The position numbers and the translations under genes are program-made. Of a stretch of DNA of 62,910 bases, positions 1 through 62,910 are shown one piece after another. A model generated the notes under the pieces. That model was not told the origin of the DNA. It saw only the letters and a list, made by a program, of their open reading frames with translations, and made no database searches. The number at the start of each line of letters is the position of its first letter. The stretch's first letter is position 1. Origin of the DNA: Lachnospiraceae bacterium (lineage in GTDB: Bacteria; Bacillota; Clostridia; Lachnospirales; Lachnospiraceae); assembly GCA_017620155.1 (NCBI GenBank), contig JAFZQY010000092.1, positions 1-62,910 of the forward strand, given 5' to 3'.

Positions 1-90
1 AAAGGATGGGGCTGTTAGGGCCTCATCCTCATACTATGTTTTGGCCTTTTCGGATTCTCGCATTGCAAGCAGTATAAAAATGGAATAATA

Positions 91-129
91 AAACCCATTC
101 TTGGATCAGGTAAATCCAAAGATGGGTTT
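91..129. other. Imperfect inverted repeat at window edge
   Basis: The left arm, beginning AAACCCAT, is nearly complementary to the right arm, ending ATGGGTTT, around a short loop. No T-run follows it. It lies just before a better terminator hairpin and may be part of the 3' untranslated region of a gene to the left of the window. Function unknown. Confidence 0.4.
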
Positions 130-142
130 GTCTACAGTCTGT

Positions 143-176
143 AAGGACTTCGGAATTATCCGAAGTCCTTTTCTTA
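143..176 (+). terminator. Rho-independent terminator
   Basis: An 11-bp perfect stem (143-153 with 160-170) closes a 6-base AT loop and is followed by TTCTT on the plus strand, so it most likely ends a plus-strand transcript entering from the left. It also lies just past the stop of the convergent minus-strand gene and could work in both directions, although the minus strand lacks a good T-run. Confidence 0.7.
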
Positions 177-190
177 TGCGTATCTTTCTT

Positions 191-1294
191 TTAATTGAGA
201 GTGCTTATGAAACCGAGAACGTGTGAAGCGTATTCCGAAAAGAATTCACGGTTTTTCTTTCGCTCATCGGTCATCTCGATATATAAGTCCTTGCTCAGGT
301 AATCCGTCTTGTAGAAGGGCGTGAACGATAAGTCCCATTCGGGTACGAAAACTGATTCCACGCGGGTATAGCAGTTTGAAGCCTGTGCCTGAACCCTGTG
401 ATCCTTGTCCACGAAAGAAGCGACGGATTTGTGAAGCGCCTCATCCTCTGTGGGAAGATAATAATAATCCTTGTAGTTTGCATAGAAGTATTTCAGTTCT
501 CCCACATATACAGGGACTTTGAGGATGCCCTCGCTGCCTTCGCCCTTGAAATAGCAGCCTATCGCCATATGCGTAATGGGTTGAGGAAGAGATGTGGGGA
601 GCTTGATCTTCATGACAAGCTCGGCTTTTTCGTTTCCTTCGTGATCGGAATACTTATCCATGCTGACCTTGGTGACTGTCAGTTTTTCTCTGAAGATCTC
701 GGAATATGCGAGGATCGGTGTTATCTCGATCATCCCGCGTATGTCTTCCTCGTTGTGTATCAGCAGCTTGGTAAGAGCATCGACATCGAAGTGTGTGACA
801 TATTCCTGATATACTCCGACGAGTTCGCCGCCGCTTAGATCATCCTTCCGGTCAATCCCGAGATACTGTTCGATAGTCTTTTGCTTGCAGTTAGGGACTT
901 TCAGGAAATTCTTGTAAGGAGAGATCCTTTTATACAGATCTATGCCCACCATGCTGTAAAGAGAGCAGGGAAAGCCGTATTTCTTGCATTTTTCCTGAAT
1001 ATAAGGAATATCGAAATTGTTTCCGTTGAAATGGATCAGAACCTTGTATTTTCTGACTGAATCCAGGAAGGTTTTGAGGATTTCGGGTTCTTCCTCGGGC
1101 TTTTCCGCAAAAAACTGCTTGCAGCTGAATGTGATGCCGTCATAATAGGCACAGCCTATCATGTACAGAACGGTAGCGGCTGCGGAAAACCCGGTGGTCT
1201 CGATATCGATAAAGAGAATATCCTCCAGCGGGGCTATATGACTCAGATCATATTTGAGATCAAGGTCTTTGAATTGTTTGGTTATTATATTCAT
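191..1294 (-). CDS. Ribonuclease H-like (YprB-type) exonuclease domain protein
   Basis: A 367-residue soluble protein with a DnaQ/RNase H-like 3'-5' exonuclease fold in its N-terminal two thirds. The acidic motifs are visible in order: FIDIETTGF near residue 29 (ExoI), HFNGNNFD near residue 88 (ExoII) and HNEEDIRGM near residue 180 (ExoIII). This matches the YprB RNase H-like family, whose substrate is not established. The last 150 residues are not recognisable. The ATG at 1294 has no clear Shine-Dalgarno site, so a slightly different start is possible. It is divergent from the rnf operon and convergent with whatever ends at the left-edge terminator. Confidence 0.8.
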   Translation of the reverse strand: MNIITKQFKDLDLKYDLSHIAPLEDILFIDIETTGFSAAATVLYMIGCAYYDGITFSCKQFFAEKPEEEPEILKTFLDSVRKYKVLIHFNGNNFDIPYIQEKCKKYGFPCSLYSMVGIDLYKRISPYKNFLKVPNCKQKTIEQYLGIDRKDDLSGGELVGVYQEYVTHFDVDALTKLLIHNEEDIRGMIEITPILAYSEIFREKLTVTKVSMDKYSDHEGNEKAELVMKIKLPTSLPQPITHMAIGCYFKGEGSEGILKVPVYVGELKYFYANYKDYYYLPTEDEALHKSVASFVDKDHRVQAQASNCYTRVESVFVPEWDLSFTPFYKTDYLSKDLYIEMTDERKKNREFFSEYASHVLGFISTLN

Positions 1295-1348
1295 GCGTTT
1301 ATTCTATCATATTCTATTCGAAAGTGTGTTTTTTTCTGTTGTGGATTA

Positions 1349-1377
1349 TAGATATATTTGTCCGTATTTGGTAAAAT
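1349..1377 (+). promoter_or_regulatory. Candidate sigma-A promoter of the rnf operon
   Basis: An extended -10 element, TGGTAAAAT (1369-1377), is preceded at 17 bp by TAGATA (1349-1354), which matches four of six bases of the -35 consensus. It lies about 75 bases before the rnfC start in the divergent gap. Supported by motif and position only. Confidence 0.45.
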
Positions 1378-1454
1378 ATTCTTTAGTCGTTACTGTTCAC
1401 CAAGCGTAGATAAACGCCGTGGAGAGTAACGAAATCTATGAAAGGGATCAAGTT

Positions 1455-2822
1455 ATGGCCAGATATACTTTCACGGGCGGCATCCATCCTTTTGACGGTA
1501 AAGCATTATCCAAAGATAAGCCGATCAAAGATTATCTCCCCAAGGGAGATCTTGTTTATCCCATGAGTCAGCATATCGGAGCTCCCGCCAAGCCTGTCGT
1601 CGAGAAAGGCGATCATGTGCTTCGCGGTCAGCTGATTGCCGAAGCAGGAGGATTTGTCTCAGCCCCCATTTATTCCACGGTTTCCGGTACCGTCAAAGCT
1701 ATAGAGCCCAGACGTGTTGTCACCGGCGATCTCCCCTTAAGCATCGTCATTGAAAATGATAATGAATACACGGAAGTAGAATATCCCGATCCGGTTCCTC
1801 TTGAAGAGATGGAAAAGGCGGATATCATAAACTGTGTCCGTGAAGCAGGCGTTGTCGGCATGGGCGGTGCGGGCTTTCCTACACATGTAAAGCTTTCTCC
1901 CAAGGAGCCCGACAAGATCGAGTACTGTATAGTAAACGGCGCCGAGTGCGAGCCTTATCTGACCAGCGATTACCGCCGCATGCTCGAGGAACCCGAGAAA
2001 GTCATCAGCGGACTTCGGGTCATGCTTTCTCTGTTTGATAATGCTCGTGGCATCATTGCGATAGAAGATAACAAGAAAGACTGCATCAATCTGATGAAGT
2101 CTCTTATCAAGGATGATCCCAGGATATATGTAAAAGCGCTTAAGACCAAATATCCCCAGGGAGCAGAGCGTCAGCTCATATATGCCACAACAGGCCGCGC
2201 GATCAATTCATCCATGCTTCCCGCGGATGCAGGCTGCATAGTTGATAACGTGGACACCGTTGTTGCGATACACAACGCGGTCATCAACCGTAAACCTCTC
2301 ATGGAGAGAATAGTTACCGTAACAGGTGATGCGATCGCGGATCCCTGCAATTTCAGGGTTCATATAGGAACCAATTATCATGAGCTTATAGATGCTGCAG
2401 GCGGTTTTAAGGAAGAACCGGTCAAGATCATCTCCGGTGGTCCGATGATGGGCTTCGGAATATTCGAACTCGATCTTCCCACTACCAAGACCGCATCAGC
2501 GCTGCTGTGTCTGACCAAAGACGATGTATCGGCCATGGAGCCTTCCGCCTGCATTAACTGCGGCAGATGCGTAGAGGTATGTCCCGGCCGGGTTATGCCC
2601 AAGGTACTTGCCGAATGTGCAGAGCATTATGATAATGAGAAGTTTGTTGCCTTAGGCGGCATGGAATGCTGTGAATGCGGATGTTGCAGTTTCGTTTGTC
2701 CCGCCAAGAGGCCTCTTACACAGTCCATCAAGTCCATGCGTAAGATAGAGATGGCTGAGCAGAAGAAGAGAGCTGCTGCCAAGGCAGAAGAAGAGAAGAA
2801 ACAGGGGGAGGAGAAGAAATGA
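1455..2822 (+). CDS. rnfC: Rnf complex subunit C
   Basis: Peripheral subunit of the Rnf ferredoxin:NAD+ oxidoreductase; it binds FMN and NADH and passes electrons through two 4Fe-4S clusters. The glycine-rich motif GMGGAGFPTH is in the N-terminal half, and the two clusters are CINCGRCVEVCP and CCECGCCSFVCP near the C-terminus, followed by a lysine/glutamate-rich helix. I chose the ATG at 1455 because AAAGGG lies 8 bases upstream and the family sequence starts MARYTFTGGIHPF; the in-frame GTG at 1419 has no ribosome-binding site. First gene of rnfCDGEAB; its stop overlaps rnfD by 4 bases. Confidence 0.95.
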   Translation: MARYTFTGGIHPFDGKALSKDKPIKDYLPKGDLVYPMSQHIGAPAKPVVEKGDHVLRGQLIAEAGGFVSAPIYSTVSGTVKAIEPRRVVTGDLPLSIVIENDNEYTEVEYPDPVPLEEMEKADIINCVREAGVVGMGGAGFPTHVKLSPKEPDKIEYCIVNGAECEPYLTSDYRRMLEEPEKVISGLRVMLSLFDNARGIIAIEDNKKDCINLMKSLIKDDPRIYVKALKTKYPQGAERQLIYATTGRAINSSMLPADAGCIVDNVDTVVAIHNAVINRKPLMERIVTVTGDAIADPCNFRVHIGTNYHELIDAAGGFKEEPVKIISGGPMMGFGIFELDLPTTKTASALLCLTKDDVSAMEPSACINCGRCVEVCPGRVMPKVLAECAEHYDNEKFVALGGMECCECGCCSFVCPAKRPLTQSIKSMRKIEMAEQKKRAAAKAEEEKKQGEEKK

Positions 2823-3760
2823 GTACGGATATGCTTAAAGTATCATCAAATCCCCATGTAAGATCGCATGTTACAACCAGCCAGATAATGGGAGCAGTCA
2901 TCATAGCATTGCTTCCCGCTGCAGGCTTCGGTATCTATAATTTCGGACTGTGGGCTCTGATACATATCCTTATATGCGTGGCAACTACAGTACTTACCGA
3001 ACTTCTTTATGAAGTGCTTCTTAAGAAAAAGGTAACTGTCGGCGATCTGTCCGCAGTAGTAACGGGACTTTTGCTTGCGCTTAACCTTCCCGCATCCGCT
3101 CCCTGGTGGATCGGAATTGTGGGCGGCGTATTTGCGATTCTCATCGTTAAGATGCTCTTTGGCGGCATAGGACAGAACTTCATGAATCCCGCACTCGGAG
3201 CAAGATGCTTCCTTATCCTCAGTTTTACCAGGATCATGACGAACTTCCCCGATATCGGAGACGGACTTTCGGGGGCTACGCCGCTTGCACTGATCAAATC
3301 AGGACAGAGCGTGAACATCATGAACATGATCATAGGACGTACTTCAGGTACCATAGGTGAGACGAGCATGATCGCGATCGTAGTCGGCGCGTGCTTCCTA
3401 ATCCTTCTGGGTGTCATCGATCTGAGGATTCCGGGTACTTACATCTTATCCTTCGCGATATTCGTGATGATATTCAGCGGACATGGATTTGATCCCGCTT
3501 ATATTTCGGCTCAGCTTGCCGGAGGCGGACTCATGCTCGGAGCTTTCTTCATGGCTACCGACTATACGACCAGACCGATCACCAAGATCGGACAGTATCT
3601 GTTCGGTATCTTCCTCGGAATTATGACAGGCATATTCAGGATATTCGGACCTTCGGCCGAGGGCGTCAGCTATGCCATCATACTGGGCAACCTTATCGTG
3701 CCTCTTATTGAGAAGATCACATATCCCAAAGCATTCGGAAGAGGAGGAGAACGCATATGA
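2819..3760 (+). CDS. rnfD: Rnf complex subunit D
   Basis: Integral membrane subunit of the Rnf complex, 313 residues with many hydrophobic helices. It carries covalently bound FMN in the family; the attachment motif SGAT is visible in DGLSGATPLAL near residue 150. It takes part in electron transfer from RnfC and in ion translocation. The start overlaps the rnfC stop as ATGA and GGGGGAGGAG lies just upstream, so translation is coupled. It overlaps rnfG by 4 bases. The length is slightly shorter than proteobacterial RnfD but usual for Clostridia. Confidence 0.95.
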   Translation: MSTDMLKVSSNPHVRSHVTTSQIMGAVIIALLPAAGFGIYNFGLWALIHILICVATTVLTELLYEVLLKKKVTVGDLSAVVTGLLLALNLPASAPWWIGIVGGVFAILIVKMLFGGIGQNFMNPALGARCFLILSFTRIMTNFPDIGDGLSGATPLALIKSGQSVNIMNMIIGRTSGTIGETSMIAIVVGACFLILLGVIDLRIPGTYILSFAIFVMIFSGHGFDPAYISAQLAGGGLMLGAFFMATDYTTRPITKIGQYLFGIFLGIMTGIFRIFGPSAEGVSYAIILGNLIVPLIEKITYPKAFGRGGERI

Positions 3761-4368
3761 AATCAATGTTCAAAGACGCGTGTATCCTTTTCGCGATAAC
3801 CGTGATAGCCGGCCTGCTTCTTGGCGGAGTATATCAGATCACCAAAGACCCTATCGCTGCTCAGGAAGAACTTGCCAAGGCGAATGCCTGCAGGGAAGTA
3901 TTTGCTGATGCTGCGGATTTTGAGCAGGATCCTTTGTTTGAAGCAGACGGATCCACGCCTGTCTATAACATGTTGTATCCCAATGATTCGATCGATAACT
4001 GCCAAAGAGCGCTTTCCGCAGGCGGAGAACTGCTCGGATATGTTCTTACGGTCACGTCACATGAAGGCTATGGCGGAGATATAAAGTTCATGATGGGTAT
4101 CCGAAATGACGGAACCTTAAACGGCATATCGCTTCTTTCGATATCCGAGACCGCCGGTCTTGGCATGCAGGCAGGAGAAGTTCTGGTTCCCCAGTTTGCA
4201 GGCAAAAATCAGATCGAATTTACCTATACCAAAGACGGTGCGACCTCTGATTCGGAGATAGATGCGATCAGCGGCGCGACGATTACCACCAATGCCGTAA
4301 CCAACGGCGTAAATGCCGGGCTCTCATATTTCTATTCAATATTGAGTCCCGAAGAGGGAGGTGAGTGA
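3757..4368 (+). CDS. rnfG: Rnf complex subunit G
   Basis: A 203-residue subunit with one N-terminal transmembrane helix (about residues 8-27) and an extracytoplasmic FMN-binding domain. The covalent flavin attachment motif SGAT is in DAISGATITTNAV near residue 170, where the threonine bonds FMN in characterised homologues. The N-terminal helix anchors it beside RnfD. It overlaps the rnfD stop as ATGA, with an AGAGGAGG ribosome-binding site in the rnfD coding end, and one base separates it from rnfE. Confidence 0.95.
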   Translation: MKSMFKDACILFAITVIAGLLLGGVYQITKDPIAAQEELAKANACREVFADAADFEQDPLFEADGSTPVYNMLYPNDSIDNCQRALSAGGELLGYVLTVTSHEGYGGDIKFMMGIRNDGTLNGISLLSISETAGLGMQAGEVLVPQFAGKNQIEFTYTKDGATSDSEIDAISGATITTNAVTNGVNAGLSYFYSILSPEEGGE

Positions 4369-4369
4369 T

Positions 4370-5185
4370 ATGTCAGAGATCAAAGACAGACTGATAAACG
4401 GCATAATCAAAGAAAATCCCACTTTTGTTCTGATGCTGGGTATGTGTCCGACTCTGGCTGTTACAACATCTGCGATCAACGGCCTGGGTATGGGGCTTAC
4501 GACCATGGTTGTGCTGACACTCAGTAATGCCCTCATATCGGCGCTTCGCAAGATCATTCCCGACAGAGTCAGGATTCCCGCATTCATCGTCATCATAGCC
4601 AGCTTCGTGACGATCACGCAGTTTTTACTTCAGGGATTTATTCCGACGCTTTATGATGCGCTCGGCATCTATATACCTTTGATCGTAGTTAACTGCATCA
4701 TTCTCGGCAGGGCCGAAAGCTACGCATCCAAGAGCGGTGTTGTACCTTCAATATTTGACGGTATCGGCATGGGCCTCGGTTTTACAGTGGCACTTACCAT
4801 AATCGGTGCGATCAGAGAACTGCTTGGTGCCGGTGAGGTTTTCGGATACCGCGTGATGCCTTCTGCATTTGAGCCCATAAGGATATTCATCATGGCTCCC
4901 GGCGCATTCTTCGTACTTGCAATGCTCACTGCCGGCATGAATAAGATCCGTCTCAGCATGGAAGCAAAGGGCAAAGATGCTTCCAAGATAGGATCCGGCG
5001 GATGCGTTGACATGGATTGCAACAACTGCGCGGAAAGAGGTACATGTACACATAAGTTCATCGATACAGATGCTGTTCCCGGAGAATCCCTTGAAGAAGG
5101 CGCACTCAGAAGAGAGCAGGAAAGCGCATCAGATAATATCGAAGAAGTCATCGTAACCGATGAATCGGGAAAGGAGGATGAATGA
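4370..5185 (+). CDS. rnfE: Rnf complex subunit E with Cys-rich C-terminal extension
   Basis: A six-helix membrane subunit paired with RnfA in the ion channel and the intramembrane Fe-S site. The two conserved cysteines are in LGMCPTLA (residue 26) and VVNCIILG (residue 109). I chose the ATG at 4370 because GGGAGG lies 8 bases upstream; a GTG at 4361 is in frame but sits against the Shine-Dalgarno site. Unusually, the core is followed from about residue 205 by a polar tail with cysteines 212, 217, 220 and 226 (CX4CX2CX5C) and then an acidic end. Typical RnfE is 195-235 residues, so this 271-residue form carries an added segment that could bind metal. Confidence 0.93.
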   Translation: MSEIKDRLINGIIKENPTFVLMLGMCPTLAVTTSAINGLGMGLTTMVVLTLSNALISALRKIIPDRVRIPAFIVIIASFVTITQFLLQGFIPTLYDALGIYIPLIVVNCIILGRAESYASKSGVVPSIFDGIGMGLGFTVALTIIGAIRELLGAGEVFGYRVMPSAFEPIRIFIMAPGAFFVLAMLTAGMNKIRLSMEAKGKDASKIGSGGCVDMDCNNCAERGTCTHKFIDTDAVPGESLEEGALRREQESASDNIEEVIVTDESGKEDE

Positions 5186-5766
5186 TCATGGTTAAAGAAT
5201 TACTGATCCTCTTGATAGGTTCATCACTCGTGAGCAATGTCGTACTCAGCCAGTTCCTCGGACTGTGCCCGTTTTTAGGTGTTTCCAAGAACACCAAGAC
5301 CGCGGCCGGCATGGGTGTAGCCGTTATATTCGTCATCACTCTTGCCTCTGTGGTGGCCGGTGCCATCTACAGTTTCATACTGGTACCGTTTAATGTGACT
5401 TATCTTCAGACCATAGTATTCATTCTGGTCATTGCTGCTCTGGTCCAGTTCGTTGAGATGGTCCTTAAGAAGTTCATTCCGTCGCTTTATCAGGCGCTCG
5501 GCGTTTATCTGCCGCTGATAACCACCAACTGCGCGGTTCTCGGAGTTGCACTCACCAATGTGCAGAAATCCTACGGTATCCTGTACGGAACCGTGAACGG
5601 ATTTGCCACTGCAGTTGGTTTCACGATCTCAATCGTGATACTTGCAGGACTTCGCGAGAAGATGGAATACAACGACATACCCAGACCGTTTAAGGGCATG
5701 CCCATGGTGCTTCTTACAGCCGGACTTATGGCTATCGCATTCTGCGGATTTTCCGGTCTGTTATAA
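5182..5766 (+). CDS. rnfA: Rnf complex subunit A
   Basis: A 194-residue six-helix membrane protein homologous to RnfE with opposite predicted topology. Its conserved cysteines are in LGLCPFLG and TTNCAVLG, the pair that with RnfE is believed to hold an Fe-S centre in the membrane. The start at 5182 overlaps the rnfE stop as ATGA, with AAGGAGG 4 bases before it; a second ATG at 5188 has 10-base spacing and is equally possible. Length and sequence are normal for the family. Confidence 0.95.
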   Translation: MIMVKELLILLIGSSLVSNVVLSQFLGLCPFLGVSKNTKTAAGMGVAVIFVITLASVVAGAIYSFILVPFNVTYLQTIVFILVIAALVQFVEMVLKKFIPSLYQALGVYLPLITTNCAVLGVALTNVQKSYGILYGTVNGFATAVGFTISIVILAGLREKMEYNDIPRPFKGMPMVLLTAGLMAIAFCGFSGLL

Positions 5767-5783
5767 AATTAAAGGGGATTGAA

Positions 5784-6578
5784 ATGGTAACAGGAATACT
5801 TACAGCTACAATACTTGTAGGCGCTACCGGTCTTATCATCGGATTGTTGCTCGGCATAGCTTCCATCAAGTTTAAAGTAGAGGTTGATGAAAAAGAAGAA
5901 GCCGTGCTCGCGGCACTTCCCGGAAATAACTGCGGAGGATGCGGATATCCCGGATGTTCCGGACTTGCTCATGCCATAGCATCGGGCGAAGCAAAAGTCA
6001 ATCAGTGCCCCGTAGGCGGTGAGAGCGTCGGCAACAAGATCGCCGAGATAATGGGCGTGGAAGCGGAGAGCGGCGTGCGCAAGGTTGCTTTTGTTCATTG
6101 TCAGGGCGACTGTGACAGAACAAAAGTTGATTATGAATACAGCGGCGTAAAAGACTGCCGAATGCTTTCTTTCGTACCTAACGGAGGCCCTAAGACATGT
6201 AATCACGGATGCCTCGGATTCGGTTCCTGCGTTGAGGTATGTCCGTTTGATGCTATTCATGTTGTAAACGGCCTGGCTCAGGTCGATCGCGAAAAGTGCA
6301 AAGCCTGCGGTAAATGCGTAGATGTATGTCCCAAGAATCTGATAACTCTTGAACCGTATGATGCGCAGTATTTCGTGGCTTGTAAGTCCGCCGACAAGGG
6401 CCCTGTGGTCATGAAGGGCTGTGATGTCGGATGCGTTGGATGTTCTCTTTGCATGAAGAACTGTCCTTCGGAAGCCATCACGATGGATGGACCGCTGGCA
6501 GTGATCGATCAGGAAAAGTGCACCAAATGCGGCACCTGTATCGAGAAATGCCCTAAGAAGGCCATAGTTATGGTGTGA
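5784..6578 (+). CDS. rnfB: Rnf complex subunit B, polyferredoxin
   Basis: Electron entry subunit that accepts electrons from reduced ferredoxin. It has an N-terminal membrane helix (about residues 5-25), then a 4Fe-4S domain with NNCGGCGYPGC (near residue 50) and its downstream cysteine in NQCPVGG, then four CX2CX2CX3C ferredoxin motifs in the second half: GSCVEVCP, CKACGKCVDVCP, GCSLCMKNCP and CTKCGTCIEKCP. The ATG at 5784 follows AAAGGGGATTGAA. It is last in rnfCDGEAB and followed by a separately promoted tRNA gene. No terminator is obvious between them. Confidence 0.95.
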   Translation: MVTGILTATILVGATGLIIGLLLGIASIKFKVEVDEKEEAVLAALPGNNCGGCGYPGCSGLAHAIASGEAKVNQCPVGGESVGNKIAEIMGVEAESGVRKVAFVHCQGDCDRTKVDYEYSGVKDCRMLSFVPNGGPKTCNHGCLGFGSCVEVCPFDAIHVVNGLAQVDREKCKACGKCVDVCPKNLITLEPYDAQYFVACKSADKGPVVMKGCDVGCVGCSLCMKNCPSEAITMDGPLAVIDQEKCTKCGTCIEKCPKKAIVMV

Positions 6579-6588
6579 TCATTTCGTA

Positions 6589-6617
6589 TTGAATTAAATA
6601 CCTCAAGATGTTAATAT
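6589..6617 (+). promoter_or_regulatory. sigma-A promoter of tRNA-Leu
   Basis: TTGAAT (6589-6594) and TAATAT (6612-6617) are separated by exactly 17 bp. The predicted start lies about 8 bases before the mature tRNA 5' end. Each hexamer matches five of six (-35) or four of six (-10) consensus bases. Confidence 0.65.
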
Positions 6618-6631
6618 AAAAAAGCATTTGC

Positions 6632-6715
6632 GCCGGCGTGTCGGAATTGGCAGACGAGGCAGACTCAAAATCTGTTATGGGCAACCATGTGCGGGTTCAA
6701 GTCCCGCCGCCGGCA
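6632..6715 (+). tRNA. tRNA-Leu (anticodon CAA)
   Basis: A complete class II tRNA cloverleaf read by eye. The 7-bp acceptor stem GCCGGCG/CGCCGGC pairs fully, the anticodon stem GCAGA/TCTGT encloses loop CTCAAAA giving CAA, a long variable arm ATGG-GCAA-CCAT is present as expected for leucine, and the T-arm is GCGGG-TTCAAGT-CCCGC. The discriminator is A and CCA is not encoded. It decodes UUG. An exact inverted copy of its T-arm lies 31 bases downstream. Confidence 0.96.
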
Positions 6716-6738
6716 GTAAATAACTTTTAAACCCTAAA

Positions 6739-6755
6739 GCGGGACTTGAACCCGC
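6739..6755 (-). repeat. Inverted copy of tRNA-Leu T-arm
   Basis: These 17 bases are the exact reverse complement of the T-arm of the adjacent tRNA-Leu (6691-6707). The copy can fold on itself (5-bp stem, 7-base loop) or pair over 17 bp with the tRNA T-arm. No T-run follows, so it is a poor terminator. On the minus strand it is followed by TTTAGGG, but no 5' half of a tRNA is present. Confidence 0.75.
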
Positions 6756-6779
6756 GATAAGATAAGAAAGGAAAAAATT

Positions 6780-7817
6780 ATGATATGTCCTAAATGTGGA
6801 AACGAGATCGCCGAAGGTCTCAAGTTCTGTCCTAACTGCGGTAATCCGTTAACCGATGTTCAATCGGCTCTCGTGTCTGCACCTCAGCCCGAGCAGCAGC
6901 CTGCCGGAAGCTTTGTTGCGCCTCCTCAGTCAGGTCAGCAGCCTGCAGGCGGTTATGTACAGCCTCCTCAGGGATATCAGCAGCCGGCTCCCGGATATCA
7001 GCAGCCTCAGGCTCCTTACGGACAGCCTCCGCAGAAGAAGTCCAAAGTATGGCTCATAGTTCTGATAATAGTCCTTGTCATTGCAGCTATCCTTATAATT
7101 GCGGGTATTGCGCTTAAGCGTGCGGCTGACAGGGTACAGCAGGAGCTTAACGATCAGATAATGTCCGAGATTGATGATATCAATCTTGATGATCTTAATC
7201 TCGACCTTGATACGCTCAACTCCGAAATTGAAGAGATCGGCGAGCTTGATCTTGATCTTGACAATGCTACCGGTTCGACCGAAACTTCATCCGGTGCAGA
7301 TGAATCTTATTCGTATGATTATGTAGATGTATCATACAGCGGAAATACCGTTACCATCACTCCTAACGGAAAACTAAACGGTTCCACTGTCCTGTGGGGC
7401 GGCAAGGATCTTGACGGACTTTGTGATTATATAGACGATGAAGTGCTTGAAGCAGGCCGTTATATAAACAGAGATCTGCTCTATGATCTGATCGCCATTG
7501 ATGTTGTTGATGAGTCGATGTATACCGAATTTGAAGATATCGAACTCAATCTGCTCATGGCCTGCGCACTGGCTAACAACTTCCATGATACCGATGTCAG
7601 AGTCAGGGATTGCGTAATCGATTCAGCTAAACCTACCGATTATGCATATGATGTAAAGGCATATGGAAAAGACGATACATGGATAATCAACTACAAGGAT
7701 AAGACCGTATACTTCAACAACGGCGGTACGGAATACGTATCGGATATGTTTAACGATGATTATATGGTAGTCTGGATGGTAGCCGTAGAAGAGTATTACG
7801 GAATAGAAGCTGACTAA
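6780..7817 (+). CDS. Zinc-ribbon membrane protein with extracellular domain
   Basis: A 345-residue protein of unknown function. It begins with a double CXXC zinc ribbon (CPKCGNEI and CPNCGNPL, residues 3-26), continues with a Pro/Gln/Gly-rich linker holding repeated QPP and YQQP units (about 35-85), has one transmembrane helix (about 91-112), and then a presumably extracellular acidic region with heptad-like IDDINLDDL repeats and a C-terminal domain. This architecture is common in Firmicutes, where roles are mostly unknown. The start follows AAGAAAGG. Its TAA overlaps the stop of the convergent CapA-like gene by 2 bases. Confidence 0.8.
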   Translation: MICPKCGNEIAEGLKFCPNCGNPLTDVQSALVSAPQPEQQPAGSFVAPPQSGQQPAGGYVQPPQGYQQPAPGYQQPQAPYGQPPQKKSKVWLIVLIIVLVIAAILIIAGIALKRAADRVQQELNDQIMSEIDDINLDDLNLDLDTLNSEIEEIGELDLDLDNATGSTETSSGADESYSYDYVDVSYSGNTVTITPNGKLNGSTVLWGGKDLDGLCDYIDDEVLEAGRYINRDLLYDLIAIDVVDESMYTEFEDIELNLLMACALANNFHDTDVRVRDCVIDSAKPTDYAYDVKAYGKDDTWIINYKDKTVYFNNGGTEYVSDMFNDDYMVVWMVAVEEYYGIEAD

Positions 7818-10327
7818 TTCACGGAACCTTCGGACTCTTCGGTATCACCTGCGAGTTCATCCAGGATCTTAGAAACAGTTTCTTTCATCTCTATAGACAT
7901 GTATTCAAGATAGGGGACATCACCGAGATCTGCGATGTGATGTTCCCTTAAATATATTATCTCGCTGCTGTGTTCCGACAGGAACTTAAGCGGTACGTGC
8001 CGTATCAATTCCGATGCGGCATCATTTTTGTTATTGCAGATTGTATCCCAATCGTTTTTCTCTTTTGCATGGGCATAATACTTGAGCACGCGGCGATACC
8101 AGAGCTCGGCACTGGGCTCACGGAATGAGCGCTGCCTGTCACCCTGCGTGATGCGGTCAAGAATAGCCAGAACATCTTTGTAGTAGTATTCTTCATACTC
8201 GGAAACCGAACCGGTCTCGGTATTGTCAGTAAAATACTCACCAGATACATCTATGATGATGGGATCGGCATAGATTATGAAGAGATCTTCAAGCCATTCT
8301 ATACGGCGGTTCAATCCCACATGAGTTTTCTCCGTATGATAAACGGAAGCATCGACAACCGATACATCGGGGATCCTGGAACGGACCAGGATTATCCTGT
8401 CATGATCATATGCTTTAAGTATCTTTCTGGCCATTGATTCAATATATTTCGTACAAACATCGGTCGCATCGGGCTGATCAATGACTGAAAATTCTTTTTC
8501 ATGCTCATGATAGAAATCGGATAACATGAATGCATCGGAAGCTGTGTAGAAATTATCCTCTAACTTCAACAGCTTCAGAGACGCTGCGGCATAGAAGTCC
8601 ACTATACAGTAATCATTGGGATTGCCGGATTTCTCAAAGATGTTTTCTTTGGATATATCCGTATTAACCCTGCTGTATTCGGTATTGGCATATTCGGGGT
8701 AACCCTTGCCGCCCAGAGAAGCGGGAGAGAGAAGGATGTTCTCAAAATGAGACTCGTAGCGTTCCACATCCTTGAGGATCTTTCTCAGGATAACGGACCC
8801 AAAGCATGTGATCCTGGGCTTGAGCATAGGAATATCAGGCCCCAGGACATAGTTGGTCCTGGCCAGAGACTCTAACTGTTCATAACCCAGAGGATGATCC
8901 ACGGGTTCGATCAATATGGTTTTCTTTAACAGCCTGGAATAAAAAGGAATATATGACAGGTGGGTTTTGATCCCCTCACCATCCCTGCTCATATCGAGGA
9001 TGAGCGCGAGAGAATCCCTGTTTCCGGTCAATTCCTTCATTGAAGTTGAGAAGTTGCCGAGCGAGAATACGCAGGGCACTTCACGACGGTCGGCAGTCTC
9101 GACATACATGGTGCGTTGAACGACATGAGGGTGGCATCCTACTATCAGATCGGCACCGCAATCGGCTATGTACTGCGCCGTATCTTTCTGGACTTCGGTC
9201 ACACCGTATTCGTTCATGTTTCCCCAGTGCATATATACGATGATATACTCTGCGCCGGACGATCTTGCTTCCTTGATCAGAGTTAAGCAGAATTCGTTAC
9301 TGTAATGGCCGGCGATCTGATCATCGATAGCTTTATCCGTCATGTTTGATACCATGGTCAGAGATATCAGTGCTATCTTGATGCCGGCGGAATAGAAGTA
9401 GATGGGGTTATCAAAATATGTTCCCGAGTTTAATATGCCGATCCTTTTTATCAGGGAAATGGTATCTTTGAGACCTTCGGATCCGCAATCCAGGTTATGG
9501 TTGTTGGCCGTAACGAGTACATCATATCCTGTGTCCTTCAGTGCGCGTAGGAAGGTGGAAGGAGTGTTGCAGTTGGGGGTACCGCGCATGGTACGAAGCT
9601 GCTCCCACTCATAAGGCGCATTATCATAGACTACGGTCTCGAGATTGCCGATAAGATGATCGAAATTGCCGAGACGCTCGCGTACGAGCTTGAAGGCAGG
9701 GCTGAAATCATAGTTATCCTCGGAAGCTTTCCGCTGCATCCACGCATTACACATGAGATCGCCGGTGATGACTATGCGGCCTTTTGCGGACATATACGAG
9801 CTGTAATCACGGTTTACCGATACAGATGTGACGGCACTTACCCCGTTCGGAAAAGTGATGGTGATATCCGCTTCACCTTTTTTGAAAGCAGTGATCTCAC
9901 CGTTATCATTTACCGTGACCACTGAAGGGTTGTTGGATTCAAATGTGGGATAGGTGACATCGTCGCTGTATTCATAGGCGAGCCTTGCACGTTCGCCGGA
10001 TCTTAAACATATCTTCTTGGGAGCTTTGACGCTGTCGGAGATGGTAGTGAAGCTTACGCGTTCGGATTCATCCATGCGGATCTCGTTACAATCCTCATCA
10101 CGGACGAAAGCACATATGGATACATAGTATTCCCGGCCGTTTACGAAACCGCGAACGAGCTTCCCGGACTTCTCTGTAACACGGGTCTTGAAGCTTTTCG
10201 TATCTTCGGGGTCTTTGTAGAACGAAAGAATATAACCTGCGGCCCCATCAACGGGATCGAAGTAAAACTTTGCATATTCGTCTCCGACCTGAACGCGGAG
10301 ATTATTCGGTATCGTAAGTTCGTTCAT
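7814..10327 (-). CDS. CapA-family metallophosphatase fused to a DUF6270-like domain
   Basis: An 837-residue multidomain protein. An N-terminal fibronectin-like region (about 1-95) leads to a bacterial Ig-like (Big_2) domain (about 100-175). A CapA/calcineurin-like metallophosphatase domain follows (about 180-480), with GDLMCN, GNLETVV, ANNHNLDCG, MHWG and GCHPHV motifs; a further region from about 540 to 810 resembles DUF6270. CapA relatives take part in poly-gamma-glutamate or capsule handling, but the substrate here is unknown. I chose the ATG at 10327 (GGAGAGG just upstream) over a TTG at 10345. No signal peptide or membrane helix is seen, which is odd for CapA. Confidence 0.75.
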   Translation of the reverse strand: MNELTIPNNLRVQVGDEYAKFYFDPVDGAAGYILSFYKDPEDTKSFKTRVTEKSGKLVRGFVNGREYYVSICAFVRDEDCNEIRMDESERVSFTTISDSVKAPKKICLRSGERARLAYEYSDDVTYPTFESNNPSVVTVNDNGEITAFKKGEADITITFPNGVSAVTSVSVNRDYSSYMSAKGRIVITGDLMCNAWMQRKASEDNYDFSPAFKLVRERLGNFDHLIGNLETVVYDNAPYEWEQLRTMRGTPNCNTPSTFLRALKDTGYDVLVTANNHNLDCGSEGLKDTISLIKRIGILNSGTYFDNPIYFYSAGIKIALISLTMVSNMTDKAIDDQIAGHYSNEFCLTLIKEARSSGAEYIIVYMHWGNMNEYGVTEVQKDTAQYIADCGADLIVGCHPHVVQRTMYVETADRREVPCVFSLGNFSTSMKELTGNRDSLALILDMSRDGEGIKTHLSYIPFYSRLLKKTILIEPVDHPLGYEQLESLARTNYVLGPDIPMLKPRITCFGSVILRKILKDVERYESHFENILLSPASLGGKGYPEYANTEYSRVNTDISKENIFEKSGNPNDYCIVDFYAAASLKLLKLEDNFYTASDAFMLSDFYHEHEKEFSVIDQPDATDVCTKYIESMARKILKAYDHDRIILVRSRIPDVSVVDASVYHTEKTHVGLNRRIEWLEDLFIIYADPIIIDVSGEYFTDNTETGSVSEYEEYYYKDVLAILDRITQGDRQRSFREPSAELWYRRVLKYYAHAKEKNDWDTICNNKNDAASELIRHVPLKFLSEHSSEIIYLREHHIADLGDVPYLEYMSIEMKETVSKILDELAGDTEESEGSVN

Positions 10328-10438
10328 AATCCTCTCCGAAAACAAAGTAAAACATATACAAATATGATAACATATATGAGATGGATGGTGTCACATTATT
10401 GTTGTGGCATACTATTATAATTTGAGAGGTATATGGGT

Positions 10439-10831
10439 ATGAAAAGAGTGGAAAAGTTTTTAAAGGATGCTGAAGTATATTACCTGGCAACCGTTGACGG
10501 CGATCAACCCAGAGTCAGACCCTTCGGTACCGTGAATGTATTCGAGGATAAAATCTATATCCAGACAGGCAAGGTGAAGGATGTCTCCAAGCAGATCCAC
10601 GCCAATCCCAAGGTTGAGATATGTGCATTCAAGGACGGAGACTGGTTAAGAGTCGCAGGAGAACTCGTTGAAGATGAGCGCCGCGAAGCAAAAGAAGCCA
10701 TGCTTGATGCTTATCCGAACCTCAAGGCTATGTACAGCGTTGATGACGGAAACACTGAGGTATTCTATTTGAAGAACGCGAAAGCCACTTTCAGTTCGTT
10801 TACAAAGGCTCCCGAGACCGTAGAGTTTTAA
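10439..10831 (+). CDS. Pyridoxamine 5'-phosphate oxidase-like flavin split-barrel protein
   Basis: A 130-residue single-domain protein of the FMN-binding split-barrel superfamily. The family pattern is visible in [17 protein letters not shown] near residue 15 and in [11 protein letters not shown] near residue 40. Close relatives in Clostridia bind FMN or a related flavin, but the physiological reaction is usually unknown. ATG at 10439 has GAGAGG 9 bases upstream and is preferred to ATG 10433, which is only 3 bases away. Its stop overlaps the stop of the convergent chemoreceptor gene by 2 bases. Confidence 0.85.
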
Positions 10832-12246
10832 CTGTACAGCGTTCCTACCATCTCGGCTATCTCGCTGGCATGAACGCGAAGCTGTTCGATGGTCTTATCG
10901 ATCTCTTCCATGTCCTCGTTTTCTGAGGTGACATTCCTGCTGATCTCGGAGATCTTGGTGAGCATGTCCTTTACAGAGGCGTTCATGCTCCCTAAGATCT
11001 GGCCGATATTCTCGGTCGTATCCTTGGTGGAGTTGGAGAGGCTCTGTACTTCGGTGGCAACTACCGCGAAGCCTCTTCCTGCTTCACCTGCACGGGCAGC
11101 CTCGATGCTGGCATTAAGAGACAGAAGATTGGTCTGATCTGCAATGTTCTGGATGCTGTTGATTATATTCATGGAATCATCAACTGATTTCTCTATGGAT
11201 TGAGCAGAGCTTACGAGATCCGACTGCTTTTCCGCTACATCCTGCATCTGATCGGCTGCGGTACGGACGGTCTTGGCGATATCCGATATTCCGTTTATGA
11301 GAGACTCAATCTTCGGAGCCATCTCTGTCTGGAATCTTACTTCGTTCTCCTTCTGGTCAGTGATGTCGAGAATGGTTCCGGCAGCCATCAGGGGAGTCCT
11401 GCGGTCATGAGACCATACAACCATGCTTGAGGCCCTTACCCATCTGTAATTGCCGTCCTTGTGGAGCATACGGTATTCCATGTCGAACACTGTCTTGCCA
11501 CTGGGATCGGAGAGCTGCCTCGCCATCGCGGCAGATGCTTCGGGAACATCATCCGGATGCATCTTGGTTATCCACGATTCCATGATATCCGGGAAATCAT
11601 AGGAATTGGAATAACCGAGGATCTTCTTGAACTGATCCGAGAAGACCATCGGAGAGTTGATATCGTCGATGGCATATTTTGTCAGATCCATGCTCCATGA
11701 TCCTTCGAGCATCATCATATCTACAGCTCCCTGTCGGCGCTGACCTATCTCAAGTTTTTCTGCAATCTTGGTCTGTTCGTCAATATCGGCGAATGTTCCG
11801 AGGAAGACGATGGGTGTGCCGTCAGGTTTTCTGATGCAGTCGCCCGCAGCATGGAACAGTTTGTAGTCGCCGGTTCCCGTCAGCAGTCTGTAGTCAATAT
11901 CGAATTTTGTCCGGTTCGTCCTATCTTCGGCAGCGGCGGCAAAGGCACCGAATACAGCCGGCGCATCATCGGGGTGGATGATCTTGCCGAGAGATTCGAT
12001 CTTATCCGGGAGTTCTTCCTTGGAAAAGCCAAGCATCCTGCGCATTGTGTCGGTATAGATCACATCTCCCTGCTCGCCGTCTTCGGTGTAGTAGCAGAAC
12101 CACAAACCCAGAGAAGCACATTGATTAACGGCTTCGAGTTCTTTTTCTGCGATATCCGCGCGTGTTTTTTCAGCTTCAAGCTGCTGCTTTAAGTCCTGTA
12201 TCAATCGATCGGTTTCTGATATTGTGTTTTTGGTCTTTCCAAACAT
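10828..12246 (-). CDS. Soluble PAS-domain methyl-accepting chemotaxis protein
   Basis: A 472-residue cytoplasmic chemoreceptor-like protein. A short coiled coil is followed by two PAS_3-type domains (about 55-180 and 185-310) with repeated [11 protein letters not shown] and [12 protein letters not shown] cores, then a short MCP signalling domain whose hairpin tip is recognisable in [20 protein letters not shown] near residue 390. There is no transmembrane helix or HAMP domain. PAS_3 domains often bind haem or flavin, suggesting redox or oxygen sensing. I chose ATG at 12246 (GGAGG 9 bases upstream). The MCP domain is truncated relative to classical receptors. Confidence 0.88.
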
Positions 12247-12310
12247 AACTGATCCTCCATAGTTCTTACTAAATGATTGTATAAATTTGAATACAATCCC
12301 CATATATACA

Positions 12311-12339
12311 ACGATATGTCATGCACCTTAATGTGTCAA
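12311..12339 (-). promoter_or_regulatory. Candidate sigma-A promoter of the chemoreceptor gene
   Basis: On the minus strand TTGACA (12334-12339) is a perfect -35, and 17 bp later TATCGT (12311-12316) matches four of six -10 bases. It lies 65 bases upstream of the start. I do not see a sigma-28 motif here, unlike the flagellin gene. Confidence 0.5.
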
Positions 12340-12396
12340 TATTAATTAAGAATACACGCTTTATTTTGTGGTCGTATTTTGATAAAATACAAGATA

Positions 12397-12729
12397 ATGA
12401 AGTGTAAGAAATGTATATCAATGATCCCCGCATACCTCGAAGAATCTCTGGATACGAGGCAGATGCAGGAATTCCTGGATCATATAGATAATTGTCCCGA
12501 ATGCAAGGAAGAACTGACCATTCAGTTTCTGATCTCCGACGGCCTGAAAACACTGGAAACAGGCGATAATTACGATCTCCAGTCAGCCATGGACGATAAG
12601 GTCAGCTCATCCCACAGAGAGATAGAACTCCACAACCGGCTTTTTACGATAAGGAATGTCTGTGTGGGGCTTGTTTTGCTGATGTGCGCCATAGCTGGTT
12701 TTGGCGTGTATTATGTGTTTTTTATGTAG
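12397..12729 (+). CDS. Small zf-HC2 (anti-sigma-like) membrane protein
   Basis: A 110-residue protein with an N-terminal putative zinc finger (MKCKKC and HIDNCPEC, residues 1-38) and a C-terminal transmembrane helix (about 87-108). The HXXXCXXC pattern is typical of zinc-binding anti-sigma factors and related regulators, but no ECF sigma factor gene is adjacent. I chose the ATG at 12397, where the finger begins; the longer TTG start adds six residues. No strong ribosome-binding site is seen. It ends 3 bases before polA, so the two are probably co-transcribed. Confidence 0.7.
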   Translation: MKCKKCISMIPAYLEESLDTRQMQEFLDHIDNCPECKEELTIQFLISDGLKTLETGDNYDLQSAMDDKVSSSHREIELHNRLFTIRNVCVGLVLLMCAIAGFGVYYVFFM

Positions 12730-12732
12730 AAA

Positions 12733-15426
12733 ATGAGCAAGATAGTATTAATTGACGGTCACAGCATATTAAACCGTGCTTTCTACGGTGTTCCCGATCT
12801 GACTAATTCCGCCGGAACCCATGTAAACGCCATATACGGTTTCCTGAACATCATGTTCATGATACTTGAGGAGGAAAAGCCCGAGTATCTGACAGTTGCT
12901 TTTGATGTTCATGCACCGACGTTCAGGCATGAGCTTTTTGCGGATTACAAGGGCACCAGATCTCCGATGGCTCCCGAACTTCGCGAGCAGGTACCGCTGA
13001 TCCAGGAAGTTCTTAAGTCGATGAACATAAACGTTCAGATGCTTCCCGGATATGAAGCCGATGATGTCCTGGGTACAATTGCAAAGGAATGCCAGTCTCA
13101 GGGGCTCGAGGTCAGTCTTGTTTCGGGCGACCGCGATCTGCTTCAGATATCGGATGAGCATATTCGCATCCGCATCCCCAAGACAAAAGGCGGAAAGACT
13201 ACGATCGAGAATTATTATCCGGGAGACGTGGTTAATGAATACGGTGTAACTCCCGCAGTCTTCATAGACATGAAGGCCCTGATGGGCGATTCTTCCGATA
13301 ATGTGCACGGAGTCGCCGGTGTAGGCCCTAAATCCGCCGAAAAACTACTGAAAGAATACGGCAGCCTGGACGGAATATATGAGCATGTCGATGAGATGAA
13401 GAAATCCGCGGTAAAAGAAAACCTTATCCGCGATAAAGAGCAGGCATATCTTGCCCGGAAGCTCGTTACTATCTGTATTGAGGCTCCGGTAGATTTTAAA
13501 CTCGAAGATGCGCTTATCGGAGATTTCTATAATCCCGTATCATATGAGCTTTTCAAGAAACTGGAATTCAAGAATTACTTAAGCAGATTTGAATCAGGCT
13601 CGACCGGAGACAGTACGGATATCGAGGCGGGGTTTAATACGATCACGGATCTGCCTGAAGCGGAAAGCTTTTTTGCCGATCTGAAGAAGACCATAACCGA
13701 AACAGCTTTAAAAGCACCTGCCGATGCCGCATCCGTATCTTTGGCCGTTTATATGCCCCTGGGCAAATGTGCCGAAAGGCTCAGCACAGTATCCGTATGC
13801 ATAGGTGATGATAAGGTTACTACGATAGCCTGCGGCGGAATGATCGTATCATACGATCTCATAAACAGAGTCAAAGATATCCTGAGCATGCCTGCGGTTA
13901 AGCTTATCACGTTTGATTCGAAGAACATCTACGAACTGCTTGATATAGACGGTCTTGAGGATCGCACCTTCGATATGACCATAGCAGCGTATCTGTGCGA
14001 CCCGCTTCGCGGAAAATATGATGCGGAGTATGTTTCGTCCAGATATCTGGATAAGATGATCCCTGATTTTTCGTCGATCACCGGTTGTAAGACCGGCTTT
14101 GAGGGGGCTTATGATGCCGATCCCGATGCGGTGATCAGGTTCTCGGCTTTCTGTGCGCATACCGCATATGCGGCTTATGATAGGCTGTCTGAGGCTGTCG
14201 AAAAAGCCGGCATGATGAAGCTTTTTACCGAGATAGAGATGCCTCTTTCGCGCGTACTTGCATCAATGGAGCATGCGGGTATCAGAGTCCGCAGAGATAA
14301 ACTTAAGGATTTCTCGCAGACGCTCGGCGAGGGGATGAAGGATCTCGAACAGAAGATCTATGATGAGGCCGGAGAGGAATTCAACATCTTATCCCCCAAA
14401 CAGCTCGGAGTCATCTTATTCGAGAAGATGGGCTTAAAAGGCGGCAAGAAGACCAAGACCGGTTATTCCACATCGGCAGATGTCCTGGAGAAGATGACTG
14501 ATGTTCCGATAGTCTCGGATATCCTCAAATACAGGGGGTTAAGCAAGTTAAAGAGCACTTATGCCGACGGACTGGCAGAATTCATAGATGAGGATGAGAG
14601 GATAAGATCATCCTTCCATCAGACGGTTACGGCGACCGGACGAATATCATCATCCGATCCCAACATGCAGAACATACCCACCAGAACGGAGCTCGGACGG
14701 GAACTCAGACGTGCGTTCATACCATCCGAAGGATGCGTATTCGCAGACGCCGATTACAGCCAGATCGAACTCCGGATCCTGGCTCATATGGCCGGCGATG
14801 AAGACCTGATAGCCAGCTACAGGGAAGGTGCGGATATTCACAGGATTACCGCATCCAAGGTGTTCGGAGTACCTGCGGAAGAGGTTGATGATCTGCTGCG
14901 ACGAAGAGCCAAGGCAGTTAACTTCGGCATAGTGTACGGTATTTCTTCCTATGGCCTTTCCGAGGACATCGGTGTTTCGCGTAAAGAGGCTGAAGAGTAT
15001 ATCCGCAGCTATTTTGCGACTTTCCCGGGTATAAAAAAGTATCTTGACGGTTGTGTGGAGAGCGCGCGTGAAACAGGTGTCGTATCTACACTTTACGGAA
15101 GGATCCGTCCGATCCCCGATCTTACGAGTTCCAATTTCATGCAGCGTCAGTTCGGAGAGAGAGTTGCGATGAACTCGCCCATACAGGGTACTGCCGCGGA
15201 CATCATGAAGATCGCTATGATCCGTGTATGGAAAAGACTCAGGGAAGAAGGCTTAAGATCGAAGATCGTGCTTCAGATCCATGACGAGCTCCTGATAGAT
15301 ACATATGAGGATGAGAAAATATGTGTCTGCGACATTCTGAAGAACGAGATGGAAAAAGCTGCTGATCTTAAGGTCGACCTGATCGCTGATCTTCATACGG
15401 GTAATGACTGGTACGAGGCAAAATGA
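12733..15426 (+). CDS. polA: DNA polymerase I
   Basis: An 897-residue DNA polymerase for Okazaki-fragment processing and repair. An N-terminal 5'-3' exonuclease (about 1-290) contains DGHSILNRAFYG and GDSSDNVHGVAGVGPK. The central domain corresponds to the 3'-5' exonuclease but lacks the acidic catalytic triad (no DTE motif, no YAXXD), so proofreading is probably absent as in Bacillus Pol I. The polymerase domain has motif A DADYSQIELRILAHM, motif B AKAVNFGIVYG and motif C QIHDELLID. It overlaps coaE by 4 bases. There is no clear ribosome-binding site before its ATG; coupling to the preceding gene is likely. Confidence 0.97.
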   Translation: MSKIVLIDGHSILNRAFYGVPDLTNSAGTHVNAIYGFLNIMFMILEEEKPEYLTVAFDVHAPTFRHELFADYKGTRSPMAPELREQVPLIQEVLKSMNINVQMLPGYEADDVLGTIAKECQSQGLEVSLVSGDRDLLQISDEHIRIRIPKTKGGKTTIENYYPGDVVNEYGVTPAVFIDMKALMGDSSDNVHGVAGVGPKSAEKLLKEYGSLDGIYEHVDEMKKSAVKENLIRDKEQAYLARKLVTICIEAPVDFKLEDALIGDFYNPVSYELFKKLEFKNYLSRFESGSTGDSTDIEAGFNTITDLPEAESFFADLKKTITETALKAPADAASVSLAVYMPLGKCAERLSTVSVCIGDDKVTTIACGGMIVSYDLINRVKDILSMPAVKLITFDSKNIYELLDIDGLEDRTFDMTIAAYLCDPLRGKYDAEYVSSRYLDKMIPDFSSITGCKTGFEGAYDADPDAVIRFSAFCAHTAYAAYDRLSEAVEKAGMMKLFTEIEMPLSRVLASMEHAGIRVRRDKLKDFSQTLGEGMKDLEQKIYDEAGEEFNILSPKQLGVILFEKMGLKGGKKTKTGYSTSADVLEKMTDVPIVSDILKYRGLSKLKSTYADGLAEFIDEDERIRSSFHQTVTATGRISSSDPNMQNIPTRTELGRELRRAFIPSEGCVFADADYSQIELRILAHMAGDEDLIASYREGADIHRITASKVFGVPAEEVDDLLRRRAKAVNFGIVYGISSYGLSEDIGVSRKEAEEYIRSYFATFPGIKKYLDGCVESARETGVVSTLYGRIRPIPDLTSSNFMQRQFGERVAMNSPIQGTAADIMKIAMIRVWKRLREEGLRSKIVLQIHDELLIDTYEDEKICVCDILKNEMEKAADLKVDLIADLHTGNDWYEAK

Positions 15427-16034
15427 AAACCATAGGTATAACCGGCGGAGTCGGATGCGGCAAGTCCGCAATCGTAAATCATATCGGGGATCATTACAAT
15501 GCCCGGATCATTTTCGCGGATAATCTTGCTTATGAATTGGAGAGTCCGGGGCATGAGTGTTATGATGATATAGTAGCTCTTCTGGGCAGGGATATATTAA
15601 GCGAAGACGGTATGCTTGACAAGCGCGCAATGGCCGCGAAGATATTCGCCGATCAGGATCTTCTGCTTAAGGTAAACGGGATCATCCATCCTGCGGTCAA
15701 GAAGTATATCCTTAAGGCTATAGAGGATGAAAAAGCAGCCGGCAGGTACGATCTTTTCGTGCTCGAAGCGGCTCTTCTTATCGAGGAAAAGTATTATGAG
15801 ATCCTCGATGAATTATGGTATGTGAGATGTGATGAGGATATCCGGCGGGAAAGGCTTAAGACCACTCGCGGATATTCGGACGAAAAGATAGATGGAATCA
15901 TGGGTTCGCAGCTTGATGATGAGACATTCATGAAGTACTGCAAGCATGTGATCGACAATAACGGCAGTCTGGATGATGCATATGCACAGACGGACGCATA
16001 TTTAAGCGAATTTACTGCATTGGAGGAGACATGA
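15423..16034 (+). CDS. coaE: Dephospho-CoA kinase
   Basis: A 203-residue P-loop kinase that phosphorylates dephospho-CoA to CoA, the last step of coenzyme A synthesis. The Walker A motif is GGVGCGKSA at residues 8-16, FADNLAYE is the usual substrate-site region, and LEAALLIE followed by RRERL and a SQLDDE lid segment match the family. Length is typical. The start overlaps the polA stop as ATGA and the end overlaps the FtsA-like gene as ATGA, giving a tightly coupled polA-coaE-ftsA-like run. Confidence 0.95.
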   Translation: MKTIGITGGVGCGKSAIVNHIGDHYNARIIFADNLAYELESPGHECYDDIVALLGRDILSEDGMLDKRAMAAKIFADQDLLLKVNGIIHPAVKKYILKAIEDEKAAGRYDLFVLEAALLIEEKYYEILDELWYVRCDEDIRRERLKTTRGYSDEKIDGIMGSQLDDETFMKYCKHVIDNNGSLDDAYAQTDAYLSEFTALEET

Positions 16035-18253
16035 ACTATCCTGAATCTCTGGTATTCGGACTGGATATAGGTACCAGGAGCATAGTTGGTACCGTGGGTT
16101 ACAAGCAGGGTGACCAGTTTCATGTAGTGGCGCAGCGAGCCAAGGAACATGAGACCAGAGCCATGCTCGACGGACAGATACACGATATCGCGAAGGTCGG
16201 CGATACGATCCGCTATGTAAAAGAAGAACTCGAAGAAGCGATCGGACAGAAACTCTCCGATGTATGCATAGCTGCCGCCGGCCGCGTGCTCAGGACTGTT
16301 CAGGTACATGTGGAAGAGGAGTTCTCATCGGAAAGATCCGTGACCGAAGAGGATATCTTTTCACTGAATACACAGGGGATCGAAGCCGCATATAATGAGT
16401 TCAACGAAAATGCTGATGAGAGCATCAGTGAGATGAACTTCTATTGTGTCGGTTATTCCGTAGTCAGATACTACTTAAACGGTTATCAGATGGGTAACCT
16501 TGAAGGACATAATGCCAGAAAGATCGGATGCGATCTGATCGCGACATTCCTTCCCGATGATGTTGTGGACGGTCTGTATAAGGCCGTTGCGATAGCTGAT
16601 CTTAATGTTGCCAATATCACTTTGGAGCCTATCGCGGCGATATCCCTGGCTATCCCCGAGATGTACAGGATGCTGAATATCGCGCTCGTCGATGTCGGCG
16701 CCGGTACTTCGGATATATCCATAACCAAGGACGGAACCATCGTTGCCTTCGGCATGATACCGAAGGCCGGCGATGCGATCACGGAAGCGGTATGCCAGCA
16801 TTGTCTGGTCGATTTCAACACAGCAGATCAGATCAAAAAGGACGCCGAGACTTCCGATACGGTTGTATATAAAGACATCATAGGCCTCGAACAGACAATT
16901 AAGACCGAGGATCTCATAAAGGCTACAACGCCCATAGTTAATGAGATGGCTCATATGGTTGCCGATAAGATACGTGAATTAAACGGCGACAAATCCGTAA
17001 GCGCCGTGTTCGTAGTAGGCGGCGGCGGACGCATGAAAGGCTATACCGAAGCCCTGGCATCCTGTCTGGAACTTGTTCCCGAGAGAGTTGCGATCAGAGG
17101 GCGCGAGGTCATGAACAAGATCGTATTCGAGCATGAAGACCTTACCGTCGATTCACTGCTCGTAACCCCCATAGGAATATGCTTGAGCTACTACGAGCAG
17201 AGCAATAACTTCATCTATGTAAGCTTCAACGGCAGAAGCGTGAAACTCTATGATAACGGCAAATCGACCGTCATTGATGCTGCAATGCAGGCACAGTTTG
17301 CCAATGAGGATCTTTTCCCTAAGAGAGGAACACCTCTGCATTACTCCGTAAACGGCGTGGCGCGCATGCAGCGCGGAGAGCCCGGAGAAAGCGCTCAGAT
17401 ATTCGTAAACGGAGCACCTGCCGACATTCATACCGAGATCAAGGACAAGGATCAGATCAAGGTGCATGAATCTACTGCCGGTAATCCCGCGCATCTTGAG
17501 ATCGGTCAGATTCCCGAGTACGGCTCCACGATGGATATCATCGTAAACGGTCAGACAATTTCTCTGCCTAAGTTTGCGTCAGTAAACGGTGTTCTTCAGT
17601 CGGAGTATTATCAGATACAGTCGGGCGATGATATTCATATGGTTGATTTTTATACCGTTTCTCAGGTCATCGAGTTCATGGATGTTGTTCTCAATCCCCA
17701 GATGAATGTATATGTGAACAACAAGAAGGCGGATATGGATACTCCCATATATGCCAATTTCGATGTGGTATGGACCCTTGAAGAACTCAAACTCGATGAT
17801 TACGAGGAGGGTTCGGAATACGCCAAGCTTCCCGAAGGAGATGAAGACGAGGAGTACAAGCGTCCCGAGGAAAGCGCTTCTTATGATGCCGCCTATGCCG
17901 ACAGACATGAGGGCAATGAGAAGGTTGAAGGTTATGAAGAAGAGGATGCAGAAGCTGGGGAGGCTGAGGAAGATGTGAGTTCTGCTGCAGACAAGGGCAA
18001 GCAGGTTTCCAAAGGCGGAAAATCTCTTGCTGATGCAGGAATTCCTCACGACATCACCGTAGAGGTTAACGGTGAAGAGGTTATCCTTTCGGGAAAAGCC
18101 GATTATGTATTTGTAGATGTGTTTGAATTCATAGATTTCGATCTGTCCACACCTAAGGGCAGCGCAGTAGTCACCAGACTTAACGGCAAAGACGCCCAGT
18201 ACATGGAAAAGATTGATGAAGGCGATGTCATTGACATCCATTGGGAAAAATAA
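16031..18253 (+). CDS. FtsA-like actin-fold cell division protein with long C-terminal region
   Basis: A 740-residue protein of the FtsA/MreB/Hsp70 ATPase superfamily. The phosphate-1 loop FGLDIGTRSIVG is at about residues 9-20, phosphate 2 is DVGAGTSDISI near 223, and the adenosine motif VVGGGGRMKG is near 333. After the actin core (about 1-385) come repeated small beta-rich modules with NG and GD turns and an acidic linker, ending in a last module at about 670-740. It differs from classical FtsA in its length and in lacking an obvious amphipathic C-terminal helix. A role in division or envelope assembly is inferred. The start has GGAGGAG 4 bases upstream. Confidence 0.8.
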   Translation: MNYPESLVFGLDIGTRSIVGTVGYKQGDQFHVVAQRAKEHETRAMLDGQIHDIAKVGDTIRYVKEELEEAIGQKLSDVCIAAAGRVLRTVQVHVEEEFSSERSVTEEDIFSLNTQGIEAAYNEFNENADESISEMNFYCVGYSVVRYYLNGYQMGNLEGHNARKIGCDLIATFLPDDVVDGLYKAVAIADLNVANITLEPIAAISLAIPEMYRMLNIALVDVGAGTSDISITKDGTIVAFGMIPKAGDAITEAVCQHCLVDFNTADQIKKDAETSDTVVYKDIIGLEQTIKTEDLIKATTPIVNEMAHMVADKIRELNGDKSVSAVFVVGGGGRMKGYTEALASCLELVPERVAIRGREVMNKIVFEHEDLTVDSLLVTPIGICLSYYEQSNNFIYVSFNGRSVKLYDNGKSTVIDAAMQAQFANEDLFPKRGTPLHYSVNGVARMQRGEPGESAQIFVNGAPADIHTEIKDKDQIKVHESTAGNPAHLEIGQIPEYGSTMDIIVNGQTISLPKFASVNGVLQSEYYQIQSGDDIHMVDFYTVSQVIEFMDVVLNPQMNVYVNNKKADMDTPIYANFDVVWTLEELKLDDYEEGSEYAKLPEGDEDEEYKRPEESASYDAAYADRHEGNEKVEGYEEEDAEAGEAEEDVSSAADKGKQVSKGGKSLADAGIPHDITVEVNGEEVILSGKADYVFVDVFEFIDFDLSTPKGSAVVTRLNGKDAQYMEKIDEGDVIDIHWEK

Positions 18254-18265
18254 ACCCTTCTGATC

Positions 18266-19063
18266 ATGAGAATCTGTCCCATAGCCAGCGGCTCAAGCGG
18301 TAATTGCATATATGTCGGATCCGATGATACACACCTCATAGTAGATTGCGGAATATCGGGGAAACGTGCCACGGCAGGCATCAATTCGCTGGATATATCC
18401 ATGGATGATATATCCGGTATCTTAGTCACCCACGAACACACAGATCATATAGGCGGTCTGGGCGTTCTCGCGCGCAGGTACGGAATACCGATCTATACGA
18501 CTCCGATGACGGCGGATGCGATATTAAGATCACCCGGTATAGGCAAGATCGATCCGTGCCTGTTCAATGACGTAGCACCGGATGTTCCGTTTATGATCGG
18601 AGATATCGAGATCAATCCGCTCCGCGTCTCACATGATGCGATAGATCCCGTAGCCTACAGGTTTAAGAACGGATCTTCCAAAGGAGCGGTAGTCACGGAT
18701 CTCGGATTCTATAACGACTATATCGTTGAGGGGCTGCAGGGCTTGGATGTTCTGATGATAGAGTCCAATCATGACATCAACATGCTCCAGGTCGGACCTT
18801 ATCCCTATCCTCTCAAACAGAGGATATTATCAGATAAAGGGCATCTGTCCAACGAGAGCGCGGGAAGGCTTCTGTGCGAAGTGCTGCATGACGATATGAA
18901 GCACATAATCCTCGGACACCTGAGTCATGAAAACAATCTCCCCGAACTTGCTTTTGAATCGGTAAGAGCGGAGATAACGGTAAGCGATATTCCCTATAAC
19001 GGAGGGGATTTCCCCATCAGCGTAGCCAAGAGACATGAACCGAGCTTATGCGTCGGATTTTAA
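18266..19063 (+). CDS. WalJ/YycJ-like MBL-fold hydrolase
   Basis: A 265-residue metallo-beta-lactamase fold protein of the WalJ/YycJ family. It begins CPIASGSSGNC, which is diagnostic for the family, and carries the metal motif THEHTDHIGG near residue 57, with downstream ligands HDAIDPVAY near 127 and GHLSHENN near 217. WalJ relatives are linked to the WalKR cell-wall regulon and to DNA processing, but the substrate is uncertain. The ATG at 18266 has no strong ribosome-binding site and follows the FtsA-like gene by 12 bases, suggesting read-through and coupling. Confidence 0.87.
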   Translation: MRICPIASGSSGNCIYVGSDDTHLIVDCGISGKRATAGINSLDISMDDISGILVTHEHTDHIGGLGVLARRYGIPIYTTPMTADAILRSPGIGKIDPCLFNDVAPDVPFMIGDIEINPLRVSHDAIDPVAYRFKNGSSKGAVVTDLGFYNDYIVEGLQGLDVLMIESNHDINMLQVGPYPYPLKQRILSDKGHLSNESAGRLLCEVLHDDMKHIILGHLSHENNLPELAFESVRAEITVSDIPYNGGDFPISVAKRHEPSLCVGF

Positions 19064-19073
19064 GGAGAGCATT

Positions 19074-19346
19074 ATGGAAAAAGTCATAATCACAGTAGTA
19101 GGAAAAGACACAGTAGGTATAATCGCAAGGGTATGTACATATCTCGCCGATAACCACATCAATATCCTTGATATCTCGCAGACCATCGTTGACGGATACT
19201 TCAACATGATGATGGTTGTTGATATCGCGGGCGTTGACAAGAAATTCGATGATATCGCAAACGAGATTGATTCTGTGGGACAGGACATAGGAGTCATCAT
19301 CCGTGCCCAGAAGGAAGAAATCTTTGACATGATGCACAGGGTGTAA
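19074..19346 (+). CDS. ACT-domain protein (UPF0237 type)
   Basis: A 90-residue single ACT domain, a ligand-binding module that usually senses amino acids. The pattern GKDTVGIIARV near residue 9 and NINILDISQTIVDG near residue 29 are typical. I chose ATG 19074 because AAGGAGAG lies 5-12 bases upstream, whereas the longer frame overlaps the upstream gene. It sits 3 bases before a PFL-family gene; this pair is conserved in many Firmicutes and is thought to form a regulator-enzyme unit. Confidence 0.9.
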   Translation: MEKVIITVVGKDTVGIIARVCTYLADNHINILDISQTIVDGYFNMMMVVDIAGVDKKFDDIANEIDSVGQDIGVIIRAQKEEIFDMMHRV

Positions 19347-19349
19347 ATA

Positions 19350-20714
19350 ATGCTGAACATATACGAAGTAAATGAAACAAATAACATGATCGAAAAGGAT
19401 AACCTGGACGTGAGGACCATCACGCTCGGGCTGTCGCTTCTTGATTGCATGGACTCTGACATAGATAAGGTCTGTGATAAGATATACGACCGGATCACCA
19501 CAAAAGCAGCAAAACTTGTTGAGACCGGCGAAGAGATATCCCGCGAGTTCGGTATTCCGATCGTAAACAAAAGAATAAGCGTAACTCCGATCGGTATAGT
19601 AGGATCTGCCGCAGCCAATTCTACGGATGATTTTGTGAAGATCGCCAAGGCGATGGACAGAGCAAGAAAAGAAGTCGGCGTAAACTTTATCGGCGGTTAT
19701 TCCGCACTCGTAAGCAAGGGTATGACCGCTGCCGATGAGCTCCTGATCAGATCCATTCCCGATGCGCTTTCCCAGACTGAACTCGTCTGCAGTTCCGTTA
19801 ATCTCGGGTCTACCAAGACCGGTATAAATATGGACGCCGTACGCCTCATGGGTGAAGTGATCCTTGATACTGCGCGTAAGACCAAAGAACAGGACTGCTT
19901 AGGCTGTGCAAAGCTCGTGGTATTCTGTAACGCACCGGATGATAATCCCTTCATGGCAGGCGCTTTTCACGGCGTTACCGAGTCCGATGCGATCATCAAT
20001 GTCGGAGTCAGCGGGCCCGGCGTAGTTAAATATGCATTATCCAAAGTAAGAGGAGAGGATTTCGAGACTCTCTGCGAGACGATCAAGAAGACCGCTTTCA
20101 AAGTTACCCGTGTCGGCCAGCTGGTCGCAAGAGAGGCGTCCAGGATGCTCGACGTACCTTTCGGCATAGTCGATCTTTCACTTGCTCCCACGCCTGCTAT
20201 CGGTGATTCCGTAGCGGATATCCTCTGCGAGATAGGTCTTGAGAAAGCCGGAGCTCCCGGTACCACGGCTGCGCTTGCTCTCCTTAACGATCAGGTGAAA
20301 AAAGGCGGAGTCATGGCCAGCTCTTACGTAGGCGGTCTTTCAGGAGCATTCATCCCCGTATCCGAGGATCAAGGTATGATAGAAGCCGTTGAAGCCGGCG
20401 CCCTTACCATCGAGAAACTCGAAGCCATGACATGCGTATGCTCTGTAGGTCTCGACATGATCGCTATCCCCGGAGATACCAAAGCCACTACGATATCCGG
20501 CATAATAGCCGATGAAATGGCTATCGGCATGGTCAACCAGAAGACGACGGCAGTCCGTATCATTCCCGTGATCGGAAAGGGAATCGGAGACAGAGTTGAA
20601 TTCGGAGGACTTCTCGGATATGCTCCGATCATGCCTGTAAACAGGTTCTCATGCGATGATTTCATAAACAGAAAAGGCCGCATTCCCGCGCCCATTCACA
20701 GTTTCAAGAACTGA
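19350..20714 (+). CDS. PFL-family protein (UPF0210/DUF711)
   Basis: A 454-residue protein of the UPF0210 family, structurally related to pyruvate formate-lyase-like barrels but of unknown activity. Recognisable stretches include [14 protein letters not shown] near residue 215 and [13 protein letters not shown] near residue 420. The length is the family norm of about 450. It follows the ACT protein by 3 bases, so the two are translated from one transcript. No glycyl-radical motif is seen. Confidence 0.9.
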
Positions 20715-20757
20715 TCTTCTTATATTGAATCAATCTCATAATCGAAAGGGGACTGAC

Positions 20758-22398
20758 ATGGCAAAAACGATACGTGTTTATACCAGGCCGGTTGATAAAA
20801 CGAGTTACCCGGAAGGACTTGCAAACAGCATTCACTTTGCGTGTGTTTCCGGGGACGGAAGTGATATCCCGTGGAACAAAAACTACGGAATCCTCTTTGT
20901 GCGCGGTGAGATCTCGGAAGACAACACCATCATTCCGATGGGCATACAAACTCCCTGTATTTTCCACATTGATGAAAAAAGAATAGGAATAGCCGGTGAA
21001 CGTATCCTTGAGGATGGTTCACCGGATGAAACAACTGCCGGAAAATTCATGTTCTGGGAGACCGAAGACCTTATTTCCTTTACGGAAAAAGGGTTTACCG
21101 AACGAGAGAAGATCGATGCGATGATCGCGGCAGACTCTGATTCTGTTTCTGATAATGCTTCCATAAGTGTTTCGGATGAACTGGCAGATAAAGCCTCAAT
21201 ATACTGGAGTAGTATAGTTCATACACATACTATAGTCCCTGATCATGCAGATATTCATACTCAGGCTGAACTTGAATCCATTAAGGCTGAAGTTAGATAC
21301 AGCGATGGCTCTGCGCGTAACAAGAGCATAAAATGGAATACCGGATCTATAGATTTTTCCGCACCCGGTGAATACCGTGTAGAGGGCGTTATAGAGCAGC
21401 AACGCTTTGATTTTCCTCTTGCAAAAGGATATGGGGATCCCGTCATTTTTCCCTGGGAAGGTAAATGGTATTTCATCTCAACGAATGACAATCTGAATGA
21501 TATAGGCATATATGTTCGTGAATCCGAAGACGTACACGGACTTTTTGCCGAAGGAGTTATTGAACATCTTATTTTGCCTTTTGCGCCTGAGCGTGGCTTT
21601 GAACAGACCTTCTGGGCTCCCGAGTTTCATGTGATCGGAGGCGAACTGTATATTCTCTTTGCTGTAAGCGGACATAAATGGGGTCCTCAGTGCCACATGA
21701 TGAAGCTGAAGAAAGGCGGAAGTATAATAGATGAGAACAGCTGGGAAGAACCCATCCGAGTAGTAAGACAAAACGGCGAACCTCTTGCCGATGAAGCAAT
21801 AACGCTGGATATGACCTATGTGAAAAACAATGCCGGATCGTATCTGATCTGGTCATATCGCGAGAATATCGGCACGCCTCTTGATTCCGGATCTATGCTC
21901 TATATTGCCTCGATTGATGAGCGTGAGCCCTGGAAACTGACAAGTGAACCGGTTCTCCTTACCAGACCGCTGTACGGATGGGAGAACGTATCCGGTACGA
22001 TCAATAACGAAGGACCGAATCACTTTATTTCCGATGGGACGGTGTATGTGACATATTCGGGCGGGGCGGCCAACGGATATACCTATGTGCTGGGACTCCT
22101 TACCGCATCAATCGACGCTGATCTGCTTAACATCGATAACTGGCATAAGTCTATAACTCCCGTACTGACTTTCTATTCGGTTGAAGGAGAATTCGGCCCC
22201 GGTCACAACGCCTTCTTTACAAACGAAGACGGAGATCTCATGATCTCATATCACGGGGAGACCGATATAGCTTCAAACTTACGCTGCGACGGCATAAGAC
22301 GTGTGCATTTCCGCGCAGACGGTACGCCGTATTTCCAGATGTCGCAAAAGGAAGATATAGATAAAGAAACGGTTAACATAACAATACGTATTCAGTAG
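20758..22398 (+). CDS. Family 43-like glycoside hydrolase
   Basis: A 546-residue intracellular enzyme with the GH43 five-bladed propeller at about 225-535. The catalytic trio can be placed: base D227 in GYGDPVIF, pKa modulator D351 in LDMTYVKN and acid E418 in NNEGPNHF. The propeller is preceded by a module of about 130 residues related to GH43-associated N-termini and by an Ig-like segment (about 140-220). No signal peptide is seen, so imported arabino- or xylo-oligosaccharides are the likely substrates (inferred). ATG 20758 has AAAGGGG 6 bases upstream. First gene of a carbohydrate cluster. Confidence 0.85.
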   Translation: MAKTIRVYTRPVDKTSYPEGLANSIHFACVSGDGSDIPWNKNYGILFVRGEISEDNTIIPMGIQTPCIFHIDEKRIGIAGERILEDGSPDETTAGKFMFWETEDLISFTEKGFTEREKIDAMIAADSDSVSDNASISVSDELADKASIYWSSIVHTHTIVPDHADIHTQAELESIKAEVRYSDGSARNKSIKWNTGSIDFSAPGEYRVEGVIEQQRFDFPLAKGYGDPVIFPWEGKWYFISTNDNLNDIGIYVRESEDVHGLFAEGVIEHLILPFAPERGFEQTFWAPEFHVIGGELYILFAVSGHKWGPQCHMMKLKKGGSIIDENSWEEPIRVVRQNGEPLADEAITLDMTYVKNNAGSYLIWSYRENIGTPLDSGSMLYIASIDEREPWKLTSEPVLLTRPLYGWENVSGTINNEGPNHFISDGTVYVTYSGGAANGYTYVLGLLTASIDADLLNIDNWHKSITPVLTFYSVEGEFGPGHNAFFTNEDGDLMISYHGETDIASNLRCDGIRRVHFRADGTPYFQMSQKEDIDKETVNITIRIQ

Positions 22399-22407
22399 GT
22401 GATCAGT

Positions 22408-23190
22408 ATGGAAGTAGAAGACGGACAATGGATGATAAAGGGCATGGCCTGGGATGATCCGTATCGGATCAGGACCTGGCAGGAGCTCGTGAATTGGATA
22501 AATGAAGTCGGATTTCTGCCTTTTTTCTCTAATGAGATAGAAGGATTTTCGGCGGAAGAGCATGTATCCCCTGATTTCTGGTGGACGGGAGACCGTGAAC
22601 AGGATCCCTGGGAATGGCGTGAGATCATAGCTTCGAGCAGGCAGGTGGCTTACGGCAAGTTCTTTGATCAGAGGGCCGGGTTCATAAGTCTTGAGTGGCT
22701 TCCGTATTTCGTGAATTTCAGACGAAACGGCTATGATTTTGACTCCCGCTGGGAGGACGGCCTCGCAAGCCGCAGGGAAAAGATCATAATGGATATGCTC
22801 ACCGATAAGGATGAAGACGGAGATATGATATTCCCCGATACGCAGATATTAAGTACCGAGCTTAAGAAAAAGGCCGGTTTCGGCGGGAAAAAGCCCGGTC
22901 CGGACGGAACAGCCCCTTTGAAAAACTTTCCCGGTACGATAACTGCTCTTCAGATGCAGACTTATCTTGTGATAGTTGATTTTCACAGGAGAGTTAATAA
23001 GAGGGGTGAAGAGTATGGAATGCCGGTATCGGTTCTGCTTCCTCCCGAGGCGATATGGGGTTACGAGAAAGTAACGGATAAATACAGCGAGGATCCTGCC
23101 GTATCGGCTGCGAAGATCTTTGACCGGGTGAAGGAACTTTATCCGGAAGCTGATGATAATGCGATAAGGAAATTGATGGGAATTAAGTAA
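22408..23190 (+). CDS. AlkZ-related conserved protein
   Basis: A 260-residue soluble protein with segments such as PDFWWTGD near residue 52, WEWREIIASS near 64 and PPEAIWGYEKV near 215. From memory these match proteins labelled AlkZ-related (DNA glycosylase-like winged-helix relatives) in Lachnospiraceae. I have no evidence of glycosylase activity. ATG 22408 follows AGGTGATC and is preferred to GTG 22399. It lies 9 bases after the GH43 gene and 10 before the GH3 gene, so it is in the operon although its role there is unclear. Confidence 0.6.
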   Translation: MEVEDGQWMIKGMAWDDPYRIRTWQELVNWINEVGFLPFFSNEIEGFSAEEHVSPDFWWTGDREQDPWEWREIIASSRQVAYGKFFDQRAGFISLEWLPYFVNFRRNGYDFDSRWEDGLASRREKIIMDMLTDKDEDGDMIFPDTQILSTELKKKAGFGGKKPGPDGTAPLKNFPGTITALQMQTYLVIVDFHRRVNKRGEEYGMPVSVLLPPEAIWGYEKVTDKYSEDPAVSAAKIFDRVKELYPEADDNAIRKLMGIK

Positions 23191-23200
23191 GGCGGATCAT

Positions 23201-25492
23201 ATGAAGCGAGATGATCTTATAAATAAACTGCCCCTTTTGTCCGGAAAGGGATCATGGCATACGAATGACTTAGGCGGAAGATATGCGAGTCTGCATCTTT
23301 CTGACGGACCGCACGGACTTCGCAAGCAGGACGAAGATGCCAAAACCAATAATGACAGCTACGTGTCGACCTGTTATCCCACAGCGAGCTGCCTGGCTTC
23401 TTCGTGGGACAGGGATCTGGTCGCCAAAGTAGCCGATTCAATAGGACAAGAGGCTCTGACAGCCGATGTGGCCGTAGTTTTGGGACCGGGCGTGAACATC
23501 AAGCGTTCCCCGCTTTGCGGCAGGAATTTTGAGTATTACAGTGAAGATCCTTATCTGTCCGGAGAGCTTGGTTCAGCATTTATAAATGGCGTTCAGAAGA
23601 ACGGCGTGGGGACGTCGCTCAAGCATTTTGCGGCTAATAGTCAGGAAACCAGAAGGATGACGTCTGACAGCCGCGTGGATGAGCGGACACTTCGGGAGAT
23701 CTATCTGAGCGCTTTTGAAAAGTGTGTAAAAAAAGCAAATCCCGCGACCGTAATGATCTCGTATAACTATCTGAACGGATATAAGGCTACTGAGAACAGG
23801 CATCTCATGACAGAGATCTTACGGGATGAATGGGGCTATGACGGCGTGACGATATCCGACTGGGGCGCTTGCATAGATCTGACTGCTGCCGTTAAGGCAG
23901 GGCTTGATCTTGAGATGCCCGGAAGCGGGAAAGTGCATCTGAACAAGCTCAAAAAAGACCTTGAGGCCGGCCGTATCACTGAAGAAGATATACTTCCTGC
24001 GTTTTCACGACTTGAGAAACTTATAGAAGATCATTCCCAAAACAAATATGTGGATGCAGACAGTATCGATCCTCATATGATCGCTCTTGAGGCTGCTCTT
24101 CAGGGCGCCGTACTCCTTAAGAACGATAAGAACATGCTTCCGTTAAACAGCGGTATCGAGATCAATGTGATCGGAGAACTGGCGAAAACTGTCCGATTCC
24201 AGGGCGGCGGAAGTTCTCATATCAATACCCATCCTCAACCGGATATAATTTCAGAGTTTGAACATGCGGGTTTTAAGGTAAACTTTGCCCCCGGATACAG
24301 TGTCAATTCACCTTTTCCTGATACACGGCTTGAACAGGAGGCTGCGGAACTTGTTAAAAACGGATGCCCTACCGTATTTTGTGGAGGACTTACAGATTTG
24401 GCCGAAGGCGAGGGGTATGACAGAAAGACACTCGATCTTCCGGATAATCAGTCTCATCTAGTTGAGATTCTTGATGATTCGGATATCATTTTCCTTTCAT
24501 TCGGCGGTTCTCCGTTTACCGTACCTTTCATGGATAAGATAAAAGCCATGCTCCACATGTATCTGGGCGGTGAGGCTGTCGCCAAGGCCGCCGTCATGCT
24601 CATATCCGGAGAAGCTAACCCTTGTGGAAAACTGGCGGAGACCTGGCCCATGAGTCTGGCTGATACTCCTGCTTATAAGAACTTTGCTGACGGCTCCGGC
24701 GAAGTCAGATATGAAGAAGGAGTTCTCGTTGGATATCGTCATTATGATACCCTCGGGATCAAAACTCTGTTCCCGTTTGGATACGGTCTTTCATATACTA
24801 CGTTTGAATACTCGGATCTGAAGGTTGAAAAGTTCGACGGTTCTTCGAAAGAAGACCCTGTCAGGATAAGTTTCCGAATCAAAAATACCGGAAATACTGC
24901 AGGTTCGGAGATCGCACAGGTTTATGTTGAAAATCCCGATGACGGATTTGTGAGAGCCGGACATGAGCTGCGCGGATTTGAAAAAGTATTTCTTAATCCG
25001 GGTGAAGAAAGAACCGTTGAGATCTCATTAGATGACCGGGCTTTTTCCATATTCGATACGTCGCTTATGAGTTTCGATAAGGCTGCGGGGGAGTATAAGA
25101 TCCTCGTAGGAAGCAGCATTGATGATATCCGCCTGAGATCGATCGTAAACATCGACGGAAAAGATTACGGGAACGATAAGACCGGAACGGGACTTGACCT
25201 GTTTATCGGAAATCCGGAATGCGATCTGGACAGCACCGAACCCGGCATGTATTCGGTTTATAACAGCCTGAGCGAATTGTCAGAGAGATCGTGGCTCGGT
25301 AAGATCATGCTTAAGATCGCATTAAAGGTCGCATATTCGATGTATAAAGGCAAACCCAAAGATGATCCCGAAGTCATGATGACTATTGAGACAGTAAAGG
25401 ACGGGCCCATAGACTGCATAATCCTGCAGAGCGGCGGGATACCTTACGGTATAGCAGAAATGATCGTAAAACAAGCAAACAAAAGGAGATAA
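23201..25492 (+). CDS. Family 3 beta-glycosidase
   Basis: A 763-residue GH3 enzyme of the beta-glucosidase/beta-xylosidase type. The N-terminal barrel carries DGPHGLR near residue 35, SLKHFAAN near 139 with the conserved Lys-His, and the nucleophile D220 in TISDWGA. A GH3 C-terminal domain (about 300-530) and a fibronectin-like domain (about 560-630) follow, then an extra tail of about 110 residues ending in a small helical segment. No signal peptide is seen, so it is cytoplasmic. It probably hydrolyses oligosaccharides released or trimmed by the GH43 enzyme, using substrate imported by the downstream symporter. Confidence 0.9.
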   Translation: MKRDDLINKLPLLSGKGSWHTNDLGGRYASLHLSDGPHGLRKQDEDAKTNNDSYVSTCYPTASCLASSWDRDLVAKVADSIGQEALTADVAVVLGPGVNIKRSPLCGRNFEYYSEDPYLSGELGSAFINGVQKNGVGTSLKHFAANSQETRRMTSDSRVDERTLREIYLSAFEKCVKKANPATVMISYNYLNGYKATENRHLMTEILRDEWGYDGVTISDWGACIDLTAAVKAGLDLEMPGSGKVHLNKLKKDLEAGRITEEDILPAFSRLEKLIEDHSQNKYVDADSIDPHMIALEAALQGAVLLKNDKNMLPLNSGIEINVIGELAKTVRFQGGGSSHINTHPQPDIISEFEHAGFKVNFAPGYSVNSPFPDTRLEQEAAELVKNGCPTVFCGGLTDLAEGEGYDRKTLDLPDNQSHLVEILDDSDIIFLSFGGSPFTVPFMDKIKAMLHMYLGGEAVAKAAVMLISGEANPCGKLAETWPMSLADTPAYKNFADGSGEVRYEEGVLVGYRHYDTLGIKTLFPFGYGLSYTTFEYSDLKVEKFDGSSKEDPVRISFRIKNTGNTAGSEIAQVYVENPDDGFVRAGHELRGFEKVFLNPGEERTVEISLDDRAFSIFDTSLMSFDKAAGEYKILVGSSIDDIRLRSIVNIDGKDYGNDKTGTGLDLFIGNPECDLDSTEPGMYSVYNSLSELSERSWLGKIMLKIALKVAYSMYKGKPKDDPEVMMTIETVKDGPIDCIILQSGGIPYGIAEMIVKQANKRR

Positions 25493-25493
25493 G

Positions 25494-26927
25494 ATGATCG
25501 ATAAGAAGACTAAATGGTCCTATTGCGTCGGCGCAACGGGACGTGACGCTGCATATGTTCTTGTCAGTATGTTCATCCTTACCTACATACAGTACACGAT
25601 GAAACTGGAGGTCATTCAGTTCACCGTCATCTCGGTAACAATGGTTATATGTATGATCTGGGACGCCGTAAACGATCTGATCATGAGTTCCATCATCGAG
25701 AACAGTCATTTCAAAGCCGGTAAATACAGGCCTTTTATCATTGTCGGAGCAATACTTAATGCGATAGTGATAATCATGATGTTCACGATCCGTCCGTCCG
25801 GATGGGCGTTTGTCATTTTCTTCTGCATCATGTATCTGCTATGGGGGATGACGTACACTATCAACGATATTGCATATTGGGGCATGCTTCCGAGCCTGTC
25901 CAGTGATCCCAAGGAACGTGATTCGCTTGTGACACTCATGGGTATTTTTGTGTGCGTAGGACAGTTTTCCGTTGCAGGTGTCGTACCCATGGTGATAGCG
26001 GGTAACGCTGTCAAGGCGTTCCGTGTGATCGGTATGATATGTGCTTTGGCTTTTGTCCTTTTCCAGACTCTCACATTCCTTGGTGTTACCGAGAGAGAAC
26101 GTAAAGACAATGCTGAAGAAGTCAGCTTAAGATCCATGTTCACGATACTTAAACGTAATGACCAGCTGGTATGCTCGGGTATCTCATATGTTCTTTTCTG
26201 TGTAGGCCAACAGCTTTTGCTCCTTCTTGCTGTTAATTTCTTTTACTTTGAGTTCGGTTATTCCGAGAGCGGCGATCTTGTAACCCTGTTTACCGTAATG
26301 TACGGACTTGGGACTCTGGCTGCTCAGTTTGTTTATCCCATACTTTCTGGGAAATTTAATAGAAACAGGATTTATTCGGTCTGTATGATAATACTTATCG
26401 CAGGTTATTTTGTATTTCTGGGATACGGATATGTGCTTCCGAAGAGCATCGTATTGCTGCTCGTTACCGGATTTATCATCTTTTTCTGCCAGGGACTGAT
26501 TAATCTTGCGATGGTCGTAATGATCAACAATACGATAGAGTATGACGAATACAGGTTTAATGAACGCCATGACAGTATAATCTCGGCGATCAGGTCTTTT
26601 GCATCCAAGTTCTCCGGTGCGCTCAATCAGGGAGCCGCATCGCTCATACTCATAATCAGCGGTATATATGCGGTCAGCCAGAACATTAGTGAACTTGAGG
26701 TTCAGATCGGGAGCGGCGCGATCGAAAGAGAAGCAGCCCTTGCTCAGGCTGACAGCATCATTGCAACAGTTGAATCCGGTCAGACTCTGATGCTCAGGAT
26801 CGGAATGGTCGCCATACCACTCATCGTGATGATCGCATCCAGACTTATCATGAAGAAGGGCTACAGGATCGATGAAAAAGAATATGAACGCATGATAAAA
26901 GAGATAGCTGAAAGAAACAAAGGTTGA
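25494..26927 (+). CDS. GPH-family sugar:cation symporter
   Basis: A 477-residue major-facilitator protein with about 12 hydrophobic helices, of the glycoside-pentoside-hexuronide:cation type. The opening KWSYCVGATGRDAAYVLVS is the family's helix 1, NDIAYWGMLPSLS near residue 123 is the conserved loop 4-5, and NTIEYDEYRFNERHD near 342 is the usual loop after helix 10. It likely imports the oligosaccharide degraded by the GH43 and GH3 enzymes, driven by proton or sodium gradient. It starts 1 base after the GH3 stop and ends in a palindrome shared with aroA. Confidence 0.9.
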   Translation: MIDKKTKWSYCVGATGRDAAYVLVSMFILTYIQYTMKLEVIQFTVISVTMVICMIWDAVNDLIMSSIIENSHFKAGKYRPFIIVGAILNAIVIIMMFTIRPSGWAFVIFFCIMYLLWGMTYTINDIAYWGMLPSLSSDPKERDSLVTLMGIFVCVGQFSVAGVVPMVIAGNAVKAFRVIGMICALAFVLFQTLTFLGVTERERKDNAEEVSLRSMFTILKRNDQLVCSGISYVLFCVGQQLLLLLAVNFFYFEFGYSESGDLVTLFTVMYGLGTLAAQFVYPILSGKFNRNRIYSVCMIILIAGYFVFLGYGYVLPKSIVLLLVTGFIIFFCQGLINLAMVVMINNTIEYDEYRFNERHDSIISAIRSFASKFSGALNQGAASLILIISGIYAVSQNISELEVQIGSGAIEREAALAQADSIIATVESGQTLMLRIGMVAIPLIVMIASRLIMKKGYRIDEKEYERMIKEIAERNKG

Positions 26928-26944
26928 CGATCCGTCAACCTTTG
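26918..26944. terminator. Palindrome shared by the convergent symporter and aroA ends
   Basis: A 12-bp perfect inverted repeat (26918-26929 with 26933-26944) closes a 3-base loop and contains the stop codons of both convergent genes. Both proteins therefore end Lys-Gly-stop from the same codons. There is no strong T-run on either side, so it is a weak or non-canonical bidirectional terminator. Confidence 0.6.
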
Positions 26945-28347
26945 ATGATTTCTATGATGGAATCAAGAACTTCGAAATAGTTCTCAAATGTCTTGGAACA
27001 GCACCCCGGGTCGTTTATGACGATGCCGGGGATCTTTAATCCCAGAAGGGAAAAGCCCATGGCCATACGATGATCGTTGTATGTTTCGATTAGGATTGGG
27101 CTTTCAGTTTCCGTTTCAGGCTTATTGCCGTCCTGTCCGGTCTCGATCGGATATATGGTGACGGAATCTTCGTTTTCTTCTACACGTACGCCTATCCGCT
27201 TAAGTTCTGCAGCTATACCTGACAGACGGTCGGATTCCTGGAGTCTGATATGACCGATATTTCGAATGGTGGTCGGAGAATCTGCAAAAGGAGCGATAGC
27301 TGATAACGTTATGGCCTGATCAGAGAAGGCGGACATATCGATATCGATTCCGTGGAGGATACCATCCGCGGGAGGGGTTAGTATTATCCCCTCTGCAGTA
27401 TCGTCAGCGGAACATCCCATATTTTCAAGAACATGTATGAACTCTATATCGCCCTGCATTGAGTCAAAATGAACCCCACGGACGCATACCTTTATTCCTA
27501 TAAGCGCTGACATCGCATAGAAGTAAGCGGCTGCCGACATATCGGGTTCGATATCATAGCTACGGGAGTTATAGCCGGCACCAGCAGGAATCCGGTAATC
27601 AGACGGCCCGTTTCCGGCCGGAATCTTCACGCTTTTTCCGAACTGTGCCATGATCCTTCGGGTCATCTCGACATAGGACATTCCGTGCGAACCGGTAATA
27701 TGGATCACGATATTTTCGTCGGAGAGCACCGATGCTATCAGCATTGCGCTTAAGAACTGGGAGCTCTCATCGATGTTTACTGTGAATTCATGTCTTTTGA
27801 AACCGTGTGAATCAAGAGTAAAAGGAAAATGCCCCGGCTCCTGTCCGTAAGAAACCTCACATCCGAGTGATGAGAGGGTATCAAGAAGAGAAGACATGGG
27901 TCTTTTTCTCATCTGTTCCGAAGAATCAAGCTCATACCTTCCCTGCGATACGCCGAGAGCAGCCGTTAAGAATCTTGCTGCGGTTCCGGCGCTTCCGACA
28001 TTCAGAGAAGCGGAAGACGGCAGGGCGCGTGAGCATCCGGATATCTTAAGAGTTACATTTCCGGGAGATACTATGCCGGCGTCGTCACCCGAATCGTTCA
28101 CAGTTTCTGAAATGGTATCAACGGAAATGCCAAGATTTTTCAGACATTCTATGAATACCCTTGAATCGCCCGAAAGCATTGCCCCGTTCAGAGTTGATTC
28201 TCCATCGGCCAGAGCGGAGATGAGAAGCGCGCGGTTGGTTATGCTTTTTGAGCCCGGTACTGATACATACACGGGCTCTGATGCGTATTTTTCTTTTATC
28301 TTTCCTGCTATGCAGGGTACTTCATAAGTATTATTGATCATTGTCAT
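26935..28347 (-). CDS. aroA: EPSP synthase (3-phosphoshikimate 1-carboxyvinyltransferase)
   Basis: A 470-residue enzyme of the shikimate pathway that transfers enolpyruvate from PEP to shikimate-3-phosphate. PGSKSITNRALLISALA near residue 28 is the N-terminal signature, NVGSAGTAARFLTAA near 117 the LGNAGTA-type motif, and EESDRLS is seen here as LQESDRLSG with NDHRMAMGFSL near the C-terminus. The length is slightly longer than the usual 430, with extra residues around 68-80 and 395-412. Its start overlaps tyrA by 4 bases (ATGA), so tyrA-aroA form a minus-strand aromatic operon. Confidence 0.95.
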   Translation of the reverse strand: MTMINNTYEVPCIAGKIKEKYASEPVYVSVPGSKSITNRALLISALADGESTLNGAMLSGDSRVFIECLKNLGISVDTISETVNDSGDDAGIVSPGNVTLKISGCSRALPSSASLNVGSAGTAARFLTAALGVSQGRYELDSSEQMRKRPMSSLLDTLSSLGCEVSYGQEPGHFPFTLDSHGFKRHEFTVNIDESSQFLSAMLIASVLSDENIVIHITGSHGMSYVEMTRRIMAQFGKSVKIPAGNGPSDYRIPAGAGYNSRSYDIEPDMSAAAYFYAMSALIGIKVCVRGVHFDSMQGDIEFIHVLENMGCSADDTAEGIILTPPADGILHGIDIDMSAFSDQAITLSAIAPFADSPTTIRNIGHIRLQESDRLSGIAAELKRIGVRVEENEDSVTIYPIETGQDGNKPETETESPILIETYNDHRMAMGFSLLGLKIPGIVINDPGCCSKTFENYFEVLDSIIEIIKG

Positions 28348-29456
28348 TTCGCCATATCTTCTTTGGAATGGATACTGTATCCGGCTTCCTGCATTATGCG
28401 GATGGCGCTGTCGGTATGCTCTTTTTTGTAGAATTCTATGCGCAGGGCGCCCTGAGCGAATTCGCGGTTATGATTGATGCCGATGTTCTTGATGTTGATA
28501 TCATGATCACTCAAAAGAGCGGCGATCGATGCTATCGCGCCGGGTTCGTCGGCAATGTCTACGGTGATGATATACTCGGTCTTGATAGGACCGGAGTTGG
28601 AGTTGATGAAAGACTCGCGGTAAGTTCTCGCACTGTCGAAGAAAGATCTGATCTCATCGGCACATTTTCCGTCTATCTCACTCTTTATCGATTCGAGCGA
28701 ATCTATATAGTGCTGAAGCAGAGTGGATATATTCTGTTTATTGGTCAGGCAGATCTGCTGCCACATATCGGGAGATGAACTCGATATGCGCGTGATATCC
28801 TTGAATCCGCCTGCAGCAACGAGTTTCATGATACCGTCTTCGTTATCTTCGTTGCGCACGAGATTTACGAGAGCGGCACTTATGACATGGGGCAGATGAG
28901 AAATGGCCCCTGTCACATAATCATGAAGACCTGCATTAAGTACGAGCGGGATGGCGCCGATCGCTTCAACCATGTTTTTGAGTTCCCGCACGCGATCATC
29001 CGGTGTTTCTTCGGTAGGCGTGAGGATATAATATGCATTTTCCAGTATGGAAGGAGCGGAATTGGCATATCCGATACGTTCCGACCCCGCCATGGGGTGT
29101 CCGCCGATGAATTTTGACTTAAGCCCCAGGTCGGTGATGCAGTCAAGGATAGGCTGTTTTACGCTTCCGACATCGGTGATTATCGTCTTTTCCCCGATAA
29201 AAGGAGCTATCGAGCGAAGATTTGCGTTATTGGTCTCGACAGGAGCACACAGGAATATATAATCGCACTCACACCAGGCCGGATCTTCGAGGGATACTGC
29301 CTTATCAGCGACATGATCGGATACTGCGGCCTGCGATGTTGACTGCGAGCGGGCGGTTACGTATATGCGGCAGCCGGGGTATTCTTTTCTCAGTGCCTTG
29401 GCGATAGAGCCGCCGATCAGTCCCAAACCTATGAAACCGAATGTAAATGAACTCAT
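28344..29456 (-). CDS. tyrA: Prephenate dehydrogenase with ACT domain
   Basis: A 370-residue enzyme of tyrosine synthesis that oxidises prephenate to 4-hydroxyphenylpyruvate with NAD+. The Rossmann motif GFIGLGLIGGS is at residues 7-17, GGHPMAGSE near residue 118 is the substrate-site signature, and HVISAALVN near 190 matches the dimer domain. A C-terminal ACT domain (about 300-365, starting EYIITVDIADEPGA) probably gives feedback control by tyrosine. First gene of a two-gene operon with aroA. Confidence 0.95.
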   Translation of the reverse strand: MSSFTFGFIGLGLIGGSIAKALRKEYPGCRIYVTARSQSTSQAAVSDHVADKAVSLEDPAWCECDYIFLCAPVETNNANLRSIAPFIGEKTIITDVGSVKQPILDCITDLGLKSKFIGGHPMAGSERIGYANSAPSILENAYYILTPTEETPDDRVRELKNMVEAIGAIPLVLNAGLHDYVTGAISHLPHVISAALVNLVRNEDNEDGIMKLVAAGGFKDITRISSSSPDMWQQICLTNKQNISTLLQHYIDSLESIKSEIDGKCADEIRSFFDSARTYRESFINSNSGPIKTEYIITVDIADEPGAIASIAALLSDHDINIKNIGINHNREFAQGALRIEFYKKEHTDSAIRIMQEAGYSIHSKEDMAK

Positions 29457-29555
29457 TTTTACCTCATATTCTCATGTGTTCTTTGCGGGTCTATTTATTT
29501 TATCATCATTTGCCCCGCTCAGGCTACTTTTTGGATACAATATTGGTCTTATAAC

Positions 29556-29584
29556 TTGTATATGGACACGTAGTTTAGTAAAAT
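29556..29584 (+). promoter_or_regulatory. Candidate sigma-A promoter of the EF-G-like gene
   Basis: TTGTAT (29556-29561) and TAAAAT (29579-29584) are separated by 17 bp within the tyrA/EF-G divergent gap. The start would leave an 85-base leader that contains a 5-bp GC hairpin (29647-29660) just before the Shine-Dalgarno GGAGGG. Confidence 0.5.
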
Positions 29585-29676
29585 ATATCAATGGGGTTAA
29601 AGTTTTCTGTATTATTTATGGACTATTTGACCACAAAATACAATCAGGCGCGAGGGCGCCGTGAACGGAGGGTTTC

Positions 29677-31767
29677 ATGAATATCTACACAACTGACAAG
29701 ATTCGTAACGTGGTTCTTTTGGGGCATGGCGGTTGCGGAAAGACAACACTTACCGAAGCTTTCGCATATCTTGCAGGTCTTACATCCCGCATGGGTAAGG
29801 TTGAGGACGGCAACACTGTCAGCGACTATGGCAAAGAGGAACAGAAGAGAGGTTTCTCGATCACCACATCGGTAGTTCCGATCGAGTGGCAGGATACGAA
29901 GATCAACATTCTTGATACTCCCGGATTCTTTGATTTCGTAGGTGAAGTGGAAGAGGCTGTTTCTGCTGCGGATGCCGCTATCATCGTTGTTTCCGGTAAG
30001 GCAGGTATCGAAGTCGGTACCGAGAAGGCATGGGAACTCTGCGAAAAGTACAAACTGCCCAGATTCGTATTTGTTACGGACATGGACGTTGATAATGCTT
30101 CATATAAGAACGTTGTTGATGCTCTTACCGAGAAATACGGCAAGAAGATCGCTCCTTTCCATCTTCCCATCAGAGAGAATGAGAAGTTTGTCGGCTATGT
30201 AAATGTTATTGCAGAGCAGGCTTACAGATGGGAAGGCAAGGAAGTAGTTCCCTGCGATACTCCCGATTACAACAAGCCTTATCTTGAGGAATACAGAGAG
30301 ACTCTGATGGAGTCCGTAGCTGAGACAAGTGAAGAGATGATGGACCGTTACTTTAACGGAGAGACCTTCTCAGAGGCAGAGATTAGAGCAGCGATCAAGC
30401 AGAACGTAGGCGATTGTTCTATCGTTCCCGTATCCATGGGTTCATCGATCCTCTGCCAGGGTATCTACACTCTGCTTGATGATATAGTTAAGTACATGCC
30501 CAGCCCTGACATGCACAAGCTTGCAGGTGTTAACCTTAAGACCAACGAAGTATTCGAAGCCAACTTCGATTTCTCGAAGGCCAAGAGTGCTTATATCTTC
30601 AAGACCATCGTTGATCCTTTCATCGGTAAGTATTCGCTTATCAAGGTATGTTCGGGCGTTATCAAATCCGACGACGTACTGTTCAACGATGACAAGGACG
30701 TTGAGGAGAAGGTTAACAAGCTCTATATCATGAGAGGCGCCAAGCCCGAGGAAATCAGCGAGCTTCATGCAGGCGATATCGGCGCAATTGCTAAGCTTAC
30801 CGCAGCAAGAACTGGCGATACGCTTTCAACCAAGGCTACGACTATCAGATACGGTAAGGCTGAGATATCCAAGCCTTACACAGTTAAGAGATACTTCGTT
30901 CCCAACAAGAACGATATCGATAAGGTTGCCCAGTCACTTCAGAAGATGAGCCACGAGGATCAGACTCTTAAGGTTGTATCCGATGCAGAGAACAGACAGA
31001 CTCTGATCTATGGTATCGGCGACATGCAGCTGGATGTCATTTCCTCCAGACTTGCAAACGAATACAAGGTTCAGATAGAGCTCATGGAGCCCAAGATCGC
31101 TTATCGTGAGACTATCCGCAAGACCTCGGACGTTGAGTACAAGTATAAGAAGCAGTCCGGCGGACACGGTCAGTACGGCCACGTTAAGATGAGATTCTCA
31201 CCCGCAGGCGATACAGAGGCTCAGTATGAGTTCGAACAGGAAGTTGTCGGCGGTGCAGTACCGAAGAACTATTTCCCCGCAGTTGAAAAAGGTATCGCAG
31301 AAGGCGTAACACGCGGACCTCTTGCTGCTTATCCCGTTGTCGGCGTTAAGGCTGTCCTTTACGACGGATCCTATCACCCCGTAGACTCTTCGGAAATGGC
31401 ATTCAAGACCGCCGCATTACAGGCATTCAAGAAAGGCTTCATGGAGGCAGGCCCCGTTCTTCTCGAGCCCATCTATACACTTAAGGTTACCGTTCCGGAT
31501 TCATATACCGGTGATGTCATGGGCGACCTTAACAAGAGACGAGGCAGAGTGCTCGGCATGAATCCCGCCGGTGAAGGCAAGACCTGCGTAGAAGCCGAGA
31601 TCCCCAGCGCAAGCCTGAACGGATATTGCACGGTTCTCCGTTCCATGACAGGCGGAAGCGGCGTATATGAATATGAGTTTACCCGTTATGAGCAGGCTCC
31701 TTCCGATGTACAGGAGAAGGAAGTTGCCGCAAGAGCAGCCAAGGTTGCCGAGAACAGCGAGGAGTAA
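29677..31767 (+). CDS. EF-G-like translation factor GTPase (EF-G paralogue)
   Basis: A 696-residue protein with all five EF-G domains. The P-loop GHGGCGKTT is at 16-24. Switch II reads DTPGFFDF at 80-87, where canonical EF-G has DTPGHVDF, so the catalytic His is replaced by Phe. The G4 motif reads TDMD at 134-137 instead of NKMD. These changes fit the EF-G-2 paralogue group rather than the housekeeping factor, and this protein may be slow or specialised (inferred). Domain IV holds GGHGQYGHV near 490. GGAGGG lies 4 bases before the ATG. No rps genes adjoin it, unlike fusA in the str operon. Confidence 0.85.
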   Translation: MNIYTTDKIRNVVLLGHGGCGKTTLTEAFAYLAGLTSRMGKVEDGNTVSDYGKEEQKRGFSITTSVVPIEWQDTKINILDTPGFFDFVGEVEEAVSAADAAIIVVSGKAGIEVGTEKAWELCEKYKLPRFVFVTDMDVDNASYKNVVDALTEKYGKKIAPFHLPIRENEKFVGYVNVIAEQAYRWEGKEVVPCDTPDYNKPYLEEYRETLMESVAETSEEMMDRYFNGETFSEAEIRAAIKQNVGDCSIVPVSMGSSILCQGIYTLLDDIVKYMPSPDMHKLAGVNLKTNEVFEANFDFSKAKSAYIFKTIVDPFIGKYSLIKVCSGVIKSDDVLFNDDKDVEEKVNKLYIMRGAKPEEISELHAGDIGAIAKLTAARTGDTLSTKATTIRYGKAEISKPYTVKRYFVPNKNDIDKVAQSLQKMSHEDQTLKVVSDAENRQTLIYGIGDMQLDVISSRLANEYKVQIELMEPKIAYRETIRKTSDVEYKYKKQSGGHGQYGHVKMRFSPAGDTEAQYEFEQEVVGGAVPKNYFPAVEKGIAEGVTRGPLAAYPVVGVKAVLYDGSYHPVDSSEMAFKTAALQAFKKGFMEAGPVLLEPIYTLKVTVPDSYTGDVMGDLNKRRGRVLGMNPAGEGKTCVEAEIPSASLNGYCTVLRSMTGGSGVYEYEFTRYEQAPSDVQEKEVAARAAKVAENSEE

Positions 31768-31773
31768 ACTGAA

Positions 31774-31789
31774 GATCACTTAAGTGATC
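31774..31789. other. 16-bp perfect palindrome after the EF-G-like gene
   Basis: GATCACTTAAGTGATC is fully palindromic and lies 6 bases after the stop codon and 18 before the next start. It could act as a weak terminator hairpin, though only about 6 bp can pair around a loop and no T-run follows, or as a protein-binding site. Confidence 0.4.
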
Positions 31790-31806
31790 CTTGCTTATTT
31801 CAGAAT

Positions 31807-34566
31807 ATGAGCGATACCAAAAAGAGAAAACAATATAATATCAAGCTTGTAGATCTGATAGAACCCGATGTTCTGCAGAGGATTCAGGATTCTTTTTCCA
31901 AAACGGTAGGCATGGCGGCCATCATTACCGAAGCCGACGGCAAACCCGTGACTAAAGGTGCAAACTTTACGGAGTTCTGTGCCCGATATACACGCTGTTC
32001 CGAACTCGGAAACAGCATGTGCGAGGAATGCGACCGTTACGGAGCGGAAGTCTCTCTGCAGACAGGCAAGTTTTCAGTATATACGTGCCATTCCGGACTC
32101 ATGGAATTTGCGGCACCTATAGTTATAGAAGGACATATGGTCGGTTGCTTCGTGGGCGGACAGGTTTTATGCGAACCGCCCGACGAAGAGACCGTTCGGG
32201 AGACTGCGGCTGAACTCGGAATCAATCCTGACAGATATTGGGAATCTATCCAGAAGGTTCCCGTACTTGACAGGCAGGAAGTGGACAAGGCCGCAGAATT
32301 CCTTCACACCATGGCAGGCGTGATGTCTGACATGGCTTATGGTAAGTATCTGTCGATGATCGCAACCTCTGAACTCGAGCGCGCAGCCAAGATGCAGGGC
32401 GATTTCCTGGCCAATATGAGCCATGAGATCAGAACTCCCATGAATGCCGTGATTGGATTCGCCGAGATGGCATTAAGAGAGAATCTTCCTCCGAATGCTG
32501 CCGATTATATCCGTCAGATCAAGAATTCCGGCAAGGCACTGCTTACCATAATCAACGATATACTTGATTATTCCAAGATCGAAGCCGGCAAGATGGAGCT
32601 CGTGCCCGTAGAGTATGAGCCGTTAAGCCTGATAGATGATGTCGCCAATATCATCATGACCCGTCTGGTCGATAAGGATGTCGAACTCCTTATAGATGTC
32701 AATCCCAACATTCCCCGTACGCTTATCGGTGATAATGTCCGCATCAGACAGATCCTTATCAATCTGTGCAACAATGCGACCAAATTCACCAACGAAGGTT
32801 ACGTTAAGGTACGCGTAGACTACGAGTGGATGGGATATGAGAAGGTTTTGCTTCACTTTGATGTCATCGATACCGGCATAGGAATCAAGGAAGCGGATCT
32901 TGAGAAGATATTCAACTCATTCCAGCAGGTTGATTCCAGACGTAACCGCAATATCGAAGGAACGGGCCTTGGCCTTACGATCTGCCGCATGCTTCTGCAG
33001 ATCATGGGATCAGAGCTTAAGGTAGAAAGTACTTATGGAGAGGGTTCGACCTTCTCATTCTCGGTTCAGCAGGATGTTGCAGACTCGATGCCTTCGATCA
33101 TAGTTGAGGATGCGGATCAGATAGCACTTGGTACCGCTATCGACAATCCCAATGTCATAGATGATTTCATCAATGATGCCGCCAAGCTCGGTATCGATGC
33201 CCATCTGTTCAGAGATTTCGACAACAAAGAACGTGATATGGCCAAATGGCTTGAAGAAAACGGGCCTGACAAGAGGTTCTATTTCTTCCTTGAGCAGAAA
33301 TACTTTGATCCCGGCATGTTTGAGAACATGAAACAAGGCGGTCCTAAGGTGACTGCCGTGGTTCTGGCCGATACATTTGCCGATCTTCGCAGCATGTCAA
33401 AGTATGAAGGACTCATGTTCCTCAGAAAGCCGGTATCCGTCCTTAATCTGGGTAATCTGTTCAATAACAATGTCGACAGTGCTCATTTTGAATCCACTGA
33501 TCAGGACGCACTCTACAGTTTCACCGCAGAAAGCGTCAAGGCTCTTGTTGTAGATGATAATATCGTCAATCTTACCGTTGCTCAGGGCCTGTTAGAGCCT
33601 CTGAAAGCACAGGTTGACGGTGCCATCAGCGGAAAAGAAGCTCTCCGCATGATGGAGTCCAATAAGTATGACATCATCTTCATGGATCACATGATGCCCG
33701 AGATGGATGGTATCGATGCTACAAAGATCATCCGTCAGACGATGCCCGAATACAATGATGTTCCTATCATTGCGTTAACTGCAAATGCTGTCAGCGGTGC
33801 CAAGGAGATGTTCCTTGATGCGGGCATGAACGACTTTGTGGCCAAACCCATAGAGGTCAGATCCCTGATAGAGATCTTCCGCAGGTATATACCTCAGGAC
33901 AAGATCGATAAGATATCTGCCGACGTTAAGAACGAGAATATAGAATCATCCAAATCCGCAGATAACATCAATCCGTCCAATAAACTCGTCATAGCGGATC
34001 TTGATACCGATCAGGCGCTTAAGATGCTCGGCTCCGAGAAACTCTATATGAATATCATCAAATCGTATTATGATGCGATAGATATGAAAGCCAAGGTCAT
34101 CAGAGAATACTATGATGAACATGACTGGCCCCAGTATGCTATAGAGGTTCATGCACTTAAGAGCTCATCAAGGCAGATAGGTGCCACCGAGCTTGGCGAA
34201 CTTGCATATAAGCTGGAGATGGCTTCGAAAGCAGAAGAGATCGATACCGTCACCGAATATACCGATGAACTGCTCGAGAGATATACCGCATATAAGGATA
34301 AACTGGCATATCTGTTTGATACAGCTCCGGCGCAGCTGCGGGCCGCTGATAAACCCGAAGCCACGCTTGATTCGTTAAAGAGTCTGTTCGGACGCATGCG
34401 CGTAGCCGTAGATGATCTTGACATGGATGAGATGGAGAAGATCATCGAAGAGATGGGCGAGTTCAAATACAATGATTTTTGGCAGGAAAAATACGAACAG
34501 CTGCAGGTTGCCGTTGCAGCCATGGACGTAGATTCCTGCATAGAAATATTAAACGACTGGAAATGA
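31807..34566 (+). CDS. Hybrid histidine kinase with PocR sensor, receiver and HPt domains
   Basis: A 919-residue cytoplasmic phosphorelay protein. A PocR ligand-binding domain (about 15-175) has its cysteines in FCARYTRC and CEECDRYG. HisKA follows with phospho-acceptor H206 in [10 protein letters not shown], then HATPase with GTGLGLTIC near 380. A segment at about 425-555 looks like a degenerate receiver, a true receiver has phospho-acceptor D627 in IIFMDHMMP, and an HPt domain has H782 in EVHALKSSS. All relay steps are in one chain, so it must pass phosphate to a regulator elsewhere. No transmembrane helix and no clear ribosome-binding site are seen. leuS follows after 13 bases. Confidence 0.88.
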
Positions 34567-34579
34567 GGAGAATGAAAAA

Positions 34580-36994
34580 ATGTCTGAAGTGTACAATCAT
34601 AAGACCGTAGAAAAGAAATGGCAAAAGATATGGGAGGAAAACCAGTCTTTTGCCACATCTGATGATTACAGCAAACCCAAATACTACGCACTGGTTGAGT
34701 TCCCCTATCCTTCGGGACAGGGGCTTCATGTTGGCCATCCGAGACCTTATACCGCGATGGATATCGTATCCCGTAAGCGCCGCATGCAGGGCTATAACGT
34801 TCTTTTCCCGATGGGCTGGGACGCATTCGGTCTTCCTACCGAGAACTATGCGATCGCAAACAAGATCCATCCCAAAATCGTAACGAAGAATAACGTATCA
34901 AGATTCAAGAACCAGCTTCAGTCGATAGGCTATTCCTTTGACTGGAACAGAGAGATCAATACTACGGATCCCGATTACTATCACTGGACCCAGTGGATCT
35001 TCCTCCAGCTCTTCAAGGAAGGTCTTGCTTATAAGGCAGAGATGCCGATCAACTGGTGTACCGGCTGTAAAGTAGGTCTCGCAAACGAGGAAGTCGTAAA
35101 CGGCGTATGCGAAAGATGCGGTTCAGAAGTTGTCCGTAAGGTTAAGAGCCAGTGGATGCTGAAGATCACCGAGTATGCCCAGAAGCTTATAGACGGACTT
35201 GATGAAGTTGATTATATCGAGCGCATAGCTGTATCTCAGAGAAACTGGATCGGCCGTTCTACAGGTGCCGAGGTTGATTTTGCCATAGCCGGAAAAGAAG
35301 ATAAGCTCAGGGTTTATACGACCAGATGCGATACGCTTTTCGGTGCCACATATATGGTAGTAAGCCCCGAACATCCCATCCTTGATAAATACAAGGATGA
35401 GATCGCAAACTGGGCCGCAGTTGAGGATTACCGCGTACAGGCTTCCAGGAAGTCCGATTTCGAGAGAAGCGAGCTCAATAAAGAAAAGACCGGCGTCGTT
35501 CTTGACGGACTCCGCGCAGTCAATCCCGTTAATGAAAAAGAGATCCCTATATTCGTATCGGATTATGTACTCATGAGCTACGGTACCGGTGCGATCATGG
35601 CGGTTCCTGCCCATGATGAGAGAGACTGGGATTTCGCGAAGGCATTCGATCTTCCGATAATCGAAGTCGTTGCAGGCGGCGAGGATGTTCAGAAGCAGGT
35701 ATATACCGATGTTGCTACCGGAACGATGGTCAATTCCGGTTTCATGAACGGATTAAACGTTGCCGATGCCCAGAAGAAGATGATCGAATTCCTTGAGGAA
35801 AAGGGAATCGGTCATGCAAAGGTTAATTACAAGCTTCGTGACTGGGTATTCTCAAGACAGCGTTACTGGGGCGAACCTATTCCGATCGTTCACTGCGATA
35901 AATGCGGTTATGTGGCTATCCCCGAGTCAGAGCTTCCTCTGGAGCTTCCCGAGGTTGATTCATATATGCCTACCGATACCGGTGAATCACCGTTATCTGC
36001 CATGACGGACTGGGTTAATACCACATGTCCCAAGTGTGGAGGCCCTGCTAAGAGAGAGACCGATACCATGCCTCAGTGGGCAGGTTCTTCATGGTATTTC
36101 CTGAGATATACAGATCCTACCAATAAAGAGGCTCTTGCTAGCCCCGAAGCCCTTAAATACTGGCTTCCCGTAGACTGGTATAACGGAGGTATGGAGCATA
36201 CCACACTGCATCTGTTGTACAGCAGATTCTGGCATCGTTTCCTGTATGATCAGGGTGTAGTTCCTACCAAGGAGCCTTATCAGAAGCGTACTTCTCACGG
36301 CATGATCCTCGGCTCAAACGGCGAGAAGATGTCCAAATCGCGCGGAAATGTCGTTAATCCGGATGAGATCATCGATGAATTCGGAGCTGATACGCTTCGT
36401 ACCTATGAGATGTTCATCGGCGCGTTCGATCTGGCCGCATCATGGCAGGATGAGGGCGTAAGAGGCTGCCGCAGATTCCTTGAGCGTGTGTGGAAACTTC
36501 AGGATATCGTGACTGATGAAGAAGGATATTCTTCAGATCTCGAAGCCACCATGCACAAGACTATCAAGAAGGTATCTAACGACTTCGAAACACTGAAGTT
36601 CAATACTGCGATAGCAGCGATGATGAGTCTGATAAATGACTTTACCAAGAAGGGTTCAGTGACCAAAGATGAACTCAAGACTCTGCTGATCCTGCTTAAT
36701 CCCGTAGCTCCGCATATAACTGAGGAGATCTGGGATACGCTTAACTACGGCGGATATGTATATGAGCAGAAGTGGCCTGAATATGATGAGGCCAAGACGG
36801 TTGAGAGTATGATCGAGATCGCCGTACAGGTTAACGGCAAGGTTAGATCCACAATCTCTGTACCCGCAGACGGAAATAAGGACGATATCATCTCACAGGC
36901 AAAAGAAGAGCTGGGAGATAGGATCGCCGGAAAAGAGATAGTTAAAGAGATCTATGTTCCCGGAAGGATCGTGAACATAGTGATCAAAGGATAA
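34580..36994 (+). CDS. leuS: Leucyl-tRNA synthetase
   Basis: An 804-residue class I aminoacyl-tRNA synthetase charging tRNA-Leu. The HIGH-type motif is HVGHPRPYT near residue 50, KMSKS is in [10 protein letters not shown] near 577, and the catalytic-site segment is [15 protein letters not shown] near 74. Zinc-ribbon cysteines are at CTGCKVG and CERCGSE, with further pairs at CDKCGY and CPKCGG. The editing domain has [12 protein letters not shown] near 250. GAGGAG lies upstream of the ATG. No T-box leader is seen because the gene follows the hybrid kinase within 13 bases, so they probably share a transcript. Confidence 0.97.
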
Positions 36995-37023
36995 GAAGAA
37001 TAAGACCCGGGCCTTTCGAATTG

Positions 37024-37353
37024 TCAGAGCATCTCGTCAAATTCGACGCTGTCAAGGTATTCATCAAAAGCTTCCTCAACGCGTTCGTATTCGGCATCAT
37101 CTGAGATATAATCAAGCTCGGGTTCTTCATTCGGATCATCCGGATTTTCACTGTAACGATAGAGCCAGACAGTACCTTCGGGATACTCGTCAGTAACTTC
37201 CATGGGCTGAAGAGCGATATAATCACGGCCGCCAACTTCAAGGATCGTGACTACGGCGCATTCAACGCTGTTACCGTCATCCAGATCGAGAGTGACGCTC
37301 ATTGCTTCGGCTTCGGAACCTTCGTTATCAACAGGGATATTTTTTTCAGACAT
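37024..37353 (-). CDS. DUF1292-family protein
   Basis: A 109-residue acidic protein. The central part, with CAVVTILEVGGRDYIAL near residue 31 and VWLYRYSE near 62, matches DUF1292, a small Firmicute family of unknown function. CGGAGG lies 6 bases before the start. It faces leuS (stop-to-stop distance 29 bases) and is divergent from the small membrane-protein gene. Confidence 0.85.
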   Translation of the reverse strand: MSEKNIPVDNEGSEAEAMSVTLDLDDGNSVECAVVTILEVGGRDYIALQPMEVTDEYPEGTVWLYRYSENPDDPNEEPELDYISDDAEYERVEEAFDEYLDSVEFDEML

Positions 37354-37417
37354 AATGTACCTCCGTGATATGTGTATGAGTTAATCCTAAACTATCACAG
37401 AAGGCTTTTCAAGAAAT

Positions 37418-37819
37418 ATGAAATATGACCCGAATAAACCCATGAAAAGAAAATCACCGGCATTAGCGCTGCTGTGGTTATTGCTGATACCCGGTCAGTT
37501 GATCATATCGGGACTCATCACAACCATCGGGGCAACTTTAGAAGCATCCATGTATGCCGAGAGACCTGATGATGTGGTCGGACATCCGGCACCGTTCATA
37601 ACGGTTATGTTCGCTCTGGTCGGAACCTTTCTTGTTGTTATCGCAGTAGTTGTTGCGATCATATTGACCATTGTCCGGATGATCGTGATCAATAAAAGGA
37701 ACAAACTCATTGATCAGATGAATACCGGTTATGTCGCATACGGTCAGCAGGGACAGGCACCTGTTCCTCCGTATTATGCGCAGGATCAAACCTATTATTC
37801 ACCGCCTGAACAAAGATGA
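37418..37819 (+). CDS. Small membrane protein of unknown function
   Basis: A 133-residue protein with two hydrophobic helices (about residues 15-40 and 66-92), a basic N-terminus and a Gln/Pro/Tyr-rich polar tail. I do not recognise the family. The ribosome-binding site is weak, and an internal ATG at 37442 is an alternative start. It overlaps the following GH13-like gene by 4 bases (ATGA), so the two are coupled. Confidence 0.7.
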   Translation: MKYDPNKPMKRKSPALALLWLLLIPGQLIISGLITTIGATLEASMYAERPDDVVGHPAPFITVMFALVGTFLVVIAVVVAIILTIVRMIVINKRNKLIDQMNTGYVAYGQQGQAPVPPYYAQDQTYYSPPEQR

Positions 37820-39630
37820 CAGGAAACATGTATACCTTACATAAAACGGTTCCGTATCCCTTGGGAGCCGCATATACACCTGAAGGAGTCAGGTTTGTCG
37901 GAGAATTCGCACTTGATGCGGACTGTGGCGTACTCATATACCCCGAAAGCGCAAGTGCACCGATCAAGATCGCTTTTCCTTCATGGGCAAAAGAAGGCCG
38001 CATCCGCGCCATGGAAGTCCGTTTCGAGGGACGCGACAGTATATCGCGCTTCTTAAAGGACAGTGACGGAAGAGGACTTAAATACCTGTTCTACAGCGGA
38101 GATGAAGTTTTCCCCGATCCCAGAATGGAAGATTCCGCAGGGTTCGGAGCCTTCGGCGAAGTCACTTCGTGCTTTTCAAGAGTGAGTACCGATACCTGCA
38201 TAGGTAACGGAGATCATTATCCCATCCCTTTCCATGACAGCGTATTCTACATGCTTCATGTCAGGGGCTATACCGCACATCCCTCATCCAAAGTTAAGGA
38301 TAAGGGTACATTCCGCGGCGTTATCCAGAAGCTTCCGTATATCAAATCCCTGGGCGTAACGGCCATCATTTTGATGCCTGTTTACGAGTTTAATGAGATC
38401 ATCAAACTCCCCGATATGATCAAAAAGGGAGATGAACCATCCGGAATGGTCAATTTCTGGGGTTATACCGACGGATATTATTTCGTGCCCAAACATGCAT
38501 ATTCGGCGACCGGAAACCCGGTAAAAGAGATGCACGAGATGGTTGAAGCCATTCATAAGGCCGGAATCGAAGTGATACTCCAGTTCAAATTCCCGCAGAG
38601 ATTCTCCGCACGCGATATCACGGATCTCTTAAGATTCTGGCGGACTATATACAATATAGACGGTTTCCAGCTTATAGGCGGAGGACTGCCCATAGACGAT
38701 ATCATGTCCGATCCTTTGCTTTACGGCTGCAAGATCCTGTGTGATGATGCTCTTACCAGGACCGATGAAGGCTATAATCCCGAGCACGGACATATGGATC
38801 TCGGGTTCATGACCGATATCCGTAAGTTCCTTAAAGGTGATCCCAATTCCGCACAGGCAGCTGCATTCCAGCTGCGTGATTCCGATCCGGTATCACACCC
38901 CATCGTATTCATCGCAAGACAGGATACAATGCGTGCGATGGATGTTGTGTCATATAACGAGAAGCACAATCTGGAAAACGGCGAGAACGGTTTGGACGGA
39001 GCCGATTATAACTACAGTTGGAACTGCGGGATAGAAGGCACTACACGTAAAAAAGCCGTACTTGAGCTTCGTAAACGACAGCTTAAGAATGCTTTTGCCC
39101 TGACGCTTCTTTCTCAGGGGACTCCGCTTATCTACGGCGGAGATGAATTCGGTAATACCCAGTTCGGTAACAACAATCCGTATAATCAGGACAATGCGAC
39201 CGGATATATCAAATGGCCGAGCAGCAATTTCGCAGGTGAGATACTTGATTTCGTAAGAAAACTCCTCGATATCAGGCATTCACATCCGTCGATAGGTTCA
39301 GATCATCCGTATACGGGACGCGATTTCCTTTCATACGGATATCCTGATATATCGATGCACGGAGAGGAACTGTGGAAAGCCGACATAGGCCCCACATCGC
39401 ACAGCTTCGGAATCCTGTATTATGACAAATATAATGACGACAAGGACGACCGCCTCATATATCTGATCTACAACATGCACTGGGAATCCAAGACGATCGC
39501 CGTCCCCAAACTGAGAAAAGGTCAGAAATGGGAGATATCCATCACTACGGATGAGCAAAATGCAATAGACGGCAATAAGATTCAGGTCCGTCCGAGGAGT
39601 ATCATCATACTTGAAACATATGTTCGATAA
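37816..39630 (+). CDS. Debranching-enzyme-like GH13 protein lacking catalytic residues
   Basis: A 604-residue protein that aligns by eye with isoamylase/glycogen-debranching GH13 enzymes. It has an N-terminal beta domain, then FYMLHVRGYTAHPSSKV near residue 144, VVSYNEKHN near 377 and WNCGIEG near 402. All four GH13 active-site regions are altered. Region I, normally DVVFNHT, reads QFKFPQR (256-262). Region II, normally GFRFD, reads GFQLI (283-287), so the nucleophile Asp is Ile287. The acid Glu position looks like Asp310, and the region IV HD reads QD (369-370). The frame is intact, so it is probably a pseudoenzyme or carbohydrate-binding protein, not a broken gene. Confidence 0.85.
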   Translation: MTGNMYTLHKTVPYPLGAAYTPEGVRFVGEFALDADCGVLIYPESASAPIKIAFPSWAKEGRIRAMEVRFEGRDSISRFLKDSDGRGLKYLFYSGDEVFPDPRMEDSAGFGAFGEVTSCFSRVSTDTCIGNGDHYPIPFHDSVFYMLHVRGYTAHPSSKVKDKGTFRGVIQKLPYIKSLGVTAIILMPVYEFNEIIKLPDMIKKGDEPSGMVNFWGYTDGYYFVPKHAYSATGNPVKEMHEMVEAIHKAGIEVILQFKFPQRFSARDITDLLRFWRTIYNIDGFQLIGGGLPIDDIMSDPLLYGCKILCDDALTRTDEGYNPEHGHMDLGFMTDIRKFLKGDPNSAQAAAFQLRDSDPVSHPIVFIARQDTMRAMDVVSYNEKHNLENGENGLDGADYNYSWNCGIEGTTRKKAVLELRKRQLKNAFALTLLSQGTPLIYGGDEFGNTQFGNNNPYNQDNATGYIKWPSSNFAGEILDFVRKLLDIRHSHPSIGSDHPYTGRDFLSYGYPDISMHGEELWKADIGPTSHSFGILYYDKYNDDKDDRLIYLIYNMHWESKTIAVPKLRKGQKWEISITTDEQNAIDGNKIQVRPRSIIILETYVR

Positions 39631-40114
39631 TGATATACTTGACCATAGAGTTATGAAACGCCGCAGGTATTTAAATGATCTTATTTTGCTTGCGGCGTGT
39701 TTATTGATAGCGGGGCTGATCTTCGTTATCGTGCGAGTGACTGTTAAGGACGGATCGGTATTATCCGTAATGTATGATTCCGATATTGCATATTCGCATC
39801 CTTTAGATCGTGAAGGATACCTGATCGTCATGTATGATGACGGACTTAAGGTCATGTTTAATGAGGATTATGACGAAGATCCGATCAAAGAGGCAGAGAC
39901 CGGCGGAGCTGATATCAATGTGATCAAGATCACTGACGGACATGCAGACATGATATATGCCAACTGCCCGGATCTGATATGTGTCCATACAATGCCGGTA
40001 TCGAGGGTCGGGAGTTCGATCATCTGTCTTCCACATAAGATCACGGTCACCGTATCGGATAATAAATATGATCTCGCAAAGCTGAATAATGAAACGGATG
40101 CAGTGACATGGTAA
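39620..40114 (+). CDS. Membrane-anchored NusG domain II protein
   Basis: A protein of about 164 residues with one N-terminal transmembrane helix and a C-terminal NusG_II-like beta domain (NCPDLICVHT and SIICLPHKITVTV). The family is common in Clostridia next to HepI-like proteins, as here, and its job is unknown. The start is uncertain: ATG 39620 overlaps the GH13-like gene by 11 bases, while ATG 39653 gives the common MKRRR-helix beginning. It overlaps the HepI-like gene by 7 bases. Confidence 0.75.
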   Translation: MFDNDILDHRVMKRRRYLNDLILLAACLLIAGLIFVIVRVTVKDGSVLSVMYDSDIAYSHPLDREGYLIVMYDDGLKVMFNEDYDEDPIKEAETGGADINVIKITDGHADMIYANCPDLICVHTMPVSRVGSSIICLPHKITVTVSDNKYDLAKLNNETDAVTW

Positions 40115-40614
40115 AGGGAAGAGTACAAACTATCGCATATTCCGGACTGTGCCTGGCACTGGCTCTGATCTTAAGTTATGTGGAATCCCTGATCCCTTTT
40201 AACTTCGGGATTCCGGGTGTAAAACTCGGACTTGCCAATCTCTGCGTTGTCATCCTTCTGTATATCTCAGGATGGAAAGAAGCCCTGACAGTTGATATTC
40301 TTAGAGTCATCTTAAGCGGATTCATATTCGGCAATATGTCGATGATCATATATTCACTCGCAGGAGCAGCTCTCAGCTTCGCCGTGATGCTTGCCGTGTA
40401 TAAAACGGGCCGGTTCAGCCCGATGGGCGTGAGCTTATCAGGCGGAGTATCGCATAATATCGGTCAGCTTATCGTTGCGGTATTTGTGCTCGGCACATCG
40501 CGGATCCTGTACTATATCCCGGTACTCATCTTATCCGGAGCCGTGACGGGAGCAATACTTGGGTTTGTTGCAGGGATCATTTTACCTTTATTACATCGAG
40601 ATTTTCTCTGCTAG
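40108..40614 (+). CDS. Gx transporter family protein (HepI-like)
   Basis: A 168-residue membrane protein with about five hydrophobic helices. The motif FNFGIPGVKLGLANL near residue 30 and SGGVSHNIGQLIVA near 110 are characteristic of the family once called heptaprenyl diphosphate synthase component I. Its substrate is not established; a transport or quinone-linked role has been suggested. It overlaps the NusG-II gene by 7 bases, and the two commonly occur together. Confidence 0.85.
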   Translation: MVKGRVQTIAYSGLCLALALILSYVESLIPFNFGIPGVKLGLANLCVVILLYISGWKEALTVDILRVILSGFIFGNMSMIIYSLAGAALSFAVMLAVYKTGRFSPMGVSLSGGVSHNIGQLIVAVFVLGTSRILYYIPVLILSGAVTGAILGFVAGIILPLLHRDFLC

Positions 40615-40664
40615 TAATTGATAACATATCCGTTTGAGGCAGAGCAAAACACAGGGGATTTTTT

Positions 40665-41279
40665 ATGTATGCATATATGATTGGCAAAGTGGCTGAGGCG
40701 AATGCGGACAGCTGCGTGCTGGATGTAAACAATATCGGCTATAACATTCAGATACCGGCTTCGACGGCAGAGAAGCTTCCGCCGGACGGACAGGAAGTTA
40801 AGCTGTTTACCTATACTTCGGTCCGTGAGAATGCGATAGAGCTCATCGGTTTTATCTCGAGAGATGATCTTAACATCTTCTCTATGCTGATCACGGTGAG
40901 CGGCATAGGACCTAAAGCGGCACTCAGCCTTTTGTCCTATATCAGTGCGGATGAGATCAGAGTTGCAATAGTAACCGGCGATGTCAAGACACTTTCCCGG
41001 GCACCCGGGCTCGGCAAGAAATCCGCAGAGAGGATCATCGTCGATCTTAAGAATAAATTTGATGCAAATACCGTTCTGGCCGCAGCATCCGGCGTAGGCA
41101 CTTCATCAGCCGCGGACGCGGCAGATTCTTCCATGAACGAGGATCTGGCCGAGGCGGTTGAAGCACTTTGCGCATTAGGGCTTGCCAGAAGCGATGCGAA
41201 GAAAGCCGTTCTCAGTATTGAAAATGCCGAAGACATGAGCATCGATGATATCATAAGCGCCGCACTTAAGGTTATCTGA
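40665..41279 (+). CDS. ruvA: Holliday junction DNA helicase RuvA
   Basis: A 204-residue subunit that binds four-way junctions and loads RuvB for branch migration. The N-terminal OB-fold region ends in [10 protein letters not shown], two helix-hairpin-helix motifs follow ([14 protein letters not shown] near residue 86 and [14 protein letters not shown] near 119), and the C-terminal domain binds RuvB. AGGGGA lies 7 bases upstream. ruvC is not in the window. ruvB follows after 26 bases. Confidence 0.95.
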
Positions 41280-41305
41280 TTCTGATATATACAGGAGTGA
41301 CATCT

Positions 41306-42361
41306 ATGTCCAGGACCATTCAGACAGACACTGATTCAAACGAAAAAAAGCCTGCAAATAACACCAAGAATTCAGCCATCGTCACCGACAGGACGAGAGA
41401 GGATGTCAGTATCGAGAATATACTGCGTCCCAAGACTTTTGAACATTATGTGGGTCAGACCAAGACCAAAGAAAACCTCAAGGTTTTCATAGAAGCTGCC
41501 AAAATGAGAGGCGAAGCTCTTGATCACTGTCTTTTCTACGGGCCTCCCGGACTCGGCAAGACTACGCTTGCCGGGATCATAGCCAATGAGATGGGAGCCA
41601 AATGCGTGATCACATCAGGCCCGGCGATAGAGACTCCGGCCGATATCGTAGCGATCCTGTCCAAGCTTCAGAAAGGCGATGTCCTCTTCATTGACGAGAT
41701 ACACCGCTTAAACAGACAGGTCGAAGAGACGATGTATTCGGCCATGGAAGACTATGCCGTAGACGTGATCTATTCCAAAGGCGAGACCGTCGTGAGCAGG
41801 CGCATATCGCTGCCTAAGTTTACACTGGTCGGTGCCACCACCAGAGCAGGACTCTTGACAGCACCTTTAAGAGACCGTTTCGGCATGATCCAGAGGCTTG
41901 AATATTACAGTGTTGAAGAACTCACGACTATAGTTCATAATTCCGCACATATCCTTGATGTCGAGATAGAGGATGAAGGTGAAGCCGAGATCGCAAGAAG
42001 AAGCCGCGGAACCCCGAGACTTGCCAATAGAATGTTAAAGCGCGTTCGTGATTTCGCTCAGGTAAGATATGACGGAGTGATCACGGGAGAAGTAGCCCGT
42101 AAGAGCCTTGATCTGCTCGATGTGGACGCACTCGGACTCGACCGAGTCGACAGAAACATGCTTAATACGATCATCCATAAGTTCAGCGGCGGTCCGGTCG
42201 GACTCGATACATTATCGGCTGCCTTAGGAGAGGATCCCGGCACTCTGGAGGATGTCATAGAACCGTATCTCATCATGCAGGGATTCATCAACAGAACGCC
42301 TCGCGGAAGAGTGTGTACGGAGCGTGCCTACAACCATTTAGGTCTTGAAATACCTGACTGA
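41306..42361 (+). CDS. ruvB: Holliday junction DNA helicase RuvB
   Basis: A 351-residue AAA+ motor. Walker A is [11 protein letters not shown] near residue 78, Walker B is FIDEIHRL near 127, the sensor 1 segment is LVGATTRAG near 178, and the winged-helix C-terminus has [15 protein letters not shown] near 325. I chose ATG 41306 with CAGGAG 8 bases upstream; a GTG at 41297 overlaps that ribosome-binding site. The N-terminus is a Lys/Asn-rich tail of about 35 residues longer than the E. coli protein. Confidence 0.95.
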
Positions 42362-42408
42362 TTAGCCTATACTTTTTGATAGTTGGTTTCCATTTTTCGG
42401 AGGTTAGA

Positions 42409-42765
42409 ATGGCTGTTAAAACAGATACTGAAGTTATCATCGGCGGCAAGGTTTTTACGCTCAGCGGATACGAGAGTGAAGAGTATCTTCAGAAGGTAGC
42501 TTCATACCTTAACAATAAGATTTCGGAATATGCCGATGATGAGAATTTCAAGCGGCTCCCGCTTGATTCCCAGGCTGTTCTTGTGCAGCTTAACATAGCC
42601 GACGATTACTTTAAGGCACGCAAGCAGATCGAGCTTCTCGAAGAAGATATAGCAAACCGCGATAAGGAACTCTATGATCTTAAGCACGAGCTTATCGCTA
42701 CCCAAATCAAGATGGAGAATACCGAGCGCAATCTTCAGAAAGCTCAGAACGCTCCTCATACCTGA
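42409..42765 (+). CDS. zapA: Cell division protein ZapA
   Basis: A 118-residue protein that bundles FtsZ filaments. The N-terminal globular part (EVIIGGKVFTLSGYESEEYL) and the long C-terminal coiled coil (about 60-115) match ZapA of Firmicutes. CGGAGG lies 6 bases before ATG 42409, which is preferred to an in-frame start 11 codons upstream. It follows ruvB closely and ends 2 bases before the U32 gene. Confidence 0.9.
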   Translation: MAVKTDTEVIIGGKVFTLSGYESEEYLQKVASYLNNKISEYADDENFKRLPLDSQAVLVQLNIADDYFKARKQIELLEEDIANRDKELYDLKHELIATQIKMENTERNLQKAQNAPHT

Positions 42766-42767
42766 TA

Positions 42768-44978
42768 ATGAAACATGAATTGTTATCTCCGGCGGGCAAT
42801 CTGAGCAGTATGCTCGCGGCTATCAATGCGGGTGCAGATGCTGTATATGCCGGAACTGACAGGTTTTCCGCGAGGGCATATGCGGATAATATGTCTTCCG
42901 AAGAATTCATCTTCGGTATCCGCTCAGCCCATCTGGCCGATGTAAAAGTATATCTGGCCTTAAATACCCTGATAGGTACAAATGAATATGAAGATGCATA
43001 CAAGTGTATCCGGCCTTTGTATGAGTCCGGTCTTGACGGTATCATTGTTCAGGATCTCGGTCTTATTCCCATGCTGAAAGGCTGCTTTCCCGAGCTTAAG
43101 CTGCATGCCTCTACCCAGATGTCCGTCATGAGCTCATACGGAGCTAAGCTCATGAAAGATCAGGGGTTTTCACGCGTGGTTCCCGCCAGGGAACTGACTC
43201 TTAATGAGATCAGACATATAAAAGAAGTGACCGGGATGGAGATCGAATGCTTCATTCACGGAGCCATGTGCTATTCGTATTCAGGTCTTTGTCTGATGAG
43301 TTCGATGATAGGCGCCAGGAGCGGAAACCGCGGAAGATGCGCCGGAACATGCAGACTTCCTTTTGACGCGATCCATAATGATAAAAAACTTGATGACAGG
43401 CGTAAGAGCGGTGAGGCATATCCCTTAAGCATGAAGGATATGTGCACTCTTGAGATACTCCCTGAGTTATGTGAGGCCGGCATAGATTCTTTTAAGATCG
43501 AAGGCAGGATGAAATCTCCCGAATATGTCGCAGGTGTGACTTCAATATATCGCAAGTATCTGGATCTGTATCTTGAGCACGGAAAACAGGACTACTCCAT
43601 TTCGGATGAGGATATGAAACACCTGAATTCACTCTATATCAGAACGGATATTTCAAAAGGATACTATGAAGGCACGAAGGGCCGAAGCCTTATTACTTTG
43701 GATCAGCCCGGATATAACGGAAACGATCCGGCTTATGAGCAGCAGATAAACAGCAGATTCGTCCATGAACCCATAAAGAATCCCGTAGATATGTATGTGA
43801 ACATGCATATGGGTGAGGAAGCGTCTCTAACCGTCATAAACGGTGATACATGCGTGACAGCCATCGGGGATGTCGTAACCGAGGCCATTAAAGCACCTTT
43901 GTCAGCCTCTTCAGTTGAAGAACGGATGAAAAAGACAGGGGACAGTCCTTTTGCCGTTTCGAACATAGAAGTTCAGATCGATGAAAATGTCTTCATGCCG
44001 GTTTCTGCGATGAATTCTCTAAGAAGAGAAGCGTTAAACATGCTTGAAGACGAGCTGATAAAGAATAACGGATACAATACTCATTTATCAGCCGGAGAAC
44101 TTATCTTTGATGGGGATGAGGTCACCGGAAAAAAGGTGCGGGAAAAGACTGTATTTGACATATCGGTTCTGACTGTGGACCAGCTGCGCTGCGCACTTGA
44201 TGTTCGTTTGGATGCAAAGAGCAGGATTTTCGTTGATTATGATGTTCTGATGAAGCTTGATGAAACAGAAGTTTGTCAGATATCGGAGAGCGATTCTTTA
44301 TGGCTGTCGTTACCGGTTATACTCAGGGAGAGATCCGATATATATGATAGGATTGCTGAATATATCGATAAATCCCCGTTTATATCGGGAGTACTGGTCC
44401 ACACTCTGGATGAGCTTGCGTTTGCCTCTGAGCGTCTTAATGATTTGCAGATCATCACGGATACTTCAGTTTATTCATATAATCCCGCTTCCGTGAAACA
44501 GATCACGAATATGGGAAGAACCCAAATATGCGGGATCACATATCCTTATGAACTGAATCTCAAGGATCTTCGTGCACTTTCGGCCGAACTGTCTAAATCC
44601 GATACTCCGGAAACCTCTATGGTAGTCTACGGATATATTCCGATGATGATCTCGGACGGATGCATCAAGAAGACATACGGCATATGTGATCATAAGAAGA
44701 CCGTAAACAGAAGTCTTATCCTCAAAGACAGAAAAAATGCCCGATTTCCAGTAGTTACGGACTGTACGATCTGCACCAACATCATATACAACAGCCTTCC
44801 TTTGAGCCTCTGTGATATGATGGATGATATAGCATCGATCGATGCAGACAGATACAGACTTAGCTTTACTGTTGAATCAGGTGAAGAAACTGCCCGAATC
44901 ATAAGAGCCTTCTTTGAGAACGGATCGCTCAAGGACATGAAGACTACGACCGGACATATGAAACGTGGTGCGTTATAG
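42768..44978 (+). CDS. Peptidase U32-family protein
   Basis: A 736-residue protein whose first 420 residues form a U32 domain: LLSPAGNLSSMLAA at residue 4, GADAVYAGTDRFSARA near 22, and the cluster region ECFIHGAMCYSYSGLCL near 154, followed by GNRGRCAGTCR. The cysteines there match those of RlhA/TrhP-type enzymes, which hydroxylate RNA and probably hold an Fe-S cluster, so the peptidase label may be historical. A DUF3656-like C-terminal part (about 430-736) carries more cysteines (CTICTN near 668). It starts 2 bases after zapA. Confidence 0.85.
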   Translation: MKHELLSPAGNLSSMLAAINAGADAVYAGTDRFSARAYADNMSSEEFIFGIRSAHLADVKVYLALNTLIGTNEYEDAYKCIRPLYESGLDGIIVQDLGLIPMLKGCFPELKLHASTQMSVMSSYGAKLMKDQGFSRVVPARELTLNEIRHIKEVTGMEIECFIHGAMCYSYSGLCLMSSMIGARSGNRGRCAGTCRLPFDAIHNDKKLDDRRKSGEAYPLSMKDMCTLEILPELCEAGIDSFKIEGRMKSPEYVAGVTSIYRKYLDLYLEHGKQDYSISDEDMKHLNSLYIRTDISKGYYEGTKGRSLITLDQPGYNGNDPAYEQQINSRFVHEPIKNPVDMYVNMHMGEEASLTVINGDTCVTAIGDVVTEAIKAPLSASSVEERMKKTGDSPFAVSNIEVQIDENVFMPVSAMNSLRREALNMLEDELIKNNGYNTHLSAGELIFDGDEVTGKKVREKTVFDISVLTVDQLRCALDVRLDAKSRIFVDYDVLMKLDETEVCQISESDSLWLSLPVILRERSDIYDRIAEYIDKSPFISGVLVHTLDELAFASERLNDLQIITDTSVYSYNPASVKQITNMGRTQICGITYPYELNLKDLRALSAELSKSDTPETSMVVYGYIPMMISDGCIKKTYGICDHKKTVNRSLILKDRKNARFPVVTDCTICTNIIYNSLPLSLCDMMDDIASIDADRYRLSFTVESGEETARIIRAFFENGSLKDMKTTTGHMKRGAL

Positions 44979-46346
44979 ATGAATGCTTATCTTGAGATAT
45001 ATATAACCGGATTATCCCGGTATCTTCTCGGGATATATCTCGTAATATATGTTCTTTTCGGGATCATCACCCTGTTCAGGGATGATGATTACTATAATAA
45101 TGCCGTTTTTTATTCGGGACAGAACGTATGCATGTTCCTTTTTCATTTTACGGCTTTCTTAAGCATGTGCTTTCATACGGGTGACATGAAACTCATGGGC
45201 TTCTACGTGGCTTCCCAGCTGCTCATGATAGGTATCGTGGTGGTAGCTCAGATCCTGTATCCGTATACTGACAGACTCTTCACCAACAATATGTGCATGC
45301 TCATGAGCATAGGTTTCGTTATACTTACGAGGCTCAACTATAACAAGGCTCTCAAGGAATTCTTTATCATCACTATATCCATGATGCTGAGCATGGGTGT
45401 GCCTTTTATCATCAGACGCTTCAAACATCTCCATACTTTCAAATGGATATATGCTTCAATAGGCATAGCCATTCTGGGTACTGTCCTTATCGCGGGAACC
45501 GTGACTTACGGTGCCAATATCTCTTATTCTCTGGGAGGGATCACATTCCAGCCCTCTGAGATCGTCAAGATCGTGTTTGTTTTCTTCGTGGCTGCCGGAT
45601 TCGTAAGAGCCAGGGGCTTTGGGGAAGTTGCGGTCACAGCTGCGATCGCGCTCGTTCATATCCTGATACTGGTTCTTAGCAGGGATCTCGGAAGTGCGCT
45701 CATATTCGGTGTTGTATATGTCATCATGGCTTATGTAGCTACCGGAAACTTCGCGTATGTGGCCATAAGCGGCGCAGTAGGAGCGGTAGGAGCTGTGATG
45801 GCTTATAAGCTTTTTACTCATGTTCAGGTCAGGATCATGGCCTGGCGTGATCCCTGGAGCACGATAGACAATACCGGATACCAGATCACGCAGTCGCTGT
45901 TTGCTTTAAGTTCCGGATCCACCTGGGGAGTCGGCCTCATGAAAGGAAATCCCCTCAAAATTCCATTTGTAGAAGATGACTTCGTATTCTCTGCGATAGT
46001 GGAGGAGATGGGCTTTGTGACGGGCATAGCGCTTCTTGGCATATGCCTGATCAGTTTCATCAGAGCGCTCATCATGGCAGCAAGACTCAGGTCGATGTTT
46101 TACCGTCTGCTTGCAGTAGGACTGGCATCGGCATATATATTCCAGGTATTTCTGACAGTTGGTGGAGGCGTGAAATTCATTCCGCTTACCGGTGTCACGC
46201 TTCCTTTTGTCAGCTACGGAGGAAGCTCGGCTCTTGCCAGCATACTGCTTTTTGAAGTATTGGCGGGAGTCAGCCTGATAGCAGGCGATGAGAGAGATTA
46301 TTACGAGAAGATCAATGAAAAAGACTCGGAAAGTCCGTACGAATAA
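44979..46346 (+). CDS. SEDS-family peptidoglycan glycosyltransferase (FtsW/RodA/SpoVE)
   Basis: A 455-residue polytopic membrane protein with about ten helices. The conserved SEDS features are QPSEIVKIVFV near residue 188, SRDLGSALIF near 228 with the catalytic Asp, TGVTLPFVSYGGSS near 405 and GYQITQSLFALSSG near 298. It polymerises glycan strands with the partner transpeptidase encoded next. The gene starts directly after the U32 stop and overlaps the PBP gene. The N-terminal third is less conserved and longer than in RodA. Confidence 0.92.
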   Translation: MNAYLEIYITGLSRYLLGIYLVIYVLFGIITLFRDDDYYNNAVFYSGQNVCMFLFHFTAFLSMCFHTGDMKLMGFYVASQLLMIGIVVVAQILYPYTDRLFTNNMCMLMSIGFVILTRLNYNKALKEFFIITISMMLSMGVPFIIRRFKHLHTFKWIYASIGIAILGTVLIAGTVTYGANISYSLGGITFQPSEIVKIVFVFFVAAGFVRARGFGEVAVTAAIALVHILILVLSRDLGSALIFGVVYVIMAYVATGNFAYVAISGAVGAVGAVMAYKLFTHVQVRIMAWRDPWSTIDNTGYQITQSLFALSSGSTWGVGLMKGNPLKIPFVEDDFVFSAIVEEMGFVTGIALLGICLISFIRALIMAARLRSMFYRLLAVGLASAYIFQVFLTVGGGVKFIPLTGVTLPFVSYGGSSALASILLFEVLAGVSLIAGDERDYYEKINEKDSESPYE

Positions 46347-47829
46347 TACGAATAATGAGCAGTCTCTCAAAGCAGAGAAGCATATGAAGCAGTCGAAACT
46401 CGCGATCGTAGTTTCGGGTGTTTCGGTATGCCTTTTATTTGTATGCATGAGCATATATATGGTTAAATATGCCGCAACGCATGAGATCGAGATGTTCGAC
46501 AACAGCTATAATTCGTATGCGATCAGGTTATCGAAAGAGTATCTGCGCGGCAAGATCTATTCGGGAGACGGAGAAGTCCTCGCTTATTCGGAAGGTGAGT
46601 CTGCCGAATCACAGCATCGTGTATATCCATACGGTAATATGTTTGCCCATGCGGTAGGCTATTCCACGTGCGGAAAGATGGGTGTTGAGAGCGCGGCTAA
46701 CTATTATCTCTTAAACTATCATTCGGGACTTAACAATATCGCACACGCGACCGCAGAAGATGAACTGGTTACTGCAGACAGTGTATATACGACACTTGAT
46801 ACTTCGCTTCAGCAGGTGGCTTTTGATTCTCTGGGAGTATATAAGGGTGCCGTGATCATCACGGAGGTTGATACGGGACGCATACTTGCGATGGTTTCAA
46901 AACCCGATTTTGATCCCAATCAGATCGACGCTCTCTGGGAAGAATTCAGGAATGACAAGGAGAGTACTAACCTCTTAAACCGCGTGACGCAGGGCCAGTA
47001 TCCTCCCGGATCGACATTTAAGATCATCACTACCTTAGAATACCTGCGTGAAAACGATCATTCTTATTCCGGATATCATTTTAACTGCGGAGGATCCTTT
47101 ACCTACGACGGCGATACCATCCGCTGTTATCACGGTACCGTGCACGGAGCCGTGGATTTTGCCACATCTTTTGCAAAAAGCTGTAACTCGTCTTTTGCAA
47201 ACATGGGTGTATCGTTCGACAGGAAATCATTCCAGAAGACTCTTGAGAGCCTCATGTTTGAGAAAGAACTGCCTTATGATCTTCCTTCAGCGGTTTCTCA
47301 TACTGCTGTGAACGAAAATACGGACACTCACAATATTATGCAGGCGAGCATCGGTCAGGGTCAGGATTCGATATCGCCTCTGCATATGAACATGATAACC
47401 TGTGCGATCGCCAACGGCGGAATACTCATGAAGCCGCATCTTATCGACCGCGTGGAATCCACATCAGGTACCGTAGTTGCGAATTTCAAGCCCGAGGAAG
47501 TAGGACGATTAATGACGGAGGAAGAGAGTACCCTGCTTACGGAACTCATGATCGAAGTGGTAAAAAGAGGAACCGGTACAAGATTACAGGATGACAGATA
47601 TACGGCAGCCGGAAAGACAGGCTCGGCTGAGTTTTCGAGCACTACAAAAGATGATTCACATGCGTGGTTTACGGGATTTGCACCGGCCGAAGATCCGAAG
47701 ATAGCGGTTACTATCATAATCGAGGGCGCAGGCAGCGGCGGAGAGTATGCCGTACCTATAGCAAAGAGAATGTTTGATCAGTATTTTACGGATAATCCTA
47801 TAGTAGTTACGGGTGATTCCGAAGAATAA
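46315..47829 (+). CDS. Class B penicillin-binding protein (transpeptidase)
   Basis: A protein of about 504 residues with one N-terminal transmembrane helix, a short non-catalytic domain and a transpeptidase domain. The three active-site boxes are SXXK in PPGSTFKIIT, SXN in KSCNSSFAN and KTG in AAGKTGSAEFS. It cross-links peptidoglycan made by the preceding SEDS protein. Three in-frame starts are possible (46288, 46315, 46384); I prefer 46315, which has GAGAAG nearby and overlaps the SEDS gene by 32 bases. Confidence 0.92.
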   Translation: MKKTRKVRTNNTNNEQSLKAEKHMKQSKLAIVVSGVSVCLLFVCMSIYMVKYAATHEIEMFDNSYNSYAIRLSKEYLRGKIYSGDGEVLAYSEGESAESQHRVYPYGNMFAHAVGYSTCGKMGVESAANYYLLNYHSGLNNIAHATAEDELVTADSVYTTLDTSLQQVAFDSLGVYKGAVIITEVDTGRILAMVSKPDFDPNQIDALWEEFRNDKESTNLLNRVTQGQYPPGSTFKIITTLEYLRENDHSYSGYHFNCGGSFTYDGDTIRCYHGTVHGAVDFATSFAKSCNSSFANMGVSFDRKSFQKTLESLMFEKELPYDLPSAVSHTAVNENTDTHNIMQASIGQGQDSISPLHMNMITCAIANGGILMKPHLIDRVESTSGTVVANFKPEEVGRLMTEEESTLLTELMIEVVKRGTGTRLQDDRYTAAGKTGSAEFSSTTKDDSHAWFTGFAPAEDPKIAVTIIIEGAGSGGEYAVPIAKRMFDQYFTDNPIVVTGDSEE

Positions 47830-47838
47830 GACTGATCG

Positions 47839-48897
47839 TCAGAAAAGCGCATAGATCGTTACAGTATCGGGCAAAGTATTCATATCGATCAGATTTCCGT
47901 TCACATCTTTGATCATCGGACGTGATATATGCATCTGATTGATAAGTATAACTTCTCCTTCAGTGCCGTCGGTAAGTTTTGCATGAAGGCCCATCTGTGA
48001 TTTCGCGATGTTATATAGTATCGAATTCAATTTGAATTTATTGAATTTGATGCCGTCTTTCTCAAAATTCGAGATTATCTCAAATGTATTGAGCGGATAT
48101 CTGTATGTCTTGGGAACGGACATGGCTTCGTAAGCATCTATGATCGAGCAATACTGGGCAAAATCATCGATCTGACCGATGTTTAACTTGTTGGGATAGC
48201 CTGAACCGTCGCCTTTTTCATGATGCTGAAGAGCGGAGAGCGCGATGGGACCGGAGAGGCCTACACTGCTTAAGAGGTCGTGCCCCAAGGTGGTATGAGT
48301 CTTCATGGTCTCAAACTCTTCATCAGTCAGTTTGGAAGGCTTATACAGAAGGTCTCTGGGCAGACACAGCTTACCGATATCATAGAGAAAAGCGCACTGT
48401 ATCAAAGTGAAGATATCAGCTTTGCTCATTCCCTGCCATGTACCGAATACAGATGCTATGAGACCGCAGTTTAACTGGTGCTCATAGAGCATGTTATCAA
48501 CATCGGGAGGAATATTTCTCAGATAATCGAGCAGTATCTCGCCGTTTTTGGCATTGGAAGCAAGCTTAACATAGATTCCCATGAGCTGATCCATGGGAGG
48601 AGCGACCTTATTGTTGACTAAATTATCTATGATGCCTCTGAATTGGGGAAGAACTTCGTAATAAACTTTCTTGAACTGTTTGAAGTCATCGCTTAATTTT
48701 ACACGCTCAGTATGAGTTTCGGCGAAATCTATATCCTCCATAATGGTAACTGCCATTATGTTGTGTCTTGCTAATCTGTCAAGTGCCTTGGGATCCAGTT
48801 TTGTACCGGCGGAATAGAGTTTTTCTCCGTGATTGGAGATTATATCTTCGCCGAGCATATCGCCGACTTTTAAAGTTATGCGAGCAACAGTTTTCAA
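47839..48897 (-). CDS. Variant HD-GYP-like protein
   Basis: A 352-residue cytoplasmic protein with a C-terminal HD-GYP-type domain (about 130-290), a family that hydrolyses cyclic di-GMP. GDGSGYP is intact at 229-235, as are H140, K176, H201 and HH 225-226. However, the HD dyad reads Y172-D173, so one metal-ligand His is missing. The N-terminal 125 residues start with KVGDMLGEDII, common before HD-GYP domains, and the C-terminal 60 residues form a small beta module. The start is TTG with GAGGA 8 bases upstream. It may bind rather than hydrolyse the nucleotide (inferred). Confidence 0.83.
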   Translation of the reverse strand: MKTVARITLKVGDMLGEDIISNHGEKLYSAGTKLDPKALDRLARHNIMAVTIMEDIDFAETHTERVKLSDDFKQFKKVYYEVLPQFRGIIDNLVNNKVAPPMDQLMGIYVKLASNAKNGEILLDYLRNIPPDVDNMLYEHQLNCGLIASVFGTWQGMSKADIFTLIQCAFLYDIGKLCLPRDLLYKPSKLTDEEFETMKTHTTLGHDLLSSVGLSGPIALSALQHHEKGDGSGYPNKLNIGQIDDFAQYCSIIDAYEAMSVPKTYRYPLNTFEIISNFEKDGIKFNKFKLNSILYNIAKSQMGLHAKLTDGTEGEVILINQMHISRPMIKDVNGNLIDMNTLPDTVTIYALF

Positions 48898-48932
48898 ACC
48901 TTTGTCCTCACTCAGATTTCATAGATAGATTT

Positions 48933-48962
48933 AGTATATAAAGTTTTACACAAATCCGTCAA
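48933..48962 (-). promoter_or_regulatory. Candidate sigma-A promoter of the HD-GYP-like gene
   Basis: On the minus strand TTGACG (48957-48962) and TATACT (48933-48938) are separated by 18 bp. Transcription would start about 30 bases before the TTG start codon. Confidence 0.5.
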
Positions 48963-49011
48963 GGTATGATAAATTTAAGAAGTAAGATTATTGAAAAATC
49001 GGTGAAAAATA

Positions 49012-49347
49012 ATGAAAATCGCGCCTAATGCATATGTTTCCGAGAAGATAAAACATAAGACGATCACCGTGGCTAAATTCAGGGTGAATAAACTCGTCCC
49101 CGGGGTTTACATAATACGCGAAGCAAATGATCCCGACCAGCTTGAGATCATGAGAGCCGATCTCTTCAAACAGAAAAGCTTAAGGCAGAGCGATGAAAAG
49201 CCGATCCTTGCTTTTGCATCCGGTTATGACGATGCGGTCGATATAATCACCAATATCACCAAAGATGCCGTTGATAAATATGGTTTTCCCTATTTAAAGA
49301 AATACGTTAACAGCGAGTACTATGGCAGCATTAGCTATAATTCTTAA
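49012..49347 (+). CDS. Small protein of unknown function
   Basis: A 111-residue protein I do not recognise. It is mixed alpha/beta, moderately basic, with no signal peptide, helix anchor or cysteine. The ATG at 49012 has GGTGA 7 bases upstream. It overlaps the DUF2953 gene by 26 bases, so it is probably translated with the DUF2953-GerW-J-domain genes. It is divergent from the HD-GYP-like gene. Confidence 0.65.
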   Translation: MKIAPNAYVSEKIKHKTITVAKFRVNKLVPGVYIIREANDPDQLEIMRADLFKQKSLRQSDEKPILAFASGYDDAVDIITNITKDAVDKYGFPYLKKYVNSEYYGSISYNS

Positions 49348-50404
49348 AATTCTAAAGATAATCGGGATCGTACTCCTGTGTGTGATCGGGCTGGTTCTGC
49401 TTAATATCATTCTCGTTCTTTTTGTTCCTATCAGATATAAAGCTCAGTTTGTGAGGACGGGAGAAGAAGGAGATGATCCGGTCAATGCAAAAGGGTATGT
49501 GAGCTGGCTCCTCCATATAGTGCATGTATCACTGGCTTATCCTGCAGAAGCGTATGCGACCATCCGGATATTCGGTATCCCCGTAGCCAGGATACCTCAG
49601 GATGAGGAGACCATCCGGAAGAAAGCCGAGAAACAGAAGAAGAAAGAGGAGGCGGCACGGAAGAAAGCAGAAGCATCCGGTGAGCAATCCGCCGGGATCG
49701 AAGCATCCGGTGAGCAATCCGCCGGGATAGAAGCTTTCTCAGCCGATGAAGGGCCGGAACTGGATGATTCCTCTGATTTTTTTGAACATACCGATCAGGA
49801 GATAGAAGATGGAGCAGAATCACTGAGCGAACAGGACGAAGATGCCGCTGAAGATGAGCGCAAATCAATATTTAGTAGATTTAAGGGCTTTATTCACAAG
49901 ATAAAGTGTACAATCAGGAATATCTGTGATAAAATAAAAAAGATTGCGGACGATTTATTTGATAAAACGAAATCCGCCGAGGAAAAACTGCAAAGTATCA
50001 AAAAAGACATAGACTATTATCATAAGATACTGACCAGCGAATTATTCGAAAGAACTTTTGAAAAGTGCAAAAAGAAGATCCTGAAGCTTTTCCGATCTAT
50101 ACTTCCCCGTAAGGGTGATATCAAATTGGAAGTCGGATTTGACGATCCGTATACTACCGGAGAGATCCTCGCGATAGCCGCTATATTACAGCCCGTTACC
50201 GGCAGATTCCTCCATGTATACGGCAATTTTGATGAAAGCATCATAAGAGGCGGAGGATACTTTAAAGGACGTATATATATCATAGAGGTTGTTAAGATCG
50301 TATTGTATTACCTGATCAACCGGGACCTCAAGACACTGATCAAACTCTTTAAGAAAGAGCCTGTTAAGAAAAAAGGCAGAAGAACAGACAGGAGGAAGAC
50401 CTAA
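49322..50404 (+). CDS. DUF2953-family membrane protein
   Basis: A 360-residue protein with an N-terminal transmembrane helix (about 8-38), a basic and then acidic low-complexity linker (about 95-180), and a C-terminal DUF2953 region (GDIKLEVGFDDPYTTGEIL near residue 262, VYGNFDESIIRGGGYFKGR near 300). DUF2953 genes are typically next to ytfJ/gerW, as here, and are linked to sporulation. The linker contains a perfect duplication of EASGEQSAGI from a 30-bp tandem repeat. Its stop overlaps the gerW start by 1 base. Confidence 0.8.
   Translation: MAALAIILKILKIIGIVLLCVIGLVLLNIILVLFVPIRYKAQFVRTGEEGDDPVNAKGYVSWLLHIVHVSLAYPAEAYATIRIFGIPVARIPQDEETIRKKAEKQKKKEEAARKKAEASGEQSAGIEASGEQSAGIEAFSADEGPELDDSSDFFEHTDQEIEDGAESLSEQDEDAAEDERKSIFSRFKGFIHKIKCTIRNICDKIKKIADDLFDKTKSAEEKLQSIKKDIDYYHKILTSELFERTFEKCKKKILKLFRSILPRKGDIKLEVGFDDPYTTGEILAIAAILQPVTGRFLHVYGNFDESIIRGGGYFKGRIYIIEVVKIVLYYLINRDLKTLIKLFKKEPVKKKGRRTDRRKT
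49671..49730 (+). repeat. Two-copy 30-bp tandem repeat in the DUF2953 gene
   Basis: Units 49671-49700 and 49701-49730 differ at one position and encode EASGEQSAGI twice in the charged linker. A multiple of three keeps the frame, so copy number could vary among strains. Confidence 0.9.
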
Positions 50405-50799
50405 TGGCAGATACCAATAATTTTAACGGTGTAATAGATTCTCTCATGAAGGGAATGAATACTGTACTGGCTACCAAGACCGTAGTCGGAGAAGCCACCA
50501 GAGTCGGAGATACTATCATCCTTCCTCTTGTGGATGTTTCTTTCGGTGTAGGTGCGGGAGCCAATTCCGCAGACAGAAAGAACGGAGCAGGCGGCGGATT
50601 TGCAGGAAAAATGAGCCCCAGCGCTGTTCTCGTTATCCAGAACGGTTCCACCAAGCTTGTTAATGTCAAGAATCAGGATGCTGTAACCAAGATACTTGAC
50701 ATGATCCCCGATCTGGTTGACAAATTCACTAAACCCAAGGATATGATCACGGATGATGCTGCCCTTGACATCGCTTTCCCCGTTGAAGCAGAAGATTAA
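50404..50799 (+). CDS. GerW-family sporulation protein (YtfJ-like)
   Basis: A 131-residue protein of the GerW/YtfJ family, implicated in spore germination in Bacillus. Diagnostic segments are GEATRVGDTIILPLVDVSFG near residue 29, a Gly-rich GGGFAGKMSPSAVLVI stretch near 63 and a hydrophobic-acidic C-terminus. AGGAGG lies 6 bases before the ATG. The organism may sporulate or retain part of the programme; no other spore gene is in the window. Confidence 0.88.
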   Translation: MADTNNFNGVIDSLMKGMNTVLATKTVVGEATRVGDTIILPLVDVSFGVGAGANSADRKNGAGGGFAGKMSPSAVLVIQNGSTKLVNVKNQDAVTKILDMIPDLVDKFTKPKDMITDDAALDIAFPVEAED

Positions 50800-50810
50800 G
50801 AGGACCGTTT

Positions 50811-51668
50811 ATGCCTGACCATATGACAAAAAATGCCGGTGACGCTATCCGTTCGATCATTGACGAATTTGATGCCGAGATCGAGCAGGATATGCAGGAT
50901 ATCATCAACAACTCCTATGACAGTATCGATGTAGAGCGTGTTGATGATGAACTGTTTGCTGAAGAAGCAGTTTCGATTGAAGAAGATATCATCGCAGATA
51001 CCGAAGAAGATATCATCTCGGATACGGAAGATGAGATACCTGAAGCAGAGGCTGAGGACGAAGCCGAGGACGATACTGCCGATGATGTTGCCGATGATCC
51101 GTATGAAGATCACGACTACAAGAACTGGCTTTTTGAAGAAAATGTACGCTTAAAGGAAGTCGAGAGACATCTCGAAGAAGAAAAAGAACGTCTCGAAGCG
51201 TATGAAAAAGAACTTGATAAGAAAGCCAAGGATGTCGAATCCATGAGCGACAAGTTCTCTCAGGAAAAGGCCCAGTTTAAGGATGAGATGAATATCCTCA
51301 CCGGGCAGGTTACCAGAGAGCGCCAGAGACTTAAACAGGACGAGCAGTTCTTCGATCAGAAGATGGCGATACTCAAAGCCGGATTTGCCGATCTTGATAA
51401 GGCCAAAAGAGAGCTCGAAGCCGAGAAGAGACGTTTTGATGCCCAGCCGACGGCATTTTTCGAAGATGATATTCCCGGATATGCAATGCCAGTTGCGCGT
51501 GCGCTCTTTGCAGGGATCACCAATCCGCTGATGCTTAAGAAGAGATACAAGGATCTCGTCAAGATCTATCATCCCGATAATCTGGCAGGAGATCAGGGCC
51601 TGTTTAAGGCCATAACGCTTGAATATGAGCGGCTCCAGGGCTTGATCGGCAATGAGGATATCGGCTAA
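50811..51668 (+). CDS. Coiled-coil protein with C-terminal J domain
   Basis: A 285-residue protein. The N-terminal 105 residues are strongly acidic with repeated EEDII and EDE runs, a coiled coil follows (about 110-220, rich in K/E/R), and the last 50 residues form a J domain with the HPD motif in KIYHPDNLAG. J domains stimulate Hsp70 (DnaK) ATPase; a C-terminal position on a coiled coil suggests a targeted co-chaperone or division-linked factor. AGAGGA precedes the ATG. A strong terminator follows at 51742-51778, closing the group from 49012. Confidence 0.75.
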   Translation: MPDHMTKNAGDAIRSIIDEFDAEIEQDMQDIINNSYDSIDVERVDDELFAEEAVSIEEDIIADTEEDIISDTEDEIPEAEAEDEAEDDTADDVADDPYEDHDYKNWLFEENVRLKEVERHLEEEKERLEAYEKELDKKAKDVESMSDKFSQEKAQFKDEMNILTGQVTRERQRLKQDEQFFDQKMAILKAGFADLDKAKRELEAEKRRFDAQPTAFFEDDIPGYAMPVARALFAGITNPLMLKKRYKDLVKIYHPDNLAGDQGLFKAITLEYERLQGLIGNEDIG

Positions 51669-51741
51669 GCTAATTGATACAAATATATTGGCTGAAAGCC
51701 GATTAACGCAGCCTGTTAAATTGTTTTTTATATATTTCGGA

Positions 51742-51778
51742 AAGCCTTCGTGTAGATGATACATGAAGGTTTTTTCTT
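51742..51778 (+). terminator. Rho-independent terminator
   Basis: A 10-bp stem (51745-51754 with 51760-51769, one G-T pair) and a 5-base loop are followed by six T and then CTT. AAA before the stem can extend pairing. It ends the DUF2953-GerW-J-domain transcript and separates it from the flagellar promoter. Confidence 0.9.
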
Positions 51779-51807
51779 AATTAAATACAATATGTTGTTA
51801 AAAAGGG

Positions 51808-51834
51808 TTAAGAATCCACATTTTATGCCGAAAT
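51808..51834 (+). promoter_or_regulatory. sigma-28 (SigD/FliA) flagellin promoter
   Basis: TTAA (51808-51811), a 15-base spacer and GCCGAAAT (51827-51834) match the sigma-28 consensus TAAA-N15-GCCGATAT closely. It lies 70 bases before the flagellin start, as expected for a late flagellar gene. Confidence 0.85.
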
Positions 51835-51861
51835 AAATTGTGCATGGATGCAGTTAGGAAG

Positions 51862-51898
51862 ATGAATGGATTCGTCTCGTTTTCACGGATGGGTTCAT
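51862..51898 (+). promoter_or_regulatory. Leader hairpin with GGA motifs before the flagellin
   Basis: Arms 51862-51875 and 51885-51898 pair at 12 of 14 positions (two G-T pairs, one two-base G/G mismatch) around a 9-base loop. The right arm contains ACGGATGG, close to the CsrA core (A-C-x-GGA-x-G), and its GGATGGG is the only Shine-Dalgarno-like site for the ATG at 51905. Repression by CsrA or by RNA folding is inferred; csrA and fliW are not in the window. Confidence 0.5.
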
Positions 51899-51904
51899 AT
51901 TTTT

Positions 51905-53278
51905 ATGTTAAGTGTTGCGCACAACTTAACTGCATATAATGCTCAGAGACAGTTCAATCTTATCAACAACAGTCGGGCTAAATCAGTCGAAAAACTCTCT
52001 TCAGGCTACAAAGTGAACAGAGCAGCGGATGACGCTGCCAGTCTTGCTATTTCCGAGAAAATGAGGCGTCAGGTCAGAGGCCTTACTCAGGCATCTCTTA
52101 ACTGCCAGGACGGAATCAGTCTTAATCAGGTAAAAGACGGCGCTCTTAACGAAGTTCACGACATCTTAAACAGGATGAATGAACTGTCGGTTAAAGCCGC
52201 TAACGATACCCTGACTAATGAAGATCGTCTCTATGTTCAGGAAGAGATGAATCACCTCGTTTCCGAGATCAACAGGATCGGTTCCGATACCACATTCAAT
52301 CACATTCAGGTTTTCGATTACGCCAATCAGATGGGGATCACTACAACTCCTTCAAGTTCAGCCATCGGATCCGGATATCTTACGGATGTTTATCCCGAAA
52401 ACGGAAAGTATTATCCTTCGGCCAATTTGAATTTCAGTGGTGTGAATGCTGATACTGTAAAAGATTTATATGATAAGTCTTTCAGTTTTACCTGCAGCCA
52501 AAGTTGCGATGAAGCTTTTAAGTTCACATTTAAGGGCGATAACACCCCAAGTAGTGCATCAAATCTAAATGGATATGTAAAACACGAATATGTAATAAAT
52601 ATACAGGGTGAAACAACTGCAAAAGGTGTATTAGATAAACTGTTTGATTATGTCTATCATAATATGCCAACCGGTACAAATTGCTCAGCTACAAGTGTTA
52701 ATGATATGATGGTCAGCCATTCTAATCGAATGGTCAGAACATCTGATTCATCTATTTCTCTTGTGGCTGTAGTTGGTTACCCTACTGAAGATCAAGCAGC
52801 AAAAAAATTTGCATCAAGAACGGGTAGTCATGGAAAAGCTGACTGCACAGAAATAGCCAGCGTTATCAGCGATTCCGAATTCAAGCCCCAGCTTAAGATC
52901 CAGGCAGGCGCAGAGAGCGGACAGTACATCTACCTTACGATGGATACAATGAATGCCAAGGTTCTCGGCCTTGATCCCACAGATGTTTCTACACAGAGCG
53001 CTGCATCATCAGCAATAGATAAGATCAAAAACGCTTTTCATGAGATTTCCGAACAGAGATCCAGAGCAGGTGCAGAGCAGAACAGGCTTGAGCATACGAT
53101 CAGGAATCTCGACAACATCGTTGAAAACACGACGGCAGCAGAGTCACAGATAAGAGATACAGATATGGCAAAGCAGATGGTTGAGCTTTCTCTTAAGAAT
53201 ATCCTCGCTCAGGCAGGACAGAGCATGATGTCTCAGGCCAACCAGTCCAACCAGGGCGTTTTGAGTCTCCTTCAGTGA
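51905..53278 (+). CDS. Flagellin
   Basis: A 457-residue flagellin. The N-terminal D0/D1 region starts VAHNLTAYNAQRQFN and has RAADDAASLAISEKMRRQ; the C-terminal D0 region ends NQGVLSLLQ. The central region (about 52340-52860) is hypervariable and AT-richer in codon use than the flanks, with four cysteines, which is rare in flagellins. I chose ATG 51905 because it gives the canonical N-terminus; a longer frame starts at 51866 with AGGAAG before it. Transcribed from a sigma-28 promoter. It is followed by a zinc-ribbon gene and a second flagellin. Confidence 0.92.
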   Translation: MLSVAHNLTAYNAQRQFNLINNSRAKSVEKLSSGYKVNRAADDAASLAISEKMRRQVRGLTQASLNCQDGISLNQVKDGALNEVHDILNRMNELSVKAANDTLTNEDRLYVQEEMNHLVSEINRIGSDTTFNHIQVFDYANQMGITTTPSSSAIGSGYLTDVYPENGKYYPSANLNFSGVNADTVKDLYDKSFSFTCSQSCDEAFKFTFKGDNTPSSASNLNGYVKHEYVINIQGETTAKGVLDKLFDYVYHNMPTGTNCSATSVNDMMVSHSNRMVRTSDSSISLVAVVGYPTEDQAAKKFASRTGSHGKADCTEIASVISDSEFKPQLKIQAGAESGQYIYLTMDTMNAKVLGLDPTDVSTQSAASSAIDKIKNAFHEISEQRSRAGAEQNRLEHTIRNLDNIVENTTAAESQIRDTDMAKQMVELSLKNILAQAGQSMMSQANQSNQGVLSLLQ

Positions 53279-53287
53279 GGTTAACAG

Positions 53288-53683
53288 ATGGGACAGAATA
53301 TAACACTCAGATGTACATCCTGTAAAAACGCTATAAGCCTCTCAGTAGGACAGGGACTTAATGATAACAGATTAGACAGAGTACTCACATATTTTACCGA
53401 TAATAACCGGGAGATCATTAAAAACGAACTGAATAAGCATGGCGGTAATGTTAACTGGTCCTTTTCCCGAATGATCGCCTCCTGCAGGATAAATCACAAC
53501 TTACGTTCTTTACCGACTTTTCATATCAGTGATGAAACAGACCGCATAATAGTTGCTCAATGTGATTGCGGCGGAGAACACGACATATTCGATCCTGAAG
53601 GACTCGAACTTGGCACAGTAAAGATCAATTGTCCCAAATGCGGACAGCAAATGAGATACATAAGAAACGGTTTTTGGGATTAA
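53288..53683 (+). CDS. Zinc-ribbon protein between two flagellins
   Basis: A 131-residue soluble protein I do not recognise. Cysteines at 9/12 (CTSC), 66, 92/94 (QCDCGG) and 115/118 (CPKC) suggest one or two zinc sites, with an alpha-helical segment between (about 28-60). GAGGTT lies before the ATG. It starts 9 bases after the flagellin stop and ends 17 bases before the next flagellin, so it is almost certainly on the flagellin transcript. It could be a chaperone, regulator or modification factor, but none is supported by sequence. Confidence 0.75.
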   Translation: MGQNITLRCTSCKNAISLSVGQGLNDNRLDRVLTYFTDNNREIIKNELNKHGGNVNWSFSRMIASCRINHNLRSLPTFHISDETDRIIVAQCDCGGEHDIFDPEGLELGTVKINCPKCGQQMRYIRNGFWD

Positions 53684-53700
53684 CCGGAGATAAGCACTAA

Positions 53701-55701
53701 ATGGTAGTTCAGCACAATCTGACAGCTCTAAATTCAAATAGAATGCTCGGCCTTACGAATACTTCTCTTGCAAAGACAACAGAGAAGCTTTCTTCGGGTT
53801 ACCGTGTTAACAGAGCTGCCGATGATGCAGCCGGCCTTGCCATCTCCGAGAAGATGAGACGTCAAATCAGAGGCCTCACTCAGGCTTCTGCTAACTGCCA
53901 GGACGGCGTATCTCTATGTCAGATAGCAGACGGCGCTCTCAACGAAGTTCATGATATCCTCAAAAGATGTGAAGAACTGGCAGTTCAGGCCGCAAACGAT
54001 ACCAATACTTCCGAAGATCGTGACTATATCCAGATGGAACTTGATGAGCTTTCAAATGAGATCGACAGGATCCATCAGACGACCGTTTTCAACAATCAGA
54101 ACATCTTCTCGGATATGGGAATAACACCATCCGCAAAAGCCAACAGTATGGTAGGCATTGAAAACGGCTCCATGACACCTGACGGAAAGTTTTCTTTCCT
54201 GACCGAAAACGGTATCTATGTCGAAGTCGGTGTAGTAGATGTCAACAATCAGCCTATAGGAACCCCCGGTGATACACAGGCTACAGGAAATGTGAATTCT
54301 GCTGCTGTTGCCAATTCCGCCATGGCATCATTTGTTCAGCAGGCTGCAGCAGATGCGGTCAGCAAACTTGCCGCAGCTTACCATAATCTTTTTGCCGCAG
54401 CATCTACAGACAGTATCCAGGTCGGACTTGAACTGGGTAACATTGACGGAAAAGGCAACGTACTTGCTAATGCTTCCCTTAAAATGTCCAGCACCGGAGC
54501 CTCTGCCGTCATGAGTTATCGTCTCAAAGTCGACACATCAGATTACAACATCTCTGATTTCAATTCCTATTCGGATGACAAGAAAGCTGATTTTGCGGCA
54601 GTTATCGCTCATGAGATGACTCATCTGGTGATGTATGATACCGTGACCGGAAGCATGCTTGGTTCTGACACATTTCCCCTTTGGTTCATAGAAGGTACTG
54701 CTCAGACATCAAGCGGTGATAACGGCTGGATGAGCTCCCTTAATCCTTCTTCTTCACCTTCAGATATTCAGAAATATATGGATAAAGTCCTTACTCAGCC
54801 TTATGGTGCAGGATATCTGGCTACCATGTATCTGGGAATGTCAGCTTCGGGCCAGGATCCTGCGATCGCCTCTAATGTAACCGGACAGAACATCACAGCC
54901 GGTCTTGATAAGATCCTTACGGCCGTTGCCAAAGGAGATTCTTTTGACAATGCGATAAATGCTGCAACAAACGGGAAGTTTACATCGGCATCCGATTTTG
55001 TCACTAAATTCAGAGGCGGAAGCGGTGATTCAATTTCTTTTACGCAGAATCTGTTAGCAGCTAAGGGCACAAGTGGTTCAGGATCTGTTCTGTATGGTAT
55101 CGGTACAGCGGAAAAAGATGCTTTTGCCCCCTCAAATCTTAATGGAAACTATAGTTCATATAACGTTAACAAGGATAATTCCTGGTATTCCAACGGATTC
55201 GGTTCCGATATCGCATGGCCGGATAATACCGGAACAGACGGAGACGGAAATGGCTTCGTGATCCAGGCCGGAGCCGAAAGCGGACAGTACATCCATATCA
55301 ATCAATACAATATCAGAGCGAATGCTCTTCTTGGCGGCATGAAGATGGATGTGACCGGAGCATATACGAATCCTCCCGCATCTTCAGGAACAATGAATAC
55401 CGTTACGCTTAATGATGCGGCTTCAAGAGGAAACACGATAGATATCATTAAAGAAGCGGACAGAAGAGTATCCGTGATCCGTTCATATTACGGAGCAACT
55501 CAGAACCGTCTTGAACATACTATCAGGAATCTGGATAACATAGTCGAGAATACGACCGCAGCCGAAAGCCTGATCAGAGATACCGATATGGCTAAGGAAA
55601 TGGTTACTTATTCGAATTCCAATATCCTGTCTCAGGCCGGTCAGACCATGCTTGCGCAGGCTAACCAGTCTAAGCAGGGTATCTTAAGTCTCTTACAGTG
55701 A
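53701..55701 (+). CDS. Flagellin with inserted zinc metallopeptidase domain (flagellinolysin type)
   Basis: A 666-residue flagellin. D0/D1 helices are at residues 1-140 (starting VQHNLTALN) and about 560-666 (ending KQGILSLLQ). Between them lies a peptidase insert of about 300 residues with the zinc motif HEMTH at 304-308, then E331 in WFIEGTAQ as the likely third ligand, 22 residues downstream. This matches the described flagellinolysins, proteolytic flagellins that assemble into enzymatically active filaments; substrate is unknown. It follows the zinc-ribbon gene and has GGAG 11 bases before ATG. Cysteines 66, 73 and 90 are unusual for a flagellin. Confidence 0.93.
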   Translation: MVVQHNLTALNSNRMLGLTNTSLAKTTEKLSSGYRVNRAADDAAGLAISEKMRRQIRGLTQASANCQDGVSLCQIADGALNEVHDILKRCEELAVQAANDTNTSEDRDYIQMELDELSNEIDRIHQTTVFNNQNIFSDMGITPSAKANSMVGIENGSMTPDGKFSFLTENGIYVEVGVVDVNNQPIGTPGDTQATGNVNSAAVANSAMASFVQQAAADAVSKLAAAYHNLFAAASTDSIQVGLELGNIDGKGNVLANASLKMSSTGASAVMSYRLKVDTSDYNISDFNSYSDDKKADFAAVIAHEMTHLVMYDTVTGSMLGSDTFPLWFIEGTAQTSSGDNGWMSSLNPSSSPSDIQKYMDKVLTQPYGAGYLATMYLGMSASGQDPAIASNVTGQNITAGLDKILTAVAKGDSFDNAINAATNGKFTSASDFVTKFRGGSGDSISFTQNLLAAKGTSGSGSVLYGIGTAEKDAFAPSNLNGNYSSYNVNKDNSWYSNGFGSDIAWPDNTGTDGDGNGFVIQAGAESGQYIHINQYNIRANALLGGMKMDVTGAYTNPPASSGTMNTVTLNDAASRGNTIDIIKEADRRVSVIRSYYGATQNRLEHTIRNLDNIVENTTAAESLIRDTDMAKEMVTYSNSNILSQAGQTMLAQANQSKQGILSLLQ

Positions 55702-55712
55702 TTTCCGAATAA

Positions 55713-56579
55713 TTAAAGATGATTCCCGTTATTATCCTGCGGAGGAAAATTATTGACGGGAGTATTAGGGTAATTGTTTACCGGAGTGTTCGGGTAATTG
55801 TTTACCGGTGTGTTCGGATAATTATTTACTGGTGTATTAGGCACATTATTAACCGGAGGCTGAACCGGAGGAGTGTTGTACCAGTAATTCGAGAAACCGT
55901 ACAGGGGAGTATCGCGTTTGGATAAGTAATTTATCCGGTTGATCGTATAGATCGTAAGTCCGATCTCGAATACGAAGAATATGATCAGGAAAAGATCGGA
56001 TCCCGTACTTAAGCAGAAATCATAGAATCCGTGCAAAAGAACCGGAACCCACAGTCCTTTGGTCATATTGGATTTCATTTCCTTCTGATTGCCGTAAACC
56101 GAATAGTATTTGGCTATACCGAGATAATATCCCATGAATATGGCATCAATCATATGACCGGGCACTGCAAACAGACCTCGAAGTACTGCCAGTCCGACCG
56201 TTTCTCCGATGAGATATCCGATGTTTTCCAGAGTGGCAAAACCCAGAGAAATGGCCACACAATAGACGATGGCATCAAATGTATGATCGAATTCCCTGTT
56301 GTTCCAGGCTTTCCATTTAAAGACCAGATATTTTCCGCCCTCTTCAACGAGAGCAACTATCAGGAAGTTTTCAATCGCGATACGTACTATCGATGTTTCG
56401 GAAAAGACTAATCCCAGCAGGAAGAATCCTATATTTTCAAGAATAAATGCGCTTACTACCGTAGCGGCTCCCCACATAAAGAGCTTCAGCAGAAGCTGCA
56501 TAGGTTCCCTTTCAACACTGTCCTTTTTCCAGATATAGATAAGAAGGACGATACCGGGTATAACAGCAAGTGTGACCAT
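55713..56579 (-). CDS. PrsW-family intramembrane metalloprotease
   Basis: A 288-residue membrane protein with about eight helices. The PrsW signature motifs are VEEGGKYLVF near residue 77, FATLENIGYL near 114 and HGFYDF near 185, with HMIDAIFMGYYLG near 137. In Bacillus PrsW cleaves an anti-sigma factor; the substrate here is unknown. The tail after the last helix (about 235-288) is a Pro/Asn repeat (PNTPVNNY, four copies). AAAGGAG precedes the ATG. It is convergent with the proteolytic flagellin. Confidence 0.88.
   Translation of the reverse strand: MVTLAVIPGIVLLIYIWKKDSVEREPMQLLLKLFMWGAATVVSAFILENIGFFLLGLVFSETSIVRIAIENFLIVALVEEGGKYLVFKWKAWNNREFDHTFDAIVYCVAISLGFATLENIGYLIGETVGLAVLRGLFAVPGHMIDAIFMGYYLGIAKYYSVYGNQKEMKSNMTKGLWVPVLLHGFYDFCLSTGSDLFLIIFFVFEIGLTIYTINRINYLSKRDTPLYGFSNYWYNTPPVQPPVNNVPNTPVNNYPNTPVNNYPNTPVNNYPNTPVNNFPPQDNNGNHL
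55746..55857 (-). repeat. 24-bp tandem repeats encoding PNTPVNNY
   Basis: On the minus strand about four and a half 24-bp units encode the cytoplasmic or exposed tail of the PrsW protein. The units differ mostly at third codon positions, so the peptide is conserved more than the DNA, which suggests selection on the protein. Confidence 0.85.
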
Positions 56580-56743
56580 TTGTTTCTCCTTTTTTTACTA
56601 GTTGTTGTGGTTTTTGATAAAAATTTCTCCATAAAGCATTCTATATTGTATCAGAGATACTATCAAGATTTAGTTGGTTTTGTTATACTAATTAAAGGTT
56701 ATACATCTTGTTTTACATCTTGTATTGACGATCGGAGATTATT

Positions 56744-58075
56744 ATGAAAAAAGTATTTCAGGTATGTGTCATCGCGTTCTTTTCTGTTATTCTGGCCATT
56801 ACTGCTCTGACTGATCCGTTTGAATCATTGGCGGATGAAGAATTGGAATATTACGATTTTCAGCCCATTACAAATCTGAGCGAACTCAAAGAAAATGATG
56901 TTGTGTATTTTTCTTCGGGTAGCGGACCGCTTCCTACAGGTGTCGTTACATCATTACCTGATAATACAGGAATACTTAAAGTTACATCCGGAATTCGTGA
57001 TCCACAGACCTATACAGGCAATAACAGACCAAATGCAGACCATATAGAAGTTACCGTTATCCAGAGAGATGCCAATTTTGATAGCTGTCCCGGCGGATAT
57101 CTGTGGTTAAAGAACGGTGTATTGGCATACAATTGTAATGTTAGCTATATTAGAGGTTTGGAAGGAAATGCAATATATAAATGCAAGACCCAACCCAGAG
57201 GCACAGGTCTTCCTCCGGAACCCGTGGTCGTAGAGCCTGCTCCCGCAGCAGCTCCACAACCTGTAGTTGTTGCCGCACCGGCTCCGGCACCCGAAGAACC
57301 CTGGGTTCCCGGCCCGGTTCATGAACATAATTATTTCTGGCAGGAAGGAAAACATGCGACTGAAGACGACAACGGTGAGCTGGAATACGTCTGCCCGGAT
57401 TGCGGAGAGGTCATATTCCGTGTTCCCACATCAGCTTATGCGGTATTTAACTCCAATGCCCAGCAGAAGATATTAACGGCGCCGGCTAATTCGACCGTAA
57501 CCATTGATACGCAGCGATGGATCTCGTTTCATAAAGATGTCCTGATTGCTCTTGCCTATCGTCCCGACGTAAGTCTCGAAGTGAACTTCCTTTCAGAGGG
57601 ACATAAGGGAGATCAAATGAGCTTCACCATTCCTGCAGGAACTGACATAGTTTCACTTCTGAATAATGAAGATTATTGTGGATTTCTCTATCTCAATGGC
57701 TGCATGAATGCAGGAACTCTTCCTGCAGACACTGCAATAGCTGAAACTGCAACCGCTGCACCGGTAGAGACAACTGATAATGCTGCGAATGCGGACACTC
57801 AGACCGTGACTGAAACTGAGCCTAAACCTCAGCCCAAACCTGAAGTACAGCAGGCGGACAATGCTTTAGCAGGCGGACAGATCACTATCCCCAGCGGAGT
57901 GGATTCTTACTACGTAGCTAATTTGCTTGAACAGGCAGGTATTGTCGATTCAGCCGCAACGTATGACAGATATCTTGTACAAAACGGTTACGATCGCCGG
58001 ATTCAGATAGGCACCAAGACCATACCCGAAGGCTCTGATAACCAGCAGATCGCTCAGATCATAACCTCTCGTTAA
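56744..58075 (+). CDS. Secreted MltG-like-domain protein
   Basis: A 443-residue protein with an N-terminal signal peptide (cleavage probably near ESLADEE, residue 30). Residues about 45-125 are of unknown fold, 148-185 is a Pro/Ala-rich linker, 225-245 holds a CPDCG pair after a His-rich segment, and the C-terminal 70 residues (ITIPSGVDSYYVANLLEQAG) resemble the small LysM-like domain found in MltG endolytic transglycosylases. The catalytic YceG domain itself is absent, so a wall-binding role is inferred. CGGAG precedes the ATG. Confidence 0.75.
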   Translation: MKKVFQVCVIAFFSVILAITALTDPFESLADEELEYYDFQPITNLSELKENDVVYFSSGSGPLPTGVVTSLPDNTGILKVTSGIRDPQTYTGNNRPNADHIEVTVIQRDANFDSCPGGYLWLKNGVLAYNCNVSYIRGLEGNAIYKCKTQPRGTGLPPEPVVVEPAPAAAPQPVVVAAPAPAPEEPWVPGPVHEHNYFWQEGKHATEDDNGELEYVCPDCGEVIFRVPTSAYAVFNSNAQQKILTAPANSTVTIDTQRWISFHKDVLIALAYRPDVSLEVNFLSEGHKGDQMSFTIPAGTDIVSLLNNEDYCGFLYLNGCMNAGTLPADTAIAETATAAPVETTDNAANADTQTVTETEPKPQPKPEVQQADNALAGGQITIPSGVDSYYVANLLEQAGIVDSAATYDRYLVQNGYDRRIQIGTKTIPEGSDNQQIAQIITSR

Positions 58076-58095
58076 GAGTAGAAAAAGGAGCAGGG

Positions 58096-59520
58096 ATGGA
58101 AGAAAAGTATTATAAGATCCACATGGGTAAGGCAAAGGTTGCACTCGACTTATCGGATGGAAGTGAGAGGGGCGAATATGTAGGACAGGACTATATCCTG
58201 CATACTCTCGGCCGTCCGCACAGAAATGTCAATCTGATGTATACCTATTATCCCAAGGATGAGCAGTGGCCTGCTCGCATATCCGAAGCATGCAAGGACA
58301 TGGAGGTCAATTTTGCCTGGGATTATCCTTACGACGATTATTTCCCCTACGGAGCTGACGGAGAGCCGTTTGAGAGCATGAAGGATGTCCGCAGGCATGG
58401 CCAGGACGTGACGCTTACGCTGACGGCTGACTGTTCACTTGAAGATGATTATCTTCGTAAGATAGCTAAAGACCTTCGCCCGTTCGGACGCATGCGCCTG
58501 CGTATCAATCATGAGTGCATGGGCAACTGGTTCACTCATAACAAGAGATTCTCATTTAAAGAGATCGGCGATTTCTTCGTAAGATTTGCCGGGATCATCC
58601 ATGAAGAAGCCCCCAATGTAAAAGTCATATTCTGTGCTGGCTTTGCGGAAGAACCTGATGGTAAGGTATCTTGCGAAGATGACTTTGTCGATGCATATAA
58701 AGCTGCTGATGTGTGGAGCGGAGACAGATATCTTGCCCTGCATTTCGGCTGGCCTTATGACATTGCCGAAAAAGATGACGGCGGAAGGCATACTTTTACT
58801 ACGACGGATACATGCTTTAAGCATCTGACATACACAACCAGCCGATTAAGAAAGATCACGGGCCAGAACAAGCCTTTTGTGATGAGCGAATTCGGTGCTG
58901 ACGGAGATGTGACAGGGGCTCTTCACCAGGGTGAAGTCATCAGGCGTTTTATGAACCGCGTCGAAAAAGAAGATCCGGACTGGCTCGACGGCTTAACCTT
59001 CTATCAGTTCAGGGACCGCGGAAGATTAGGTCTTGAGATAGAAGATCCGAATAATTCCGCTGTAGGAATTCCTCAGCCCATCATAAAAGACTATAAGGAG
59101 ATACTGAATAATCCCTATTTCATGCCTGCTATGGATACGGGTGAGGAAGTAAGCCTTCCCTTCAGATTCAGATGGGGCGGCGCCGAAGATGCCGACGGAA
59201 TGGCGATAAAACTTAAATTCGATCACAGTCCGGAGTTCTGCGAGATCAATTTTGATGAAAAAGACAAGCTGTCACTGATGATCGAGATAAACGGCAGATG
59301 GTTCTACAAGGCTCCCGATGTTACATTTATCGATATGATGCCTGCTTTTGAGGAGCCGATAGCTGACGGGACTGAGCTTTTGCTTAAGATATTTGCAACT
59401 CCCGCGGACGGCTTAAATGTCGATGACGGAAGCGATGACTGGGACGAAAACTATTATGCGACGATGACGGCCATGCCTAAGATAAGAGTAAGATACGAGC
59501 CGGTAAGCGTGGTAGATTAG
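58096..59520 (+). CDS. GH26-like (clan GH-A) intracellular glycosidase
   Basis: A 474-residue protein with an (alpha/beta)8-type glycosidase domain (about 10-350) and a C-terminal beta domain (about 355-474). The acid/base candidate is E140 in RINHECMGNWF, resembling the GH26 beta-mannanase motif, and the nucleophile candidate is E265 in FVMSEFGAD. No signal peptide is seen, so it is cytoplasmic. Substrate specificity cannot be inferred; beta-mannan or a related glycan is a guess. AAGGAG lies 7 bases before the ATG. It may share a transcript with the secreted protein upstream. Confidence 0.75.
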   Translation: MEEKYYKIHMGKAKVALDLSDGSERGEYVGQDYILHTLGRPHRNVNLMYTYYPKDEQWPARISEACKDMEVNFAWDYPYDDYFPYGADGEPFESMKDVRRHGQDVTLTLTADCSLEDDYLRKIAKDLRPFGRMRLRINHECMGNWFTHNKRFSFKEIGDFFVRFAGIIHEEAPNVKVIFCAGFAEEPDGKVSCEDDFVDAYKAADVWSGDRYLALHFGWPYDIAEKDDGGRHTFTTTDTCFKHLTYTTSRLRKITGQNKPFVMSEFGADGDVTGALHQGEVIRRFMNRVEKEDPDWLDGLTFYQFRDRGRLGLEIEDPNNSAVGIPQPIIKDYKEILNNPYFMPAMDTGEEVSLPFRFRWGGAEDADGMAIKLKFDHSPEFCEINFDEKDKLSLMIEINGRWFYKAPDVTFIDMMPAFEEPIADGTELLLKIFATPADGLNVDDGSDDWDENYYATMTAMPKIRVRYEPVSVVD

Positions 59521-59522
59521 AT

Positions 59523-60305
59523 TTACAGATTAAGAGTATTAAGATTCCGGCCCCGGTCCTTAGTATTAACCAGTATAAGCGCACGAAGAGAGGTATCAGA
59601 TGAAGCGAGCTTAAGCAGTTCTTCGTTTGATGCCTCTTTATTTAATCCGAGTTCAAAATACAGATCCGCAAATTCAAGTCTGTGCTCCTTAGCTTCGGTG
59701 AGCACTGTAAATGCGGGATCCGGATTGTTTTCTCTGATAAAGCGAAGATAAGAGGCATAAACGGTTTCCTGAACAGACAGGTTTTCGGGATCGGAACGGC
59801 TGATCAGGATCCTTTCGTATATCATCAGGAGCTTCAGGCGAAGAACCGATTCGGAGAACCTGAGCAAAGCTGCGTCATTATCATCATAGTCTTCCTCACC
59901 TCCGGCAAGGAACGGAACAAATCCCGTTTCATTCGGTTCTTTCAGGTAATTGATCATCCGGCCGTCGAACTGACACATAAAAGTCGCGTTATCCGAAGCT
60001 GAACGGACCAGAGATGACGTTTCTTTCGGCCAGGCCTTGATGCTGAGCGCCAGCAGATAAGGTGAAACATTGATGTGGTTTACATAAGATGAATCGTCGA
60101 CAGAATACAGATTTATATATGAAAGCTCATCACACCCTTTAAATGCAGTATTTTCTACTTCACAGTCTGCACCAATATGTATATCTGTCATGTTTGAACA
60201 CCCTGAATAAGCCCAGGGACCGATCTTTTTGATCTCGGGGGATACATATTCGTGTATGATTGATTTATCGCTCATATGAGCTTTTGCGGGTATCTCGTTA
60301 AGCAT
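59523..60305 (-). CDS. Short leucine-rich-repeat (BspA-like) protein
   Basis: A 260-residue protein. Residues about 15-75 contain two BspA-type LRR_5 repeats (IKKIGPWAYSGCSNMTDIHI and the following unit). The rest, with AALLRFSESVLRLKL near residue 144, is an unrecognised helical region. No signal peptide or wall anchor is seen, so it is probably cytoplasmic, unlike most BspA proteins. AGGAAG precedes the ATG. Its stop is 2 bases from the stop of the convergent GH26-like gene. Confidence 0.7.
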   Translation of the reverse strand: MLNEIPAKAHMSDKSIIHEYVSPEIKKIGPWAYSGCSNMTDIHIGADCEVENTAFKGCDELSYINLYSVDDSSYVNHINVSPYLLALSIKAWPKETSSLVRSASDNATFMCQFDGRMINYLKEPNETGFVPFLAGGEEDYDDNDAALLRFSESVLRLKLLMIYERILISRSDPENLSVQETVYASYLRFIRENNPDPAFTVLTEAKEHRLEFADLYFELGLNKEASNEELLKLASSDTSLRALILVNTKDRGRNLNTLNL

Positions 60306-60376
60306 AATCTTCCTCGACAGAGATTATCTTATCAGAATTTGTAAATTATCAAAATATATTATAAAGGAGTAACGCC

Positions 60377-62272
60377 ATGCCCGGACCGATGGGAAGAGGA
60401 TTGGGACCACGAGGGTTCCTTACCGAGGAGGAAAAAGAAAACCTCCCTAAAGTAGACGGTGCGCTGATAAAAAGGATTCTTTCTTATCTGAAGCCGTACT
60501 GGATCCAGTTCATATTCGTATTCGTAGCGATTCTTTTAAGCGCGGTCATAGGCCTTCTGCCTTCTATCATCACCGGTAAGATTGTCGATCAGGCCCTTAT
60601 CGAACAGGACATGACGCTGCTTATCAGGCTTCTTCTCATGGCTTTTGCCACTCTGGCAGCTTCGCAGATAGTAGGCGTACTGGAGTCATACATCAACGCC
60701 TGGATCTCGCAGCGGATCATTTTTGACATGAAAAATCAGATGTACCATCATCTGCAGTACATGCCGCATTCGTTCTATACAACAGAGAAGCAGGGCGATA
60801 TCATCACACGCATGAATACCGATATAAGCGGCGTGAGTACGGTCATATCAAACACCTTGTCACATGTCGTATCCAATGCCGCAACGGTCATAACGACGCT
60901 TGTAGCGCTTTTTACGATGAGCTGGCAGCTGGCCATCGTCGGCATAGTGATCATCCCGCTGCTCATCCTTCCGACTAAGAGAGTCGGCAAGAATCAATGG
61001 AAGATAAGATCTGATTCTCAGGCCAAGAACGATGAGATGAACCAGCTCATCAATGAGACATTGAGCGTCAGCGGATCCGTTCTGGTCAAGCTTTTTACCA
61101 GAGAGGAAAAAGAGTATGACCGCTTCGTAAAGGTCAATTCCGAACTCACTGACCTGAATCTCAAAGAGCAGAGAAGCGGCAGCTGGTTCAGGGTCGTCAT
61201 GGGCATGTTTACTCAGTTGGGCCCCTTACTTATCTATTTTGCGGGCGGGTACCTGATCATCTCCAAAATGGATACCGGACTTACGGTCGGTACGATCACA
61301 GCTATGGTAGCGCTGATAAACAGACTTTACAGACCCGTTCAGGACCTTCTTAACATTCAGGTTGACTTTACGAGAAGCCTTGCACTGTTTACGAGGATAT
61401 TCGAATACTTTGACATGAAGAGCGATATAGTCTCGCCCGAGAACGGGAAGAAACCTGATGTCACCTGCAAAGACATAGTATATGACCATGTCGCTTTTTC
61501 GTATGATCCGGAAGTTCCCATATTAAGGGATGTGAATTTCACGGTTCCCGGAGGCCGTATGTATGCCATAGTCGGGCCTTCCGGCTCGGGTAAATCAACC
61601 GTGGTCAATCTTATCCCGAGGCTTTATGACGTGCGTAGAGGATCTGTCAGCATCGGAGGATGCGATGTCAGAGACTTTGATCTTGAATATCTGCGTTCCA
61701 ATATCGGCGTCGTGACTCAGGAAACCTATCTTTTCAACGGTACGATCAAGGACAACCTTCTATATGCAAAAGAAGACGCAACGGATGAAGAACTTATACA
61801 GGCATGTAAAAACGCCAATATCCACGACTTCATTGTAAACCAGCCCGACGGATATGATACTATAGTCGGAAACCGTGGACTTAAGCTCTCGGGAGGAGAG
61901 AAACAGCGCTTATCCTTAGCACGCGTCATCCTTAAGGATCCCAAAATACTCATTCTTGACGAGGCTACAAGCGCTCTTGATTCCATATCGGAGAATGCGA
62001 TCCAGGATGCTTTGGAGCTTCTCATGGAAGGCCGGACGAGCATAGTCATCGCACACAGGCTTTCTACTATATTGAAAGCAGACTCTATTCTTGTCGTAAA
62101 GGGCGGAGTCATCGCAGAACAGGGATCGCACGAATCTCTGCTTGCATTAGGCGGGATATATAAAGAACTCTATGAGACACAGTTCAGGCAGGTGCTTGAG
62201 ATGGAAGGCACTGACGATGTCCATAAGACCGATTACTGGGGAACGGTCGAAGAAGAAACGATGGGATTCTGA
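60377..62272 (+). CDS. ABC exporter (ATP-binding and permease fusion)
   Basis: A 631-residue half transporter of the multidrug/lipid exporter type. A Gly/Pro-rich N-terminus (MPGPMGRG) precedes six transmembrane helices (about 38-330). The nucleotide-binding domain has Walker A GPSGSGKST near residue 402, signature LSGGEKQRLS near 505, Walker B ILILDEAT near 525 and the His switch IVIAHRLST near 557. It probably works as a homodimer. AAAGGAG precedes the ATG. A membrane-fusion gene starts 168 bases after it, past a long hairpin. Confidence 0.93.
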   Translation: MPGPMGRGLGPRGFLTEEEKENLPKVDGALIKRILSYLKPYWIQFIFVFVAILLSAVIGLLPSIITGKIVDQALIEQDMTLLIRLLLMAFATLAASQIVGVLESYINAWISQRIIFDMKNQMYHHLQYMPHSFYTTEKQGDIITRMNTDISGVSTVISNTLSHVVSNAATVITTLVALFTMSWQLAIVGIVIIPLLILPTKRVGKNQWKIRSDSQAKNDEMNQLINETLSVSGSVLVKLFTREEKEYDRFVKVNSELTDLNLKEQRSGSWFRVVMGMFTQLGPLLIYFAGGYLIISKMDTGLTVGTITAMVALINRLYRPVQDLLNIQVDFTRSLALFTRIFEYFDMKSDIVSPENGKKPDVTCKDIVYDHVAFSYDPEVPILRDVNFTVPGGRMYAIVGPSGSGKSTVVNLIPRLYDVRRGSVSIGGCDVRDFDLEYLRSNIGVVTQETYLFNGTIKDNLLYAKEDATDEELIQACKNANIHDFIVNQPDGYDTIVGNRGLKLSGGEKQRLSLARVILKDPKILILDEATSALDSISENAIQDALELLMEGRTSIVIAHRLSTILKADSILVVKGGVIAEQGSHESLLALGGIYKELYETQFRQVLEMEGTDDVHKTDYWGTVEEETMGF

Positions 62273-62353
62273 ACGGGTTAAGAATTAGATTTCGGAATTA
62301 TTAATCATTTAAGAAATAGTTAAAGATTATACAAGAGACAGATTAAGACTTAA

Positions 62354-62398
62354 GCAGGACCATTGCGATAAATTATTATCAGCAAGGGTCCTGTTTGA
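62354..62398 (+). terminator. Long stem-loop after the ABC exporter gene
   Basis: CAGGACC (62355-62361) pairs with GGTCCTG (62387-62393), then TTGC with GCAA and GATAA with TTATC around an ATTA loop: about 16 pairs with one mismatch and one bulge, followed by TTTGATTT. It is a likely terminator or a leader structure for the next gene. Confidence 0.7.
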
Positions 62399-62440
62399 TT
62401 TGTAGGCCCATGGTTTTCAAATAAGAGGAGATAAGAAAAG

Positions 62441-62910
62441 ATGGGAATCTTAAAGAACAAAAAGGCGATGACGATCACAGCTGTAGCGATCGCTGCAGTA
62501 GTCGGAGTAGGCGGCATGACTCTTCATGCTAACGCAGCACTTAAGGTAAATTCATATGCAGCATCCACAGATACGATAGTCAAGATTGTAGAAGTAAACG
62601 GAAACGTTGTATCGGACAACACCGCATCGATCTACTCAAACATAAACGGCAAGATCGCATCGGTAAATTATAAAGTCGGTGACTATGTTAAGAAGGGCGA
62701 CACGATCATCAGCTATGATAATGACGATATCGAGCAGAAGATCGCTCTTGCGGAGTATTCAATGCAGGAATCCTTCGGAGCATATGACAATATAATCCAG
62801 TCCGGCGGAAGAAGCGCCGGCCTTTACTCTGAAGCAAAGAACACATTAAGCACTCTTGAAACGCAGATTAACGATACTCAGGCAGCTATCGATAACTTGA
62901 ACCGCAGCAT
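62441..62910 (+). CDS. Membrane-fusion (HlyD/efflux adaptor) protein, 5' part
   Basis: Partial: the first 156 codons, cut by the window end. It has an N-terminal signal/anchor helix (about residues 9-33, AVAIAAVVGVGG), then a biotinyl-lipoyl-like segment (NGKIASVNYKVGDYVKKGD, about residues 69-87) and a coiled-coil hairpin beginning (about 92 on). Such proteins usually connect to a MacB-type ABC transporter encoded downstream. AGAGGAG lies 10 bases before ATG. Confidence 0.87.
   Translation, partial: MGILKNKKAMTITAVAIAAVVGVGGMTLHANAALKVNSYAASTDTIVKIVEVNGNVVSDNTASIYSNINGKIASVNYKVGDYVKKGDTIISYDNDDIEQKIALAEYSMQESFGAYDNIIQSGGRSAGLYSEAKNTLSTLETQINDTQAAIDNLNRS

Follow-up and report, generated by a model that had tools for sequence, protein, structure and literature searches.

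A divergent, Lachnospiraceae-centred branch of the flagellinolysins and its conserved zinc-ribbon-like partner gene

The window, meaning the whole stretch of 62,910 nucleotides that was analysed, carries on its forward strand a gene for a predicted proteolytic flagellin, FlaMP. It is immediately preceded by a gene for a small Cys-rich protein, ZnR, and before that by a gene for a structural flagellin. The features of the locus are given below, where side II denotes one of the two deep sides of the peptidase tree discussed further on.

51809..51834, + strand: sigma28-like site TAAG-N14-GCCGAAAT with 2 mismatches, before the structural flagellin gene, suggestive by position only
51905..53278, + strand: structural flagellin without HExxH (open reading frame listed from 51866; the start that suits Flagellin_N is 51905)
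53288..53683, + strand: ZnR, 131-residue Cys-rich, zinc-ribbon-like partner ending in GFWD (open reading frame, phmmer, profile)
53675..53680, + strand: C-terminal Trp-Asp of ZnR, kept in 40 of 41 other profile matches
53701..55701, + strand: FlaMP, putative proteolytic flagellin of 666 residues, side II flagellinolysin (open reading frame, Pfam, NF033876, tree)
53707..54114, + strand: Flagellin_N, residues 3-138, filament core (Pfam, E 4.5e-41)
54298..55110, + strand: predicted gluzincin peptidase core, approximately residues 200-470 (NF033876 match and alignments)
54610..54624, + strand: HEMTH, residues 304-308, with zinc ligands H304 and H308 and general base E305 (roles by homology, PMC5595980)
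54691..54702, + strand: EGTA, from E331 (third zinc ligand) to A334 (basement Ala) (roles by homology, PMC5595980)
55438..55695, + strand: Flagellin_C, residues 580-665, filament core (Pfam, E 6.2e-22)
55713-56579, - strand: PrsW-family intramembrane protease whose C-terminus has proline/asparagine repeats, convergent with FlaMP

The three forward-strand genes are closely spaced, with 9 bases between the structural flagellin and ZnR and 17 bases between ZnR and the FlaMP start codon. The FlaMP frame (53701-55701, +) begins with ATG, encodes 666 amino acids and has no internal stops. ZnR, the conserved partner gene directly 5' of FlaMP, was missed by the initial annotation. The PrsW-family neighbour of FlaMP is kept in the congener locus L011. 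The structural flagellin was considered as a dead flagellinolysin and rejected: it scores 62.3 bits to NF033876, the NCBIfam flagellinolysin model, but has no HExxH; matches of this sort stem largely from the flagellin ends contained in the model, and many ordinary flagellins match it too.

The sigma28-like site before the structural flagellin was scored against what we take to be the sigma28 consensus. With a 14-base spacer the window contains 12 such matches where 7.6 would be expected, a total attained by 6 of 100 shuffles, and with a 15-base spacer 13 where 7.0 would be expected, attained by 0 of 100; the matches are scattered over the window and are not confined to the flagellin start. 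An exact search for CCGATA before the window flagellin gave no site, and a sigma70 scan of the window gave fewer sites than in shuffles. Comparisons across loci, here and below, use named loci, the best 80 of at least 156 confirmed candidates from a scan of named genomes. In 8 of the 43 named side II loci (best 80 of at least 156) the pattern TA[AT][AG]-N12-17-GCCGANA is found no more than 150 bases upstream of the stop-to-stop FlaMP frame; from its 36 occurrences in 780 kb on one strand of all loci, about 0.3 would be expected.

A flagellinolysin carries Flagellin N- and C-terminal domains on one chain, an HExxH motif, a Glu as third ligand and an Ala at E+3. The family is further marked by proteolysis that depends on zinc and calcium and by assembly on the filament surface, which FlaMP would share. 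Pfam assigns residues 3-138 of FlaMP to Flagellin_N and residues 580-665 to Flagellin_C, in agreement with the initial annotation, which had proposed that both polymerisation ends are present. The motif residues are H304, E305, H308, E331 and A334. Translation likewise bears out the gene coordinates given earlier, HEMTH at residues 304-308 and the placing of E331 22 residues past H308, inside WFIEGTAQ with A334 at E+3. The 22-residue stretch is unremarkable, because in 79 of the 80 named loci (best 80 of at least 156), those where the motif was found, 16 to 34 residues separate the second His from the Glu, a range that takes in a few rows that are not flagellins or not family; the motif search found none in L105. 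Across 41 aligned side II sequences, the window's among them, the active-site residues H, E, H, W, E, G, A and Q do not vary; the set is biased towards these residues because the loci were found with patterns containing HExxH and WxxEGxA. Flagellinolysins have a calcium-site Asp upstream of HExxH, for which D278 is a tentative candidate: it aligns with an Asp of the canonical flagellinolysin at L008, which rather than FliA(H) served as the reference, and this position is mostly D or N in the side II frames listed and is not invariant among the 41.

NF033876 matches residues 206-544 of FlaMP (E 2.2e-41, 142.6 bits) without reaching its cut-off of 205, and the peptidase part alone matches at E 5.6e-38 in a whole-genome search. 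One of four side II flagellins scanned exceeds the cut-off (220.2; the others 155.3, 164.5 and 203.9), as do all four side I flagellins scanned (332.9 to 437.1). The score of FlaMP may thus be read as divergence within the family, the cut-off being one for naming that marks no biological feature. Judged from its sequence, FlaMP is a member of a divergent branch of the known flagellinolysin (proteolytic flagellin) family. The proposed fit to the flagellinolysin group is upheld by the NF033876 match, the invariant active site and the side II place on the tree.

The score below the NCBIfam cut-off might instead be taken as a sign that FlaMP is a catalytically dead structural flagellin keeping an old peptidase fold, and related genes can decay, as in L150, where HGLMH replaces HExxH and the frame is split. 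However, every catalytic residue is kept in FlaMP and the frame is intact, and comparison of the window with its congener in L011 gives a dN/dS of 0.10 for the whole gene and approximately 0.10 over residues 200-470. The peptidase domain is under purifying selection, and a dead flagellin is very improbable.

The FlaMP peptidase resembles an M9-type gluzincin by sequence and is not filed as M9; the Peptidase M9 model PF01752 gave no match to FlaMP in Pfam up to E 0.1. Clostridial collagenases of family M9 (ColG) were the only solved structures matched by a profile of the 41 side II rows at E<=1 (E 0.03 and 0.055, both weak). In the better of these matches (E 0.03) HExxH falls on HEYTH and WFxEGtA on WFDEGTAEF of collagenase G, and a non-peptidase fold around HEMTH is not what this weak alignment shows. 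The FlaMP peptidase is embedded in a flagellin, unlike ColG. PMC5595980, too, gives clostridial collagenase as nearest.

Two proteolytic flagellins have been characterised. FliA(H) of Clostridium haemolyticum, as its main text describes it (PMC5595980), has in common with FlaMP the flagellin ends around a gluzincin, HExxH, a Glu as third ligand and the basement Ala at E+3; the interval from second His to Glu is 23 positions in FlaMP and 25 in FliA(H). In C. haemolyticum, according to the same paper, just one filament protein is more abundant than the proteolytic flagellin, and peptides are cleaved by purified filaments (PMC5595980). By analogy with FliA(H), FlaMP would be expected on the filament surface together with structural flagellin. 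FliA(H) was compared by description, outside the tree. HgrFlaMP of Hylemonella gracilis has the same domain architecture as FlaMP by the paper's description (PMC7643111). It is beta-proteobacterial and likewise outside the tree, in which the Pseudomonadota rows fall on side I, and the gene neighbours given for it are NUDIX, MarR and others (PMC7643111).

An unrooted tree of the peptidase part (78 rows) has two deep sides whose joining branch has support 100/100. Side I, the canonical side, holds 29 rows, mainly Pseudomonadota with some Bacillota and the relative genome G078; side II is Lachnospiraceae-centred and holds 49 rows, window included. A second tree (81 rows) recovers the same two sides with support 95/96, L143 being a long, unsure row at the base of side I. 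L093, L104, L108, L117 and L119 were kept out of the trees as broken or cut frames or as not family, and the second tree is also without L061, L069, L072, L084, L098, L099, L103, L106, L107, L116 and L124. L090, which lacks flagellin ends, lies on side I on a long branch and is perhaps a damaged gene, was kept in the trees and outside every ZnR count. The closest named relatives of FlaMP (best 80 of at least 156) are Lachnospiraceae, including Lachnospira and Butyrivibrio metagenome-assembled genomes, one of them from goat reticulum, and the earlier placing of the gene in a gut-type Clostridium is thus inexact. Very long proteolytic flagellins of 1561, 961 and 1094 residues occur at L055:4059-8741, L010:46-2928 and L137:2597-5878, the first with beta-helix repeats. 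L009 and L054 each have a stop codon in the N-terminal part of the proteolytic flagellin, and both records may be one species.

The peptidase is also found on other carriers. Flagellin-free forms at L065, L138, L144, L145 and L161 have starts that resemble signal peptides by eye, and in two Treponema metagenome-assembled genomes (L082:4308-5837 and L087:4458-5828) a peptidase judged lipoprotein-like by eye has no flagellin ends. The flagellin-free peptidase at L138:794-2968 (G135) has a type I dockerin near its N-terminus (E 2e-10) and is possibly a cellulosome-bound protease. On the second tree, unpolarised, the flagellin or flagellin-free label changes at least four times, one change being owed to the unclear L090.

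ZnR has up to four Cys pairs of zinc-ribbon-like appearance among its members. The alignment used here holds 34 of 41 sequences (window and 40 others), seven having been dropped as duplicates or for an unclear start. Gly2, Cys9, Gly21, Gly23, Cys115, Cys118, Trp130 and Asp131 are invariant in the 34, the invariant Met-Gly being partly our own choice because start codons were picked by the pattern [MVLI]G. The relative at L045 is without several of the cysteines. Trp-Asp ends 40 of the 41 non-window ZnR matches in the loci examined; the remaining match, at L123, is weak, ends in Tyr-Asp and lies outside the 40. In the named loci (best 80 of at least 156) 38 of 6238 stop-to-stop frames of at least 50 residues end in Trp-Asp. 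The dN/dS of ZnR between the window and the congener in L011 is 0.09, and no signal peptide was seen in ZnR by eye. CpXC and other small zinc-ribbon families are alike ZnR in short size and CxxC pairs, from which ZnR differs in that no Pfam or NCBIfam model reached its cut-off against the window protein; among the 34 members the commonest Pfam model, Zn_ribbon_8, matches 12 and the commonest NCBIfam model 7.

The notion that the Trp-Asp tail is special to the flagellin partner was rejected. Wider ZnR relatives at L130:1501-1953, L131:1258-1755, L155:2157-2609 and L166:2674-3111, an undescribed wider ZnR family, share the tail without flagellin in the stretches examined, and the tail is therefore not special to the pairing of ZnR with FlaMP.

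A phmmer search with the window ZnR found relatives directly adjoining FlaMP in other loci. By profile, 37 of the 43 named side II embedded loci (best 80 of at least 156) have ZnR next to the proteolytic flagellin; both flagellin ends are present in 42 of these 43 frames, the other, L054, being split by a stop. The six side II loci without ZnR are L057, L080, L083, L084, L085 and L095, absence being unsure at L085 because the sequence there spans just 241 bases upstream. The profile search saw no ZnR beside the flagellin-free L065, L082 and L087. The 27 named side I loci (best 80 of at least 156) all have both flagellin ends and yield one weak ZnR match (L123, E 8.9e-4). At that locus (L123:6050-6388) a different small Cys-rich frame with a Tyr-Asp end lies directly 3' of the side I flagellinolysin. 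On the second tree 22 rows have ZnR upstream and 21 have it downstream, and the order changes at least three times with adjacency kept. L057:1854-4140 and L083:1963-4221, both without ZnR, have two genes upstream of the proteolytic flagellin that look glycosyltransferase-like by eye, and downstream of it a mini-flagellin-like frame of 121-122 residues.

The association was followed in genome sets that, with the named set, are partly overlapping samples. Among 98 genomes (own included) the peptidase part is found in five among the matches listed, G000, G001, G037, G059 and G078, and there are four ZnR matches at E<=1e-20, one in each genome that has a side II peptidase (G000, G001, G037 and G059). 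Seven weaker ZnR matches lie in six genomes among the matches listed, the best at 3.4e-15 in G052; this one has no Trp-Asp end and no flagellin in the 5 kb around it. In a family survey of 397 genomes (own included), peptidase matches at E<=1e-6 occur in 22, ZnR matches at E<=1e-6 in 20 and flagellin in 213; ZnR therefore does not track flagellins in general. At E<=1e-13 the survey gives 17 ZnR matches, of which 16 end in Trp-Asp. Fifteen of these 16 adjoin an embedded peptidase on the same strand, and 104 bases separate the sixteenth, in G284, from a contig end, so that its neighbour is out of view. Seen from the peptidase, 15 of 18 embedded genes have ZnR (those without are in G321, G422 and G319), a count that includes broken copies in G037, G326 and G381, and none of six flagellin-free peptidases has it (G135, G345, G123, G336 and two in G236).

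An order-level survey (295 genomes, a number of which the family survey also covers) added three strong ZnR matches, all adjacent (G478, G596 and G613), and a weak one (G629). Three of its 10 embedded genes, the window's excluded, have ZnR; those without are in G574, G591 and G645 (one genus), G599, one of those in G613, G492 and the side I G078. In G599 the contig ends just upstream of the embedded gene, where ZnR was not seen. The single flagellin-free gene (G555) is without ZnR.

Over both overlapping surveys, 18 of 19 ZnR matches (E<=1e-13, Trp-Asp end) lie beside an embedded peptidase and the nineteenth is at a contig end; G052 falls outside the 19 for the reasons given above, and counting it in gives 18 of 20. 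ZnR is present with 18 of 28 embedded and 0 of 7 flagellin-free peptidases (Fisher p 0.003, which is optimistic because survey rows are related). The tree affords three to four independent contrasts between embedded and flagellin-free forms, nearly all as expected and none against, too few for significance. Among the ZnR-linked copies counted, G326 and G381 are broken by more than one change each and G037 is split by a stop. The decaying copies at L150 (G326) and L168 (G381) have split frames. G236 holds three peptidase copies (L144, L145 and L146), one in a flagellin with ZnR and two flagellin-free without it. A strong ZnR match predicts a proteolytic flagellin well, and the reverse holds in part: ZnR is not essential for every proteolytic flagellin, because 6 of the 43 named side II loci (best 80 of at least 156) lack it, as do 3 of 18 and 7 of 10 survey genes and, apart from one weak match in 27 named loci, side I.

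The absence of ZnR from 10 of the 28 embedded survey genes is also what would be seen if FlaMP were an ordinary side II flagellinolysin and ZnR a hitch-hiker, or a general regulator of flagellin genes, with no direct link to the peptidase. The window ZnR adjoins the structural flagellin as well, and zinc ribbons are common in nucleic-acid-binding proteins, a point for which the matches seen are partial and weak. Nevertheless, in 195 family-survey genomes a flagellin was found without an embedded peptidase, and ZnR (E<=1e-13, Trp-Asp end) is present in one of them, at a contig end, while one more, G052, has a match that lacks Trp-Asp; moreover, the adjacency of ZnR and FlaMP survives changes of gene order. 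Such a reading is considered unlikely.

The explanation that we favour with good confidence as a whole is a flagellinolysin on the filament surface together with a ZnR that acts on its peptidase domain. FlaMP would be a flagellin with a zinc gluzincin endopeptidase as its outer part. Exported by way of the flagellar channel, it would co-polymerise, as a minor subunit, with the structural flagellins of the cell, so that the peptidase would be shown on the filament surface and would cut proteins near the cell. Whether from the host or from neighbours, as the initial annotation supposed, such proteins may be degraded. Zinc binding, activity and assembly of FlaMP are very probable by analogy with the characterised relatives, and, by homology with two characterised members (PMC5595980, PMC7643111), FlaMP is likely an active surface protease, as the initial annotation had supposed.

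Flagellins are exported unfolded and then polymerise. ZnR would act on the peptidase domain while this is still in the cytosol, either inhibiting it specifically or serving as an export chaperone, so that the domain stays inactive or unfolded until it is exported; we put forward this role as a plausible though tentative hypothesis of our own. A role before flagellar export fits, because ZnR is tied to the embedded and not to the flagellin-free forms (0 of 7) and has no evident signal peptide. Alternatively, instead of inhibiting or chaperoning the peptidase, ZnR might supply it with metal as a zinc donor or folding factor, in keeping with its up to four zinc-ribbon-like Cys pairs and with a client that would be a zinc enzyme. 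However, no ZnR lies beside the flagellin-free forms of this peptidase, L045 has lost several of the cysteines, and the peptidase would be expected to fold once exported, out of reach of a cytosolic donor; this alternative appears improbable. Extending the inhibitor or chaperone reading, ZnR may bind the side II peptidase domain, perhaps placing the conserved Trp-Asp tail in the active site, and then pass the domain on for export. The pair would then form a two-gene protease-display cassette, and the domain would move repeatedly between flagellins and secreted, lipoprotein-like or dockerin carriers, the latter without ZnR. This fuller scheme is possible but somewhat doubtful.

Among the papers listed on flagellinolysin and proteolytic flagellin in the largely open-access literature, none deals with such a partner gene. 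By word search, the main text of PMC5595980 does not mention a zinc-ribbon partner of FliA(H), and zinc ribbon, Lachnospiraceae and Butyrivibrio are absent from the main texts of PMC5595980 and PMC7643111; nor, in the sections consulted, do these papers address how an active protease is made in the cytosol and threaded through the flagellar channel. The proteolytic flagellin itself is of a known kind, and what is new is the Lachnospiraceae-centred divergent branch and its conserved partner gene. The partner gene makes the question of cytosol and export testable with two proteins. The source of the inserted flagellinolysin domain was called undetermined in 2017 (PMC5595980), and leads on where that domain came from are offered by the peptidase itself, which has repeatedly been exchanged between flagella and other carriers.
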